Below are positions 1-64,000 of a DNA stretch of 64,000 bases, piece after piece (the stretch's first letter is position 1; every line of letters begins with the position of its first letter). Location of the stretch: NCBI GenBank assembly GCA_021820485.1, contig JAKADO010000003.1:1-64000 (forward strand), written 5' to 3'. This DNA comes from Bacillota bacterium. GTDB taxonomy: Bacteria > Bacillota > Sulfobacillia > Sulfobacillales > Sulfobacillaceae. The position numbers were made by a program, and so were the translations under genes. Under the pieces are notes generated by a model. That model worked only from the letters and a program-made list of their open reading frames with translations, had not been told where the DNA came from and made no database searches.

Positions 1-2
1 AA

Positions 3-28
3 GCCGGGCTCCCGCAGGAGAGCCCGGC
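3..28 (-). terminator. Hairpin, probable terminator after the HAD gene
   Basis: GCCGGGCTC...GAGCCCGGC perfect 9-bp arms just downstream of the minus-strand gene ending at 80; any T-tract is cut by the window edge. Confidence 0.6.
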
Positions 29-79
29 AATGTCCAAAAATATCCCATATTTGGGTCAACAGCAAGGGAAGTTTCGAAT

Positions 80-1039
80 CTATGCCGTGGTCAACCGCTG
101 TTTCCGCTCGGAGACCCAGGCCAGCAGCGAAGCCACGTTGTGCGTCATCAAGTCTACGCCGCGCTCCTGAAACAGGCTGTAGCCGAGCGGTCCGGGCGAT
201 CCGCCCAGAACGCCGCAGAATAGGCAGGGGGGGTCATCCAGTCCTCGTTCGGCTTCGTACCTGGCCGCTGTCTGCCAGTCATCGAGGTTATCCCCCGCAT
301 AAATCATCAGTTGAGGACGCAGAATCTCTTTCACGCGGAACAGCCCCGCCGGGTTGGGCTTGCGAATGCCCAACGATTCGGTAATCAGAGCCTCCTCGGC
401 AAAAATCCCATCCAATTGCGCCATATCGAGCGCACTTTGTACTTCGCCGCGGTTGCGGCCGGTGTAGAGCCCGTAGCGAAAAGGCGCTGCCGCCAACGTG
501 CCCCGGTCAATAAGCGCCCGCTCCGACAGCATCAATCCTTCGCCGCTGATGGTGTCGTTGGGGACCCCGAATACCACCTGCGCCCGGTCCCCCGCATAAA
601 ATTCCTGCGCCAGACGCGTGATTCGGGCCCGGTCCCACTCCGCCTTCACACGCTCTAGATCGCGCTGGTCAATCAGGTGGGACAGCGCTGTTTCGAGGCC
701 TGTCAGACCTCCTCCATATTGACCCGCAGCACGGGCAATCGTCGCCAAATCAGGTGACAAATTGCGCAGTCCGTCAACTTGCCGCGAGCCGGCCAATTCC
801 GCTTTGATCAGGTAAATAAGGACGACGCCCTGAGCCAATGCCCAGTCGCTGTTAAACCCGCCGGCCGCCTTAAAATAGGCGGTCTCATCCGGGGTGACCG
901 CCATGTCGTCGCCGCTAAAGCCGCGCTCGTGCAAAAACTGATCGACAGTCTTGCAAATGACCACCGGATAACTGTGGCGCACGTCAATCAACACACCATC
1001 CATGTCGAAAACCACCACATCGGCGACTTCCACCTGCAT
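80..1039 (-). CDS. HAD-superfamily hydrolase (subfamily IA-like)
   Basis: VVFDMDGVLIDV motif I; YTGRNRGEVQSAL and IYAGDNLDDWQTA later motifs. The track ORF starts at 1294 inside eno; start moved to MQVEVADVVVFD (an upstream TTG near 1075-1090 is possible). Confidence 0.8.
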   Translation of the reverse strand: MQVEVADVVVFDMDGVLIDVRHSYPVVICKTVDQFLHERGFSGDDMAVTPDETAYFKAAGGFNSDWALAQGVVLIYLIKAELAGSRQVDGLRNLSPDLATIARAAGQYGGGLTGLETALSHLIDQRDLERVKAEWDRARITRLAQEFYAGDRAQVVFGVPNDTISGEGLMLSERALIDRGTLAAAPFRYGLYTGRNRGEVQSALDMAQLDGIFAEEALITESLGIRKPNPAGLFRVKEILRPQLMIYAGDNLDDWQTAARYEAERGLDDPPCLFCGVLGGSPGPLGYSLFQERGVDLMTHNVASLLAWVSERKQRLTTA

Positions 1040-1092
1040 GGCCGCCCGCGACGTGGCATAAACCCCGTCGGCAACTTGCCTCAGCTCCAAAT

Positions 1093-3900
<2,808 letters not shown>

Positions 3901-3901
<1 letters not shown>

Positions 3902-4677
3902 TAAGACCGCACCTCTCCCCATCGCTGATTCAAGAGCATCCATTGGTCAACGGCCAACGACGCACCGCCCACCAACGCTCCGTCCAACAGCGGTTGTGCC
4001 GCAAAACCGGCGACATTCCCGGGGTTCACGGACCCCCCATATAGAATGCGCACCACGGAATCGAATTGGGGGCGCTCGGCGCGAACCGTGTCGTGCACGA
4101 CAGCGGCCACGCGATTGGCCTCTTCCGGCTCCGGAACCAAGCCGGTGCCAATCGCCCAGAGTGGTTCATAGGCAAAAATCAGGTCTGAAGGACTCTCGTC
4201 ATCCAGCACCCGAAGGACCGCGCCGATCTGCCGCCGGATCACGGCGTCGGTTTCACCCTCCAGACGTTCCTGATGGCTTTCCCCGACGCAGACAATCGGC
4301 AATAAGTGGGCTTGAAGCGCAGCCCGCGTCTTGTCTGCCACCAGAGCATCATCCTCACCGTAAAGACTGCGACGCTCCGAGTGCCCAAGAATCACGCAGT
4401 CTGCCCCCGCTTCACGCACCAAATAGGCCGAGACCGCCCCCGTGTTGGCGCCTTCCCTGCCCAAGTCCAGGTTCTGGGCGCCCACCCGAATCGAGGTCCC
4501 GCTGAGGCGGCGCTTGACCTCATGCAACGCCGGAATCGTGGGACAAATGACCTGATCCGTGGCCGGCGCTCCTGCCGATTCCATCTGGCGCATGAGCTCC
4601 TTCGCATAGGCCACCGATTCCAAGACTGTCTTGTACATCTTCCAGTTGGCCACAATGAGCGACCGCTTTGCCACCAT
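3901..4677 (-). CDS. tpiA: Triosephosphate isomerase
   Basis: VANWKMYKT, ILGHSERR, FAYEPLWAIGTG, ILYGGSV. Confidence 0.97.
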
Positions 4678-4683
4678 CAGACA

Positions 4684-6949
<2,266 letters not shown>

Positions 6950-7621
6950 CTAATCGTTCATTTCCTTGCGCTCTCCCGTCACCATGAAGATCACCCACTC
7001 GCCGATGTTGGTGGCATGGTCCGCCACCCGCTCAATGTAGTTGGCCACCAACAAGAGGTGCGTGGCCTGGCCGGCCGCATCCGGGTTGTTTTGCATCATA
7101 GCCACCAGATCGCGGAATATCGCCGCATACAGGTGGTCCACATCATCGTCGAGGCGAATCATGGTGGCAGCCTCGTCAATGCTGCGGTGAACATAGGCGT
7201 TCAACGCCAAGCGCACCATGGAGCTGGCCAGCCGCGCCATTTCCGGAATATCCACCAATGGCTTGATGAACGCCTCGTGCTCTAGGCGCAGCGTCACCTT
7301 GGCAATGTCGGTCGCGTGGTCGGCCATCCGTTCCAAGTCGGTGATGATTTTCAGTGCCGTGGAAACGATGCGCAGATCGCTGGCCAACGGCTGCTGCAGG
7401 GCCAACAGCGTAAGACATCGGCGTTCAATATCCATCTCCATTTGGTCGACGCGGTCATCCTCAGCGATAACATCGCGTGCCAAAAGGCTGTTCTTGTCGG
7501 TCAGCGCGCGCACTGCAGCCCGCAGCTGATCCTCAACCAGCGCTCCCATGCGCAATAGTTCTTGCTCCAAATCCACCAACTGGTCGCTGAAATATTGCCG
7601 GATCATCTCTTCGCACCTCAC
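6950..7621 (-). CDS. phoU: Phosphate signalling protein PhoU
   Basis: Two-repeat helical PhoU pattern: EDDRVDQMEMDIERRCLTLLALQQPLASDLR, KIITDLERMADHATDIA, YIERVADHATNIGEWV. Confidence 0.93.
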   Translation of the reverse strand: MRCEEMIRQYFSDQLVDLEQELLRMGALVEDQLRAAVRALTDKNSLLARDVIAEDDRVDQMEMDIERRCLTLLALQQPLASDLRIVSTALKIITDLERMADHATDIAKVTLRLEHEAFIKPLVDIPEMARLASSMVRLALNAYVHRSIDEAATMIRLDDDVDHLYAAIFRDLVAMMQNNPDAAGQATHLLLVANYIERVADHATNIGEWVIFMVTGERKEMND

Positions 7622-7792
7622 CCGTACTTGTGGCGACCATCAGCCAAACCAGGAGAAACGTTGGAGCCATGCCGTCCATCTTTGTTCAGCGGAGGCAGGC
7701 CAATTATTCTTTTTATGCCACAGGAGTCCCAGTCCTCGCAAGAAGCAAGGCCAACGCCGAAAGTCCGAAGAGAGTCCTCTGGGGATTCTCCG

Positions 7793-8632
7793 TTAATCGA
7801 AGGACCAAGCGGACTCCGCAACCGTGGGCAAGGCGGAAAAGGCAGGCTTCGCAAAGTAGTAGCCCTGCATCAAACGAATTCCCAAGCCGGCCACGCAACG
7901 CGCCTCTCCGGCTGTTTCGACTCCCTCGGCGAGCACTGCGATGCGAAGCGTCTCCGCCAAGCCCAACACGGCTCGAACAATGGCTTCTTTAACTGGGTCC
8001 AGATCAATCCCACGAATGAGATGGATGTCCAGCTTGATTAGATCCGGTTGAAAGTCTGCCAGTGTGTTGAGGCCGGAGCTCCCCGCCCCAAAGTCGTCCA
8101 GCGCCGTCAGAAATCCATGGCGGCGATAGGTGCGGATGATGTCCTTCAACTTCTGGGTATCCCGAATATGTTCGCTTTCCACCACCTCGAACACAATCCG
8201 CGCGAGATCAAATCCGACCTCTGAGGCCACCCGCAATGTGGTCTCAAGACAGCGCTCCGGTTCATAGACCGCATTGGGCATGAAATTGATATGCAGTCGC
8301 GTGGTCATGCCCAATTGCGCGGCAGCCCGAATGCTGCCTTCTCGGCATGCCTGATCAAAGGCGTAGCGCGTCTCTGGTGTGACTTGGCCGAGCACCTGCG
8401 CGGCGGGTTCGCCGGAAGCGCCGCGCACCAAGGCTTCATACGCCCAGATGCTCCGGGATGAGACATCCACAATTGGCTGAAACGCAAAGGCCATGGAGGC
8501 CGGATAAGGCTTGCTGCATCTACGGCACGCATCCGAACGCGAATCTGTTGACGTTCCCAACGCCTCCCTCTCTCGACGCAAATCTGCAAATCCCAGGACG
8601 AATCCCACCCCATCATACTTGCCATGCGGCAT
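7793..8632 (-). CDS. EAL-domain cyclic-di-GMP phosphodiesterase-like protein
   Basis: FQPIVDVSSRSIWAYEALVRG (EAL), HINFMPNAVY, DDFGAGSSGLNTL, IKLD, AEGVET; N-terminal CRRC. Confidence 0.88.
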   Translation of the reverse strand: MPHGKYDGVGFVLGFADLRREREALGTSTDSRSDACRRCSKPYPASMAFAFQPIVDVSSRSIWAYEALVRGASGEPAAQVLGQVTPETRYAFDQACREGSIRAAAQLGMTTRLHINFMPNAVYEPERCLETTLRVASEVGFDLARIVFEVVESEHIRDTQKLKDIIRTYRRHGFLTALDDFGAGSSGLNTLADFQPDLIKLDIHLIRGIDLDPVKEAIVRAVLGLAETLRIAVLAEGVETAGEARCVAGLGIRLMQGYYFAKPAFSALPTVAESAWSFD

Positions 8633-8661
8633 CCCTCACAACAGGATCCCGGAACGGTCCT

Positions 8662-9420
8662 TTACGACTCGTATCGCCCGGTCAAATATTGCTCGGTGCG
8701 CGGGTCCAAGGGAGCCGTAAACATTTGCCGCGTAGGACCCACCTCAATCAGCGTGCCTTCGGCAAAGAATGCCGTGCGGTCAGAGATGCGCGCCGCCTGC
8801 CGCAGGTTGTGCGTCACCATCACTATCGTGTACCGCCCCCGCAGGGCAGCCACCAATTCCTCAATCTTGGTGGTGGACATCGGATCCAACGAAGCGGTGG
8901 GTTCATCCATCAAGAGCACCTCGGGTTCGACGGCCAAGGCGCGGGCAATGCACAGCCGCTGCTGCTGTCCTCCGGAGAGGGTCAGCGCCGATCGGCGAAG
9001 CTTGCCCCGCACCTCGTCCCACAGCGCAGCCTGCTGCAGGCTCCGCTCCACGATGCGGCGCAGCGCCTGGCGATCTGTCACCCCTTGGAGCCGAGGACCG
9101 TACGCCACATTGTCAAAGATGCTGAAGGGGAACGGATTGGGTGCTTGGAACACCATGCCGACACGGCGGCGCAAGTCCGGGATGTCGGCCGCGGCATCGT
9201 AAATGTCGGCATCGCCTAGGAACACCCGGCCGCTGATGCGCGCGCGCCCGCCCTCCTCCAACAAGCGGTTTAGGGTGCGGAGAAAGGTGGACTTTCCGCA
9301 TCCTGAGGGACCTATGAGAGCGAGCACCTCGCCTGGGGCGACCTCTAGGGATACTTGCTTCAGAGCATGATGGCGGTCGTACCAAACCGATAGTCCTTCC
9401 ACGCGAATCTCCGGAGGCAT
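8662..9420 (-). CDS. pstB: Phosphate ABC transporter ATP-binding protein
   Basis: GPSGCGKSTFLRTLNR Walker A, LSGGQQQRLCIARALA signature, LLMDEPTASLDP. Confidence 0.95.
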   Translation of the reverse strand: MPPEIRVEGLSVWYDRHHALKQVSLEVAPGEVLALIGPSGCGKSTFLRTLNRLLEEGGRARISGRVFLGDADIYDAAADIPDLRRRVGMVFQAPNPFPFSIFDNVAYGPRLQGVTDRQALRRIVERSLQQAALWDEVRGKLRRSALTLSGGQQQRLCIARALAVEPEVLLMDEPTASLDPMSTTKIEELVAALRGRYTIVMVTHNLRQAARISDRTAFFAEGTLIEVGPTRQMFTAPLDPRTEQYLTGRYES

Positions 9421-9451
9421 CGCCCCCCTCCTTTCCCAGCCGCAAAAAAAG

Positions 9452-10264
9452 TTATTCGAGCCATCGTGCGATGCGGCGGCTTAGCCACAGCACCACCGCA
9501 ATCAGCACCATCAAGGTCACGCCGGTAGCCGCGGCTGCTGCGTCCCGATTCAGAACCAACCCTTCCGTACGAATGTACCAAATGTGGACCGCTAGGGTTT
9601 CCCCCGGCGCCCAAAAGCTCCAATGACGCGAGACATTGACGCCCGCTGTCACTATCAGCGCCGCCGATTCGCCGGCTAGACGAGCCGCAGCCATGCCCAA
9701 TCCCTCCACCAATTGGGCCAGCGAGGCGGGAATGACGACGCGCCGAATGGTTTGCCACCGACTTGCCCCGAGGGCCAAGGACGCCTCACGGTATCCTTGC
9801 GGCACCCCTTCCAGGGCTTCGCCCGCCACCGTGACCATAAACGGCCAGTTGATCACCGCAAGAGCCAGGCAACCGGTCAGCAGGGACACGGGCCAATGCC
9901 ACCACCCGACAGCCACCCGATAAACCACCAGTCCAACCACGATGGTCGGGGCGCTTAACAGTGTGGCCCGAAGATGATTCAGCGTGGCGGCCCGCCGCAT
10001 GCGATACTCCCGCCGATAAACGGCCACCGCCAACCCCAAGGGAGCGGTAATCACGAGAGTGAGGCCCACCATCACGCCAGTGTTAATCAGTTCGGGCAGT
10101 ATGCCGCCTCCGCCGGTCCGTTCGTTCGGCCAGCTCGCCAAGAAGTGCCACGTCAAATCGGGCAGGCCAGCCCACAGGACACTCCCTAGAATCAGTGCGA
10201 ATCCTGCGGCCGCAATCGCAAAAAGCACCGCAGCGACGCGATGCCAGACCATGCCCCGTTTCAT
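9452..10264 (-). CDS. pstA: Phosphate ABC transporter permease PstA
   Basis: Multi-TM permease; EALEGVPQGYREASLALGASRWQTIRRVVIPAS EAA loop; start MKRGMVW overlaps pstC stop (ATGA); track start 10555 is a false N-terminal extension. Confidence 0.92.
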   Translation of the reverse strand: MKRGMVWHRVAAVLFAIAAAGFALILGSVLWAGLPDLTWHFLASWPNERTGGGGILPELINTGVMVGLTLVITAPLGLAVAVYRREYRMRRAATLNHLRATLLSAPTIVVGLVVYRVAVGWWHWPVSLLTGCLALAVINWPFMVTVAGEALEGVPQGYREASLALGASRWQTIRRVVIPASLAQLVEGLGMAAARLAGESAALIVTAGVNVSRHWSFWAPGETLAVHIWYIRTEGLVLNRDAAAAATGVTLMVLIAVVLWLSRRIARWLE

Positions 10265-11115
10265 GATACCGATCCCCATCGCTCGGCGAGACGCACCAGC
10301 ACGTACATGCCTAGCATCAAGAGAAGGGCCATGATGTCCAACACTGCATGCCCTCGAGTACCGGGAGGAAAGACTGTCATATCGGTGATGATCTGCGTGG
10401 TCAGGGTGGCACCGGGGCTGGTCAGGCTGGAGGGCAAGGCGGTTTGTCCACCGATCACCATCTGCACGGCCATGGTTTCCCCGAGCGCCCGGGCCACCCC
10501 CACCAGGAGTCCGTTCGTGAGGCCCGGCATCGCGGCGCGAAACGCCACTCGCCAAAGCGTCTGATCAGGCGTGGCGCCCAATGCCGCAGACCCCTCCCGC
10601 AAAGATTGCGGCACTCGCTCCAAGGACTGAAAAAAAAACAGACTGAACGTGGGAAGCACCATCAAGGCCAAAACAATTCCCGCCGCCAGCAGGCTGAACC
10701 CCGGTCCTCCCACGCGGGCGCGCACCCAGGGCACCACCATTTGAAGTCCCCACCAGCCGAAAATCACCGAGGGCACCGCGGTCAATACCGTCAAAGCGCG
10801 CACCGCAAAGTCCTTCATCCCTGCGGTGCGCTGCTCCGCGAGCGTGACAGCCACCCCGAGCGCCAGAGGAACCGCCATCACCAGCGCCCCCAGCGTAACA
10901 ACCACTGAGCCCACGATAAAGGGCAGCACACCATACCGATTGCGCAGCGGATCCCAAAAATCGCCAAACAGGTTTGACAAGGCGGATGGCTCACCCAAAA
11001 ATCGCCAAGCCCCCAAAAACAGGGCCGCCACCAGCCCCAAACCCGCCACCAAGAAAATCAGCGCAGTCGCCGCCAACAGCCCTCGTGCCAGGCCGCCGTG
11101 CGTCCAATCTCTCAT
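10261..11115 (-). CDS. pstC: Phosphate ABC transporter permease PstC
   Basis: Multi-TM; RVPQSLREGSAALGATPDQTLWRVAFRAAMPGL EAA loop; between pstS and pstA. Confidence 0.92.
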   Translation of the reverse strand: MRDWTHGGLARGLLAATALIFLVAGLGLVAALFLGAWRFLGEPSALSNLFGDFWDPLRNRYGVLPFIVGSVVVTLGALVMAVPLALGVAVTLAEQRTAGMKDFAVRALTVLTAVPSVIFGWWGLQMVVPWVRARVGGPGFSLLAAGIVLALMVLPTFSLFFFQSLERVPQSLREGSAALGATPDQTLWRVAFRAAMPGLTNGLLVGVARALGETMAVQMVIGGQTALPSSLTSPGATLTTQIITDMTVFPPGTRGHAVLDIMALLLMLGMYVLVRLAERWGSVS

Positions 11116-11903
11116 GACGCCGCTCCATAAAGGCCATAGTCGCGGCGATACCCCTGTGACCCCAGAAAGTGGGCCAAGTCGGCCGCCGGCCCGCTGCCCT
11201 GAGACGCTCGATAATACAGCGCAGGCGCTGCAAAGTAGGGCCAGGCGAGGGCATTTCGTGGATTGTAGCGATCGCCGCCAATGGCCATTGCCAGAACGCC
11301 GGAGGGGACAACCCCTGACTCCAGGAAGCCAATGGCGCCCGGGGTCTCGCGAACGGCCGCCAGCATCGCGCCGTTGGACAATTGCACAATGGCCCGCGTG
11401 GTGACACGACGGCCCGACAACATCTTCTGTTCCACCACAGACAACGCGCCAGACGCCAAAGGTCGGCTCATCACCACCACCGGAAGATCGGCTCCACCTA
11501 CCTGACGCCAGGAGTTGACGCGGCCGGTCATCAGGGCCTCAATCTCTGCAGCGCTCACCCGTGAGACACCCGTTCCGGGATGGACAATCACAAGAATGGG
11601 CAACCGGCCCAAGGGCACGCGCACCAAGCGTACCCCGCCCGTCCACTCTTTTTGTGGAGTCACATCAGAGACCCCCACGTCGACGCGGCCCCGGCTCACC
11701 TCGACCACTCCAGCGACCGATCCCCCACCACTAATGGATACGGTATAGCCAGGATGCAAACGCTCCCATTCCGGCACCGCCGCCCGAAGGTAGCCCAACG
11801 TGCTGGTCGCGCCCAAAATGGACAGGTGCTCCGTGCGGGGTTGAGCCACGGCCCCGGATGCGATCGTCAAGCTCATCAGGAGGAGCGCCCAAATCCAAGA
11901 CAT
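11112..11903 (-). CDS. pstS: Phosphate ABC transporter substrate-binding protein (PstS-like), no lipobox Cys
   Basis: N-terminal signal/TM segment; GATSTLGYLRAAVPEWERLHPGYTVSISGGGSVAGVVEVSRGRVDVGVSD; start overlaps phoR stop. Confidence 0.85.
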   Translation of the reverse strand: MSWIWALLLMSLTIASGAVAQPRTEHLSILGATSTLGYLRAAVPEWERLHPGYTVSISGGGSVAGVVEVSRGRVDVGVSDVTPQKEWTGGVRLVRVPLGRLPILVIVHPGTGVSRVSAAEIEALMTGRVNSWRQVGGADLPVVVMSRPLASGALSVVEQKMLSGRRVTTRAIVQLSNGAMLAAVRETPGAIGFLESGVVPSGVLAMAIGGDRYNPRNALAWPYFAAPALYYRASQGSGPAADLAHFLGSQGYRRDYGLYGAAS

Positions 11904-13297
11904 TATGCATCCGTCCCCCCTGTCTCGCGGTATTGCGGCAGCCATACCGTAAACCGCGTGCCCTGTCCCACCGTACTACTTACTTCTATGCGTCCCCGAT
12001 GCAGTTCAATGATGTGTTTCACAATGGCCAGACCCAGCCCTGTGCCGCCGGACGCTCGGGAGCGCGCCTTGTCCACCCGGTAGAATCGCTCAAAAATGCG
12101 CGGCAAGTCCGCGCTCGGGATTCCAATGCCCGTATCGGCCACCGAAATCCCAACCGACTGGTCCGCGGGGTTGGAGAGCGCCGACACCGTAATGGCTCCC
12201 CCTTCAGGGGTATATTGAATGGCGTTTTGAACGAGGTTCAAGAACACTTCCTGAAGCCGGTCGGCGTCCCCCGACACGAGCGGCAGCACGGAGGGAATTT
12301 GACTCATCAGCGTGAGCCCGGCCTCCGCCGCCCGGGGCGCGATGCGCGACACCACCGACTCCATCAGCATGGCAACATCCACCCCCTCAAGTTGAAAGGG
12401 AAGCGAGTGGTGTTCCATCCGGGAGAGCGTCAAGAGGTCGTCCACCAGTCGGCTCATGCGGTTGGCTTCGTCGTAGATAAGGCGGGTAAAGCGTTCGCGT
12501 GAGTCATGATCGATGTCCTCTTCCATCAACGTCTCGGTGAACCCGCGAATGATGGTCAAGGGTGTTTGCAGTTCGTGGCTGACGTTGGCGACAAAGTCTT
12601 GCCGCATCCGATCCAATTGACTCTGCAAGGACACGTCCCGCGACACCATCACGGCGCCGAGACCGCCCACCGACTCAGGAAGCGCCGCCACGGTGACTTC
12701 CACCACGATGCCCTCATTGTCCGGAGGACTCCATTGGACCGTTTCGCTGCCGCCTTGGCGGGTCACGCGATGCACCGCATCGTCAATCTTCACATCCCGG
12801 ATGACTTCCAACAGATGACGCCCTGTCACCGCCGATTCGTGGATGCGAAACATCGACCGCGCCGCCCGGTTGATGAGAGTGATGGTGAGCCCGTGGTTCA
12901 AAATGATGATGCCGTTGGCCATGCTCGTTAAAATGGCCTCGAGCTGCTTCTTGTCCTGCTCGAGATCGCGCGTGCGCTCCATCAGCACTTCTGCCACACG
13001 GTTCATGCCATGCGCCAATGAGTCCAGGGGGTCATCCTGATCGAGATACACCCGGGCCTGCAAATCCCCCGACGCCCAGCGATCGACCGTATCCTTCAAC
13101 TGTACGACGGACTCGGACAACAAGCGATCCTGGACGCGCCACGACAAGAAATAGCGCACCACCCAGACCCAGGCCACCAAAAAGCACAATGCCGCCCAGA
13201 GCGGACCACGCGGAACACTCAGCAGCAACAAACCCACTGTGGCAAGCCCCAACGCTCCCGGAACCAGCCAGACATTGGCGCGCGTCAACTGTTTCAT
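11903..13297 (-). CDS. phoR: Phosphate-regulon sensor histidine kinase PhoR-like
   Basis: Two TM, HAMP-like and PAS regions, FVANVSHELQTPLTIIRGF H-box, NAIQYTPEGG N-box, DTGIGIP, GGTGLGLAIVKHI. Confidence 0.9.
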   Translation of the reverse strand: MKQLTRANVWLVPGALGLATVGLLLLSVPRGPLWAALCFLVAWVWVVRYFLSWRVQDRLLSESVVQLKDTVDRWASGDLQARVYLDQDDPLDSLAHGMNRVAEVLMERTRDLEQDKKQLEAILTSMANGIIILNHGLTITLINRAARSMFRIHESAVTGRHLLEVIRDVKIDDAVHRVTRQGGSETVQWSPPDNEGIVVEVTVAALPESVGGLGAVMVSRDVSLQSQLDRMRQDFVANVSHELQTPLTIIRGFTETLMEEDIDHDSRERFTRLIYDEANRMSRLVDDLLTLSRMEHHSLPFQLEGVDVAMLMESVVSRIAPRAAEAGLTLMSQIPSVLPLVSGDADRLQEVFLNLVQNAIQYTPEGGAITVSALSNPADQSVGISVADTGIGIPSADLPRIFERFYRVDKARSRASGGTGLGLAIVKHIIELHRGRIEVSSTVGQGTRFTVWLPQYRETGGTDA

Positions 13298-13974
13298 TGC
13301 CCGGAGAACCGGTATCCGACCCCGCGAACCGTTTCAATAAATCGGGGATTTTGCGGATCTTCCTGCAGCTTCTCACGAAGATGGCGGACGTGCACATCAA
13401 CGGTCCGCGAATCGCCGTAAAAGTCTTCGCCCCAGACCCGCACCAAAAGCTCGTCACGGGTAAACGCCCGACCTGGATGGCGTGCCAAAATGGTCAACAG
13501 CTCGAATTCGGTAAAGGTGAGATTGACCGGCTTATGATCCACCAAGACACTGCGGCGTTCGACGTCCACTTCAAGTCCGGGAAAGCGAATCTCGCCGCTG
13601 TCATCGCGGCCTTTGGCGCTTCGCCGCAAAATGGCCTTTACCCGGGCAATGAGTTCGCGCGGAGAAAAGGGCTTGGTTACGTAGTCGTCCGCGCCGAGTT
13701 CGAGGCCCAGCACGCGGTCGACTTCATCCTTGCGGGCAGTCAGCATGATGATGGGCACATCGGTGGACTGCCGGATGGCCCGACACGCCTCCAACCCCGA
13801 CAATCCCGGCAGCATCACATCCAAAATCACCAAATCAAAGGTTTCGTGCGTCGCCCGGTCGACGGCCGCTCGTCCGTCTTCCTCGGTTTCGACCTGATAC
13901 CCCTCACGAGTCAGGTGGTAAGCCACCAACTCCACAATCGCCTTTTCGTCGTCGACCACCAAAAGACGCGGCAT
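13294..13974 (-). CDS. phoP: OmpR-family response regulator PhoP-like
   Basis: MPRLLVVDDEKAIVELVAYHL receiver, LVILDVMLPGLSG, C-terminal winged helix VRVWGEDFYGDSRTVDVHVRHLREKL; start corrected from 14061. Confidence 0.93.
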   Translation of the reverse strand: MPRLLVVDDEKAIVELVAYHLTREGYQVETEEDGRAAVDRATHETFDLVILDVMLPGLSGLEACRAIRQSTDVPIIMLTARKDEVDRVLGLELGADDYVTKPFSPRELIARVKAILRRSAKGRDDSGEIRFPGLEVDVERRSVLVDHKPVNLTFTEFELLTILARHPGRAFTRDELLVRVWGEDFYGDSRTVDVHVRHLREKLQEDPQNPRFIETVRGVGYRFSGQ

Positions 13975-14011
13975 GTTTCGTTTGTCTCCTCCGTTGAACT
14001 CCAGCTGGGCT

Positions 14012-14830
14012 CTACGCGTCCAAACTGATCCGACGGGCTTCCACCCGCACCTGCAGCACATTGATGGACGTCATGAATTCGATATGGCGGCGCACCTCTT
14101 CCTGCACCTCCCGCAAGATGCTGAACAAATGCCGCGGCACGGCCGGAGTCACATCCAACTGGATGTATACCCCATCTTGCGATGATTGTACCATGACCCT
14201 GGAAACGCGCGCGATTTCCGCCACTTGGCGCGCCGCATGCACCACGATGGCGGTCAGCACGGTGTCGGCCACGTAAAACCGTCCCAGACTGGAATAGGTG
14301 GGTCGGACAATGGACTTCTCGACCTCGACCTGGCGTCCCTTTTTGCGAAAGATGAATCGCAGCGGATCCACCAGATATCCAGAAAAGGACTTCTGCACCT
14401 CCATGGTGGGAGCCGGTATCACGTGCTTCCCCTCCGACTGGCGAATCAACTGTGCCAGCCGCCGCTCCTCCAGCGAGGCGATGTCCTCGATGCGGATCCA
14501 TTCCACCGGGACCGCCTCGAGGCCGAGCGCTGTGAGAATGCGGCCCACCATGTGCTGTGACGTGCCCAGCACCAGGACCGCCTCCGGCTCGATGGCCCGA
14601 AGACCGTCCACCACCTCTTCGCGATGGCCGGCGTCGTCAAAGATTGCGCGTTTGACCGCCGCGACCCGGGTCGCTTCCCGTTTGGCCGAGTGCCCCGCCA
14701 CGATGCGGCCATAGTGAATGAGAAGCCCGTCATCAATGATGGTTTCCACGCCCTTGTCGACCGCCACCATGGAAGCGCGATGGCTTTTGCCGCTGCCGCT
14801 GGGGCCAACCAGCGCATAAATCCTCTTCAT
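14012..14830 (-). CDS. P-loop NTPase fused to an Asp23/Gls24-like domain
   Basis: N-terminal MKRIYALVGPSGSGKSHRA (Walker A); C-terminal YSSLGRFYVADTVLTAIVVHAARQVAEIARVSRV...GVYIQLDVTPAVPRHLFSILREVQEEVRRHIEFMTSINVLQVRVEARRI fits the Asp23 pattern. Confidence 0.7.
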   Translation of the reverse strand: MKRIYALVGPSGSGKSHRASMVAVDKGVETIIDDGLLIHYGRIVAGHSAKREATRVAAVKRAIFDDAGHREEVVDGLRAIEPEAVLVLGTSQHMVGRILTALGLEAVPVEWIRIEDIASLEERRLAQLIRQSEGKHVIPAPTMEVQKSFSGYLVDPLRFIFRKKGRQVEVEKSIVRPTYSSLGRFYVADTVLTAIVVHAARQVAEIARVSRVMVQSSQDGVYIQLDVTPAVPRHLFSILREVQEEVRRHIEFMTSINVLQVRVEARRISLDA

Positions 14831-14832
14831 GT

Positions 14833-15759
14833 CTAGTATCCCCGACCCCGATCCACCAATCCCAACAGCGCCTCTCCCCGTCGAAAGCGCGCCAGGTTTT
14901 CGGCAAAGATTTCCGCCATGCCGGCCCTCCGGCTTGGCCCAGACACGTGGGGGCTAATCGTGACACCCGGGAGCTCCCACAGCGGGGATTCCGGCGGCAA
15001 GGGCTCATGCTCCAGCACGTCCAAGGCAGCCCCGGACAATTGCCCGCTCTCCACCGCCGCTGAAAGGGCCGCCTCATCCAAGACGGCCCCACGCCCCACG
15101 TTAATGAGGTAGGCCCCCCGCCGCATCAGCGCCAGCTGCTCGGCGCCGACCATGTGTATCGTCTCCGGCGTATGCGGAAGCACCATCACGAGGCAGTCCA
15201 GATTGTCATAAAACTGCGGCCAGGCGTCCGCCGCAAATCCCAGCACACCGGGAATGGTCGGCTCACGGCGGCCTAACGCCCGCACTTCCGCGACCAGCGG
15301 GCGAAACATTTGAGCAATATGGGCGCCAATGGACCCGGCCCCCAGCACCCCAACCCGCAGCACCTTAAGCTGCCCGACCAGGTACGGGGACCACTCATGA
15401 TCCACCTGCTGCCGATATATCCGCGGCCAATCCTTCACCCAGTTGAGGGCCGCCATGAGGGCAAACTCGCCCATGTCAGGCCCGAACTGATCCACAATGC
15501 GGGTGATGGCGACGCCGGGAGGCAATCGAACCGGCATCAGCCAATCCACGCCGGCCCCTGCGCCTTGAATCCATTCCAGACTGGGACAGGCATCAATCAC
15601 GGTTTGGGGGATGCGCCATCCAAAGATAATGCGCACGGCTCGCAACTGGTCCGAATCCATGTCCTCCACCCGGCCGATGGACTCATCGATGCCTTGCTGG
15701 CGCAACTCCTGAAGCAATTCCTGATGTACGCGCGGCTCGCAATATGTCGCTATTTCCAT
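14833..15759 (-). CDS. D-2-hydroxyacid dehydrogenase, NAD-binding
   Basis: VGVLGAGSIGAHIAQMFRPL, LINVGRGAVLDEAAL, GAALDVLEHEPLPPESPLW, ISPHVSGPS. Confidence 0.9.
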   Translation of the reverse strand: MEIATYCEPRVHQELLQELRQQGIDESIGRVEDMDSDQLRAVRIIFGWRIPQTVIDACPSLEWIQGAGAGVDWLMPVRLPPGVAITRIVDQFGPDMGEFALMAALNWVKDWPRIYRQQVDHEWSPYLVGQLKVLRVGVLGAGSIGAHIAQMFRPLVAEVRALGRREPTIPGVLGFAADAWPQFYDNLDCLVMVLPHTPETIHMVGAEQLALMRRGAYLINVGRGAVLDEAALSAAVESGQLSGAALDVLEHEPLPPESPLWELPGVTISPHVSGPSRRAGMAEIFAENLARFRRGEALLGLVDRGRGY

Positions 15760-15760
15760 G

Positions 15761-16852
15761 TCATCGCCCTGCCTGCGCCAGCAGTTCCCGAATCACTTGC
15801 GCCCGCGGAGCCATCCAGCGCCACTCCACACCTTCATTGCGGGCGTGCGCCCCTTGGCCCACCGGACCGAGGCCGTCCAAAGTCGCGGTGATGGGAGCCG
15901 TAAAGTTGCCGTCACTGGCCCCGCCCACACGAACCCCCACCAAGGGGCTCCCCGTCAACTCTTCCCAAACCCGGCTAGCCAACGCAATCCATTCCGCGCT
16001 TTGGGCCGTCGGCTCCATCGGCGGACGGTTGAACCCGCCGTGATAGCTGACGCGGCACCGAGCATCAAATCGAGGCGGCGCGTTCAATGTTGCTTGGATG
16101 CGATCCATCTCGGAGCGGGTCGTCACCCGCACATCGATGTGCGCTTCAGCTCGACCGGCCACCACATTGCTGCGCGTGCCACCCGACACCACGCCCACAT
16201 TCAGTGTGGTGCCCAGCACCTTTTGCTCGAGCCCCTCCAGCCACAACGCATGGTGAGCCAGCTCGCGAATGGCGCTGGCGCCTTTGTCGGGCTCCAACCC
16301 CGCGTGACTCTCAATGCCGCTGATGCTCAGGTGAAAGTCTCCTACCCCCGCACGTCCGATCTTAATGGCACCGCCCGGCATGCCGGATTCCAGCACCAAG
16401 ACCAACGGCGCCTTTCGGGCGCGTGCCTCAATCGTGGCTCGGCTTTGCTCGCTGCCCACCTCTTCATCCGGCGTCACCAAAAAATGAAACGGCACGTCCG
16501 GCTCCAGCGAACGAATGGCGGCCATGGCCAGCACCAAGCCCCCCTTCATATCAAGGCAGCCCGGCCCGTATACCCAATCCCCTTCGTCGCGCCAAGGCAT
16601 CTCCGCCAGGGTCCCCGTGGGCCAAACCGTATCGGCGTGCCCCAAAATGAGCGCACCGCCCTCTCCCCGCGAGACCTCCAGAATGGGCCCCGCTTCGGTC
16701 GGCTGCATCCGCGATACCGCCACGTCAGACAAAGCATCGGCCACGAATTGCATCACGCGGCTGATTCCCTCCGCATCACCAGACGGCGACTCCTGCTTGA
16801 CTAAAGACTCAAGCCATCCACGCATTTCTTCAAAAACTGGTGGGTACCCCAT
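15761..16852 (-). CDS. M20-family metallopeptidase (glutamate carboxypeptidase / N-acyl-amino-acid hydrolase type)
   Basis: ILGHADTVWPTG, GPGCLDMKGGLVLAMAAI, VTPDEEVGS, GGASDGNFTAPITATLDGLGPVGQGAHARNE. Confidence 0.92.
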   Translation of the reverse strand: MGYPPVFEEMRGWLESLVKQESPSGDAEGISRVMQFVADALSDVAVSRMQPTEAGPILEVSRGEGGALILGHADTVWPTGTLAEMPWRDEGDWVYGPGCLDMKGGLVLAMAAIRSLEPDVPFHFLVTPDEEVGSEQSRATIEARARKAPLVLVLESGMPGGAIKIGRAGVGDFHLSISGIESHAGLEPDKGASAIRELAHHALWLEGLEQKVLGTTLNVGVVSGGTRSNVVAGRAEAHIDVRVTTRSEMDRIQATLNAPPRFDARCRVSYHGGFNRPPMEPTAQSAEWIALASRVWEELTGSPLVGVRVGGASDGNFTAPITATLDGLGPVGQGAHARNEGVEWRWMAPRAQVIRELLAQAGR

Positions 16853-17999
16853 AGGGCAGTCCGCCTCCTTTCCGTTGTCCCTGAATGGTCCACTCCTCGT
16901 GATGGGTGCGAAAACGGCTCAGACGCTCGGAGTTCGGCTCCACGCCGATGCCGGGCCCGTCCGGCACCGAGAGTGTCCCATCCGGGTTTAAGACAAATGG
17001 CGGATCAATCAAATCCTCCGCAAAATATCGCTGGCTGGCCGAGGTATCCCCCGGAAGCCGGAAATTGGGGAGCGTACTCAGATGGAGGTTGTGCGCGCGC
17101 CCGATCCCGGTCTCCAGCATCCCGCCGCACCATACCGGGACACCGTGAGCCTGTGCGATGTCGTGAACCCGCCGGGCCACGGCGTGCCCACCCACGCGCC
17201 CGACTTTAATGTTGATGATGGAACAGGAACCCAGTTCTATGGCCTTTCGGGCGTCCTCTTCGGACCGTATCGCCTCATCGAGGCAGATGGGGGTCGTGAG
17301 TGCCGCGGCCAATACGCGATGGTCGATGATGTCGTCTTCCTGCAGAGGCTGCTCCAACATCATCAGGTTGAGCGGGTCAAGCGCCTTCAGCGTCTCCACG
17401 TCGGAGAGCCGGTAGGCCGAGTTGGCGTCGGCCATAATCAGCACATCGGGCCCCACCGCTGCTCTGAGCCTCTCCAAGGGAACGCGATCGGTTCCCGGCT
17501 TGATCTTGACCTTGAGTCGCCGGTAGCCCTCGGCCAGGTATCCCTGCGCCACGTCAATCAAAGCCTCTGGCGATGGCTGGATGCCAATGGAGACGCCGAC
17601 AGGAATGCGCATCCGACTCGGATCGCCCCCCAAGAGCTTCCACAAGGGCTGCCCTTGGCTTCGCGCAAACCAGTCCCATACCGCCATTTCCAGTACCGCT
17701 TTGGCCATGCGGTTCCCGCGGACGGGCGCCAGACGGGCATGCACCTCGTCTGGTCGCTGAATGTCCACCCCCGCCAACCGGGGCACCAGGTCGTTTTTGA
17801 GGGCGAAATAGACCGAGGCATGGGTCTCCTCATTGTAGAGCGGCTCGACGTCCGCCACGGATTCCGCATAGCCGCGGAGGCCCTCGGCGTGCAGCGTGAG
17901 AATCCACGCTGTTTTGAGGCTGTCAATCCCAAACGATGTTTGAAACGGAGACTTCAATGGGATCTGGACGAAATCCAACTCAAGAAATTCTATCTTCAC
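16830..17999 (-). CDS. MenC / N-succinylamino acid racemase (NSAR) type enolase-superfamily enzyme
   Basis: RLKVKIKPG (KxK), IMADANSAY, MLEQPLQEDD, ICLDEAIRS, IINIKVGRVGG. Confidence 0.88.
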   Translation of the reverse strand: MKIEFLELDFVQIPLKSPFQTSFGIDSLKTAWILTLHAEGLRGYAESVADVEPLYNEETHASVYFALKNDLVPRLAGVDIQRPDEVHARLAPVRGNRMAKAVLEMAVWDWFARSQGQPLWKLLGGDPSRMRIPVGVSIGIQPSPEALIDVAQGYLAEGYRRLKVKIKPGTDRVPLERLRAAVGPDVLIMADANSAYRLSDVETLKALDPLNLMMLEQPLQEDDIIDHRVLAAALTTPICLDEAIRSEEDARKAIELGSCSIINIKVGRVGGHAVARRVHDIAQAHGVPVWCGGMLETGIGRAHNLHLSTLPNFRLPGDTSASQRYFAEDLIDPPFVLNPDGTLSVPDGPGIGVEPNSERLSRFRTHHEEWTIQGQRKGGGLPYGVPTSF

Positions 18000-18703
18000 C
18001 TATTCACCTTCTCGCTAGTCTCAGACCATTCGTACCAAACCCCGGACTCATCGCGCCCGGCGCCCATGACCCGAAACCCTTGATTCCACCACGCGGTCAT
18101 TTGGCCGAAGAAACGGTCAGCCTGTTCGCGCGCGCGTGCCGGATCGGAACGACGGAGTTCGGCTACGCCTGGAGGAATACGCATGATGCGCCGCTCTCCC
18201 CACGCCTGAAGGGGAGGGCGCGTGGGATTCCAAGCCACCCAAATCCGGTGGGTGGGCAAATCCCCGTTGATAGCGTCTCCCAACGAACCGTAGACATTTT
18301 CCCAGAGGCCCTGCACCTGCGCTCCCAATACGGAGAGATTGAACCATGCGTTCGGAGCCATCAGCGGATCATAGGTCCAGCCGATGTACGGAAGGCCCAT
18401 TTCTTCGGCATATCGCCATTGGGCGCGTTTGAGCGCCTCTCCGAGGCGGCTGCGGCGATAGGCTGGCAATACCCCGAGGAGATGGGAATGAAGGTAGACC
18501 GTGCCGATCTCGTCTATTCCCGGAAACCCCACCGTGACACCGACGATGTCGTCTCCATCGTATGCTCCCAGCACCACCCCGCCATGATGGGCGAACACCA
18601 CCAACAGGGAACGCGGCGTGGGATCGGAGGCGCCCCATATGGTGGCCTCAAGCCTGGTGGCCGCGTCCAATTCCGGCATGTGACTGAGACGGCGAATTTC
18701 CAC
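17996..18703 (-). CDS. GNAT-fold acetyl/succinyltransferase (COG3375-like)
   Basis: GGVVLGAYDGDDIVGVTVGFPG...TVYLHSHLLGVLPAYRRSRLGEALKRAQW...IGWTYDPLMAPNAWFNLSVLGA; ATGA overlap with the NSAR-like gene. Confidence 0.8.
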   Translation of the reverse strand: MEIRRLSHMPELDAATRLEATIWGASDPTPRSLLVVFAHHGGVVLGAYDGDDIVGVTVGFPGIDEIGTVYLHSHLLGVLPAYRRSRLGEALKRAQWRYAEEMGLPYIGWTYDPLMAPNAWFNLSVLGAQVQGLWENVYGSLGDAINGDLPTHRIWVAWNPTRPPLQAWGERRIMRIPPGVAELRRSDPARAREQADRFFGQMTAWWNQGFRVMGAGRDESGVWYEWSETSEKVNR

Positions 18704-18705
18704 GC

Positions 18706-19272
18706 TTACCCTTCCTCTCTATGATGAAGACATTGCAGCAACTGATCGATGAATCGCGCCGTGGCTCCCCAAAGCCGCCCCCACGACAGAGGAAATTCCG
18801 GCATGGCATAGGTTGCATCTCCAATAACCACTCGGCTCATGGTGCGACAGGCCGCTAATTCGGCAAGCGAGACCCAGTGGTACGAGGCGACCTCCATCGG
18901 GGCCGGCACGACCCGAGGGCGGCCGGCCAATATCGCGACGGCCGGCAGAAGGGTGTAGCCGGTGACCGGGATGTGGACCGGGTCGAGAAATCCCTGAAAG
19001 GCGACCTCGGGAATGGATATGCCTACCTCCTCCCGTGATTCACGGACTGCCGCATCCCATAGGGTTCGGTCGTACAACGAATCGTACGAACCACCGGGAC
19101 AGGCAATCTGTCCGGGGTGACGAGACAGAGTATCGGGTCGTTGAATCAACAGAACGGATGGCTCCGGATCGAGCGCAATCATCACCATGACGGCAGCAGG
19201 ATTGGCCCAATCGGAAAAAGATGGCTCGGTTTGTGCAAGAGAGCGGCTGAGGTCGGAAAAAATTGCGCCCAT
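18706..19272 (-). CDS. Nudix hydrolase (CoA pyrophosphatase-like)
   Basis: Nudix box WDAAVRESREEVGI; LLIQRPDTLSRHPGQIACPGG. Confidence 0.88.
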   Translation of the reverse strand: MGAIFSDLSRSLAQTEPSFSDWANPAAVMVMIALDPEPSVLLIQRPDTLSRHPGQIACPGGSYDSLYDRTLWDAAVRESREEVGISIPEVAFQGFLDPVHIPVTGYTLLPAVAILAGRPRVVPAPMEVASYHWVSLAELAACRTMSRVVIGDATYAMPEFPLSWGRLWGATARFIDQLLQCLHHREEG

Positions 19273-19347
19273 CGCCCCTTTCCGAGAGGATTCATGATTC
19301 CATCAGCGAACCTATTACAAAGAATCGTATCACAACGGAGGTGCAGC

Positions 19348-21348
19348 ATGCGCAAAATCAAGCCCGAAGACCTGTTTCGCTTTCAACTGGTGGGACAAGC
19401 CACAGTCCATCCCACACGCCATCAAGTGGCATACCAGCAGCAAACCGCCAACCGCGAGGAAAACCGTACCGACCGCTGGCTCATGATGGTGGAACCCGGC
19501 AAGGAACCGCGCCGCTTTTCGGCAGGACCGAGCGATGAAGCGCCTCAGTTCTCTCCCGATGGCCAAACGCTGGCCTTTATATCTCGGCGCAGCGGCACAC
19601 GGCAAATCTGGGTGATGCCGACAAACGGCGGAGAAGCGCGGCAAGTCACGTTCGTCAAAGGCGGGGTGGAAGAGTTTGAATGGCACCCCAATTCCCAACG
19701 TCTCGTGTACATAGCCTTGATTGGTCCCAATGGCATTGAGCCGGAGGACGTGAAAGAGAGTGAGGATCCCGCCGTTAAATTCAACCGCGACATCAAGGTC
19801 ATCACCGAGCAGTACCACAAGCTGGATGGCACCGGATACTACGATGAAAACCGTCCCCATCTAGTGGTTCAAGACTTGGTGGAGGACAGCGAACCCCGTC
19901 AAGTCACCCGGGGTCCAATGCGCCATTCGGGTTTGACGTTAAGCCCTGACGGGCATTGGGCCCTGACAGCCAGCCGCTATGGCGAAGACTACGATCGCAA
20001 CGGGTCTCGCCACCTCTTGTATCTCGTGGACTTGGAGGGCGGCCAGGCTCCGCGCGCTCTGAGCCGCGATCCGCTCTCGGCCGGCAGCGGCGCGTTTGCG
20101 CCCGACGGGCAGACGGTGTACTTCCTCGCCTCCAACCACGATGACATGGGTTATGACAACACCGGCCTCTACCGGACAACCGTCCAAGGCGGAGATGTGG
20201 TGCGCATAGCGCCGGAGTGGGATCGGCCGTTTTCTGACCTATCGATTTCCGACATGCCGGCTCCCGGCTCGAACCCGTTGCGCTTCGATGCCGACGGCAG
20301 CCATCTCTATGTGCTGACAACCCGCAACGGCACCACCGAGCTGGCCCGGGTCGGGCTGAAGGACAATCACGTGGAACTGATGACGGAACAGGATCAGGTC
20401 TTTTATAGCTACGACCTGAGCCACGACCACCGTTACGCGGTACTTTGCACTTCCACCCCGATGAACCCAGGCCAGGTCCTGTGGCTGGATTTGGAATCCC
20501 GGGAGATTCAGCTCTTGGCCAACCCCAACCAGGACATTTTGGCGGAGTTGACCCTATCCGAGCCCAAGCGCTTTCAGGCCCGGTCCAATGACGGCACCTT
20601 GGTGGATGGCTGGGTCATGAAGCCGGTCGGTCTCAAAGACGGCGAAAAGGCCCCTACCGCCCTCGAGATTCATGGCGGCCCGATGATGATGTACGCGCAG
20701 AGCTTCTTCTTTGAATTCCAATGGCTGGCCGCCAATGGATATGGGGTGATCTACTCCAATCCCCGGGGCTCGCAGGGTTATGGAAAGGACTTTTGCATCG
20801 CCATCCAGGCGGAATGGGGCAACTTGGACTACCAGGACATCATGGCGGCCTTGGACACCGCGATTCAAGAGGAGCCATGGATCGACACCAACCGTCTCGG
20901 TGTGTTGGGCGGCTCCTATGGCGGGTACATGACCAACTGGATTGTTGGCCACACCGATCGGTTCAAAGCAGCCATCACCATGCGGTCGGTAGTGGACTGG
21001 CGCTCCATGATTGGAACCGGGGATCTCGGCTGGCACTGGATTCGACGCGCCGACAACGTCTGGCCTTGGGGTGCCGGCAACGATGAATGGTACCGACAGC
21101 AGAGTCCCATCACCTACGTCGAGAACATTACCACCCCGCTCTTGATTGAGCACCAGGAAGGCGACCTGCGTTGCCCCATTGAGCAAGGCGAGATTCTCTT
21201 CACGGCGATGAAATACTTCGACAAGGCCCCTTCGAAGTTCATCCGCTATCCGAACGAATTCCATGGCATGAGCCGAAACGGGAAGCCATGGCACCGCATC
21301 TACCGTTTGAACACCTTCACCGAATGGTTCGACCAGTACTTGAAGTAG
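19348..21348 (+). CDS. S9-family prolyl oligopeptidase / acylaminoacyl-peptidase
   Basis: Beta-propeller N-terminus, GGSYGGYMTNW nucleophile motif, HGGP, EFHGM His; RBS GGAGGTGCAGC before ATG 19348. Confidence 0.93.
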   Translation: MRKIKPEDLFRFQLVGQATVHPTRHQVAYQQQTANREENRTDRWLMMVEPGKEPRRFSAGPSDEAPQFSPDGQTLAFISRRSGTRQIWVMPTNGGEARQVTFVKGGVEEFEWHPNSQRLVYIALIGPNGIEPEDVKESEDPAVKFNRDIKVITEQYHKLDGTGYYDENRPHLVVQDLVEDSEPRQVTRGPMRHSGLTLSPDGHWALTASRYGEDYDRNGSRHLLYLVDLEGGQAPRALSRDPLSAGSGAFAPDGQTVYFLASNHDDMGYDNTGLYRTTVQGGDVVRIAPEWDRPFSDLSISDMPAPGSNPLRFDADGSHLYVLTTRNGTTELARVGLKDNHVELMTEQDQVFYSYDLSHDHRYAVLCTSTPMNPGQVLWLDLESREIQLLANPNQDILAELTLSEPKRFQARSNDGTLVDGWVMKPVGLKDGEKAPTALEIHGGPMMMYAQSFFFEFQWLAANGYGVIYSNPRGSQGYGKDFCIAIQAEWGNLDYQDIMAALDTAIQEEPWIDTNRLGVLGGSYGGYMTNWIVGHTDRFKAAITMRSVVDWRSMIGTGDLGWHWIRRADNVWPWGAGNDEWYRQQSPITYVENITTPLLIEHQEGDLRCPIEQGEILFTAMKYFDKAPSKFIRYPNEFHGMSRNGKPWHRIYRLNTFTEWFDQYLK

Positions 21349-21369
21349 GGCGAATCACGGCAACCGACG

Positions 21370-21402
21370 GCGGCCCCCTTATCCGGGAGGGCCGCTTCTT
21401 TT
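21370..21402 (+). terminator. Intrinsic terminator after the S9 peptidase
   Basis: GCGGCCC-N12-GGGCCGC then TTCTTTT. Confidence 0.8.
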
Positions 21403-21498
21403 GTCCCATCCGCCTCTTCGCTGCCCGGCTTGCATACCTTTCACCAATCGGGAAAGTCTACCCGCAAGCAGGGAACTTCTCGAAGGTAGGCGATAAGC

Positions 21499-22905
21499 TT
21501 GTTTTGGACCGTGTTAATTGCTGCCTTGATAGTCGCCTTGGCGGCTGGCTTGGCTCTTGTATTGGCACTCCCCACCATCTCGCGACGCATGATTCAATCC
21601 ATCCTCACGCGGCCGATGAGCGACACGCTAGCGGAACTCTATGTCTCCATGCGCTCAACACCCCCCATCGATTTCCTGTACTCGTCGCTCCGCGCTCAAA
21701 CAGGAGATGTGGTCATACGCCCCATGGGATCCGCCCGCCCAGTCCACGGTTTTGACGACCTAGCCTTGGAGCCGGCCCAATTATACCGACACCCCACCTT
21801 GGAATCCGTGCCAGTCGACCTCTCCGTCACGTTGGGCAAACACAGCGGCAAGCCGATCCGCTGCTCGATGCCTCTTTACATTTCCGGCATGGCATACGGG
21901 CTGGCGTTGACGCGTGAGGCGCGCTTGGCTCTAGCCAAGGCCTCCGGGCAGAGCGAGATTCCCCTGAATTCGGGCCAAGGCCCCTATTTGGAGGAGGAGC
22001 GTCGCCTGGCCTCCCATTATGTCTTGCAATTCGGTCGCTGGGGATGGAATCGCGATGTCGAGGTTCTGCGCCAAGCCGACATGATCGAAGTGCAAGTTGG
22101 CCAAGGCGCCCAGCCTGGGAGTGCCGTCATCGCCACCCCCGATGCCGTGGGACCCGAGATCAAGCGCCTTATGCATCTCCCAGCGGACCAGGCGCCCATC
22201 ATCCATGCTGACTTATACCTGAAGAACCCCAAGGAACCTAGTTCCCTCAAGGACGTGGTGGAATACCTGCGTTCCGTCACGGACGGCGTGCCCATTGCCA
22301 TCAAAATGGGGGCTGGCGATGACGTGGAGTTTGACATTGATGTTGCCCTGGATGCCAAGGTGGACGTCATTGTCATCGACGGAACGGAAGGCGCCACGGG
22401 CAATGCCCCCATCACCTTGTCGGACCACTTCGGCATCACCAGCTTGATGGCGCTTTCGCGAGCCGTCAAACACCTCAATAGCACCCACACCCGCCCAGAT
22501 GTCGACCTTTTGATTTCGGGGGGGTTCCGGGAACCCGGCGATTTTCTGAAAGCCTATGCTCTGGGAGCAGATGCCGTGGGATTGGGAACCATCGCCATGT
22601 TTGCCCTGGCGCACTATCAAATTACCACCGCGGTCCCGCTGTATCCGCCCACCGATTTGGTGTTTTACCGCGCTCAGCCCAAACTACCTCTCAAGGTCGA
22701 TGAGGCGGCCCAAGGTCTGCACCACTTTTTGGAAAGCTGCCGCAAGGAAATGGAAATGGCTATCCGCGCCATGGGTCATACCCGCGTCAGCGACCTCACG
22801 CGCGACAACTTGTCGTCACTGGATCCAGTGGTTGCAGAGATTACTGGGTGCCACTATGCTGGGGCGCCGCGAGATGTGCGTAAGCCTCTTGAAACGCTTG
22901 TCTGA
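21499..22905 (+). CDS. FMN-binding glutamate-synthase-family protein (stand-alone GltB-like domain)
   Basis: N-terminal TM; LNSGQGPYLEEE, IEVQVGQGAQPG, VIVIDGTEGATGNAP, LLISGGFREPGDFLKAYALGADAVGLGT. Confidence 0.85.
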   Translation: MFWTVLIAALIVALAAGLALVLALPTISRRMIQSILTRPMSDTLAELYVSMRSTPPIDFLYSSLRAQTGDVVIRPMGSARPVHGFDDLALEPAQLYRHPTLESVPVDLSVTLGKHSGKPIRCSMPLYISGMAYGLALTREARLALAKASGQSEIPLNSGQGPYLEEERRLASHYVLQFGRWGWNRDVEVLRQADMIEVQVGQGAQPGSAVIATPDAVGPEIKRLMHLPADQAPIIHADLYLKNPKEPSSLKDVVEYLRSVTDGVPIAIKMGAGDDVEFDIDVALDAKVDVIVIDGTEGATGNAPITLSDHFGITSLMALSRAVKHLNSTHTRPDVDLLISGGFREPGDFLKAYALGADAVGLGTIAMFALAHYQITTAVPLYPPTDLVFYRAQPKLPLKVDEAAQGLHHFLESCRKEMEMAIRAMGHTRVSDLTRDNLSSLDPVVAEITGCHYAGAPRDVRKPLETLV

Positions 22906-23674
22906 ACTCAGTGGGATGGGAGTAAAACGGCACGTGGCCGGCCCCTTCAATCGTCCATAGCGGGAGTCGTCCGGCTAGGACCTCCTGAAGACGGCCAATG
23001 GGAAACAGCATATCCCGGGTGCCATGGATAGCCGCCAGCGGGCGTCCGGCGGCCATGACCTGCTCGGTGAATCGCGGCACCTCATAAAAGGCTCCCATAC
23101 GCGCCATTTCGTAGGCTCGCCGCCATCCCTTTTGGAGGCGCCGGCGATCAGCCTTCCCCAGTTGATCGGGGTTAACGCCCAAGGCTGTCATCATGCGCCG
23201 ACCAAACCACTCCATGCCGGTGATCCAAATGCCCATGCGATTGACCAAAAAGTACGGCGTTGGCGCCATCGCATGTTCCGGGTTGAACCAACCCGCAGAC
23301 GACACGAAAATGACACCGCGAATCCGGTCAGGCCGGGACATCAGCGTCTGCCCAGCCACCATACCACCAAAGGAATGGCCCACCAAGATCGGTTGCGCCA
23401 GGTTGAGAGAATCCAGCACTTGCAGGAGAGACGCCGCGTAATTCTCCATCGTGTGTCGATTGGGGTAATGACCAGAGTCGCCAAATCCAGGCAGGTCCAA
23501 CGCGATATGGCGGCCCGGAACCGGAGGATTCTTAAACACAGGGTGAAAGACTTCGCGGTAGGATCCCATGCCGTGAATCCACACAATGGGAACTGTGCCG
23601 TTGGCAACTTCCATATACTGAATGACCATGCCGTCGGAAAACGCCAGCGACCGCCTGGGAAAGTCTCTATCCAT
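22841..23674 (-). CDS. Alpha/beta hydrolase
   Basis: VWIHGMGSYREVF, ALDLPGFGDS, VGHSFGGMVAGQTL nucleophile elbow, GTRDMLFP, GAGHVPFYSHP. Confidence 0.9.
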   Translation of the reverse strand: MDRDFPRRSLAFSDGMVIQYMEVANGTVPIVWIHGMGSYREVFHPVFKNPPVPGRHIALDLPGFGDSGHYPNRHTMENYAASLLQVLDSLNLAQPILVGHSFGGMVAGQTLMSRPDRIRGVIFVSSAGWFNPEHAMAPTPYFLVNRMGIWITGMEWFGRRMMTALGVNPDQLGKADRRRLQKGWRRAYEMARMGAFYEVPRFTEQVMAAGRPLAAIHGTRDMLFPIGRLQEVLAGRLPLWTIEGAGHVPFYSHPTEFRQAFQEAYAHLAAPQHSGTQ

Positions 23675-25211
23675 GGGATCCCCACCAAAATACGGTGGCG
23701 TTATGTGTTGCCGTCACCGCTTCATAGTATCCGGGTGCGCCCTTCAATCGGGTCACGGTCCAAATCCCGTCGACATTAGTTTCCCCCGTTTTGACCCGTT
23801 GCAACGGCCTTCCTGCGATCCGGCGGTACAACGTGACTCCCTGATAGGGAATCGGTGTGCCAGCGCCGGCAGTGACATCGGAAATCACCACCTCATGGGA
23901 GGATTCCACGGTGGCCGCCAGTGACTGGCTGGCTCCCCCGGTGGCAAAGCTCCATGAAAGGTCCACGGGGTGGCTTGTTCCATCATTGAAACGTGCCCAA
24001 GCATTCACCTGCACCGTGTATAGCGACTCCGGCTTCAAGGTGTTGCGCGGCACCAATCCCACTTGGTTGGCGCCCATGCCATTTACCCCAGGCGGATCCA
24101 GCACAAACGGCACGCGACGGTTCCCGAGGGTGAGGCGAACATGGACCCGGCTCAACTGGTCAACGGTGGGAAAATCTGCGGTAATGGGATATCCGAATAC
24201 CTCTTCATAGCCATTTTTCACGGGGTCGGGCGATTCAATGTCCACCCAACCGGTGGGGACCCCGGGCTGCCCATTGTACGGGTAGACCACCGCAAAAGGC
24301 AACGTGGAGCGATACCCAAAACCCAAGTCCATCACGACCGATCCGCCAGTCCCCGCGGCTTCCCCCTCCCCGGCCGCAATGAGGTTGTCAGAGAAAAGCG
24401 AGAGCCGATGGTACACCGTGTCCACCAGATCCTGCACCACGGTCACTGGCTCCGACGGTTGAGTCCACTCAATGCCCACCTCTCCCGCCACGGGAGTCGG
24501 CCATCCAAATACCATATCCCGGTCCCAGGGAGTTTTGCCGGTGTACCCCGCGTGCGACGGCAATTCCATATGAAAGGACGGGGCCTCATATCCGTTTTTG
24601 GCTAGGTATTGGGAATGGGCACGGCTGGCCAACTGCAAATGCGGATTCCAAGTCACCCGTCCCAATTTGAGCGGACTGCGCAAGGTGTTGAGCGAATCCA
24701 GCAAAATGGCGGCGGTAGAGGGCTCGCGCGTCGGCACCGGCACCGGTTTCCGAATGGTGATGGTCCAGCGTTGGGCCGGGGTATCAAAACCTGTGACATC
24801 GAAAGTGACCTGATAGGCGCCGGGCTTGAGCGGGCGTGGCAGCTTCCACCCAGCAAACCCCTGCGAAAAGACATTCAGCGTGTGACGGGTCCCCTGATAG
24901 GAACCGCCGTGGATCTGAACCTGAAACTGGTCGCTTTTGAGGGCTGAGGTTGCATCGCCAATAAACTGCAGTCCCACGACATTGGGTCCAACGGAGGCGT
25001 CATAGGAATTGGGCACAATGGGAGAGACATGGTTCAGATTTTCGTAGCCGCCGTTGGCAGCGGTATTGAAGGGCCCAAATAGGTTGAGCGGCAGATCGAG
25101 CAACGCTTGGGGCGAAGGCGGCATGGGCGGCCAATGCACAAACGCCAGCGTGGCGAAAAGCGATACCAGCACGGCGATGGTGGTGTGCCGGGCTCTACGG
25201 ATCACCGCCAC
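23667..25211 (-). CDS. Secreted CAP/SCP-like domain protein
   Basis: N-terminal signal/TM; ILLDSLNTLRSPLKLGRVTWNPHLQLASRAHSQYLAKNGYEAPSFHMELPSHAGYTG...GEV resembles the CAP domain; overlaps the hydrolase start. Confidence 0.65.
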   Translation of the reverse strand: MAVIRRARHTTIAVLVSLFATLAFVHWPPMPPSPQALLDLPLNLFGPFNTAANGGYENLNHVSPIVPNSYDASVGPNVVGLQFIGDATSALKSDQFQVQIHGGSYQGTRHTLNVFSQGFAGWKLPRPLKPGAYQVTFDVTGFDTPAQRWTITIRKPVPVPTREPSTAAILLDSLNTLRSPLKLGRVTWNPHLQLASRAHSQYLAKNGYEAPSFHMELPSHAGYTGKTPWDRDMVFGWPTPVAGEVGIEWTQPSEPVTVVQDLVDTVYHRLSLFSDNLIAAGEGEAAGTGGSVVMDLGFGYRSTLPFAVVYPYNGQPGVPTGWVDIESPDPVKNGYEEVFGYPITADFPTVDQLSRVHVRLTLGNRRVPFVLDPPGVNGMGANQVGLVPRNTLKPESLYTVQVNAWARFNDGTSHPVDLSWSFATGGASQSLAATVESSHEVVISDVTAGAGTPIPYQGVTLYRRIAGRPLQRVKTGETNVDGIWTVTRLKGAPGYYEAVTATHNATVFWWGSHG

Positions 25212-25305
25212 CCCCTTCCACTCACTAAGTCACATTGTCATCTAGTATACCGTTTTGCACGCTTTCCGCGCGCCCTACGTATGATGCGTTACATCGTCCG
25301 AAGGG

Positions 25306-26292
25306 GTGAGGAGATTGACTCCCAACATCACTGACCAATGGTTGGAAGCGGAAACCTCTGTCGGCTTCCGTACGTTCTATGCGCTGCATGTGCGCCACTT
25401 GAAAAGGATCGTGGTCATCCACGGTGCGGCCGACCTCGTCCTCAGCAAAGTCGCCCAAACATATCGCGAGCGCAATACGGCCCTGGTTCGGTGGCACTCC
25501 GTGCATGACCCCGATACTTATACCGGGGTTGTCGTCCCCCACCTCGAGACCGCGTGGATCTCCGCTGAGACGTTTCGCCTCTTTAGCCTGCCCCCTGGCA
25601 TCGCCGTGGAATCAGTCCCAGCCGGCCCCGATCTCATCCGGGATCCCGAAATCGCCGAGTGCCAGAACCGTGTCAAGAAGTGCTTGGCAGGCGCACTCTG
25701 TGCCTTGGGAGAATACGAATTGGCCACCCGGGGCACCGCGACCGACACCGAGCCCTTGCTGCGTCAATGGGCGCATGACTGGCTTGATCACGCGGGAAGC
25801 GGCAATGTGCCCCACGACTTGCATTATTTTGGAACCCCCCTTACGCCAAGGGGACCGCACACGGCTTTTGTCGCTGATGAGTTCAAGCGCCTCGACACGA
25901 CGATGCACCTTCGAGGCGGCTGCAGCACGACCAACAGTGATGTCTTGCGGCGGTTTGGCGAGATGGCCTTGATGAAAGGCTACCAAGTGTGCTTCTACCA
26001 TGACGCCTTTCACCCGTCCCGCGTCGATCATCTCATCATTCCAGAATTGAATTTGGGCATCACCAACGCGACACCTCCCCATGAAATTCCCGGTGGAAGC
26101 ACCGTCATCCCTGTGGACACACGGTTCGGACGACGCCACAATATGGCAGAAGCAGAAAGTTGGTGGCTGGTTTACCAAAAATTGTATTCCCACGCCTGGC
26201 TTCTCATGGAAGAGATTGGTCGCATGAAACAGGCCGCCTCTCCTCGCGCCGATGCGGACATAGCCCAAATCACCGCCCAGTGCACCGCCTAA
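25306..26292 (+). CDS. PRK06851-like duplicated-ATPase family protein with degenerate P-loops
   Basis: Two internal repeats (LKRIVVIHGAADLVLSKVA...TYTGVVVPHLETAWI and DTTMHLRGGCSTTNSDVLRRF...VDHLIIPELNLGITNATPPHEI) preceded by HYFGTPLTPRG; no GxxxxGK[ST] in either. Confidence 0.6.
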   Translation: MRRLTPNITDQWLEAETSVGFRTFYALHVRHLKRIVVIHGAADLVLSKVAQTYRERNTALVRWHSVHDPDTYTGVVVPHLETAWISAETFRLFSLPPGIAVESVPAGPDLIRDPEIAECQNRVKKCLAGALCALGEYELATRGTATDTEPLLRQWAHDWLDHAGSGNVPHDLHYFGTPLTPRGPHTAFVADEFKRLDTTMHLRGGCSTTNSDVLRRFGEMALMKGYQVCFYHDAFHPSRVDHLIIPELNLGITNATPPHEIPGGSTVIPVDTRFGRRHNMAEAESWWLVYQKLYSHAWLLMEEIGRMKQAASPRADADIAQITAQCTA

Positions 26293-26458
26293 TTCCGCGT
26301 GCCGGCTCCCGCATATTTCCAGGTCCAAGGCAGTCTTGTCAGCATATCGTTAAACATCCCAAAACATTGGGATAGGCAGGAATTCTGACTTTTTTGTCGA
26401 ATAGGGATGTTGCACTTGCATTATCCATACCCATTCGTCATACAAAGGAGGACTGTCC

Positions 26459-28066
26459 TTGAATAACAAAGGCCTTAAACGAGAGCTCAGCCTGTTGGAC
26501 CTCACCATGGCCTCGTTGGGTGGAATCATTGGATCAGGGTGGTTGTTCGGGGCGTTGTACGCCGCCAACGTTGCCGGCCCATCCGCTATTATTGCTTGGG
26601 TTTTGGGCGGCGTGGCCGTCCTCTTGATCGGTCTAGTCTATGCTGAACTGGGCAGCATGCTACCGGAGTCAGGCTCCATTGCACGGTATCCGCACTACAC
26701 GCACGGACACTTGACCAGCTTCATCATGGGTTGGGCAGCGTGGATTGCTTACGCGTCAGTGCCGGCCATTGAAGCCGAAGGCGTGATGACCTACGCCTCG
26801 CACTGGGCACCGGGATTGATTAATCAAACCACCAAGCTTCTCACGCCGGTGGGACTGATTGTGGCTGCTCTATTGATGTTGGTATTCTTCCTCATCAACT
26901 ACTACGGGGTGCGCACCTTCGCCAAGGTGAACACTGTGGTTACCATAGTCAAGTTCATCATGCCGACCTTGACCATTATCGTATTCCTGTTTTCTGGATT
27001 GCACTGGATTAACCTCGGTCACTTCAAGGGCGGATTCATGGCCGGCGGCACATCAGGAGTTTTGGTGGCCCTCGCCACATCGGGTGTTATCTTCTCCTAT
27101 TTGGGATTTCGACAAGCTGTGGATTTGGCCGGAGAAGCCAAGAACCCGCAGCGCGACGTTCCTCGCGCCTTGATTATTTCGATTCTGATTGGGGTTGCCC
27201 TGTACGTGTTGCTACAGTTGGTCTTCGTAGCCGCTGTTCCAGGTTCGCTCCTCGCCAAAGGCTGGGCGAGCCTCAGCTACTCGGCGCCGTTCGCTGACGT
27301 CGCGACCAGCTTAAACTTGGGCTTCTTTGTCACCTTGCTGTATGCGGACGCGGTGCTGTCCCCAGCAGGAACGGGAAACGTGTACTTGGCATCGACGACC
27401 CGCGTCCTCTACGCCTTGGCTAAAAACGGGTACTTCCCCCGTGGGCTGGCCAAGGTTGACGAGCGCACTGGCATTCCGGTCGGCGCCTTGTTGGTGGCCT
27501 TTATTCTTGGCCTCATATTCCTGCTGCCGTTTCCATCTTGGCAGTCCTTAGTGGGCCTGGTTTCGTCGGCAACCGTCTTCACCTATATCATCGGGCCAGT
27601 ATCCTTGGCCGTATTGCGGAAGACTACCCCGAACGCCCATCGTCCTTTCACCTTGGGTGGTGCAAACATCATTGCTCCTCTAGCCTTCGTCATTGGTGCC
27701 GCAATTGTGTACTTCACAGGCTGGGCCACAGACTCCAAACTCTTGATCGCCATTCTGGTGGGCATTGTCCTGTACGCTATCTTTGGATTTGCCACTCCAG
27801 ACGCGATTCAAAAGCCAGATGCGAAGTCCATCAAGAGTGGGCTCTGGATGGTGGTATTCCTCCTTGTCATGTTGGCGCTTTCATACTTGGGATCGACCCA
27901 GTTGGGCGGCAAGTCCAACATCATTCATTACCCGCTCGACCTCATCGTCGTGGTGGTGGTTGCACTGGTGTTCTTCTATTGGGGTGTGGCCAGCGGATAC
28001 AAGACCAAGGACATCGACGAAGCCCTCGAAAGCATCGAGGAGACCCGTCAAGCCGGAAGTCTGTAA
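26459..28066 (+). CDS. APC-superfamily amino acid permease
   Basis: 12+ TM; GGIIGSGWLFG, SYLGFRQAVDLAGEAKNPQRDVPRA; TTG start after AAAGGAGGAC. Confidence 0.92.
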   Translation: MNNKGLKRELSLLDLTMASLGGIIGSGWLFGALYAANVAGPSAIIAWVLGGVAVLLIGLVYAELGSMLPESGSIARYPHYTHGHLTSFIMGWAAWIAYASVPAIEAEGVMTYASHWAPGLINQTTKLLTPVGLIVAALLMLVFFLINYYGVRTFAKVNTVVTIVKFIMPTLTIIVFLFSGLHWINLGHFKGGFMAGGTSGVLVALATSGVIFSYLGFRQAVDLAGEAKNPQRDVPRALIISILIGVALYVLLQLVFVAAVPGSLLAKGWASLSYSAPFADVATSLNLGFFVTLLYADAVLSPAGTGNVYLASTTRVLYALAKNGYFPRGLAKVDERTGIPVGALLVAFILGLIFLLPFPSWQSLVGLVSSATVFTYIIGPVSLAVLRKTTPNAHRPFTLGGANIIAPLAFVIGAAIVYFTGWATDSKLLIAILVGIVLYAIFGFATPDAIQKPDAKSIKSGLWMVVFLLVMLALSYLGSTQLGGKSNIIHYPLDLIVVVVVALVFFYWGVASGYKTKDIDEALESIEETRQAGSL

Positions 28067-28084
28067 TTCGTCTCAACGTCCTGA

Positions 28085-28113
28085 GTGCGGCCCCCCGTGG
28101 GCCGCACTTTTTT
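28085..28113 (+). terminator. Intrinsic terminator after the APC permease
   Basis: GTGCGGCCC-CCCGT-GGGCCGCAC-TTTTTT. Confidence 0.9.
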
Positions 28114-28180
28114 CCATCGCATGCCCGACGCATCTGATACCATAGAGGCAAAATCTTGGGAACTCAAGGAGGAGCCTTTC

Positions 28181-29008
28181 GTGCCGATTGTCGCTGCCGC
28201 ACTGATGCCGCATGGGTCTGAAGCAATCCCAGAGTTGAACGCCCCGAATTTTGCCAAGTTTCGCCGCGTCAGCGAGGGTCTGGACGCCGCAGCCGAATGG
28301 CTGAGCCGATACCCTGCACGGACCGCTGTGGTGTTAACCCCGCACGGTCTTCGCGCCGACAATATGATTACCGTGTCCATCAGCGAAACAGTCCGCGGCA
28401 TCCTAGAGTCGGATTCACAGCGGGTCGACGACACGTTCCCCGTAAACCGCGCCTTGGCTCAGCATATCGCCGCTGCCACTGTCGCCCACGACTTGCCCAC
28501 GGCCTCCATAGCCTACGGAGCCTCCAGCGGTCCCTTTTCCCAGTTGCCGTTGGACTGGGGAGCTCAAGTGCCGCTCCATTTTTTGTCCCAGCACGTGCCG
28601 GACTTGGCGACAGTCGTGATGACCCCCAGCCGTGCGTGGCCGCTTGCGACACTCTATCGACTGGGTGAGGTTCTCTGGGAAACGCTGGAGGAGTGGAGCG
28701 AACCCGTTTGGCTCATCGCTTCGGCCGATATGGCCCATGCCCATGACGCCCAGGGACCGTATGGATTCCATCCTGCGGCCGCCGCCTTCGATGCTTGGTT
28801 TCAAGATGTGGTGGAGCGCCAGGATTGGGCTGCGCTCACCTCCGTCGATATGGATTGGGTGCAGGATGCGAAACCCGACGCTCTCTGGCAAATGGTCATT
28901 TTGGCGGGCGCCTTGAACCATCGATTCCAGCCCCGACTGCTGGGCTATGACTGCCCCACCTATTTTGGCATGATGAATGCCGCATTTATCCCGGACACAC
29001 TACCCTGA
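28181..29008 (+). CDS. LigB-like class III extradiol dioxygenase / AmmeMemoRadiSam B-like protein
   Basis: AALMPHGSEAIPEL, VVLTPHGLRADNMI, LIASADMAHAHDAQGPYGFHP; GTG start after AAGGAGGAG. Confidence 0.75.
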   Translation: MPIVAAALMPHGSEAIPELNAPNFAKFRRVSEGLDAAAEWLSRYPARTAVVLTPHGLRADNMITVSISETVRGILESDSQRVDDTFPVNRALAQHIAAATVAHDLPTASIAYGASSGPFSQLPLDWGAQVPLHFLSQHVPDLATVVMTPSRAWPLATLYRLGEVLWETLEEWSEPVWLIASADMAHAHDAQGPYGFHPAAAAFDAWFQDVVERQDWAALTSVDMDWVQDAKPDALWQMVILAGALNHRFQPRLLGYDCPTYFGMMNAAFIPDTLP

Positions 29009-29022
29009 AAGGAGAGATCCAC

Positions 29023-29607
29023 GTGGCGAAAAGAGCTCTCATCATTGTCGATGTGCAAAACGACTTTTGCCCTGGGGGATCGTTGGCCGTGCCGAACGGT
29101 GACGCCATCATCCCGGTGATTGAAGCCTGGGCGAAGCAGTTTCATGATGCGGGTGATGTGGTCGTGACCACCCAAGACGCGCATCCTCGGGATCATATCT
29201 CATTTCACGAGCGGGGAGGAATGTGGCCCCCGCACTGCGTCGTCGGAACTCCCGGATTTCTCTTGCACCCCGCACTCACACTGCCGCCCGAAACGGCAGC
29301 CTTCCACAAGGGATTTCTCCGGGACCAGGACGCCTACAGCGGCTTCGAAGGGGTTCTTGCAAGCCCTTCGCATGCCACCCGCAGTGCCACTTCCTTGGAG
29401 GAGCATTTGCGCGCGCAGCACGTCGACACGGTGTATGTGGCAGGACTGGCTACCGATTATTGCGTACGCGCAACCGTCCTCGATGCGCTGAAGGCGGGAT
29501 TTGCCACCCATGTGCTGGTGGACGGGGTTCGCGGCGTCGATGTGAATGCTGGCGACAGCGCACGGGCACTGGACGAGATGGCAGAAAAAGGAGCCCGATT
29601 GATATAA
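29023..29607 (+). CDS. Nicotinamidase / isochorismatase-family hydrolase
   Basis: LIIVDVQNDFCPGGSLAV, TTQDAHPRDHISF, WPPHCVVGTPG, VAGLATDYCVRATVLDAL. Confidence 0.93.
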   Translation: MAKRALIIVDVQNDFCPGGSLAVPNGDAIIPVIEAWAKQFHDAGDVVVTTQDAHPRDHISFHERGGMWPPHCVVGTPGFLLHPALTLPPETAAFHKGFLRDQDAYSGFEGVLASPSHATRSATSLEEHLRAQHVDTVYVAGLATDYCVRATVLDALKAGFATHVLVDGVRGVDVNAGDSARALDEMAEKGARLI

Positions 29608-29608
29608 C

Positions 29609-30883
29609 ATGCCGACACTGTGGCTTTGGATTGTCACTTGGCTTCTTTTAGCCGTCCCCCTGGCGCTGCGCTTGACCTGGGCGTGGTCGATCCCCGCTTT
29701 GGCACTTTCGCTGTTGGTCGGCGTTGTCGCCATGGAACGGACCTTCCGCACCCATCAAGATGTCCAGCGCCTGCACCCAATTGGGCCAGACCCGGCGGAA
29801 ACCACCTTTCAAATCGGGAACCAGGCCCTTCCTCACTTGCGGCAAGGGTTGAACCGAGACACCGCCCAGCACTTAGCGGACATCATTCAACGCACCGCGG
29901 AGGTGGACGCTGTTGCCATCACAGATTTGAACATGGTTTTGGGATGGTCAGGCAAACCTTGCCCACAGCATCAACCGGGCAGCCTGCTCTCGGAAACCAC
30001 CCGCCACACCATGGCGGACCGCGTGTTGCGAGTGCTTGACACCAGGGAGTTGCAGGGCTCGTACGATGAGTGCGACTTGGGCACGGTGGTCATTGCCCCT
30101 TTGGTGTCCCACCAACAATCGGTGGGGTCCATCAAGCTCTATGTCGCGTCCGACAAGGTGCTGCCCAGCCGGATCATTCAGCATGCCGAGGGAATTGCCC
30201 AACTGCTTTCTCTCCTCATGGAAGTGGTGGAGGTTGATCGGCAGCGCACGTTGGCCGCCGATGCGCGCCTCGAAGCTCTGCAAGCCCAGATCCGGCCGCA
30301 TTTTCTGTTTAATGTGCTCAACACCATCATTGCCTTTTCCCGCACCGAGCCGGACCGCGCCCGCGAACTCCTGATTGAGCTGGCGGCATTCTTTAGACGG
30401 TCCTTGAAGCACCGCGGGCCAACCATTGCCTTGAAGGATGAAATCGAGTACGTCAACACCTATTTAACGCTGGAGCGCGCGCGTTTTGGCGACCGCCTGC
30501 TGTACCGGTTGCGGGTCGATCCGCGGGCGATGGATGTCCAGGTCCCTATTTTGACGCTGCAGCCCCTGGTGGAAAACGCGGTGGTCCACGGGCTCAGCCA
30601 TCGGGACCAGCCCGGCACCGTCAGCGTGACCGCTCGGCTCATGGCGGAACAACTGGTCATATACGTGTCCGACAATGGCATAGGAATCCCCAAAGCCAAG
30701 CAATATGAGATTTTCGAAATGGGTCGAGGAAGCGGCATGGGACTCGGATTGTCCAACGTCGCGGAACGCATGATGGGGCTCTACGGTCCCCAATATCACT
30801 TGCGCCTGCGCTCTCTGGAGGGCCGCGGAACCACAGTTCGTCTCACCATTCCGTTAAGGAGGTCCAAAGATGCCGCCACTTAA
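29609..30883 (+). CDS. LytS-type sensor histidine kinase (short membrane region plus GAF-like domain)
   Basis: ALQAQIRPHFLFNVLNTI His_kinase motif, LQPLVENAVVHGL, DNGIGIP, GMGLGLSNVAERM. Confidence 0.88.
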   Translation: MPTLWLWIVTWLLLAVPLALRLTWAWSIPALALSLLVGVVAMERTFRTHQDVQRLHPIGPDPAETTFQIGNQALPHLRQGLNRDTAQHLADIIQRTAEVDAVAITDLNMVLGWSGKPCPQHQPGSLLSETTRHTMADRVLRVLDTRELQGSYDECDLGTVVIAPLVSHQQSVGSIKLYVASDKVLPSRIIQHAEGIAQLLSLLMEVVEVDRQRTLAADARLEALQAQIRPHFLFNVLNTIIAFSRTEPDRARELLIELAAFFRRSLKHRGPTIALKDEIEYVNTYLTLERARFGDRLLYRLRVDPRAMDVQVPILTLQPLVENAVVHGLSHRDQPGTVSVTARLMAEQLVIYVSDNGIGIPKAKQYEIFEMGRGSGMGLGLSNVAERMMGLYGPQYHLRLRSLEGRGTTVRLTIPLRRSKDAAT

Positions 30884-31613
30884 AGCACTCATTGTCGAGG
30901 ACGAGGCGCCCGCCCGGATGGAACTGCGCTACCTTCTCGAGCCCCATCAGGAATCCATTCAGATTGTCGGCGAAGCCACCAGCGTCCCGGAAGCGCGGGC
31001 ACTCATCGACGCGATAGATTACGACGTGGTGTTTCTCGACGTATCAATGCCGGGCGAGTCTGGGATGGACTTGGGCGCAGAACTGAGGAAGCGTGGGCAC
31101 GAGGCCAAGGTGGTCTTCATTTCCGCCTATGACGAATATGCTGTGGACGCGTTTTCGGTGCAGGCGGTGGACTACTTGTTGAAGCCGGTCAGCCCAGAAC
31201 GCATCAAAGAAACGGTGCGGCGTCTGCTCAAGTCCGACAGCCCTGCACCCGAGGCGCCCGTCGAAGAATCTGCAGCCATCTTGGAATGGGTGCCGTGCGA
31301 TCAGAACGGCCACACCATTCCCGTGCCCGTCGAGGAAATTCACTACATTGTGGCGGAGCAGGACGCCATCTTGGTGGCGACCCGTGAAGGCCGCATGCCG
31401 ACCCGATTTACCTTGGGCGAACTGGAAAACCGACTCCCGGAAGGCTTTATCCGCACTCATCGCAGCTTTATTGCCCAGATGCGGTTTGTCAAAGAGATTA
31501 TGCCGTATTTCAACGGAACCTATCTCCTAAAAATGAAGGACAAGGCCCAAAGCGAAGTGTTGGTCAGCCGCGCCAATGTGCGCCGCATTAAAGAGGTATT
31601 CCACCTCAATTAG
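30870..31613 (+). CDS. LytTR-type response regulator
   Basis: KALIVEDEAPARMELRYLL receiver; C-terminal LytTR: EIHYIVAEQDAILVATREG...LPEGFIRTHRSFIAQMRFVKEI. Confidence 0.9.
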   Translation: MPPLKALIVEDEAPARMELRYLLEPHQESIQIVGEATSVPEARALIDAIDYDVVFLDVSMPGESGMDLGAELRKRGHEAKVVFISAYDEYAVDAFSVQAVDYLLKPVSPERIKETVRRLLKSDSPAPEAPVEESAAILEWVPCDQNGHTIPVPVEEIHYIVAEQDAILVATREGRMPTRFTLGELENRLPEGFIRTHRSFIAQMRFVKEIMPYFNGTYLLKMKDKAQSEVLVSRANVRRIKEVFHLN

Positions 31614-31634
31614 ACGGGTTCGCGCGCGACCACC

Positions 31635-32060
31635 CTAGCGGGCCATGGGATCGTCATGCCAAGCCGTTCCGCCATCCGCCCAGCGCTCCTTCTTCCAGAT
31701 AGGGGCGCGGCTTTTGATGCGGTCAATGCCTGCATGGCAGGCTTTGAGCGCTTCGGCACGGTGTGGGGTCGAAACCGCCACCATCACCGCGACGTCGGCA
31801 AGCGCCAACTCGCCTACACGGTGAATCATGACGACATGCAACACGCCAAATTCCTGTTTGAGCTCAGCGCCAATGCGCGCCATCTCTTTTTCGGCCAGCT
31901 CCTGATATGCCTCATAGTAGAGCCCCTGACTGGCGCGTCCCTCAAAGACATTCCGGACCGTGCCCAAAAACAGCGCTTCCCCACCAGCCGCCTCATCGCG
32001 AATGGCTTGCAACGCCTCATCCACCTGAATGGGCTCTCGTTGCACGCGATAGATGTCCAT
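31635..32060 (-). CDS. moaE: Molybdopterin synthase catalytic subunit
   Basis: GGEALFLGTVRN, HRVGELALADVAVMVAVSTPHRAEAL, IDRIKSRAPIWKKE. Confidence 0.94.
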   Translation of the reverse strand: MDIYRVQREPIQVDEALQAIRDEAAGGEALFLGTVRNVFEGRASQGLYYEAYQELAEKEMARIGAELKQEFGVLHVVMIHRVGELALADVAVMVAVSTPHRAEALKACHAGIDRIKSRAPIWKKERWADGGTAWHDDPMAR

Positions 32061-32063
32061 GAC

Positions 32064-32306
32064 TCAGCCTCCACTCACGGGCGGAATCACCGCCAGTTCA
32101 TCCCCATCCTTGAGCGGGTGCGCCGGATCCACCCATTCCGCATTCACGCTAAACATGAACGAGGTCAAAGGCTCTCCCAGACGCTCCGCCAAGTGCTCAT
32201 CAAAGAACTGAGCCAGCGGAAGGTTCTCCGCCACCTCATACGTCCGCGAACGGCCGCTCATACGATCCGCTGCGTAAGAGAAGAATAACACGGTCACTTG
32301 TGCCAT
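32064..32306 (-). CDS. moaD: Molybdopterin synthase sulfur carrier subunit
   Basis: Ubiquitin-like small protein ending in IPPVSGG, adjacent to moaE; start corrected from 32363. Confidence 0.92.
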   Translation of the reverse strand: MAQVTVLFFSYAADRMSGRSRTYEVAENLPLAQFFDEHLAERLGEPLTSFMFSVNAEWVDPAHPLKDGDELAVIPPVSGG

Positions 32307-32343
32307 GAGGGCCTCCTCCATTTTGATCCGAAAGGAGCAACGA

Positions 32344-33201
32344 ATGAACCATTCGTCGCGCATACTCTATCTCGCCATGGCCGCGGTGGTATTGACCACC
32401 GTGAGCTGGTCGGCACGCGCCACTCCGCACGGCGAGCCCGTGACAATGGCGCGCCCCCAGGTTCGCTTTGGCCGTGTGCCCGCCAAGGCGGGGGTCTTGG
32501 AGCCGGTCCATCTGACCACGGCCTTGGCCGAGACGCCCGCCATCATTCGAGCGCACCTGTCAGACTCGCCGCCGGTGCCGCTCCAAGTGCGCGAACTGAC
32601 ACCCCATCAATTTCTTATTATGCCGCGGATATTCTGGCCAAAAAAGAGCCATGTCACCCTTCGATGGTCCGGGAGCTCAGCAGCACGCACCATCACCACC
32701 AATGACGACCGCGAAGTGCATATTGACCTCTCCACCCAAACGCTCACCGCCACCGAAAACGGCAAGGTTGTGCGCACCATGACCGTATCCACCGGAGTGG
32801 CTCCCCGTTGGGTGACGCCTACGGGCACCTTTTGGATCTATCGGCGCGTCCTCGATGATCATATGGTGGGCGGGAAGCCCGGCACGGCCGATCATTGGGA
32901 CGTCGAACACGTGCCCTATGCACAATATTTCACCGGCGGCGTGGCCATCCATGGCGCTTGGTGGAATCACCATTTCGGAAAGCCTGTGAGTCATGGATGC
33001 GTGCAACTGCCTACCGCCGCAGGTCCCCAAGGTTCCACGGGAGACCCCGCCGACGCGGAATGGCTATGGCAATTTGCCGACCTCGGCACGCCCGTCATAG
33101 TAACCGGAGACACACCGGACGGCAGCCAATCCGCTAAAGCGCCGTTGCCGTATCCGGCAAGTTCTCCTTCGCCGATTTCCGCCAGGTCCTCCGCATCATA
33201 A
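32344..33201 (+). CDS. L,D-transpeptidase (YkuD domain), secreted
   Basis: N-terminal signal; VHIDLSTQTLTATENGKVVRTMTVSTG, AIHGAWWNHHFGKPVSHGCVQL catalytic motif; RBS AAAGGAGC. Confidence 0.92.
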   Translation: MNHSSRILYLAMAAVVLTTVSWSARATPHGEPVTMARPQVRFGRVPAKAGVLEPVHLTTALAETPAIIRAHLSDSPPVPLQVRELTPHQFLIMPRIFWPKKSHVTLRWSGSSAARTITTNDDREVHIDLSTQTLTATENGKVVRTMTVSTGVAPRWVTPTGTFWIYRRVLDDHMVGGKPGTADHWDVEHVPYAQYFTGGVAIHGAWWNHHFGKPVSHGCVQLPTAAGPQGSTGDPADAEWLWQFADLGTPVIVTGDTPDGSQSAKAPLPYPASSPSPISARSSAS

Positions 33202-33928
33202 TCCAGGTGAAGATGAGGATCGGCGGGGTGAACCACTGCATCAGGGTAATGAAGCCGATGCCCCAATGCGGATTGATATAATGCACCAAGTAGATGGGGT
33301 TGGCCCGGGTGGTCTCGCCCACAAAGCCCCGCAGAATCGAGTAGTAAAACATCGCCGACCAAAACTGGTATCCAGGAGGCGGCGTGCGGTGCCGCTCCAG
33401 CCAGAAATACCGGATGATCAGAAAGACACCCCAGGTCGAGCCAATCAACTGCTCCGGCCAGCGCCCAAATCCCAGCTGGGTCATGCGTCCGAGCACCTCA
33501 TGGTTGAAGATGTTGCCGATGCGCACCATGAATATGCCCAATCCAATACCGGGAACGGTCCAATCAATCAAATGGTTGAACATGACCGGCTTCTTGCGGA
33601 GTTGATACCAAAGGGCCAAAATGCCAAATCCCACGGCTCCATCAATGGCCAGGCCTCCATCCCAAATCTTCAAGGCCTGGATGGGATCGGTCCAAATCCA
33701 TTCCGGATAGTTAGCCAGCACAAACACAACCCGTGCTCCCACGACGCCCCAGAAAATCGTCCATAGCGTAATGGTGGAGAGGCGGTCGGGATCTTCACCC
33801 AACTGCCCGCCTCGTTCCATGAGGTACCACCCGCCGCCCAAGATGGCCAGCACCATAAAGATTCCATACCAGTGAATCCCAAACGACCCAATTTTAAAGG
33901 CGTAGGGACTAAGCCAAGGTATATACAT
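33134..33928 (-). CDS. lgt: Prolipoprotein diacylglyceryl transferase
   Basis: Seven-TM pattern; FGIHWYG, VRIGNIFNHEVLG (Lgt signature variant), WDGGLAIDGA. Confidence 0.88.
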   Translation of the reverse strand: MYIPWLSPYAFKIGSFGIHWYGIFMVLAILGGGWYLMERGGQLGEDPDRLSTITLWTIFWGVVGARVVFVLANYPEWIWTDPIQALKIWDGGLAIDGAVGFGILALWYQLRKKPVMFNHLIDWTVPGIGLGIFMVRIGNIFNHEVLGRMTQLGFGRWPEQLIGSTWGVFLIIRYFWLERHRTPPPGYQFWSAMFYYSILRGFVGETTRANPIYLVHYINPHWGIGFITLMQWFTPPILIFTWIMMRRTWRKSAKENLPDTATAL

Positions 33929-33938
33929 AGGTCACCTC

Positions 33939-35225
33939 TTATAGTTGCCCAAAGACCGCATCGGCCGCTTGGAGAGTTTTTTCGATTTCCTGGTCGCCGT
34001 GCATCCATGAGGGGAAGGCCGTCTCGAACGGCGATGGCGGCATGAAAATGCCGCGTTCCAGCATACCGTGGAAGTACCGACGATATCGCTCCTGATTCGA
34101 ATCGACCACCTCGTCGAAATTTCGCGGAGCCTCTGCCCGGAAAAAGAGCGTCATCATCGCGCCGGCTTGATTGACCGAGGCCTCGATGTGATGCCTGCGG
34201 GCCCTTTCCAAGAGCCCCTCCGCCAACGTGCGGGTGCGCTCGGTGAGCGTGTCGTAAAAGTCTGGTTTGGACACCACATCCAGTTGGGCTAGTCCTGCTG
34301 CCATCGCCACGGGGTTGCCGGAGAAGGTCCCTGCCTGATAGACCGGCCCCAGCGGGGCCACCATCTCCATATACTCGCGCTTGCCACCGTAGGCACCCAC
34401 CGGCATCCCTGCTCCAATCACCTTAGCTAGGGTAATCAGGTCGGGGTCCAGCCCACGCGACGCGGCCACGCTGCCATAGGTCACACGAAATCCGGTCATG
34501 ACCTCGTCGCTGACCCATAAGGCCCCGTGCATCCGCGTCAATTCGCGAATCGTCTCGAGAAATCCGGGAACCGGGGGAACAGTCCCCATATTGCCCGCCA
34601 CCGGTTCCGCAATGACCGCCGCAATTTCCGCTCCATACTGTGTGAATACAAATCGCAACGCTTCGATATCGTTGTAGGGCAAGGTGATGGTAAGCGCCGC
34701 GATCTCGGCGGGCACGCCCGCCGAATCCGGCACCCCGAGCGTCGCCGCTCCCGACCCCGCCCGAATCAGCAAGGAATCGTGATGGCCGTGGTAGGAACCG
34801 GTGAACTTCACCACCCTTTTGCGCCCCGTCGCGCCCCGTGCAATGCGAAGCGCGCTCATGGTGGCTTCGGTGCCGGAATTCACCATGCGCATCATCTCCA
34901 GCGCCGGGATGGCGGTTCGGATGCGCTCGGCCAAATCCACTTCCGCCCGGGTGGGCGTACCATAGGAAAGACCACGCTCGGCCTGCGTTGCCACCGCCTT
35001 TACCACGTCGGGATGTGCATGTCCCAAAATGAGCGGGCCATAGCCCATGACGTAATCCAGATAGTGCTGGCCCGACTCGGCGGTAAGGTACGCGCCGCGA
35101 CCCTCGCGGGCAAAAAAGGGTTCCCCGCCCACACCGCGAAATGAACGGACAGGGGAATTCACACCCCCGGGCAGTACGCCTTGAGCCCGCGCCCACAATG
35201 ATGCTGCGTTCTGAGCTTCGATCAT
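33939..35225 (-). CDS. hemL: Glutamate-1-semialdehyde 2,1-aminomutase
   Basis: PGGVNSPVRSFRGVGG, MVNSGTEATMSALRIARGATGR, FTGSYHGHHDSLL, SDEVMTGFR, LAKVIGAGMPVGAYGG. Confidence 0.96.
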   Translation of the reverse strand: MIEAQNAASLWARAQGVLPGGVNSPVRSFRGVGGEPFFAREGRGAYLTAESGQHYLDYVMGYGPLILGHAHPDVVKAVATQAERGLSYGTPTRAEVDLAERIRTAIPALEMMRMVNSGTEATMSALRIARGATGRKRVVKFTGSYHGHHDSLLIRAGSGAATLGVPDSAGVPAEIAALTITLPYNDIEALRFVFTQYGAEIAAVIAEPVAGNMGTVPPVPGFLETIRELTRMHGALWVSDEVMTGFRVTYGSVAASRGLDPDLITLAKVIGAGMPVGAYGGKREYMEMVAPLGPVYQAGTFSGNPVAMAAGLAQLDVVSKPDFYDTLTERTRTLAEGLLERARRHHIEASVNQAGAMMTLFFRAEAPRNFDEVVDSNQERYRRYFHGMLERGIFMPPSPFETAFPSWMHGDQEIEKTLQAADAVFGQL

Positions 35226-35236
35226 CTCCACCCTCT

Positions 35237-36301
35237 CTATACGTTGAACCGGAAGTTGACAATGTCTCCGTCTTGCATGATGTATTCCTTGCCTTCCAGA
35301 CGAACCAGACCTTGTTCCTTAGCCTTCACCATGTTGCCAGCGCTCTTGAGAGCCTCGAAAGCCACCACCTCGGCGCGGATAAAGCCCCGCTCGATGTCGG
35401 AATGGATCTTCCCTGCGGCTTCCTTAGCCACGGTATTGCGCAATATGGTCCACGCCCGCACCTCGTCCTCACCCGCGGTCAGAAATGAGATGAGCCCGAG
35501 ATGATTATAGGTGGCCCGCGCGAGGCGCTCGGTGCCCGTCTCTCGAATGCCTAAATCGCGCATGAACTCCATCCGGTCGGTCTCATCCAAGTCTTGAATC
35601 TCTTGTTCGATGGCGCCCGCCATCAGCACGAGGGGAATGCGCTTTTCCGAGGCTAATGCCTCGATGGCGGCGCGATCGGGATATTCGCCCGACTTGAAGG
35701 TTTCATCGTCCAAGTTTAAGAGCCAAACCATCGGCTTCAACGTCAGAAACTGATAGCCGCTCAAAAGGCGCCGATCCTCTTCCGTCAGATCCATCTGATC
35801 CAAACGCTGTCCCGATTCAAGCGCATCATACAGCATGTCCAAGAGTTCCAATTCGTGTTGATTTTCCTTGGTGATCTTTTTGCCGCTTTTAATGCGCTCG
35901 CGGCGCTTTTCCACGAGGTCCAGATCCGAGAGGCCAATTTCCAGTTCCATGTCTTCCAAGTCTTTCAGGGGCGTCGGCGCCTCCCCCAACTCGGAGGCGT
36001 ATCCCCGCACCACATGGATCAGGGCATCCACCAACCGCACATCATTAAGAAAGCGATTCGGCCCCTGAGACTCCCCATGGGCCAGCCCAGGCACGTCCAC
36101 CACTTGCAGTTGCGCCGGTGTGAGCTTCTTCGGATGATAGAGTTCTTGGAGCCAGAGGAGGCGGTGGTCGGGCACCGGCGCCAATCCGCGGCGCGATTCC
36201 GCCTTGCCGCCGAACGCGCTCGTCTCAACATGCGAATTCGTAAGCAGGTTAAAGATGGTTGTCTTCCCCGATCGGGGCAGGCCTATCAATCCAATGTCCA
36301 C
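35237..36301 (-). CDS. ychF: Redox-regulated ATPase/GTPase YchF
   Basis: DIGLIGLPRSGKTTIFNLLTN, DVPGLAHGES, NLDDE, TGS-like C-terminus KEQGLVRLEGKEYIMQDGDIVNFRFNV; GTG start. Confidence 0.93.
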   Translation of the reverse strand: MDIGLIGLPRSGKTTIFNLLTNSHVETSAFGGKAESRRGLAPVPDHRLLWLQELYHPKKLTPAQLQVVDVPGLAHGESQGPNRFLNDVRLVDALIHVVRGYASELGEAPTPLKDLEDMELEIGLSDLDLVEKRRERIKSGKKITKENQHELELLDMLYDALESGQRLDQMDLTEEDRRLLSGYQFLTLKPMVWLLNLDDETFKSGEYPDRAAIEALASEKRIPLVLMAGAIEQEIQDLDETDRMEFMRDLGIRETGTERLARATYNHLGLISFLTAGEDEVRAWTILRNTVAKEAAGKIHSDIERGFIRAEVVAFEALKSAGNMVKAKEQGLVRLEGKEYIMQDGDIVNFRFNV

Positions 36302-36393
36302 TCCGGTCCCCCATTTCCTTTCCCGATTATACGAAACCCCGGGGGACCCCACAAGTAATGCAGGCTCTGGGAACAGGGTGCGGCGCGGCAGAC

Positions 36394-36425
36394 GAAAAAG
36401 CCCAACGGAACAGTTTTCCGTTGGG
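36394..36425 (-). terminator. Intrinsic terminator after the small SASP-like gene
   Basis: Minus strand: CCCAACGGAA-N-TTCCGTTGGG-CTTTTTC. Confidence 0.85.
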
Positions 36426-36439
36426 CGGGAAACTCTGAC

Positions 36440-36616
36440 TCAGGAGGGTTCAGTGGCCTCCTCGCCGTTGGCGTGCAAGTCATTTTCAAGCTTTTGGATG
36501 TCACGGTTCGGTAAGGTGGCGCCATTCAAGTCAATTCCCAGTTCCCGGGCCACCTCTTCCTGAAACTTTTCCCGAGTCAACTGACGGATGGATTGCTCGG
36601 GGTTGTTTGTATCGGC
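36440..36616 (-). CDS. Small protein, possible divergent alpha/beta-type small acid-soluble spore protein
   Basis: 58-59 aa monocistronic ORF with RBS and terminator; FQEEVARELGIDLNGATLPNRD resembles the SASP MKLEIASEFGVQLGAETTSR block; second SASP block not conserved. Confidence 0.4.
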   Translation of the reverse strand, partial: ADTNNPEQSIRQLTREKFQEEVARELGIDLNGATLPNRDIQKLENDLHANGEEATEPS

Positions 36617-36689
36617 CATCAAAGCTACCTCCCTTCTGGTCGATAGCATTGCCCGGACTGGCCGATTTCACACTGGACGTTCTTGACAG

Positions 36690-37145
36690 CTAGGCGGGCG
36701 CGCCGCCATGACTCAATGTTGTGACCACCGTGCCATTGATTTCCACCGAAGCATCAATGCGCGCCGTCGCTGCCAGCATGGCGGAGACACTGCAGTACTT
36801 TTCTTGGCTCAGGGTGACAGCACGGACAAATTTGTCCTGCTGGCCCTCATCCCCTTGAAAGCGATACCGAATCCGAATGTGCTCATAAATCTTGGGGTGA
36901 TCTTCGGCGCGATCGGCTTCAATCTCCATGTCGAATGCCTCATACGCGACGCGCATTTTGTTCAAGATGGAGATCACATCAATGCCGGTGCATCCTCCCA
37001 GTCCCAAGAGCACCATTTCCATCGGACGCACGCCCTTGTTCTCGCCGCCGACATCAGGCGACGCATCCATAAACACCTGGTGCCCGGACGGGCTGTTCCC
37101 CTCAAAAAGCATTTTGCCTTTGTGCGTTACCACTGTTTTCGCCAT
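36690..37145 (-). CDS. OsmC-family protein
   Basis: GENKGVRPMEMVLLGLGGCTGIDVISILNKMR, SQEKYCSVSAML; RBS AAGGAGGGG. Confidence 0.92.
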   Translation of the reverse strand: MAKTVVTHKGKMLFEGNSPSGHQVFMDASPDVGGENKGVRPMEMVLLGLGGCTGIDVISILNKMRVAYEAFDMEIEADRAEDHPKIYEHIRIRYRFQGDEGQQDKFVRAVTLSQEKYCSVSAMLAATARIDASVEINGTVVTTLSHGGAPA

Positions 37146-37167
37146 CTGTTCCCCTCCTTAGGACTCC

Positions 37168-37875
37168 CTATGAGACAATTTCCTCCGCACGCTGAAAGGC
37201 GGCACGAGCGGGCACCGGCGGTTCCGGTTCCCATAATGGATGATCGCTCACCTGATTCTGGCGATCCGCCTCCGATGCAAAGCACCGTTGCCAGCGGTCG
37301 CAGGAGAGACAAGCCCGGCTCACTTCGCGTGAGGGAAGCTTTCGGGTAGTCTGAAACGCCTTCACCTGATTGATGCGGGCGCGAATCCAAGCATCCCAGA
37401 CAGGGTCAGGCTCGGCATGAAAAATGAGACGTTCACCGCTGGGACGCTGGTCCACCACAAGGCTCCCCCCAACCATCCGTCCGACCGCCAAGTAGAGCTG
37501 CAGTTGCGCCCAATGGCCTAAAATCGGTCCGGACTCCTCCACCAGCCGAAACCTCTCCTCGGAGACGGTTTTGTACTCGACAACCCAGGGGCCGCGCGGT
37601 GTCTCGATTAAGGCATCCATCCGGCCCGAGACACCCCACGACTCGTCGCGGAGCGGCACCTCCACCCGCGCCATGGCATAGTCCGCCAACAACTGCTGTT
37701 GAAAAACCTTATGGCGATCAGTCCCCTCCCGCATGGCCTGTTGGCTTTCGGGATCGATAAGACGACCAAATCCCAAAACGTCCATGACCGCATAACGGAG
37801 ACAACTTCCCGCCAAGGATGGCGGAAAGCGTCTCGGTTCGCGCTTCTTGGCGGGACCTTTCTCCTTTACCGGCAT
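37168..37875 (-). CDS. PD-(D/E)XK nuclease, Cas4/RecB-exonuclease-like with putative Fe-S cysteines
   Basis: PSLAGSCLRY, GRMDALIETPRGPWVVEYKTV (D-x-ExK), HWAQLQLYLAV, CLSCDRWQRC. Confidence 0.78.
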   Translation of the reverse strand: MPVKEKGPAKKREPRRFPPSLAGSCLRYAVMDVLGFGRLIDPESQQAMREGTDRHKVFQQQLLADYAMARVEVPLRDESWGVSGRMDALIETPRGPWVVEYKTVSEERFRLVEESGPILGHWAQLQLYLAVGRMVGGSLVVDQRPSGERLIFHAEPDPVWDAWIRARINQVKAFQTTRKLPSREVSRACLSCDRWQRCFASEADRQNQVSDHPLWEPEPPVPARAAFQRAEEIVS

Positions 37876-38576
37876 TGCCCGCCGGGCTGGAGTGCCTCAA
37901 TCTCAACCGGCTGGCCGGCTAGCAGGTCCTTCAAGGCCTCCGGCGTTCCGGTCAGCGCATCAAATGTGCCGTAATGCATGGGAATCACCATCTTCGGCTT
38001 CAAGAGCTTCACCGCATAGGCCGCCTCCTTGGGGCTCATGGTGAAGTGGCCGCCAATCGGCAGCATGGCCACATCTGGCGCATAGAGCTCGTGAATGATG
38101 CTCATGTCAGCGAACACGTTGGTGTCCCCGGCGTGGTACAGCGTCAGGCCATTCTCCAAGGTGACCACAAAGCCGCTGGCCTCGCCACCATATACGGTGC
38201 TCCCGTCCGGAGCGGAAATGCCCGATGAATGGTCCGCATGCACCATCGTAATCTTGATGTCGCCCACGGTGACGGTCCCGCCCTTGTTCATGCCAACGGT
38301 GTTTTCCACCCCTTGGCTGGCCAAGAAGGATCCGATTTCAAAGTTGCTGACCACCAGGGCGCCGGTCCGCTTGGCCAGATCGGCCGCACTGCCCATGTGG
38401 TCAAAATGGCCGTGGGAAATTAGGATGATGTCCGCCTTGTCGAGAGTGCGGTATTCGTCCGGGCACTTCGGGTTTTCCGTCAACCAAGGATCCATTACGA
38501 TGGTTTTCTTACCAGGGGTTTCCACCAAGAACGTGGCGTGTCCGAGCCACGTAATGACTGCACCTTCCAACTGCAT
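37866..38576 (-). CDS. Metal-dependent hydrolase, UPF0173-type MBL fold
   Basis: ITWLGHATFLVET, ILISHGHFDHMG, MVHADHSSG, IPMHYGTFDALTG. Confidence 0.92.
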   Translation of the reverse strand: MQLEGAVITWLGHATFLVETPGKKTIVMDPWLTENPKCPDEYRTLDKADIILISHGHFDHMGSAADLAKRTGALVVSNFEIGSFLASQGVENTVGMNKGGTVTVGDIKITMVHADHSSGISAPDGSTVYGGEASGFVVTLENGLTLYHAGDTNVFADMSIIHELYAPDVAMLPIGGHFTMSPKEAAYAVKLLKPKMVIPMHYGTFDALTGTPEALKDLLAGQPVEIEALQPGGQCR

Positions 38577-38644
38577 GTATCTCACCTCTCTGAATTGTTT
38601 GGATTGATGACGTCCGCTCCGCATAAACGGACTTGGGACAAGGG

Positions 38645-39307
38645 TTAGGAGGACGCGCGAGCCCAGCCCAACAGGGCTTCCACCACATCGGGCCAATGGT
38701 GAACGACGCGTTCGGCCCCCGCTTCCCGCAATACCGGTTCCGTAAAGGTGTTGTAGACCAAACCGACAGTATGAACCCCAGCCGATCGACCCGACGTCAT
38801 GTCGTAAGGGCTGTCCCCGACATACACCGCTTTGTCTGGAGTCCCGCCCATCAACTGCAGCGCATGTTCAACCGGCTCGGGGTGGGGCTTGTGGTTCAGT
38901 GTGCTATCCATGTGGACTATTACCTGAAAGAGGTCGTAAAGACCGGCGCCTTTCAGCCCGTGCTCCGTCATGTCTAGACGCTTCGACGTCACAATGCCCA
39001 ACGGGAACCCCCGAGCCGCGAGTTCGCGGAGACCCGCGTCGGCCCCCGGCACCACACGCACCCACTGGTCATGTTCGGCCTCGTTATGTTCGCGATAGAT
39101 GCGGACCAACCGGTCAACCTCTCCTGCTGACAACGCCGGACGCATGATACGAAACTGCTCCACCAAAGGGCGGCCGAAATGAACCATCAATTCCTCATGG
39201 GTGATGGGTTCGCCCAAGCCTTCCTGAAAGGCATGCACAAAGCTTTTGAGGATGAGCTCGGTGGTGTCTAGGATGGTTCCATCGAAGTCAAACAGGAAAT
39301 TCCACAA
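38645..39307 (-). CDS. ppaX: HAD-family pyrophosphatase PpaX / phosphoglycolate phosphatase-like
   Basis: FLFDFDGTILDTTELI, GIVTSKR, VYVGDSPYDM; TTG start. Confidence 0.82.
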   Translation of the reverse strand: MWNFLFDFDGTILDTTELILKSFVHAFQEGLGEPITHEELMVHFGRPLVEQFRIMRPALSAGEVDRLVRIYREHNEAEHDQWVRVVPGADAGLRELAARGFPLGIVTSKRLDMTEHGLKGAGLYDLFQVIVHMDSTLNHKPHPEPVEHALQLMGGTPDKAVYVGDSPYDMTSGRSAGVHTVGLVYNTFTEPVLREAGAERVVHHWPDVVEALLGWARASS

Positions 39308-39390
39308 ACGAACGTCCCCCCTTGGATGCTCTTACATCATACCACGGAAGGTATCAACTTACCCCGCAGGGCGCCTTCCGTGGCCACCCC

Positions 39391-41460
39391 CTACGATGAT
39401 TTTGGTGATTGTCGGCCCATCCGCCGCACCGTGTGATCCAACGCTTCCAGCGTGTGCACCAAGGGCTCCGCCACCGAACGCACCGGCAGGGAAAGGTCGG
39501 ACAGCGACGGCGGGGCGAAATCCGCCAGATCAAATGCCTCCTGACGCCGATGTGACCGGAGCGCTGTCTCGATGCGCTCCAGTTGGACGCTCGAGGCACG
39601 GGCAAGCGCCGCCATTTCGCCGATTTCGCAACGCCCCAGGAGTTCCATGGTCAAAAGCACATCGGCCAATTCGTGCAGTGACTGCAAAAGTCGCAGCGCT
39701 GATATGCGGTTCAAACCGACCCGCGTGGGTTCGCTCAATGCGGACTCGAGGGAGGCCGCCGCCCCCGTACGGGCAAGCCGGGTTTCCCGCCGCCTCATCC
39801 AGGGCGACTCATCATTCACGATAGCATCGAGATAGGCTCTCTCCTTTTCCACCAAGTCCGCCAGCGTCGTGACGGCGTTGTGGCGCTGCCAAGTCGGAAA
39901 GATCACGAATGCCCCCAATGCCAGCAGGCTTCCAATAACGGTGGCGACCAATCGGTCCTCCATGGCCACCATGGGTGCCACCCGCTCGAAGAAGGACAGC
40001 AGCAAGACAATTTCCCCTGTGACCATGACCGAAAAAAGAGTGTAGTTGAAATTCAGGACGGTATACATCGCCATTCCAAAGGCCACCATAGCGACCAATC
40101 CCCAAATTGCATGTCCCGCCGCCAGAATGACCAATCCTGTGGCCAGCACGACCCCCAGCGCCGTTCCCACCACCCGCGCCAGACCACGGCCTATCGTCGA
40201 AAAGAAATCGGCCTTCAAAATGACGAGCGCGGTCAGAGGAACCCAGTACCCGCGCGGAAGCGCCAAGAGATGGGCGACCGCCACGGCTGTGGCCAACGTC
40301 GCCATGATGCGAACGGCGTGCCGAAATGCTGACGAATCCCATGACACATTGCGGGCGATTGTCTCAGCCATATTCCGAACGTGGGGGAGCGTCCACAGTG
40401 CCGGATCGAGGGCGTTCTCCATCGCTCTATCATCCGATCCCACCATGCGTTCCAACGTGTCGGCCAAATGCACGGCGCGCGCCACCACCGCGCGATCCCA
40501 TTCCGTTTCCACCTCGGAATGCAGACGGCCAATAGCTCGCCCCCACTGCTCCAGTTCAGATTTGGCGGCCAGAAAATCCGGGTCTCGAGAGATATCATGA
40601 CCCAAGGCCTTCAACATCTGCGTCAAGCCCTTTGCCAGTTCTGTCCGGTCACGCCCCGGCAGCCGCGAATCACCGAATGCCATAAGACTATACAGTGTCA
40701 CCATGTCGTTCCGAGCGGTATCCAAACGCGCCAGCCACCGCGCAAGCCTCCGCCGCTTGGTCTCCTGAATGGCTGGATCTCCGATGCGGCCTTCAGCCAT
40801 AACCAAAGCTTGGGCCACCTTGAGATCCTGCGTGCGCGTCGGATTCGCCGCATACTGCGCCATGGCCCACACCACCCGCCTCAGGCTTCGTGTGCCATCC
40901 GCCTGGGGCTGCCAGGGCACAACCGCCAACATCAACAACAATTGCAAAGTGCCGCCTGCCAACACCTTCAACCCCAGGCTCCAGGCTCCCGCAGGTGGAA
41001 GGGACAAGCCTGAAAAGACAATCATGGCATTGGTCGCCAACGTGCCAATGGTAGCCAGTTCAGGCGCCACTGCCACAAACATGCCAGCCAATCCGCCGCT
41101 GATTACCAGACACATCACGGCGAGCCAAATCACCCGGCCTGTGAGTCCTCCGACAAACGTGGTGACCGATACCCACACTATCGCCCACAGCATGACCCGC
41201 ATGCGCTTTTGCCAGGTGCCAGACAGCCCGGCGAATCCTGTTACGATAGCTCCCACGGACATCACAATGGCCGTCGGCACCTCATTGAAGAGCAGTCCAC
41301 CGACCAGCGGCAGCATAATGCCCAAGGCATTGCGGACCCCGGCTTGCCAATTCAGTTCGGCCAAATCATGCGCCAAAAAGTCGGCGCTGAGACGACGAAT
41401 CATTGTGCGCCAGATGGCTCCCACGCCCCTTCCCCAACGTCCCGCACGTGCTGAACTCAT
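39391..41460 (-). CDS. FUSC-family (aromatic acid exporter-like) membrane protein
   Basis: Two sets of TM segments separated by a cytosolic region; GYWVPLTALVILKADFFSTIGRGLARVVGTALGVVLA is typical FUSC; start corrected from 41550. Confidence 0.85.
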   Translation of the reverse strand: MSSARAGRWGRGVGAIWRTMIRRLSADFLAHDLAELNWQAGVRNALGIMLPLVGGLLFNEVPTAIVMSVGAIVTGFAGLSGTWQKRMRVMLWAIVWVSVTTFVGGLTGRVIWLAVMCLVISGGLAGMFVAVAPELATIGTLATNAMIVFSGLSLPPAGAWSLGLKVLAGGTLQLLLMLAVVPWQPQADGTRSLRRVVWAMAQYAANPTRTQDLKVAQALVMAEGRIGDPAIQETKRRRLARWLARLDTARNDMVTLYSLMAFGDSRLPGRDRTELAKGLTQMLKALGHDISRDPDFLAAKSELEQWGRAIGRLHSEVETEWDRAVVARAVHLADTLERMVGSDDRAMENALDPALWTLPHVRNMAETIARNVSWDSSAFRHAVRIMATLATAVAVAHLLALPRGYWVPLTALVILKADFFSTIGRGLARVVGTALGVVLATGLVILAAGHAIWGLVAMVAFGMAMYTVLNFNYTLFSVMVTGEIVLLLSFFERVAPMVAMEDRLVATVIGSLLALGAFVIFPTWQRHNAVTTLADLVEKERAYLDAIVNDESPWMRRRETRLARTGAAASLESALSEPTRVGLNRISALRLLQSLHELADVLLTMELLGRCEIGEMAALARASSVQLERIETALRSHRRQEAFDLADFAPPSLSDLSLPVRSVAEPLVHTLEALDHTVRRMGRQSPKSS

Positions 41461-41519
41461 CTTAGGATTTGCCCGAGGATTTAGTATACAATGTTCGATA
41501 TATGCCTTCGGAGGATGCC

Positions 41520-42548
41520 ATGCCCACGCGCCAACACCGTCGAACGACACACCGTTTTTGGATCTTTCTTCTCATTCTCAGCATCGCTTTCGCGGCATCC
41601 TGGGCTCTAGTTTTCCGCCCCTCCGCTTCCGGACCGCGTCCTCCGCGCGTGGCCAACCGCCCGTCTGCACCGGTATTTGGCCTTAATCCCTGGAAGGTGT
41701 CGCCGGTCCGGCTCCACGAACCCATGATGGGATTGGCGGCCGTATCCACGCCATCCGCGCTCTGGGTATTGGGTGGATTGGTGCAGGACCAGAGCACCAC
41801 CCTCATTCAAAAAGTCACTTGGACAAAGAGCGGCCTCCCGCAATCGCTCCAGGTCGTGTCACCAGGCCTGCCGGTTCCGGTGCACGATGCGGCCGCAGTG
41901 GCTCTGAACGGCCATATTGTCCTGCTCGGCGGTGGCACGTACACGTCCAGCGCTGCCGTGTATTCCCTGCCCGTGCCGGCGATGGCTCCGGCGTCCTCCC
42001 TTGGGTCTCTGCCCGAGCCTCTGTCCGATTTGGCAGCCCAGGTAGATGGCGGGCGCATTCTCGTCGTGGGAGGACACAACGCGGGGGTGCCCTCCAATGT
42101 CATTTGGAGCTATGCACCAGGGCACGCGAGTCGAGTCTGGGCCGACCTCCCGGCTGGCGTACGCTATGCAGCCGCAGCCGCAAGCGCTCATACGCTCTAC
42201 GTAGTGGGCGGGCTCACCGCCACCGGCGTCACCAATCAGGCTATCGCCTTCAATCTCAAGACGCGGAAAATGACGATGCTACCGCCCTATCCCGTCGCCC
42301 TCCAATATGCGGAAGCCATCGTCATTGACCATACGCTGGTGGTTGCGGGCGGGCAAACCGCGGCGGGCTGGACGCGGGCCGTATACTGGTACCAGAGCGC
42401 CAGCCGCACTTGGCGTCAGGCTCCAGACCTACCGTCGCCCGCCGGGTACGGGGCCCTTGTGCCAACGCCGTCTGGCGGCGCCGCTTGGGTGGGTGGACAA
42501 GGTCCGTCTGGCGCCCTCGACACCATTTGGACCATTTCCATGCGTTAG
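41520..42548 (+). CDS. Secreted/membrane-anchored Kelch-repeat protein
   Basis: N-terminal TM (FWIFLLILSIAFAASWALVF) and repeated LWVLGGL, IVLLGGGTY, ILVVGGHN, LYVVGGLT, LVVAGGQT blades; RBS GGAGG. Confidence 0.85.
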   Translation: MPTRQHRRTTHRFWIFLLILSIAFAASWALVFRPSASGPRPPRVANRPSAPVFGLNPWKVSPVRLHEPMMGLAAVSTPSALWVLGGLVQDQSTTLIQKVTWTKSGLPQSLQVVSPGLPVPVHDAAAVALNGHIVLLGGGTYTSSAAVYSLPVPAMAPASSLGSLPEPLSDLAAQVDGGRILVVGGHNAGVPSNVIWSYAPGHASRVWADLPAGVRYAAAAASAHTLYVVGGLTATGVTNQAIAFNLKTRKMTMLPPYPVALQYAEAIVIDHTLVVAGGQTAAGWTRAVYWYQSASRTWRQAPDLPSPAGYGALVPTPSGGAAWVGGQGPSGALDTIWTISMR

Positions 42549-43867
42549 TACATAGTGAGGTATTGGTCCAATTCCCATTGGTGCACTTCGTGGCGGTAGA
42601 CATCCCACTCCAACCGCTTGGCCTCAATAAACCGCTGGGCAATGTGGTCCCCCAGGGCATCCCACACGACGCTGTCCTCTTCCAGCGCGTTTAAGGCCTC
42701 TTCGAGGCTCTCCGGCAGACGTTCAATGCCGAGTTCGCGCCGCTCTGCCTCATTCATGCGATAGAGATTGCGCGTAATCGGGGCGGACATCTCGTACCGA
42801 TGCTTCAATCCGTCCAACCCCGCCTTAATGGTTACAGCCAAGGCCAGATAAGGGTTGCAGGATGGGTCGGGCGAGCGCAGCTCGATGCGGGTCGCCTCCC
42901 CCCGGGATTTGGGCACCCGAATCATGGGGCTGCGATTGGCAGTGGACCAGGCAATGTAAACCGGCGCTTCGTAGCCGGGCACCAACCGCTTGTAGCTGTT
43001 GATCAATGGGTTGGTGACCGCCGTGAACGCCCGGGCATGCGCCATCAAGCCAGAGATGTAGCGGAGCGCCACCCGGCTCAGACCGTTCGGCTGCTTGGGA
43101 TCCCAGAATGCGTTGCCGTTGGCTTCCATTAACGACTGATGCAGATGCAGCCCGGATCCATTTACGCCGGCGATTGGCTTCGGCATGAAGGTGGCGTGAA
43201 AGCCATGCCGGCGGGCCACCGTACGGGCCACCACCCGGAATGTGACAATCGTGTCCGCGCATCGCAGCGCATCGGTATAGGGAAAGTCAATCTCGTGCTG
43301 GCCCGGCGAGACCTCATGATGCGTGGCCTCAATTTCCACGCCCATTGCTTCCATGGCCAGCACAATATCCCGCCGTGCCTCTTCCCCCAAGTCACTGGGG
43401 GACAAGTCAAAGTATCCTGCCTCGTCCGTGGTCTTTACGGTCGGATGTCCGTCGTGGGAGCGGTCGAACAAGAAAAACTCCGGTTCCGGCCCTACCATGA
43501 TTTGATAGCCCATGTCCTGCGCTTCTTTCAACACGCGCTTCAAGGCGCTGCGCGGGCAACCGGCAAAAGCTGTGCCATCCGGATTCTTGATGTCGCACAA
43601 GAGGCGGGCGGTCACGCCTTGGCTTTCCGTGCCGGGAAAGACCGCAAATGTTTCCGGATCGGGATCAAGGTACATGTCGGATTCCTCAATGCGGACAAAG
43701 CCTTCAATGGAGGATCCGTCAAACATCATGTGGCCGTCCAAAGCCATGGGCAATGACTTCACTGGAATGTCAACGTTTTTGACAATCCCTAAAATATCGG
43801 TGAATTGGAGCCGGACAACTTGCACATGGAGTTCGCGGGCCTTTTTCAGGACATCGTCTTTGGTCAT
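42545..43867 (-). CDS. glnA: Glutamine synthetase
   Basis: MFDGSSIEGFVRIEESDMYL, EATHHEVSPGQHEIDFPY, NGSGLHLHQSL, NPLINSYKRLVPGYEAPVYIAWS, RIELRSPDPSCNPYLA. Confidence 0.97.
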   Translation of the reverse strand: MTKDDVLKKARELHVQVVRLQFTDILGIVKNVDIPVKSLPMALDGHMMFDGSSIEGFVRIEESDMYLDPDPETFAVFPGTESQGVTARLLCDIKNPDGTAFAGCPRSALKRVLKEAQDMGYQIMVGPEPEFFLFDRSHDGHPTVKTTDEAGYFDLSPSDLGEEARRDIVLAMEAMGVEIEATHHEVSPGQHEIDFPYTDALRCADTIVTFRVVARTVARRHGFHATFMPKPIAGVNGSGLHLHQSLMEANGNAFWDPKQPNGLSRVALRYISGLMAHARAFTAVTNPLINSYKRLVPGYEAPVYIAWSTANRSPMIRVPKSRGEATRIELRSPDPSCNPYLALAVTIKAGLDGLKHRYEMSAPITRNLYRMNEAERRELGIERLPESLEEALNALEEDSVVWDALGDHIAQRFIEAKRLEWDVYRHEVHQWELDQYLTMY

Positions 43868-43999
43868 GGGGACCTCCTCATTCGCTCTTCTTGTCATTCT
43901 AGCAAATGCATCTTCTGGACACGAATGGCAAGCCCGCAATGCGCATAGTTGCCGTTTAATCACCCATGCTAAGAAAAAGTGAAGAGAGGAGGTGCCGCG

Positions 44000-44524
44000 G
44001 TGAAGGATATCTTGACTTTGGTCGCCCGGACAGCGCTTTTATGGGGGATCGCACTGGGTGTGTTCCGCTTAATGGGGAAGCGCACCCTTGGAAAGATGGG
44101 ACCGTTTGACTTTGCGGTGGCTATCATGATTGGCGAATCGGTCGCCATCGGCATGAGCACGCATGAACCGCTGGTCCATGCGGTAGCCGCCACCATTATG
44201 CTGGGACTCTTGCAATGGCTCTTAACCTGGCTCAACCTGCGGTTCCGATGGCTGGAGAAGCTCACGCAAGGAAAGGCCACCGTCGTCATCACCAACGGCA
44301 AAATCGACGAAAAAGCGCTCAAGAACGAGCGCTTCTCGAAACCGGACTTATTCATGGAACTGCGGCAAAACAAAATCTACAAGCTCTCGGATGTTAAAAA
44401 GGCCCGACTCGAGCCTACAGGAAAACTGTCCGTGGAACCTGCCTCTCAATCCAGCAGCCAAAGCCAAGGATCCTCCAGCACCGGGTCGCAAAAAGGCGGA
44501 GGCAAAGCCACCTCGGGAAATTAG
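44000..44524 (+). CDS. DUF421 (YetF-like) membrane protein
   Basis: FRLMGKRTLGKMGPFDFAVAIMIGESVAIGM, VVITNGKIDEKALKNERFSKPDLFMELRQNKI; GTG start after GAGGAGG; Ser/Gly/Gln-rich tail. Confidence 0.85.
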   Translation: MKDILTLVARTALLWGIALGVFRLMGKRTLGKMGPFDFAVAIMIGESVAIGMSTHEPLVHAVAATIMLGLLQWLLTWLNLRFRWLEKLTQGKATVVITNGKIDEKALKNERFSKPDLFMELRQNKIYKLSDVKKARLEPTGKLSVEPASQSSSQSQGSSSTGSQKGGGKATSGN

Positions 44525-45216
44525 CTGACCCGGACACTCTCGGCGATGGCGCCGAGCCAGTTGCTGTTGCTCGATGGGACCACCATTTGGACTTCCACCC
44601 ATTGATGGTTGGCCCAGCTGATATAGAGGCTCTGGGTCGCCGTGCCCCCGCTGTTGGTGATGCTCGTGCCGAACGTTTGGGGTCCCAGACTTTGAGACGC
44701 CTGGCTTGGCTTTTGGGATACCACTTGCATGACCACACGGTATGGCGTGTTAGGTTTGCCCCACACCCAGCGGGTCGCGGAGGACCCAAGATTGACCGCC
44801 ATGCTGGTAGGCACTCGAAGGCTTAATTGGACGTTTTGGTAGGTTTCCACTTCCGGCGTCCAGTGCGCGGAGGACGGAAGATTGGGCGGGTACGTGGTCG
44901 TGGTTGACACCACAGGCTTAAGATTGGTCCGTTGATGCTTGGCGTGGATTTTCGGGGTTTGCGTGGCCCGCACCGTGGCTGACGTCCCGCTATTTTCGCG
45001 GTGAATGACATACACGGCCAAGACCACCGCCATAGCTCCCGCGACGGCCAATGGCCATTGTGGAAAATGACGGCGCGAAACCTTGGGCTCGCTCGGATGC
45101 GGCGGGACCGCGCTCTTCAGCCGCCGGCCGCAATGAAAGCAAAACTTATCCTCGGCCAACACCGTTTCCCCGCATCCGGGACAGCTTAAGGAGTGCTTCA
45201 CCTGTTTCTCTCCCAT
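44521..45216 (-). CDS. Zinc-ribbon, single-TM, extracytoplasmic-domain protein
   Basis: CPGC-x11-CFHC zinc ribbon, TM FPQWPLAVAGAMAVVLAVYVI, Thr/Ser-rich linker and C-terminal domain. Confidence 0.75.
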   Translation of the reverse strand: MGEKQVKHSLSCPGCGETVLAEDKFCFHCGRRLKSAVPPHPSEPKVSRRHFPQWPLAVAGAMAVVLAVYVIHRENSGTSATVRATQTPKIHAKHQRTNLKPVVSTTTTYPPNLPSSAHWTPEVETYQNVQLSLRVPTSMAVNLGSSATRWVWGKPNTPYRVVMQVVSQKPSQASQSLGPQTFGTSITNSGGTATQSLYISWANHQWVEVQMVVPSSNSNWLGAIAESVRVS

Positions 45217-45318
45217 GGTCATCCCTCCCTGTCACGAGTCCTATTCATTGTATTGTAAACATCTGTGCTGTCGAATGAGATCCTCTAATTGGCATTAACG
45301 TAAACTTTTTCCGAAAAG

Positions 45319-46530
45319 TTACCCGAGATCCCTACTTGATGCGGAGCAATAGGGCAAATATCCGTCCCAGAGAATGCGGCGATACATTGCCGGGTCGGTC
45401 ATCCCTTCGGTATTGATCAACAGCACGCGGGAGTCGGCGTGAAGGCCGAGCGCCTCCCGAATCGCGCCATAATCGGGGTCTTCCATCAGAAGCGACAACA
45501 CCCCCAAGGTCACCGCCCCCGACTCGCCTGCCGTGATGCGGCAATCGCCATCCAATCCTGCCGCATAGATCCGCATGCCGCGGGCAGCCACCACATCGTC
45601 AGAGGCAATAAACCCCGACGCCCAATGCTTCAGAATGTCCCACGCCGCAGGATTGGCCACGCCGCATGCCAACCCCGCCATAATGGTGTCGAGCGGTCCA
45701 TCCGCTGGGTAGAGTCGATCGTCGGCTCGGGCGGCGGATTTGAGAAAGGTGGTGGCGCTGGTTGGCTCTACGATGACCACAGCAGGCGGCTCCGCCCCCC
45801 CGCATTGGGCCAGATAGCCTGTGACGGCGGCGGCAAAGGAGCCGACGCCCGCTTGCAGAAAGACGTGCGTCGGCCGAGCGCCCTGAAGCTTGATGGCCTC
45901 ATCAATCAGTGTCAGATATCCCTGCATGATCCAGCCCGGGATCTCGTCGTAGCCAGGCCACGACGTATCCTGCATCAAGATCCAGCCATGATGACGCGCC
46001 TCCGCGGCCGCCTGCGCCACCGTGCCGTCATAGTCAGTGCCCGTGACGTCCACTTGACCGCCCACGGCCTGCACCGCTCCGATCCGGGCCAGGGCCGTCC
46101 CCTCGGGCATCAGGATGCGGGCGGAATGTCCCAGCCGGCGAGCCGCCCAAGCCACGCCCACGCCATGATTCCCATCAGTCGCAGTCACAAACGTGAGGGG
46201 CGGTGCCGCAACGAGTGTTTTCAACGAGGGGAAATCGAAGGTTGTGGGATGACCGCGCCGCCGAGCCAAATAGCGCCCTATCGCATAGGTCGCTCCAAGC
46301 CCCTTGAAAGCCCGCAGGCCCCACCGGAAGGACTCGTCTTTGACGGCGACCTGGGAAAGGCCCCAGCGCTCAGCCAAGCCCGCCAACTCCCAGAGCGGCG
46401 TCACACCATAGTCGGGCCAAGTTTCATGATAGGATCGCACCGCCTGCGCTAGATCTGGAGTCAATCGCTCCAGGCCCGGAGAAGGACGAAAATCCCGGAG
46501 AACATTGGGCTGCCACACCATGGACCGCAC
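45319..46530 (-). CDS. Diaminopropionate ammonia-lyase-like PLP enzyme
   Basis: VAVKDESFRWGLRAFKGLGATYAIGRYLARR, TDGNHGVGVAWAARRLG, QDTSWPGYDEIPGWIMQGY; start uncertain (GTG 46530 or ATG 46521/46539). Confidence 0.87.
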   Translation of the reverse strand: MRSMVWQPNVLRDFRPSPGLERLTPDLAQAVRSYHETWPDYGVTPLWELAGLAERWGLSQVAVKDESFRWGLRAFKGLGATYAIGRYLARRRGHPTTFDFPSLKTLVAAPPLTFVTATDGNHGVGVAWAARRLGHSARILMPEGTALARIGAVQAVGGQVDVTGTDYDGTVAQAAAEARHHGWILMQDTSWPGYDEIPGWIMQGYLTLIDEAIKLQGARPTHVFLQAGVGSFAAAVTGYLAQCGGAEPPAVVIVEPTSATTFLKSAARADDRLYPADGPLDTIMAGLACGVANPAAWDILKHWASGFIASDDVVAARGMRIYAAGLDGDCRITAGESGAVTLGVLSLLMEDPDYGAIREALGLHADSRVLLINTEGMTDPAMYRRILWDGYLPYCSASSRDLG

Positions 46531-46650
46531 TTTTGTCATCCCTTTCGGAGTGAATTGCGAAAAGCGGTGCCCGACCTGCCCATCCAACCCGCACCATTCC
46601 CATCGTATCATCAATCCGAACTACCTGGCGCGGACGGTTCCCTCCATGAA

Positions 46651-46683
46651 AAAGAGCCGGCGCCACCTCGCGCGGGCTCTTTC
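46651..46683 (-). terminator. Intrinsic terminator after the CotF-like gene
   Basis: Minus strand: AAAGAGCC-N16-GGCTCTTTTT. Confidence 0.8.
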
Positions 46684-46704
46684 CGAGGGTTGGCCGTCTC
46701 TTCG

Positions 46705-47004
46705 CTAGTGCACGGCCTGCACGAACTTCAGGTCTTCCTTCAACTGCTCCGTAGGTTCCAAATCCGCATGATACCATCCCTTGTGCTCGGCCATCTTGGC
46801 TAGTTGGCCCTGCGCTTTCAGACAACGCGTCAGCGCCCCTTCAAAAAAGTTGCGGAGCTCGGGGCTGGTGCTTTCCAGGCAAGCGGTGGTCAAGAGCGCC
46901 GCGTCCGCCTTCGCCATCGCCAAAAGGTCCGAGGCGACCATTGCGTCAGACATCGGGGTGTTGGTGCCGGTCGTGCCCGATGCTACATCTTGCAAAACTC
47001 CCAT
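46705..47004 (-). CDS. CotF-family spore coat protein
   Basis: MVASDLLAMAKADAALLTTACLESTSPELRNFFEGALTRCLKAQGQLAKMAEHKGWYHADLEPTEQLKEDL. Confidence 0.82.
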   Translation of the reverse strand: MGVLQDVASGTTGTNTPMSDAMVASDLLAMAKADAALLTTACLESTSPELRNFFEGALTRCLKAQGQLAKMAEHKGWYHADLEPTEQLKEDLKFVQAVH

Positions 47005-47019
47005 GATGGAACCTCCTCC

Positions 47020-47226
47020 TTAGGGGGTGATCTTCTGCGCCCAGCTCTCCAATTGCTGGAGCTCCTGTCGCGATGCATTGATCTCTTGCTGCAGGAACCG
47101 ATTGAGCTCAGCGTCCTGCGCGAATGAGTCCATCAGTTGCATCTTGGCTACTCCCACCGCGCGACAATGCAGCACCTCGTGCACATTGATGGTTTCGTGT
47201 GCTGTAAAACCTGTCTTGGTCGCCAT
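47020..47226 (-). CDS. Small spore-coat (CotF/YhcQ-partner-like) protein
   Basis: FTAHETINVHEVLHCRAVGVAKMQLMDSFAQDAELNRFLQQEINASRQELQQLESW; directly upstream of the CotF-like gene. Confidence 0.7.
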   Translation of the reverse strand: MATKTGFTAHETINVHEVLHCRAVGVAKMQLMDSFAQDAELNRFLQQEINASRQELQQLESWAQKITP

Positions 47227-47411
47227 CCATCTCCCTCCTTTCCGCAAATAACTTGTACCGGCAAACGATCGCGCACACAGGTAATTTCACCCACCATGCA
47301 CCGATGCGATGTTGGTCTTGGTCGGGAAAATCGGGTGGACTTGCCGTGCGGGCCGGCATACGGTAGGCTTCGTTTAGGAATATTTGGAAAAACCAGAAGG
47401 AGGAAACACTC

Positions 47412-47894
47412 ATGGATGCAGCCATTAAAAAACAAGCATTGCGTCTTTTCACCTATGGGCTGTACATCGGAACAGCTGGCCACGGCGATGACGTGGCCGC
47501 GGGCACCATCAACTGGGTCTCGCAAGCTTCCTTTCAGCCGCCGTTGGTGATGGCAGGGGTCAAGGCAGATAGTCATCTCCATGCGCTCATCGAGTCGACC
47601 GGACAATTCGCAATTAATGTGTTGAGCGCCGACCAGAAGGGTGTGGCCCAAGATTTCTTTCGTCCCAGCCAGCAGGATGGCCAGAGCTTGAATGGCCACG
47701 CCTTCGAGCCTGGGCCGGCCACGGGGTCGCCGCTGTTGACCGAATTGCCAGCTTGGGTGGAATGTCGCGTGACCGATGCCGTCAAGCGAGGCGACCACAG
47801 CGTCTTTGTCGCAGAGGTCATCGAGGCCGGCGTACGCGATGACGCGGCTAAACCTTTGGACATGTGGGACACTGGTTGGTTCTACGCCGGATAA
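47412..47894 (+). CDS. Flavin reductase-like (FMN-binding) protein
   Basis: GTINWVSQASFQPPLVMAGVKADSHLHALIESTGQFAINVLSADQKGVAQDFF; RBS AAGGAGGAAAC. Confidence 0.9.
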   Translation: MDAAIKKQALRLFTYGLYIGTAGHGDDVAAGTINWVSQASFQPPLVMAGVKADSHLHALIESTGQFAINVLSADQKGVAQDFFRPSQQDGQSLNGHAFEPGPATGSPLLTELPAWVECRVTDAVKRGDHSVFVAEVIEAGVRDDAAKPLDMWDTGWFYAG

Positions 47895-47901
47895 AGTAGG
47901 G

Positions 47902-47936
47902 AAAAGCGCATCAGCTATCCTAAGCTGATGCGCTTT
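47902..47936. terminator. Bidirectional terminator between convergent genes
   Basis: AAAGCGCATCAGCT-ATCCTA-AGCTGATGCGCTTT; the minus-strand gene stop (47920-47922) lies in the loop. Confidence 0.85.
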
Positions 47937-49002
47937 GTGCTGCTTTGAGAATGCGTTCGATCTCCCGATCGTCGATGGCCCGTTCAAAGCGGCGAAAGCC
48001 GGCCATTGAAAACCCATGCTTGTCAGCCAACTCGCGAATCTCCCGCACTCGGTCCACTTGGATGGTAGGCCCCAGCGTAAAGCACTCCAAACGTCCTTCC
48101 AAGGCCAAGATCATCGTTTCCGCCATGCACGCCTCCACCATCTTGGGCGGAAAGCCAAAATCAAAACCCATGTCGGCCTGGGCCCCCGGCACCTGAATCA
48201 CTCCGCCGTCCAGCACCAAAACATCATTGCGCCGTTCCATCACAACCCGCGACAGATTGCGGGGGCGGGCCACATCGGTGACCACGGCTCCGGGCTTCAG
48301 ATCCTCCGGTTCCACAATGACGCCTGTCGCCGACGACACGGCCACAACCAAGTCAGCGGGCCGTACGGCCGCGGGAATGTCTGTGGTCCAGTTGACCTCC
48401 AGTCCGGGATGTTCTCCGCGAAGCTCGTTCGCGAGCTCCTCCAGTTCGCTTGGGGTGCGCGAGACCAGCGTCAAATGCCGCACCTTTTCCGCCAACAGCC
48501 AAGTCGCCGCTCGCCCAATCGAACCCGTAGCCCCAATGACCGTGGCCGTAATGCGGCGCACATCCATCTGCATCCGATCAGTTGCCTGAAGAGCTCCTGC
48601 CACAGCGGTGGCTGTCGTATACGAGTTTCCTGTTGTGACCGGAATGCCGACCCGTTGCGAGAGCGTAATCCCACGGTCGCCAGCAATTTTCGTAAAGGCT
48701 CCCAGACCCACGATCTCGGCCCCTAATTTCTCAGCCAGTTGGGTCGCCGCCATGAGCTTCTTCAACACCCAGTCATAGGGGGCGTTCAGCAGGATCTCTG
48801 GGGTTAGGGGCAAGCCCAACAGCCACCCCTCCAACTCTTCTCCTGTCTTGGACTGGACACCCGTCACATGCCCCGCCATGACGGGCCCCACTTGCTTAAA
48901 GGCCCATTCCACCAACTTGGGTGGAAGGTGCTGGGTAATAGGATACTTGCGGGCAAAATCATCGAAGCGCAGTGGGTGAATGATGAAGGCAAACTTGCGC
49001 AT
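47920..49002 (-). CDS. Acyl-ACP reductase-like / COG5322-type dehydrogenase
   Basis: LGAEIVGLGAFTKIAGDRGITLSQRVGIPVTTGNSYTTATAV, ATVIGATGSIGRAATWLL, VLDGGVIQVPG, AETMILALEGRLECFTLG: pattern shared with cyanobacterial acyl-ACP reductase. Confidence 0.75.
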   Translation of the reverse strand: MRKFAFIIHPLRFDDFARKYPITQHLPPKLVEWAFKQVGPVMAGHVTGVQSKTGEELEGWLLGLPLTPEILLNAPYDWVLKKLMAATQLAEKLGAEIVGLGAFTKIAGDRGITLSQRVGIPVTTGNSYTTATAVAGALQATDRMQMDVRRITATVIGATGSIGRAATWLLAEKVRHLTLVSRTPSELEELANELRGEHPGLEVNWTTDIPAAVRPADLVVAVSSATGVIVEPEDLKPGAVVTDVARPRNLSRVVMERRNDVLVLDGGVIQVPGAQADMGFDFGFPPKMVEACMAETMILALEGRLECFTLGPTIQVDRVREIRELADKHGFSMAGFRRFERAIDDREIERILKAAQSASA

Positions 49003-49116
49003 AGGACACCTCCGTGCACAAAACTGTGCACATTGTACCACACGCCCTCCCCAAGGCGCTACCAAGCGCTTCCAAATGGCCGGGAAGCGGATTTCACCGC
49101 CCCGCCAACCACCGCA

Positions 49117-49557
49117 TCAACCTTCGGGACGCAGTTGAATAAGGGCTGCGCCGTCGGTTGACATGACTCGTGCCCCTTCTTGATTCACCACTTCAAAGTG
49201 CATCCCGATAATGCCGCGCGGCTGGCTTTTCGACAGACGCGCCTGCGAAATCGTGACGGTCGTGTAAAGGGTGTCACCAGGCCGCACGGGATAAAGCCAT
49301 TGGACCCGATCCAATCCTGGCCCTCCCATGGAGGCATCGCCCAGCACATCCTTCGCAATCCACCGAGACCAGACCATGCTGAGCGTATGATAGCCGGACG
49401 CGATAAGGCCGCCGAATGGCCCTTGGCTGGCAAAGTCCGCATCCACATGAATGCGCTGGGGATCATATTGGCGGGCAAACGCCAGAATCTCTTCCAGTGT
49501 CACGGTTATCGGCTCCAAGTGGAAGACCTGACCGACCCGAAACTCGTCAAAATACAA
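49117..49557 (-). CDS. MaoC-like (R)-specific hydratase family protein
   Basis: FARQYDPQRIHVDADFASQGPFGGLIASGYHTLSMV hot-dog/MaoC motif; VRPGDTLYTTVTI. Confidence 0.9.
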   Translation of the reverse strand: MYFDEFRVGQVFHLEPITVTLEEILAFARQYDPQRIHVDADFASQGPFGGLIASGYHTLSMVWSRWIAKDVLGDASMGGPGLDRVQWLYPVRPGDTLYTTVTISQARLSKSQPRGIIGMHFEVVNQEGARVMSTDGAALIQLRPEG

Positions 49558-49599
49558 CAGTCCATCCCCCCTGATGCCTCTATCTTAGCGATTTTTAGC

Positions 49600-51054
49600 C
49601 TAAAGCGCCTCTTGATGCCCAGGTTCCAACACCTGCTTGTGGGGCGCGAGGAGCGGAAGAGACGATAGCAACGCTAGGAGATAGAAGCCCACAAATACCC
49701 AGAACCCCATATTGGTGGCGTGGATTAATGCGCCCTTGGCCGCTTGGTTCAACAGATTTGACGTCCCCAGATAAATTTGGGAGGCGACGGCAGGCGGCAA
49801 GCTCGCTTCCGCGACAACCAGCGCCACGGTCAGGGATAAGGCCATCCCCACGTTGCGAAATGTAAAGAACATCCCGGATGCCGAACCGGTCCGATGCGGG
49901 GGCGCAGAGGACATGACCGCCTTGGTCAAGGACGGCCAAGCAATGCCGTTGGAGGCGGAAATCAAGAGCAGCGGCATAATGACGGGCCAGGCTGCAAAGT
50001 GGGCGGATAGATGGCCGAGCCAGAAACTGCCCACCGCCATGCCGATAATGCCAATCAAGACGGGGCGCGCCGGTCCAAAACGGTCGGCCAACGATCCTCC
50101 CAAGGGGCCCATGATGAGTTGCGGCGCCGAAAGCGGCACCAACATCAACCCCGCATTCTGGGGACTCAAGTGCACGGCGCCCTGAAGATAAATTGTCAGG
50201 AGAAAAGTCGTCGCAAAATACCCAATGGAGTAACTGACGGTGACTCCAAGACCCGACAGGTAGTGGCGGTGCCGCAATAGGCCTAGGTCAAACATGGGCT
50301 GCCGCTGGCGCTTTTCCGCTGCCACAAACGTTGCCATCAAGGCCAACGTAACCGCGGCGAGCCCAAGAGTGCGATCGGAGAGCCAACCCCATTCCTGGCC
50401 AAACGACATCATGAGCAGAAGGCCGACCAGCCCAAGGCCAAAAGTGACCGCGCCCGCCCAGTCGGTTTTGGCCTCACTTTTGCGGGGAGCATCCTCAAGG
50501 ACAATCCATGATCCAATAAGGCCGACGAAGGCGAATGGAATTGCTACAAAAAAGATCCAGCGCCATCCCACGCTGCCCACCAAAAAGCCTCCCACCACGG
50601 GTCCAACAATGGAGCCCATCACCCATGAGGTCGAATTGATGCCAAGAGCCCGTCCCAACTGCACCGGCGGGAAGGCGCTGACAATGATGGGTGTTGCGGT
50701 GGCCAGCGCCAGCGCCGCCCCCGTGCCTTGCACCAGTCTAAACGCCAAGAGCCATGTGCCGGAAGGGGCCATGCCGCATAAAAACGTCGCCGCGGTAAAG
50801 ATGACCAATCCGCTCATAAAAATTTTCTTGCGGCCCACCAGATCGGACCAGCGTCCGGCCGGCAGCAGAAATACGGTACTGGTAATAATGTAGGAGGTCA
50901 GCGTCCACAGACCGGTAGTGACCGTAATATGAAGGCCAGCCACCATTCGAGGCAGTCCGACGACCACAATGGTTCCATCTAAATTGGTCATGAAGGCCAC
51001 CAGAGTGACCACCGCCAAAATCCACCACTTGCGAGAATTTGCTGTATGCTCCAT
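49600..51054 (-). CDS. MFS transporter, DHA2 (EmrB/QacA-type) family
   Basis: 14-TM-like; FMTNLDGTIVVVGLPRM, GRWSDLVGRKKIFMSG, FRLVQGTGAALALATATPIIVSAFPP. Confidence 0.9.
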   Translation of the reverse strand: MEHTANSRKWWILAVVTLVAFMTNLDGTIVVVGLPRMVAGLHITVTTGLWTLTSYIITSTVFLLPAGRWSDLVGRKKIFMSGLVIFTAATFLCGMAPSGTWLLAFRLVQGTGAALALATATPIIVSAFPPVQLGRALGINSTSWVMGSIVGPVVGGFLVGSVGWRWIFFVAIPFAFVGLIGSWIVLEDAPRKSEAKTDWAGAVTFGLGLVGLLLMMSFGQEWGWLSDRTLGLAAVTLALMATFVAAEKRQRQPMFDLGLLRHRHYLSGLGVTVSYSIGYFATTFLLTIYLQGAVHLSPQNAGLMLVPLSAPQLIMGPLGGSLADRFGPARPVLIGIIGMAVGSFWLGHLSAHFAAWPVIMPLLLISASNGIAWPSLTKAVMSSAPPHRTGSASGMFFTFRNVGMALSLTVALVVAEASLPPAVASQIYLGTSNLLNQAAKGALIHATNMGFWVFVGFYLLALLSSLPLLAPHKQVLEPGHQEAL

Positions 51055-51200
51055 GCTGTCTCCTCATGACGTAATATCGATACCAAAGGCACGTTGTTGC
51101 AGTAACTTCCCAAAAAGAAGCCGCAAGTGCATATCAGTATAGCGAACGCCCGCTTGCTCCAGCAAGATATGAATCGCCCCCGCGCCCCTGGATCATGAAT

Positions 51201-51241
51201 GGGACCACCAGGTCCCCTAACATTGGGCCATTTGGTCCTAA
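51201..51241. promoter_or_regulatory. Two tandem imperfect palindromes upstream of the CoADR-rhodanese gene
   Basis: GGGACC-ACCA-GGTCCC (51201-51216) and GGGCCA-TT-TGGTCC (about 51225-51238). Confidence 0.45.
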
Positions 51242-51249
51242 TAACTAAA

Positions 51250-51265
51250 ATACCCCCCGGTGTAT
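51250..51265. promoter_or_regulatory. CsoR/CstR-family-like operator candidate
   Basis: ATACCCC-CC-GGTGTAT palindrome 35 nt upstream of the CoADR-rhodanese start; similar sites near 55703 and 56007. Confidence 0.45.
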
Positions 51266-51300
51266 ATTGGCTTTATGAACTTTTTGGGGGGATAGGGACT

Positions 51301-52971
51301 ATGCACATTGCCATCATTGGAGGCGTCGCCGGCGGCGCCAGCGCCGCCACCCGGGCGAGACGGCTCAACGAGGAAGCAGACATCACCATCTTCGAAAAAG
51401 GGCCCTATGTTTCGTATGCCAATTGCGGCTTGCCCTACTACGTCGGCGGCCAGATTGCCACATCCGACGAGCTTTTGCTGGAAACCCCGGAAAGCCTGTG
51501 GGACCGTTTCCGCATCCGGGTGCATGTCAATACCGAAGTCACGGATGTTGACCTGGTAGGCAAGCATCTTCGCTTTGTCAAAGCCGGCATGGAAGGCCAT
51601 ACCGCCTTTGACCGCTTGGTGCTGGCACCGGGCTCAGCTCCCATCATACCCAATTTGCCCGGTGTGGAGCGGCCCGATGTGTTTTTGCTGCGCACGGTCC
51701 CCGACGCGTTGCGTCTGAGGGAATATCTCGAGGAGCATCCCGTGCGCCATGCGGCCGTGATTGGTGCTGGGTTCATTGGTCTCGAGATGGCGGAAGTGCT
51801 TCGTCACCGCGGCCTGGAGGTCACTCTGGTGGACCAGGCTCCCCATGTGCTTCCACCTGTTGACAGTGACATCGCAGGATTCTTGGAGAGCCGCATGCCC
51901 GAACTGGGTATCCATCTCGCGTTGTCCAATACCCTATTGGGTATCAGAGGCGCTGTGGGTCGTCCCATCGTTGACTTGTCATCCGGTCCCGCCGTGACCA
52001 CCGACATCGTTGTCATGGGCCTCGGTGTGCGCCCCTCGCTCCATCTGGCCCGCTCAATGGGGTTGGTCTTAGGATCCACAGGCGCCATTCAAGTCAACGA
52101 CCGCATGCAAACATCGCATCCTGATGTGTTCGCGGCTGGAGACGCCGTGGAAAAATGGGACCTGGTCACTCAAAGCCCACGCTGGTGGCCACTCGCTGGC
52201 GTTGCCAATAAGGAAGGGCGCGTCGCTGGCACCAATGCGGCCGGAGGCTACGCGACTCTGAAGGGTGCTCTAGGCACTGGCATCGTCCGATTGGCTCCCT
52301 ATATTGTCGGGGTCACAGGCCTCACCGAAAAGATCGCTCAGCGAGAACACATCCCCTATCGGTTGCTGCACACCATCCGCGGCCACCACGCCGGATACTA
52401 TCCGGGTGCTCGGGATGTGTTGATCAAACTTTTGTACGATCCCGCCACCGGTCGCATCTTGGGCGCGCAGGCTGCTGGGGAGGAAGGCGTCGACAAGCGC
52501 ATTGACGTGATTGCGACGGCCATTCACGCGCGCATGACAGTCGATGACCTGGCCGATTTGGATTTGGCGTACGCTCCCCCCGTAGGCGCGGCCAAGGATC
52601 CTGTGATTATTGCCGGGATGGCGGCAGCCAACCATCACCAGGGCTTGGTCGAGAACGTATCCGCCGACCAGTTGGCCGAATGGCTTACCCGCCCGGAGTC
52701 GCCCTTTCTATTGGACGTGCGCGACGTTCACGAGACCCTCGAGAGCGGCATTATTCCGGGAGCCAAAAACATCCCGCTGAATGACCTGCGGGCGCAAATC
52801 GATGAAGTGCCCCACGATGGTCCCGTCGTGGTTTATTGTCGCAGCGGGCACCGCAGCTATCTTGCCGCTCGGATTCTGCGGCAGGCGGGCCGGTCCGCCG
52901 TCTTTAACCTAAGCGGCGGATACATCGTGTGGGGTCTGGCCCGTCCTAAGGAATCCCACATGCCCGTCTAG
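51301..52971 (+). CDS. CoA-disulfide reductase / NADH:persulfide reductase with C-terminal rhodanese domain
   Basis: IIGGVAGGASAATRARRLNE, YVSYANCGLPYYVGG (active Cys), LGVRPSLHLARSMGL, C-terminal VVVYCRSGHRSYLAARIL rhodanese loop. Confidence 0.93.
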   Translation: MHIAIIGGVAGGASAATRARRLNEEADITIFEKGPYVSYANCGLPYYVGGQIATSDELLLETPESLWDRFRIRVHVNTEVTDVDLVGKHLRFVKAGMEGHTAFDRLVLAPGSAPIIPNLPGVERPDVFLLRTVPDALRLREYLEEHPVRHAAVIGAGFIGLEMAEVLRHRGLEVTLVDQAPHVLPPVDSDIAGFLESRMPELGIHLALSNTLLGIRGAVGRPIVDLSSGPAVTTDIVVMGLGVRPSLHLARSMGLVLGSTGAIQVNDRMQTSHPDVFAAGDAVEKWDLVTQSPRWWPLAGVANKEGRVAGTNAAGGYATLKGALGTGIVRLAPYIVGVTGLTEKIAQREHIPYRLLHTIRGHHAGYYPGARDVLIKLLYDPATGRILGAQAAGEEGVDKRIDVIATAIHARMTVDDLADLDLAYAPPVGAAKDPVIIAGMAAANHHQGLVENVSADQLAEWLTRPESPFLLDVRDVHETLESGIIPGAKNIPLNDLRAQIDEVPHDGPVVVYCRSGHRSYLAARILRQAGRSAVFNLSGGYIVWGLARPKESHMPV

Positions 52972-52984
52972 AGTCCAACAGTGA

Positions 52985-53025
52985 ACACACCGGCCGCGGA
53001 TGTTCAGGCGGCCGGTGTGTTTTTT
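52985..53025 (+). terminator. Intrinsic terminator after the CoADR-rhodanese gene
   Basis: ACACACCGGCCGC-N10-GCGGCCGGTGTGT-TTTTT. Confidence 0.9.
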
Positions 53026-53036
53026 AGACAATTGCG

Positions 53037-53819
53037 CTATTGGGCTTCGTCCACGATTTGCGGCAAACGGCGCAGGAGCCCCATCATCAACTTCACGCCG
53101 TATTGGATTTCCGGGTCCTTCAAACTCCGCATGAGCCCCGTCACCGTCACGCGCGACGCGTCGGTGCGGGCAGCATCTGTCGCCGCGGCGAGCGCCTGCA
53201 TCGCCCGGATTCCCAAGTCAAGGAGTCCCGAGTCCAGGGCTGCGCGCAGGTCAATGACCGCATCCGCAGCAAAGGACACCACACGCTCGACGAGATGGGG
53301 GGTCAATGAGTCATTCATGCCTTTGACCAACGTGACCAATTGCACCAGCGCATCCCACGTGCCATCCTGTTGCCACGCACCCACTTGACGGAGCATTCGG
53401 GCCAGGTCGGCCCCGTGGTCTTCCATGGCACTCACCGTCTCCGCGACGCCAGGACCAGCTTCCCCGGCGATTTGGCCCAGGCCAATGGCCATGCTGGACA
53501 ACCGCTCGGCCAGGTGCGGGGTGGCGCTGTCGCGGAGTGCGGCCACCAAGGATACCGTCTCGGTGAGGGACTTCCAGGTCCCGTTGCGCTGCCAGTCCCC
53601 CAGTTGCTGCATCGCGGTGGTCAAGCCCTCCGCATTATCCATTGCCGTTTCCACGATGGCGCTTGCGGGACCCGCCTCGACTTCCGCCGCTACGGCACCC
53701 AAGGAGACCATGAGGTTGCTGATGCGCTCAGCCAAGCCCGCCGTCGCACTATCCTTCAGAGCGCCGAGAAGAGATGTCAATTCCCGCAAGGTGCTCTCGT
53801 CAACCTCTACCATTCCCAT
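53037..53819 (-). CDS. DUF1641-like helical repeat protein
   Basis: Two near-complete repeats and a partial third: LLGALKDSATAGLAERISNL / LVAALRDSATPHLAERLSSM / LVKGMNDSLTPHLVERVVSF; ends with SLKDPEIQYGVKLMMGLLRRLPQI; RBS AAGGAGGG. Confidence 0.72.
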   Translation of the reverse strand: MGMVEVDESTLRELTSLLGALKDSATAGLAERISNLMVSLGAVAAEVEAGPASAIVETAMDNAEGLTTAMQQLGDWQRNGTWKSLTETVSLVAALRDSATPHLAERLSSMAIGLGQIAGEAGPGVAETVSAMEDHGADLARMLRQVGAWQQDGTWDALVQLVTLVKGMNDSLTPHLVERVVSFAADAVIDLRAALDSGLLDLGIRAMQALAAATDAARTDASRVTVTGLMRSLKDPEIQYGVKLMMGLLRRLPQIVDEAQ

Positions 53820-53848
53820 CGCCAACCCTCCTTGTTCACTGGTGTCGG

Positions 53849-54985
53849 CTACAAAATGCCGGCTGCCGAGAGCCAGTACATCTTGTTGAACGCCAGCTTG
53901 TACAGGTGAATCATTTCCGTCGGTGCCTGCGGCTTGGGGGGGTGCTGGTAGTCAAATTTAATGTAAGTGGCTTCGTCATTGCCCGCCTCAATGAAACAGA
54001 AGACCTTGCCGTCGTAACGGACGGACCCGCGGCCGCCGCGAATGCGGTTCACCAGATTCGAGGACACCACATCGGCTTCGAAGTGTGCGGTCGACCCCGC
54101 CTTGCTGATGGGCAGGTTCGTCGCGTCGCCCAAGACGTAAATGTTGTCCGCGCCCTCCATTTGCAGGCTGTAGCGGTCGGTGGGAATCCAGTTGCCGGCA
54201 TCGCCCAGTCCCGAACGCTTAATCACGTCTTGACCCATATGCGGCGGAATGGCAACCAACAAGTCATACGAGACCGTGTCGCCTTCGAGGCTGGTGATGG
54301 TCTTCTTCTCCGGATCGACCGATTCTGTGTTGAAAAACACCTGGGAGTTGATATTGCGCTCTTGAAAGACGCCTGAGGCCCAGTTGGCCACCGGCTCCAG
54401 CGAGTGCAAGCGCCCGATGGGGTAGGTGTAGAACACTTCAGAGGATTGCATGCCTCGGTTGTTGAGCCAATCACGGACCATGAGCGTGAATTCCACCGGC
54501 GCGACCGGGCACTTGTGGGGGACGCCCACGGTGACGACGATGCGGCCTCCCTTAAACTCCGCCAGCGCGTCACGCAGCTTCAACGCTCCCTCTTGGGTGT
54601 AGAAGATGTGTCCGCCTTCCACCAATCCTGGAATAGTCTCCGGGGCTGGACGGCTGCCGGTGGCAATGACCAAGTAGTCATAGGGGATTTTGGTGCCGTC
54701 CCCCATCACCACGGCATTGGCGTCACGGTCCACGCGCTCCGCGTGGCCCACCACCAGCTTGATGAGGTGATTCAACACGCTGCGCTCCGGTCGCTGGGCA
54801 TCCGCCGGCACTGCTTGGTCAAACGCCATATAGAGGAAATAGGGCTGGTAAACATGAACGTCACTCTCGTTGATGACAGTAATTTCAACCTCGCCCCGCA
54901 AAATCTCAGACTTCAGTTGGCGGGCCAACTGGTTGGACACCATGCTGCCCCCAACACCACCACCCAACAACACCACACGCGTCAT
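53849..54985 (-). CDS. Sulfide:quinone oxidoreductase-like FAD flavoprotein
   Basis: VVLLGGGVGGSMVSNQLAR, VHVYQPYFLYMAF, YDYLVIATGSRP, HKCPVAPVEF, NIYVLGDATNLPISKAGSTAHFEADVV; only two Cys (in HKCP and VFCF). Confidence 0.88.
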   Translation of the reverse strand: MTRVVLLGGGVGGSMVSNQLARQLKSEILRGEVEITVINESDVHVYQPYFLYMAFDQAVPADAQRPERSVLNHLIKLVVGHAERVDRDANAVVMGDGTKIPYDYLVIATGSRPAPETIPGLVEGGHIFYTQEGALKLRDALAEFKGGRIVVTVGVPHKCPVAPVEFTLMVRDWLNNRGMQSSEVFYTYPIGRLHSLEPVANWASGVFQERNINSQVFFNTESVDPEKKTITSLEGDTVSYDLLVAIPPHMGQDVIKRSGLGDAGNWIPTDRYSLQMEGADNIYVLGDATNLPISKAGSTAHFEADVVSSNLVNRIRGGRGSVRYDGKVFCFIEAGNDEATYIKFDYQHPPKPQAPTEMIHLYKLAFNKMYWLSAAGIL

Positions 54986-55042
54986 CGGCGCTCCTCCTTA
55001 ATATCATGTAGCCGCGAGTCTGTCCCGCGGCCATTATCTTCT

Positions 55043-55273
55043 TTACTTCACCTTTTTGACCTGTACTTTGAAAATGCCGTCTTCCTCAACGTTGCCAACC
55101 ACCTCATGGCCGGCACGCGCCACCCATTCGGGAATATCCTTGGCGGAACCTCGATCGGACGACCACACTTCCAACACGGTGCCTACAGGCTCTTGCCGAA
55201 TGCCCTTGATCAATTCCATCAAAGGCCCAGGGCAAAACGATCCGCGTGCATCAATAACTTTTGCATCGGCCAT
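55043..55273 (-). CDS. TusA-family sulfur carrier protein
   Basis: VIDARGSFCPGPLMELIKGI (CPxP motif); RBS AAGGAGGATG. Confidence 0.92.
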   Translation of the reverse strand: MADAKVIDARGSFCPGPLMELIKGIRQEPVGTVLEVWSSDRGSAKDIPEWVARAGHEVVGNVEEDGIFKVQVKKVK

Positions 55274-55286
55274 GTTGACATCCTCC

Positions 55287-55679
55287 TTAGAACGTTAATG
55301 ATGTACCGCCGCTCACCTTGCCCAAAAATCCGGCGATGCCCATCATGTCATCGAAAATAGGCACGAGATGAGCCAGTTCCCAATGCTTGAGGTCGGCCAC
55401 CAAGCTGCACGCGTACAGATGCACGTCGCCCATGTCCTTCGCCTCGCTAAAGAGCCCGACATAGTCCGGCGAGGCGGTCTCGGCGATAATTTGCCCAATC
55501 GGCCCTTTGCCAATCGCCTCCCGTTCGCCAAGGTCCTGATGGAATGCGGGAAGGGCCTCCATCGAGACAAAGACGTTGACGGGCTGACCCAGGCTACTCG
55601 CCACCAGCGCCACCATGGCGGCCGCGTGGATCTTGGCGTAATCGCCGGAGAGCAGCATCAGATTCAATGAATCTCCCAT
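55287..55679 (-). CDS. DsrE-family protein
   Basis: LMLLSGDYAKIHAAAMVALVASSLGQPVNVFVSMEAL, HLYACSLVADL; co-operonic with tusA and SQR-like gene; RBS AGGAGGG. Confidence 0.85.
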   Translation of the reverse strand: MGDSLNLMLLSGDYAKIHAAAMVALVASSLGQPVNVFVSMEALPAFHQDLGEREAIGKGPIGQIIAETASPDYVGLFSEAKDMGDVHLYACSLVADLKHWELAHLVPIFDDMMGIAGFLGKVSGGTSLTF

Positions 55680-55702
55680 AATCTTCCCTCCTAATTCTCA
55701 CT

Positions 55703-55719
55703 GTACCCCATGTGGTATT
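55703..55719. promoter_or_regulatory. CsoR/CstR-family-like operator candidate upstream of the dsrE-tusA-sqr-DUF1641 operon
   Basis: GTACCCC-AT-GTGGTAT palindrome about 25 nt upstream of dsrE. Confidence 0.4.
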
Positions 55720-55998
55720 ATTTCGCCAACATCCCGCCGACGAGGGATCCCGTCGACAGATTCGGCTTAACAATGTAATAGTAAGGTCTAACGTCCACGA
55801 TGAAGATGGCCCAAACGACCCAAAAACGGCGGGCCAAATAGACCTACTTTATTCAATGCCAACCCGAATATCAAAATTCCGATCCAGTGCCTCTATCCTG
55901 CGCGTTTTAAGGCGGATGCCCTCCTAGCCACTGAATACGTTGAATAGCAAAGGTTTACGCAACCAACCCACCAACCCACATCACAGAGGAATGATCGC

Positions 55999-56029
55999 TT
56001 GACGAGCATATCCCCCCAAGGGGTATGCT
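55999..56029 (+). promoter_or_regulatory. Candidate promoter overlapped by a CsoR/CstR-like palindrome
   Basis: TTGACG (55999) and TATGCT (56024) with 19-nt spacer; CATATCCCCCCAAGGGGTATG (56007-56027) covers spacer and -10. Confidence 0.45.
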
Positions 56030-56042
56030 CCCCCCGTGATAA

Positions 56043-56130
56043 GGGTAGCGTCCACCAATCGATGGCGTTTTATGTTCCCGTCCTGCGCAGGGACGAGGCA
56101 TGAACTCCCCGCGTTGGGGCGACACTAGCC
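56043..56130 (+). ncRNA. Candidate structured 5' leader
   Basis: Closing stem GGgTAGcGTC/GACaCTAgCC (56043-56052 with 56121-56130) enclosing GTTC..GAAC with CGTCC..GGACG, and CCCC-GCGTT-GGGG; before the RBS of an 81-aa ORF. Confidence 0.3.
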
Positions 56131-56153
56131 TAAAGGGTGGAGGAGGATGACGC

Positions 56154-56399
56154 GTGATATATATTGATATCACAGGTTGGGTGGATCCGCCTGCTCCCAT
56201 GAACGCGAGCCCAGCGTCGGCTGCGGCAACGGCGCTGCACGACCAAGGGCTTGGCGAGACCAGCCAACTGGAAGCCTTGTTGGAGCGCCCGCCCGCGCGC
56301 GTCGGCCCGTTTGAGCAATTTCGCGAGGCACAGTCGATCAGTCGGCTGCTTCAAGGATTCGGAGCGTTGGCCATGGTGGTGGAGGACCAGAATCCGTAA
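56154..56399 (+). CDS. Orphan small protein (81 aa), unknown function
   Basis: GTG start after GGAGGAGGATGACGC RBS; upstream promoter/operator-like sequence; no family recognised. Confidence 0.5.
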   Translation: MIYIDITGWVDPPAPMNASPASAAATALHDQGLGETSQLEALLERPPARVGPFEQFREAQSISRLLQGFGALAMVVEDQNP

Positions 56400-56416
56400 G
56401 TCGCACGCATTTTCCC

Positions 56417-57442
56417 CTAAAAGGACGGCGCTTGCGATGGAATGCCCGATGGAGAGGGCGAGGGGCTGGGTGACGGTGAGGGATACGACGGCCCGCTGGG
56501 CGAAGGTGACGGAGATGGGCTAGGGCTTGCTGACGGCAACAAGGTGTTGGGATGGGATTGCGGATTGGCTGCCCAGGAGCGTGCCATGGGAAATGCGCGG
56601 CTCATGGGAATGGCAAAGCCAATGTTCCCGGATGAGGACGTTACCCCTGCCGTATCCATCCCAATGACCGCTCCCGTGGCAGCGAGGACCAAGGGTCCCC
56701 CGCTGTTTCCCGGAGCAATGGGCGCGGAAATTTGAAACATGTTCTGGTAGTTGACGCCGCTAATCGCAAAGTTGCGGTGAAGGCCGCTGATGATGCCTGT
56801 CGTGACCGTATTGGCCAACCCCAAGGGACTGCCGAACGCCAACACGTTGTCACCGAGCGACCCGGAATAACGGGCATCCACTGGCAAGGGCTTCAAGGTT
56901 AGTCCCGGCACCCGAATGACCGCCACGTCCCTGGCCGGATCCGCGCCAATGATGGTGGCGGCGTAGGTGTTCCCTTGCTCCGTTTTGATGGAGACGCTGG
57001 ACGCTCCGCTCACTACGTGGTCGTTGGTCAAGATATCCCCTTGGGTATCGAAGACGAACCCGGAACCCAAATCTTCCCCGCTCGGCGTGGTGACCATGAC
57101 CTCCACGACGCTCGGCATGGTGGAGGCAATGATGGATGCCTGCGAGGGCGCTCCTGTGGACGCAGAGTGCGTGCTTTTTGCCTGGTGCAGAGCCATCCCG
57201 CCGCCATGGGGATGATGCACCGGAGCTCCGGATGGCACGGGACGGCCATTCAAGTGCGTCCCAATAAGGATTCCGCTCCCTAAAAGGAGTCCGCCCGCCA
57301 GCACCGATCCCGCCATCACCCAGGGACGATGGGAGAGAATGTTCGTCCAGCGGGAAAGAGGCAGTGCCGCCGGATGGCCGCACTGCATGCAGAACTTGTC
57401 GTTTGGGCCCATCTCGAACCCGCATTGTCCACAGGTCATCAT
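56417..57442 (-). CDS. Trypsin-like (DegP/HtrA) serine protease with N-terminal zinc ribbon, TM and C-terminal Pro-Ser repeats
   Basis: CGQC..CMQC zinc ribbon, TM, catalytic GDILTNDHVVSG (H), DPARDVAVIRV (D), APGNSGGPLV (S); PSPSPSPSP tail. Confidence 0.88.
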   Translation of the reverse strand: MMTCGQCGFEMGPNDKFCMQCGHPAALPLSRWTNILSHRPWVMAGSVLAGGLLLGSGILIGTHLNGRPVPSGAPVHHPHGGGMALHQAKSTHSASTGAPSQASIIASTMPSVVEVMVTTPSGEDLGSGFVFDTQGDILTNDHVVSGASSVSIKTEQGNTYAATIIGADPARDVAVIRVPGLTLKPLPVDARYSGSLGDNVLAFGSPLGLANTVTTGIISGLHRNFAISGVNYQNMFQISAPIAPGNSGGPLVLAATGAVIGMDTAGVTSSSGNIGFAIPMSRAFPMARSWAANPQSHPNTLLPSASPSPSPSPSPSGPSYPSPSPSPSPSPSGIPSQAPSF

Positions 57443-57594
57443 AAGCTTCTTCCCTCACCAATCCTTCGTCGACATTCTACGCGTTCAGCGAAGAAAAGTC
57501 CTGTCTGGAGCCATGACTGGACAAGATACTTCATCGTACCCTGACTTGCGGCTTGGGCAGTGGAAGGGACGCGGCCGCGCCGTCGGACAATAAG

Positions 57595-57623
57595 GACGCG
57601 CCCCCGCGGGCGCGAGGGCGCGT
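57595..57623 (-). terminator. Intrinsic terminator after ggt
   Basis: Minus strand: GACGCGCCC-N11-GGGCGCGTC-CTTATTGT. Confidence 0.65.
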
Positions 57624-57639
57624 CTCTGTCAATCTATGG

Positions 57640-59256
57640 CTACCAGGTGGCCACGGTTCCGTCGGCCCGGGGCTCCGTGCCCCCCATCAGCACCCCATTG
57701 GGAGCGCGCCAAATGATTTCACCGCGTCCGAACATGCCCCTTTCCTGCGTCACTTCGACTTCGTGTCCTCGGCGGCGAAGTCCCTCCACGACGTGCTCCG
57801 GCATGAACTGTTCCACCACCACCCGATTGCCTTCGGCCCAATAGAATCTTGGCGCATCCAGAGCCGCCTGTGGATTCATTCCACGCTCCAGCACATTGCT
57901 CATCACTTGCACATGGCCTTGCGGCTGCATGAATCCACCCATCACGCCAAACGGCCCAACCGGCGTCCCCCGGTGCGTGAGAAATCCGGGGATAATCGTG
58001 TGAAAGGGCCGCTTGCCGGGTTCCAGGCTGTTCGGGTGTCCTTCCTTAAGGGAAAAGAGATTGCCGCGGTTCTGCAGCGCGATCCCGGTCCCCGGCACCA
58101 CCAACCCCGACCCAAATCCTGCGTAGTTGCTTTGGATGTAGGACACCATATTGCCTTCCGCATCTGCCGTGGCTAAATAAACCGTGCCGCCGGGCACCGG
58201 AGCGCCTGCGTCCCGCAGCTTCGCCCGCTCGCCAATCAGTGCTCGCCTGGCGTCCATGTAGGATTCCGACAGGAACGTCTCGGCCGACCAAGGCATGGCC
58301 CGCGGATCCGTCAAATAGGCCGACGCATCCGCGAACGCGAGCTTCAAGGCCTCGATCTGATAGTGAATCCGCTCCTCTTCACTCTGGCTCGGCAATTTGC
58401 TCAACATCTTCAGCGCCATCAAAGCCACCAGGCCCTGCCCGTTGGGGGGGAGTTCCCACACGTCATAACCTTGAAAGGCGACAGACAAGGGGGTCACCCA
58501 TTCCGGCTGGTAACGCGCCAGGTCATCCTTCGTCATGACGCCACCGGTTTCACGCGAAAACCCCGCGATTTTCTCTGCCAGCGCTCCCCGATAGTAGGAC
58601 TCGGCCTGGGTACGTCCAATTTCCTCGATGGTCCGCGCATGATCGGCCGATCGCCAGATTTCGCCTGGCGCCGGCGTGCGCCCTCCCGGGGCAAAAACCC
58701 GAAACCATTCCGCATATTCGGGGCCCTTCAAAAGTTCCGAAAATCGTCCATGCGCGAGGCCCCAGTAGTGCGAGACGGTGGGCGACACGGGATATCCTTC
58801 ACGTGCCAGTTCTACGGCTGGCCCCACGCTGGCCGCCAGGGGGACCCGCCCGAACCGCTCAGATAGTGTCGCCCACGCAGCCGGCACGCCAGGAACGGTT
58901 ACGGGAGCCCACCCGTGGGTAGGCATGGCATCGAACCCTTGTTTCGTCACCCATTCCCGCGTGAGCCCCTGCGGAGCTGGCCCGCTGGAGTTTAACCCAA
59001 ACAGCTGTCCCCGAGACCATACGAGGGCAAAGGCGTCCCCTCCGAGCCCGTTTGACGTGGGCTCCACCACCGTAAGGCTGGCCGCTGCCGCAATGGCGGC
59101 ATCAATGGCATTCCCGCCCTCTTGCATGACGCGAAGCCCTGCGGCGGCAGCATGCGGTTCGCTGGTGGCGACCATGCCGTGCCGGCTGTATACGACCGTG
59201 CGTCGCGAAGGATAAGGATATGCATTGGCATTCTGAGATTGGGTTGGATCCGGCAT
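57640..59256 (-). CDS. ggt: Gamma-glutamyltransferase family protein
   Basis: ATSEPHAAAAGLRVMQEGGNAIDAAIAAAASLTVVEP, GGTVYLATADAEGNMVSYIQSNY (Thr nucleophile), GVMGGFMQPQGHVQVMSN. Confidence 0.93.
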   Translation of the reverse strand: MPDPTQSQNANAYPYPSRRTVVYSRHGMVATSEPHAAAAGLRVMQEGGNAIDAAIAAAASLTVVEPTSNGLGGDAFALVWSRGQLFGLNSSGPAPQGLTREWVTKQGFDAMPTHGWAPVTVPGVPAAWATLSERFGRVPLAASVGPAVELAREGYPVSPTVSHYWGLAHGRFSELLKGPEYAEWFRVFAPGGRTPAPGEIWRSADHARTIEEIGRTQAESYYRGALAEKIAGFSRETGGVMTKDDLARYQPEWVTPLSVAFQGYDVWELPPNGQGLVALMALKMLSKLPSQSEEERIHYQIEALKLAFADASAYLTDPRAMPWSAETFLSESYMDARRALIGERAKLRDAGAPVPGGTVYLATADAEGNMVSYIQSNYAGFGSGLVVPGTGIALQNRGNLFSLKEGHPNSLEPGKRPFHTIIPGFLTHRGTPVGPFGVMGGFMQPQGHVQVMSNVLERGMNPQAALDAPRFYWAEGNRVVVEQFMPEHVVEGLRRRGHEVEVTQERGMFGRGEIIWRAPNGVLMGGTEPRADGTVATW

Positions 59257-59310
59257 AATTCGCTTCCTCTCTAAAACATGCTGTGTGACGTCTTCTCTAC
59301 GTTGCCACGA

Positions 59311-60192
59311 CTAATGATTGGGGTCAAATACATCGCGAATCCCGTCGCCAAATGTATTGAAACCCAAGACCGCCAGGAAGATGACGGCGCCCGGGAATAA
59401 AGACATCCAGGGAGCCAAGCTTAAGTACTCCGCCCCACTCTGCAGCATCTCACCCCAATTCGGCGTGGGCGGCGGCGGCCCCAATCCTAGGAATGACAAG
59501 CTGGCCACAGCCAAGAGGGCGCTTCCGATATTGAGCGTCGCCACCACAATTATGGGGGTTGCGGCGTTAATTAGGATGTGCCGAAACATGATCCGCCAGG
59601 GTGACGCGCCCAGACACCGTGAGGCTTCTACATATTCGTGGCTTTTTACTTCCAGAACCTGGCCGCGCGTAATGCGGGCAAATTGCGGGATGGTCACCAC
59701 CCCAAGCGCCAGAATCGCATGGAACAGCGAAGGGCCTAGAATCCACGCCATGGCCATCGCCAACACCAGCCCGGGGAATGCGAGTCCGGCGTCGACGATG
59801 CGCATGATGACCTCATCCAAGACGCCGCCGTAATAGCCTGAGACAGCCCCCAGCGGAACACCGACGACCAGTCCAACGACCACAATCATCACGGCTGAGA
59901 GCAAACTGCCGCGCGTACCCCAGATGATGCGTGACAGAATGTCGCGCCCCAGTTCGTCAGTTCCGAGCAGATGCTGGGCGCTGGGCGCGTGGAAGGCTTG
60001 GGAAAAGTGGGAGGCATAGGGCGAGTACGGCGAAATGACGGGAGCGAGAATTGCCACCGCCACATAGAGGGCGATCACAGCCATGCCTGCGACCGCCAAT
60101 CGGTTGCGGGTAAATCGGCGCCAGGCCCGCCTTCGATTGTTTAAGGGGACAACGACCTCCTCAACGGCCGGTTCCGGCACAATTACCGCCAT
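59311..60192 (-). CDS. Peptide ABC transporter permease, DppC-like
   Basis: N-terminal RRAWRRFTRNRLAVAGMAVI; HLLGTDELGRDILSRIIWGTRGSLL; LGASPWRIMFRHILINA; start corrected from 60336. Confidence 0.92.
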   Translation of the reverse strand: MAVIVPEPAVEEVVVPLNNRRRAWRRFTRNRLAVAGMAVIALYVAVAILAPVISPYSPYASHFSQAFHAPSAQHLLGTDELGRDILSRIIWGTRGSLLSAVMIVVVGLVVGVPLGAVSGYYGGVLDEVIMRIVDAGLAFPGLVLAMAMAWILGPSLFHAILALGVVTIPQFARITRGQVLEVKSHEYVEASRCLGASPWRIMFRHILINAATPIIVVATLNIGSALLAVASLSFLGLGPPPPTPNWGEMLQSGAEYLSLAPWMSLFPGAVIFLAVLGFNTFGDGIRDVFDPNH

Positions 60193-60205
60193 TCTCCATC
60201 CCCTC

Positions 60206-61150
60206 CTAGTTGTATCGAATCCGTGGGTCGAGCGCGGCATAGCACAGGTCCACGACCAAGTTGGCCAAGAGCACGACCAAAGCCATAAACAGCACAGAGC
60301 CTTGCAGCACGGGATAATCGCGGTTGAAGATCGCATCCACGACTAATTGGCCCATCCCCGGCAAGGAGAAAATCGACTCGGTGATCACCACGCCCCCGAG
60401 CAATCCTCCCACCTGCAGACCCACTACCGTGACAACGGGAATCAGCGCGTTCTTCAGCCCATGGCGCATAACCACCGCCCATTCGCGCACCCCTTTGGCG
60501 CGTGCAACTTGGATATAGAGGCGCCGCATCACTTCCATGAGCTCTCCGCGCAAGACCCGCGAGGTAACAGCCACCAAGGGAAGGGCCAAGACCACAACCG
60601 GCAAGACCACATGCCAGAGGTTTTGGCCGATGCCCTGGTTAACTGGAACCCACCCCAACGAAGGAAACCAGTGCAGAGAGACGGCAAAGAAGTATACCAG
60701 GAGCAACGCCAACCAGAAGTTGGGCACCGCCGCTCCGACGAGGGCCAGCAGGCGAGACACGCTGTCAATCCACGAGTTCGGTCGGTAGGCAGCCAGAATT
60801 CCTGCCGGAAGTGCAACGACGAGCGAGACCAATACAGCCAGGAAGGCGAGTTCAAAGGTGACCGGAAGCCGTGTGACAATCAGGGACGAGACTGTTTGGT
60901 GATCCAACAGCGACGTGCCCAAATTTCCTTCAACCACCTGCTTCAGGTACACCAGAAACTGCACGACAACGGGACGATCAAGCCCCATTTTCTGATCCAG
61001 CAGCTTCACCGCTTGAGGGGAAGCCTGCTCCCCCAGGATGGTGTATGCGGGGTTTCCCGGCGCGATGTGAATTAGGCTGAAGGTGACCAAAAGCACAAGG
61101 AACGCCACCGGAATCACATTGACAACCCGTCGCAGAATGAATCTCGCCAT
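60206..61150 (-). CDS. Peptide ABC transporter permease, DppB-like
   Basis: ARFILRRVVNVIPVAFLVLLVTFSLIHIAPGNPA; ARAKGVREWAVVMRHGLKNALIPVVT; GLLGGVVITESIFSLPGMGQLVVDAI. Confidence 0.94.
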   Translation of the reverse strand: MARFILRRVVNVIPVAFLVLLVTFSLIHIAPGNPAYTILGEQASPQAVKLLDQKMGLDRPVVVQFLVYLKQVVEGNLGTSLLDHQTVSSLIVTRLPVTFELAFLAVLVSLVVALPAGILAAYRPNSWIDSVSRLLALVGAAVPNFWLALLLVYFFAVSLHWFPSLGWVPVNQGIGQNLWHVVLPVVVLALPLVAVTSRVLRGELMEVMRRLYIQVARAKGVREWAVVMRHGLKNALIPVVTVVGLQVGGLLGGVVITESIFSLPGMGQLVVDAIFNRDYPVLQGSVLFMALVVLLANLVVDLCYAALDPRIRYN

Positions 61151-61158
61151 GGCCCCTC

Positions 61159-62712
61159 CTATTTCAGCCAGACATTGGTGAAGCGCATGAGGTCATCGGG
61201 ATACGCCTTGTACCCTTGAACATTGGTCGACCAGGCTTGGATCACTGGAGTGTAGGCAATAAAGATGTAGGGAGCCTGCTGCAGCACAATCTTGGCTGCC
61301 TGGTCGTAATACGTCTTGCGAGCCGCCTGCGACGTAGCCTCGCGGGCCTGAGCCAACAATTGGTTGACCTGGGGATTGGAGTAGCGGGGATCGTTGAAGC
61401 TTCCTCCGGTGGTGTCGAAGGCGTAGGTGTTCTGATCTGGGTCGGGCCGTCCGCTCCATCCCAGCAAGTCCGCTTGATAGTTCCCATTGATGGCATCCGT
61501 TAGAAGGGTCGTAAAGTCAACCGGCTCGATGTGCATGGTGATGCCAACCTTCGCCAACTGACTTTGAATCGCCTCCATTTCCTGAACAGTCACAGGGTCG
61601 TTGTTGCCTAGGAGCGTAAACGAGAAGCCGTTCGGGTTGCCGGCAGCCTGGAGCTGCTGCTTCGCCAACGCATCGGAGAAGGGCACTTTGAGGCTCGGAT
61701 CATAGGCCCAGGACGAAGGCGGGAACTGACTGTAGGCCGGAACCGTGTGGCCGAAGTATATGAGTTTAATCAGCGCCTCGCGGTTAATGGCGTAATTGAT
61801 TGCCTCGCGGTTGTGCACGTTGTTCAGCGGCGACTTGGTGGTGTTGAGCTCCATATCGGCGTATCCGAGCCCGGTCATCTGCGTGTATTGAATGGAGGTG
61901 TTGGACGACAACTGGCTCACGTCCTGGTATGGCACGCTATCGATGAGATTGACCTGTCCCGTGATGAGCGCGTTGTACTCCTGTTGCGGGTTGGTGATGG
62001 GCGTATAGACAATCTTGTCGAGATAGGGCTTGCCCTTTTGCCAGTAGTTCGGGTTCCGCTTCAACACCAAGTGGTCATTCTTGATCCAAGACACAAACTC
62101 AAAGGGGCCTGTCCCCACCGGATGCAGTCCGTACGCGCTTCCCCACTTCTGCATGGCGGCCGGCGACGAAATCATTCCGGTCCGTCCGGTCAGGAGCGAC
62201 AGGAAGGCGGCGAACGGCGCCTTTAAGTTCACCACCACTTCATACGAGTTGGGTGTTTGCAAGCTCGATACCAGCTTCAAGTTGCTGAGTCGTGGCGACG
62301 CGTTGGCTGGGTTCATTTCCCACTTCCAATTGTAGACCACCGCTTGCGCGTTGAAGGGCGTGCCGTCTTGGAACTTCACCCCGTGCCGCAAATACAGGGT
62401 GTAGGTCTTGCCGCTGTTGGTGATGGTCCAATGGGTGACGAGATTGGGCTCGACTTGCATGGACGGCGACAGCTTCAGCAACGGATCGAAAATGTTGATG
62501 TAGACCTGGCGGTCTATCAACGCCGAAGACATGGCCGGGTCGAGGGTGACGAAATCGGAATCAATCCCAACGTTCAAGGTGCCCCCAATTTTGGGACCGC
62601 TCTGGGTCGACCCGGTTCCGGACGTGCTGGGGGTGCTGGTGGCTCCACACCCTGCCAGCGCGGCCACCAAAGCTGCTGATGACAGCACGGTCACGGTCTT
62701 CTTACCCCACAT
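61159..62712 (-). CDS. Peptide ABC transporter substrate-binding lipoprotein (family 5)
   Basis: Lipobox LAALAGCG; GGTLNVGIDSDFVTLDPAMSSALIDRQVYINIFDPLLKL; VKFQDGTPFNAQAVVYNW. Confidence 0.94.
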   Translation of the reverse strand: MWGKKTVTVLSSAALVAALAGCGATSTPSTSGTGSTQSGPKIGGTLNVGIDSDFVTLDPAMSSALIDRQVYINIFDPLLKLSPSMQVEPNLVTHWTITNSGKTYTLYLRHGVKFQDGTPFNAQAVVYNWKWEMNPANASPRLSNLKLVSSLQTPNSYEVVVNLKAPFAAFLSLLTGRTGMISSPAAMQKWGSAYGLHPVGTGPFEFVSWIKNDHLVLKRNPNYWQKGKPYLDKIVYTPITNPQQEYNALITGQVNLIDSVPYQDVSQLSSNTSIQYTQMTGLGYADMELNTTKSPLNNVHNREAINYAINREALIKLIYFGHTVPAYSQFPPSSWAYDPSLKVPFSDALAKQQLQAAGNPNGFSFTLLGNNDPVTVQEMEAIQSQLAKVGITMHIEPVDFTTLLTDAINGNYQADLLGWSGRPDPDQNTYAFDTTGGSFNDPRYSNPQVNQLLAQAREATSQAARKTYYDQAAKIVLQQAPYIFIAYTPVIQAWSTNVQGYKAYPDDLMRFTNVWLK

Positions 62713-62781
62713 AAGAATCCTCCTCTATATTGTTCATCTGGTTCACGCGTCACAAAGCATGGTCAGCCTTAAAAAGTCGCA

Positions 62782-63465
62782 TTACGAATCCAACGCTCCT
62801 CGAAGACGCCCCATAAGTCCTTCGCGAGTCTTTCGGACGTGGTTCCTCGCGCATTGCTCGGCGAGGTCTGGATCCCGCATTTGTATGGCCTCGTAAATGG
62901 GTCGATGCTCCGGAACCGATGTTAAGACGCGTTTCTTGGCTACCCAGTCCAAGGACACCATGCGGGTCCGAAATCCCTCGAGGCTTTTGAGCGTTTGGAT
63001 GAGATAGGGGTTTCCTGAAAGCTCTGCGATCGTGTCATGGAAGAGTGAATGAGCTTGGTCAAAAGTCACCACGTCATCCACTTCATGTTCCATGACCCGG
63101 AGGCTTTGACCCAACCGCTCCAACAAGTCAGGCCGCTGATGCCCGGCCGCCAGACGAGCCGCCAAACCCTCCAACGCTTCGCGAAGAATGTAGGCATGTT
63201 CGATATTTTCGACGGACAATCGCGCCACAATCAATCCACGAGAACCGTCCGCCGTGACCAAGCCATCCGTCACAAGCCGTTTCAGCGCCTCCCGCACCGG
63301 AGTGCGGGACACCGCCATTTGTTGAGCCACCGAACTCTCCACCAGACGCGTTCCTGGAGACAAGTCGCCATCCAAGATCGCCTGCCGGAGTCGCCGATAG
63401 ACTTCCTCGCCCGTACTTGTGATGGTTACGGGTTGCAAGATGTTGTCCGTTGAATGCTGCTCCAA
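62782..63465 (-). CDS. GntR-family (FCD/FadR subfamily) transcriptional regulator
   Basis: EEVYRRLRQAILDGDLSPGTRLVESSVAQQMAVSRTPVREALKRLVTDGLV wHTH; FCD-like C-terminus; TTG start inferred. Confidence 0.9.
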   Translation of the reverse strand: MEQHSTDNILQPVTITSTGEEVYRRLRQAILDGDLSPGTRLVESSVAQQMAVSRTPVREALKRLVTDGLVTADGSRGLIVARLSVENIEHAYILREALEGLAARLAAGHQRPDLLERLGQSLRVMEHEVDDVVTFDQAHSLFHDTIAELSGNPYLIQTLKSLEGFRTRMVSLDWVAKKRVLTSVPEHRPIYEAIQMRDPDLAEQCARNHVRKTREGLMGRLRGALDS

Positions 63466-63540
63466 TGTCGTCCCCCCGTTAGAAGCGAATAGTTCGACGC
63501 CTCCATCAAATTTCCTGCTTATTGACCAATAATTCTGATC

Positions 63541-63557
63541 TTGTATACCGTATACGA
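63541..63557. promoter_or_regulatory. Candidate GntR/FCD operator
   Basis: TTGTATACCGTATACGA with two GTATAC elements, about 75 nt upstream of the gntR start. Confidence 0.5.
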
Positions 63558-63634
63558 TTGCCGATATTTCCGACATTTTTCGACACGCGCCAGCATTATC
63601 CGACATGAATGAATGGCTAAGACCCCCAAGAGGC

Positions 63635-63640
63635 TATAAT
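63635..63640 (+). promoter_or_regulatory. -10 element for the histidine phosphatase gene
   Basis: TATAAT 24 nt upstream of ATG with AGGGGGAAA RBS; -35 not clear. Confidence 0.5.
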
Positions 63641-63663
63641 GTCAGCATAAAGGGGGAAAAGCT

Positions 63664-64000
63664 ATGCAGGTTCTTCTAGTGCGCCACGGAGAAAGCGAGG
63701 CCAATCATCGAAACATGATTGTGTCTCAGCAGGGGGACCCTGCGCTGACCGAGCACGGGTGGCGGGAAGCTCGAGAGACCGCCAAACACTGGGAACTCCA
63801 CCCTATCCAAGCGGTATACTCCAGTCCCCTGTTGCGGACGCGTCAGACCGCCTCCGCCTTTCTTAAGAAAGGCATGGAGGTTATCGTCGATGACAGGCTC
63901 CACGAAATCGCGCTGGGCCGATGGGATGGCATGACCATCGAAGCGATCGAGGCGGCGGACCACGAGCGCTATCACCAATGGAAGCAAGACCCGGAGATGG
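63664..64000 (+). CDS. Histidine phosphatase (phosphoglycerate mutase-like) family protein, 3' truncated by the window
   Basis: Not in the ORF track (runs off the end); translated: MQVLLVRHGESEANHRNMIVSQQGDPALTEHGWREARETAKHWELHPIQAVYSSPLLRTRQTA... Confidence 0.92.
   Translation, partial: MQVLLVRHGESEANHRNMIVSQQGDPALTEHGWREARETAKHWELHPIQAVYSSPLLRTRQTASAFLKKGMEVIVDDRLHEIALGRWDGMTIEAIEAADHERYHQWKQDPEM

Follow-up and report, generated by a model that had tools for sequence, protein, structure and literature searches.

Most published CsoR-family sites are pseudo-palindromes containing stretches of four or more G or C residues, and in Thermus sulfur oxidation is under the control of a CsoR-family protein (PMC10318464). 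On the protein side, the described systems closest to the locus considered here are the C-terminal domain of ribosomal protein L7/L12 and the protease adaptor ClpS. We analyzed a window (the whole stretch of DNA, 64,000 nucleotides) from a Sulfobacillaceae bacterium whose draft genome (G000) comprises 3.24 Mb in 164 contigs and is 92% complete. Within it, a -35-like hexamer, TTGACG (55999-56004, + strand; five of six bases agree with TTGACA), is followed by a 25-bp imperfect palindrome, AGCATATCCCCCCAAGGGGTATGCT (56005-56029), a leader (56036-56138, +), a Shine-Dalgarno sequence, GGAGGAGG (56139-56146, +), and, 7 nt further on, a GTG at 56154 that opens a frame of 81 codons with its stop at 56397-56399 (56154-56399, +). 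The hexamer, the palindrome over the spacer and -10 region, the Shine-Dalgarno-GTG pair, and the reading frame were all present where an earlier note, made from the sequence alone, had placed them. A gene for a trypsin-like protease with a zinc-ribbon-like N-terminal stretch and a PSPSPS-repeat C-terminus (56417-57442, -) comes next in the opposite orientation, so that the 81-aa gene stands alone. We consider it likely that the locus is a stand-alone small gene with a promoter probably regulated through the dyad, a plain leader, and an 81-aa product that may act as an adaptor.

Orthologues and coding evidence

The earlier note had proposed a conservation search for the open reading frame (ORF). 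When 101 genomes were searched at the protein level, intact orthologues turned up in three further Sulfobacillus genomes (43-52% identity overall; 52, 51, and 45% in this search, E 2.4e-19 to 2.7e-16), one of which is Sulfobacillus harzensis DSM 109850 (G005:C221). When the four sequences were aligned, the start codons coincided and 22 columns were invariant, mostly within LPARxGPFxxFxxAxSxxRLLxGYGA; the orthologues also carry a Shine-Dalgarno sequence, GAGGTGATC or GGGAGGT, at the equivalent place. Substitutions among the orthologues are enriched at third codon positions. For the closest orthologue pair dN was 0.29 and dS 1.07 (dN/dS ∼0.3), and for the window gene and its G006 orthologue the values were 0.49 and 1.36, the remaining pairs being saturated. 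Judged on this comparison, the ORF is a genuine protein-coding gene under purifying selection, and the orthologues, the selection, and the aligned starts bear out the proposal of a small gene that has a promoter and a Shine-Dalgarno sequence of its own. The protein had no match in Pfam or NCBIfam, and a sequence search of the PDB returned only chance matches; the statement that it matches no family is thus correct for Pfam and NCBIfam, but the genus does hold orthologues. A four-sequence profile revealed nothing convincing outside the known orthologues in 42 genomes of the order. A profile scan of the genome contigs recovered the three known orthologues, S. harzensis included, and a single-sequence search of the same contigs gave no match. 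A 91-aa open frame in G025 matched the profile weakly (E 0.0175), and its kinship to the 81-aa protein was not confirmed. Across the genomes searched, the 81-aa protein is an orphan family restricted to Sulfobacillus and known from four genomes, and the remainder of the locus is mostly ordinary.

The S. harzensis copy is flanked as it is here, by orthologues of window positions 47412-51054 and, at its other end, by an orthologue of the gamma-glutamyltransferase-like gene (57640-59256), and the syntenic place lacks both the protease and the sulfur cluster that occupies 51199-55679 in the window. In genomes G002 and G006 the 81-aa gene lies 62 and 90 nt, respectively, downstream of a fliN-like gene (PF01052) on the same strand. 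That fliN-like gene ends a run of chemotaxis-like genes (L024:4918-5684 and L025:5203-6180), a possible hint at the function of the 81-aa gene. The suggestion that the ORF encodes a sulfur- or metal-related protein found no support: the product has no cysteine and no metal motif, its orthologues are not beside a sulfur cluster, and in two genomes the preceding gene is fliN-like.

Promoter, leader, and neighboring sulfur genes

The last six bases of the palindrome form the -10-like sequence TATGCT, separated from TTGACG by 19 bp. A generic sigma-70 scan, limited to spacers of 16-18 bp, did not list TTGACG-19-TATGCT; spacers of 19 bp are typical of MerR-controlled promoters. The expected number of palindromes of the AGCATATCCCCCCAAGGGGTATGCT class in the 474-nt intergenic stretch is 0.016, and the whole window holds 11, compared with 0-10 (mean ∼3) across 20 random sequences; what makes the site suggestive is its position and not its rarity. 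It is probably the site of a regulator, of uncertain class, and it may be a CsoR-class operator. An operator search of the source genome with ATACCCCNNNNGGGGTAT found six places, compared with four for the control, a result too weak to stand by itself.

The earlier note had drawn the leader, ∼110 nt long, as a closed multi-branch structure. Its two inner hairpins do fold alone (-10.9 and -5.7 kcal/mol), but the closing stem (56043-56052/56121-56130) has only eight standard pairs out of ten, the other two positions being G-G and C-A, and in the ensemble computed for the 118-nt leader the pairs of this stem reach a probability of ∼0.002. In the minimum-energy fold, part of the Shine-Dalgarno sequence is paired in place of the proposed closing stem. 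The folding energy of the leader was -39.6 kcal/mol, compared with -37.8 ± 3.5 kcal/mol for dinucleotide shuffles (z -0.53; 59 of 200 shuffles did as well or better). A scan of the leader with Rfam 15 at both thresholds gave nothing relevant, the 15 bits for bxd_2 against a cut-off of 80 being chance. Among 60 other genomes we found no convincing DNA relative of the leader, and the upstream regions of the three orthologous genes were no more similar to it than shuffled DNA (z -0.7, 0.3, and 1.7), the ORF DNA giving z 9-13 in the same test. So far as sequence can show, the RNA half of the earlier proposal therefore lacks the conservation in related genomes by which the note had meant it to be judged. 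With ordinary stability, no Rfam match, and orthologues that have no such leader, the leader appears to be neither conserved nor unusual, and the reading as a cis-regulatory RNA or riboswitch should be dropped pending close strains or reporter data; an RNA element private to the source species is possible.

The sulfur cluster beside the 81-aa gene encodes a CoA-disulfide-reductase-like protein with rhodanese, a DUF1641 protein, a sulfide-quinone-reductase-like protein, TusA, and DsrE. The motif ATACC-N4-GGGGTA has a single exact copy in the window, before DsrE of the DsrE-TusA-oxidoreductase operon (55704-55718, -); when up to one mismatch is allowed, there are eight occurrences, compared with 0.5 expected. 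A CstR-like site (51250-51264, +) directly precedes the CoA-disulfide-reductase/rhodanese-like gene. The motif also precedes DsrE in S. harzensis and in G004, and variants of it are found in others; the near-identical DsrE of S. harzensis (90%) is on another contig than its 81-aa gene. Elsewhere in the source genome (locus L068, G000 C81:7480-10710), a motif-type site, ATACCCCTAGCGGTAT, lies directly before TauE. At that locus a CsoR-family repressor adjoins a double rhodanese and the TauE sulfite exporter, and it is likely a cst-type locus. The source genome encodes a CstR-like protein at C81:8980-9210 and a CsoR-like protein at C30:17933-18175. Motif and gene content together indicate that the neighboring sulfur genes very probably form a CstR-type regulon. 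The sulfur signal belongs to these neighbors with their CstR-like operators and not to the 81-aa protein; the site before the 81-aa gene could at most be a divergent representative of the regulon.

Alternative readings of the locus

Long open frames are common at high GC, and here the complementary strand is likewise open across most of the ORF; even so, a chance frame is contradicted by the orthologues, the aligned starts, and the dN/dS values, and we regard it as wholly implausible. A second reading concerns the origin of the protein, which might descend from a metallo-beta-lactamase-fold gene fragment within the same bacterial family. Residues 3 to ∼58 align with positions ∼113-173 of 425-498-aa proteins that have the beta-lactamase fold (E 9e-7 per genome). 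Each of the four orthologues aligns to this identical stretch, and the profile score was 43.7, whereas none of 300 column permutations scored above 21. The first ∼57 residues of the 81-aa protein (56154-56333, against L005, L006, L007, and L009) thus resemble a stretch that follows HxHxDH in these proteins (PF12706), which are found across the bacterial family. The HxHxDH metal motif and a full metallo-beta-lactamase domain are absent from the 81-aa sequence, so the resemblance is partial. We nonetheless think such descent improbable, since the order-wide profile search matched the beta-lactamase-fold proteins at just E 0.018, the TGWVD part is predicted as a strand in the 81-aa protein but as helix or loop in its larger counterpart, the two genes have no gene order in common, both are present in G002, and purifying selection speaks against a relic in decay. 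If the resemblance did reflect ancestry, the locus would hold a gene fragment that acquired a new fold.

The remaining alternatives concern regulation. The two GC-rich hairpins that fold alone, and the pairing of part of GGAGGAGG in the minimum-energy fold, could be taken to mean that the leader is a riboswitch or a translation-level switch over the 81-aa gene, for example by masking the Shine-Dalgarno sequence. The shuffle-like energy and the searches of Rfam and of 60 other genomes make this very unlikely, and nothing similar precedes the syntenic gene in S. harzensis; moreover, the gene starts just 62-90 nt past the fliN-like gene in G002 and G006. It is less far-fetched, although still unlikely, that the 81-aa gene belongs to the CstR sulfur regulon and is co-regulated with the adjoining DsrE-TusA operon. 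The half-site ATACCCCTTGGGG recalls the ATACC-N4-GGGGTA motif found before DsrE, the CoA-disulfide-reductase-like gene, and TauE, but the palindrome departs from that motif at two positions, its dyad is longer than those before DsrE and TauE, no sulfur cluster adjoins the syntenic S. harzensis gene, and no such site was seen upstream of the orthologues. Bolder combinations, a Sulfobacillus-only free-standing L7/L12-CTD/ClpS-like adaptor whose transcription responds to sulfur or metal in one species, or a metallo-beta-lactamase fragment that refolded, seem to us quite doubtful.

Predicted fold and comparison with known systems

The AlphaFold2 model of the 81-aa protein, which rests on four sequences, reached a mean pLDDT of 88.8, with two of the five models poor. 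It places strands at residues 2-9, 48-53, and 71-77 and helices at 20-30, 36-44, and 56-68, in the order beta-alpha-alpha-beta-alpha-beta. The top Foldseek match in the PDB was the L7/L12 C-terminal domain (1ctf; TM 0.68/0.79, E 2.2e-3, no match passing 1e-3), ClpS also ranked among the first, and bL12-type proteins were among the first matches in a viral model library, with E likewise above 1e-3. A profile comparison with 31 L12 domains (PF00542) scored 8.8 against a null of 8.7, which indicates likeness of fold and not membership in bL12. The SPOR domain, whose RxGPF...EA...L...G...V pattern is alike by eye, was rejected (Foldseek TM 0.43 at rank 21, no Pfam match). The protein is probably shaped like the L7/L12 C-terminal domain or ClpS. 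This predicted fold is the sole reason for proposing an adaptor role, in which the conserved C-terminal half (LPARxGPF...RLLxGYGA) might bind a partner.

For the stand-alone, dyad-regulated small gene that we favor, the promoter with its regulator site would drive a short leader of no special structure, and the strong Shine-Dalgarno sequence on that leader would direct translation of an 81-aa cytoplasmic protein, a predicted free-standing domain of the L7/L12-CTD/ClpS type that may act as an adaptor whose conserved C-terminal half binds a partner protein. Control would be exerted at transcription through the palindrome and not by an RNA switch, either by a CsoR/CstR-class repressor or, because of the 19-bp spacer, by a MerR-type activator. 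The analysis adds one supported, genus-restricted family of small proteins to Sulfobacillus, a genus of acidophiles known from bioleaching and mine waters, and eliminates one false riboswitch candidate. If the fold is right and a protease or translation partner is bound, the protein would be a small new adaptor.

Compared with described CsoR/CstR operators, which are pseudo-palindromes with C and G runs over a promoter (PMC10318464), AGCATATCCCCCCAAGGGGTATGCT has a comparable layout, and on one half it resembles the nearby CstR-like sites; its two mismatches and longer dyad set it apart from the DsrE and TauE sites. The order of elements predicted for the 81-aa protein is that of the bL12 C-terminal domain (PF00542), but the 81-aa protein has no N-terminal dimer domain, hinge, or sequence signal of bL12, and the host genome encodes its own bL12 elsewhere. 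As for ClpS, the 81-aa protein has no Pfam match and, as far as Pfam tells, no ClpS signature, but its predicted model has the same general fold (TM ∼0.6), and both are small free-standing proteins.
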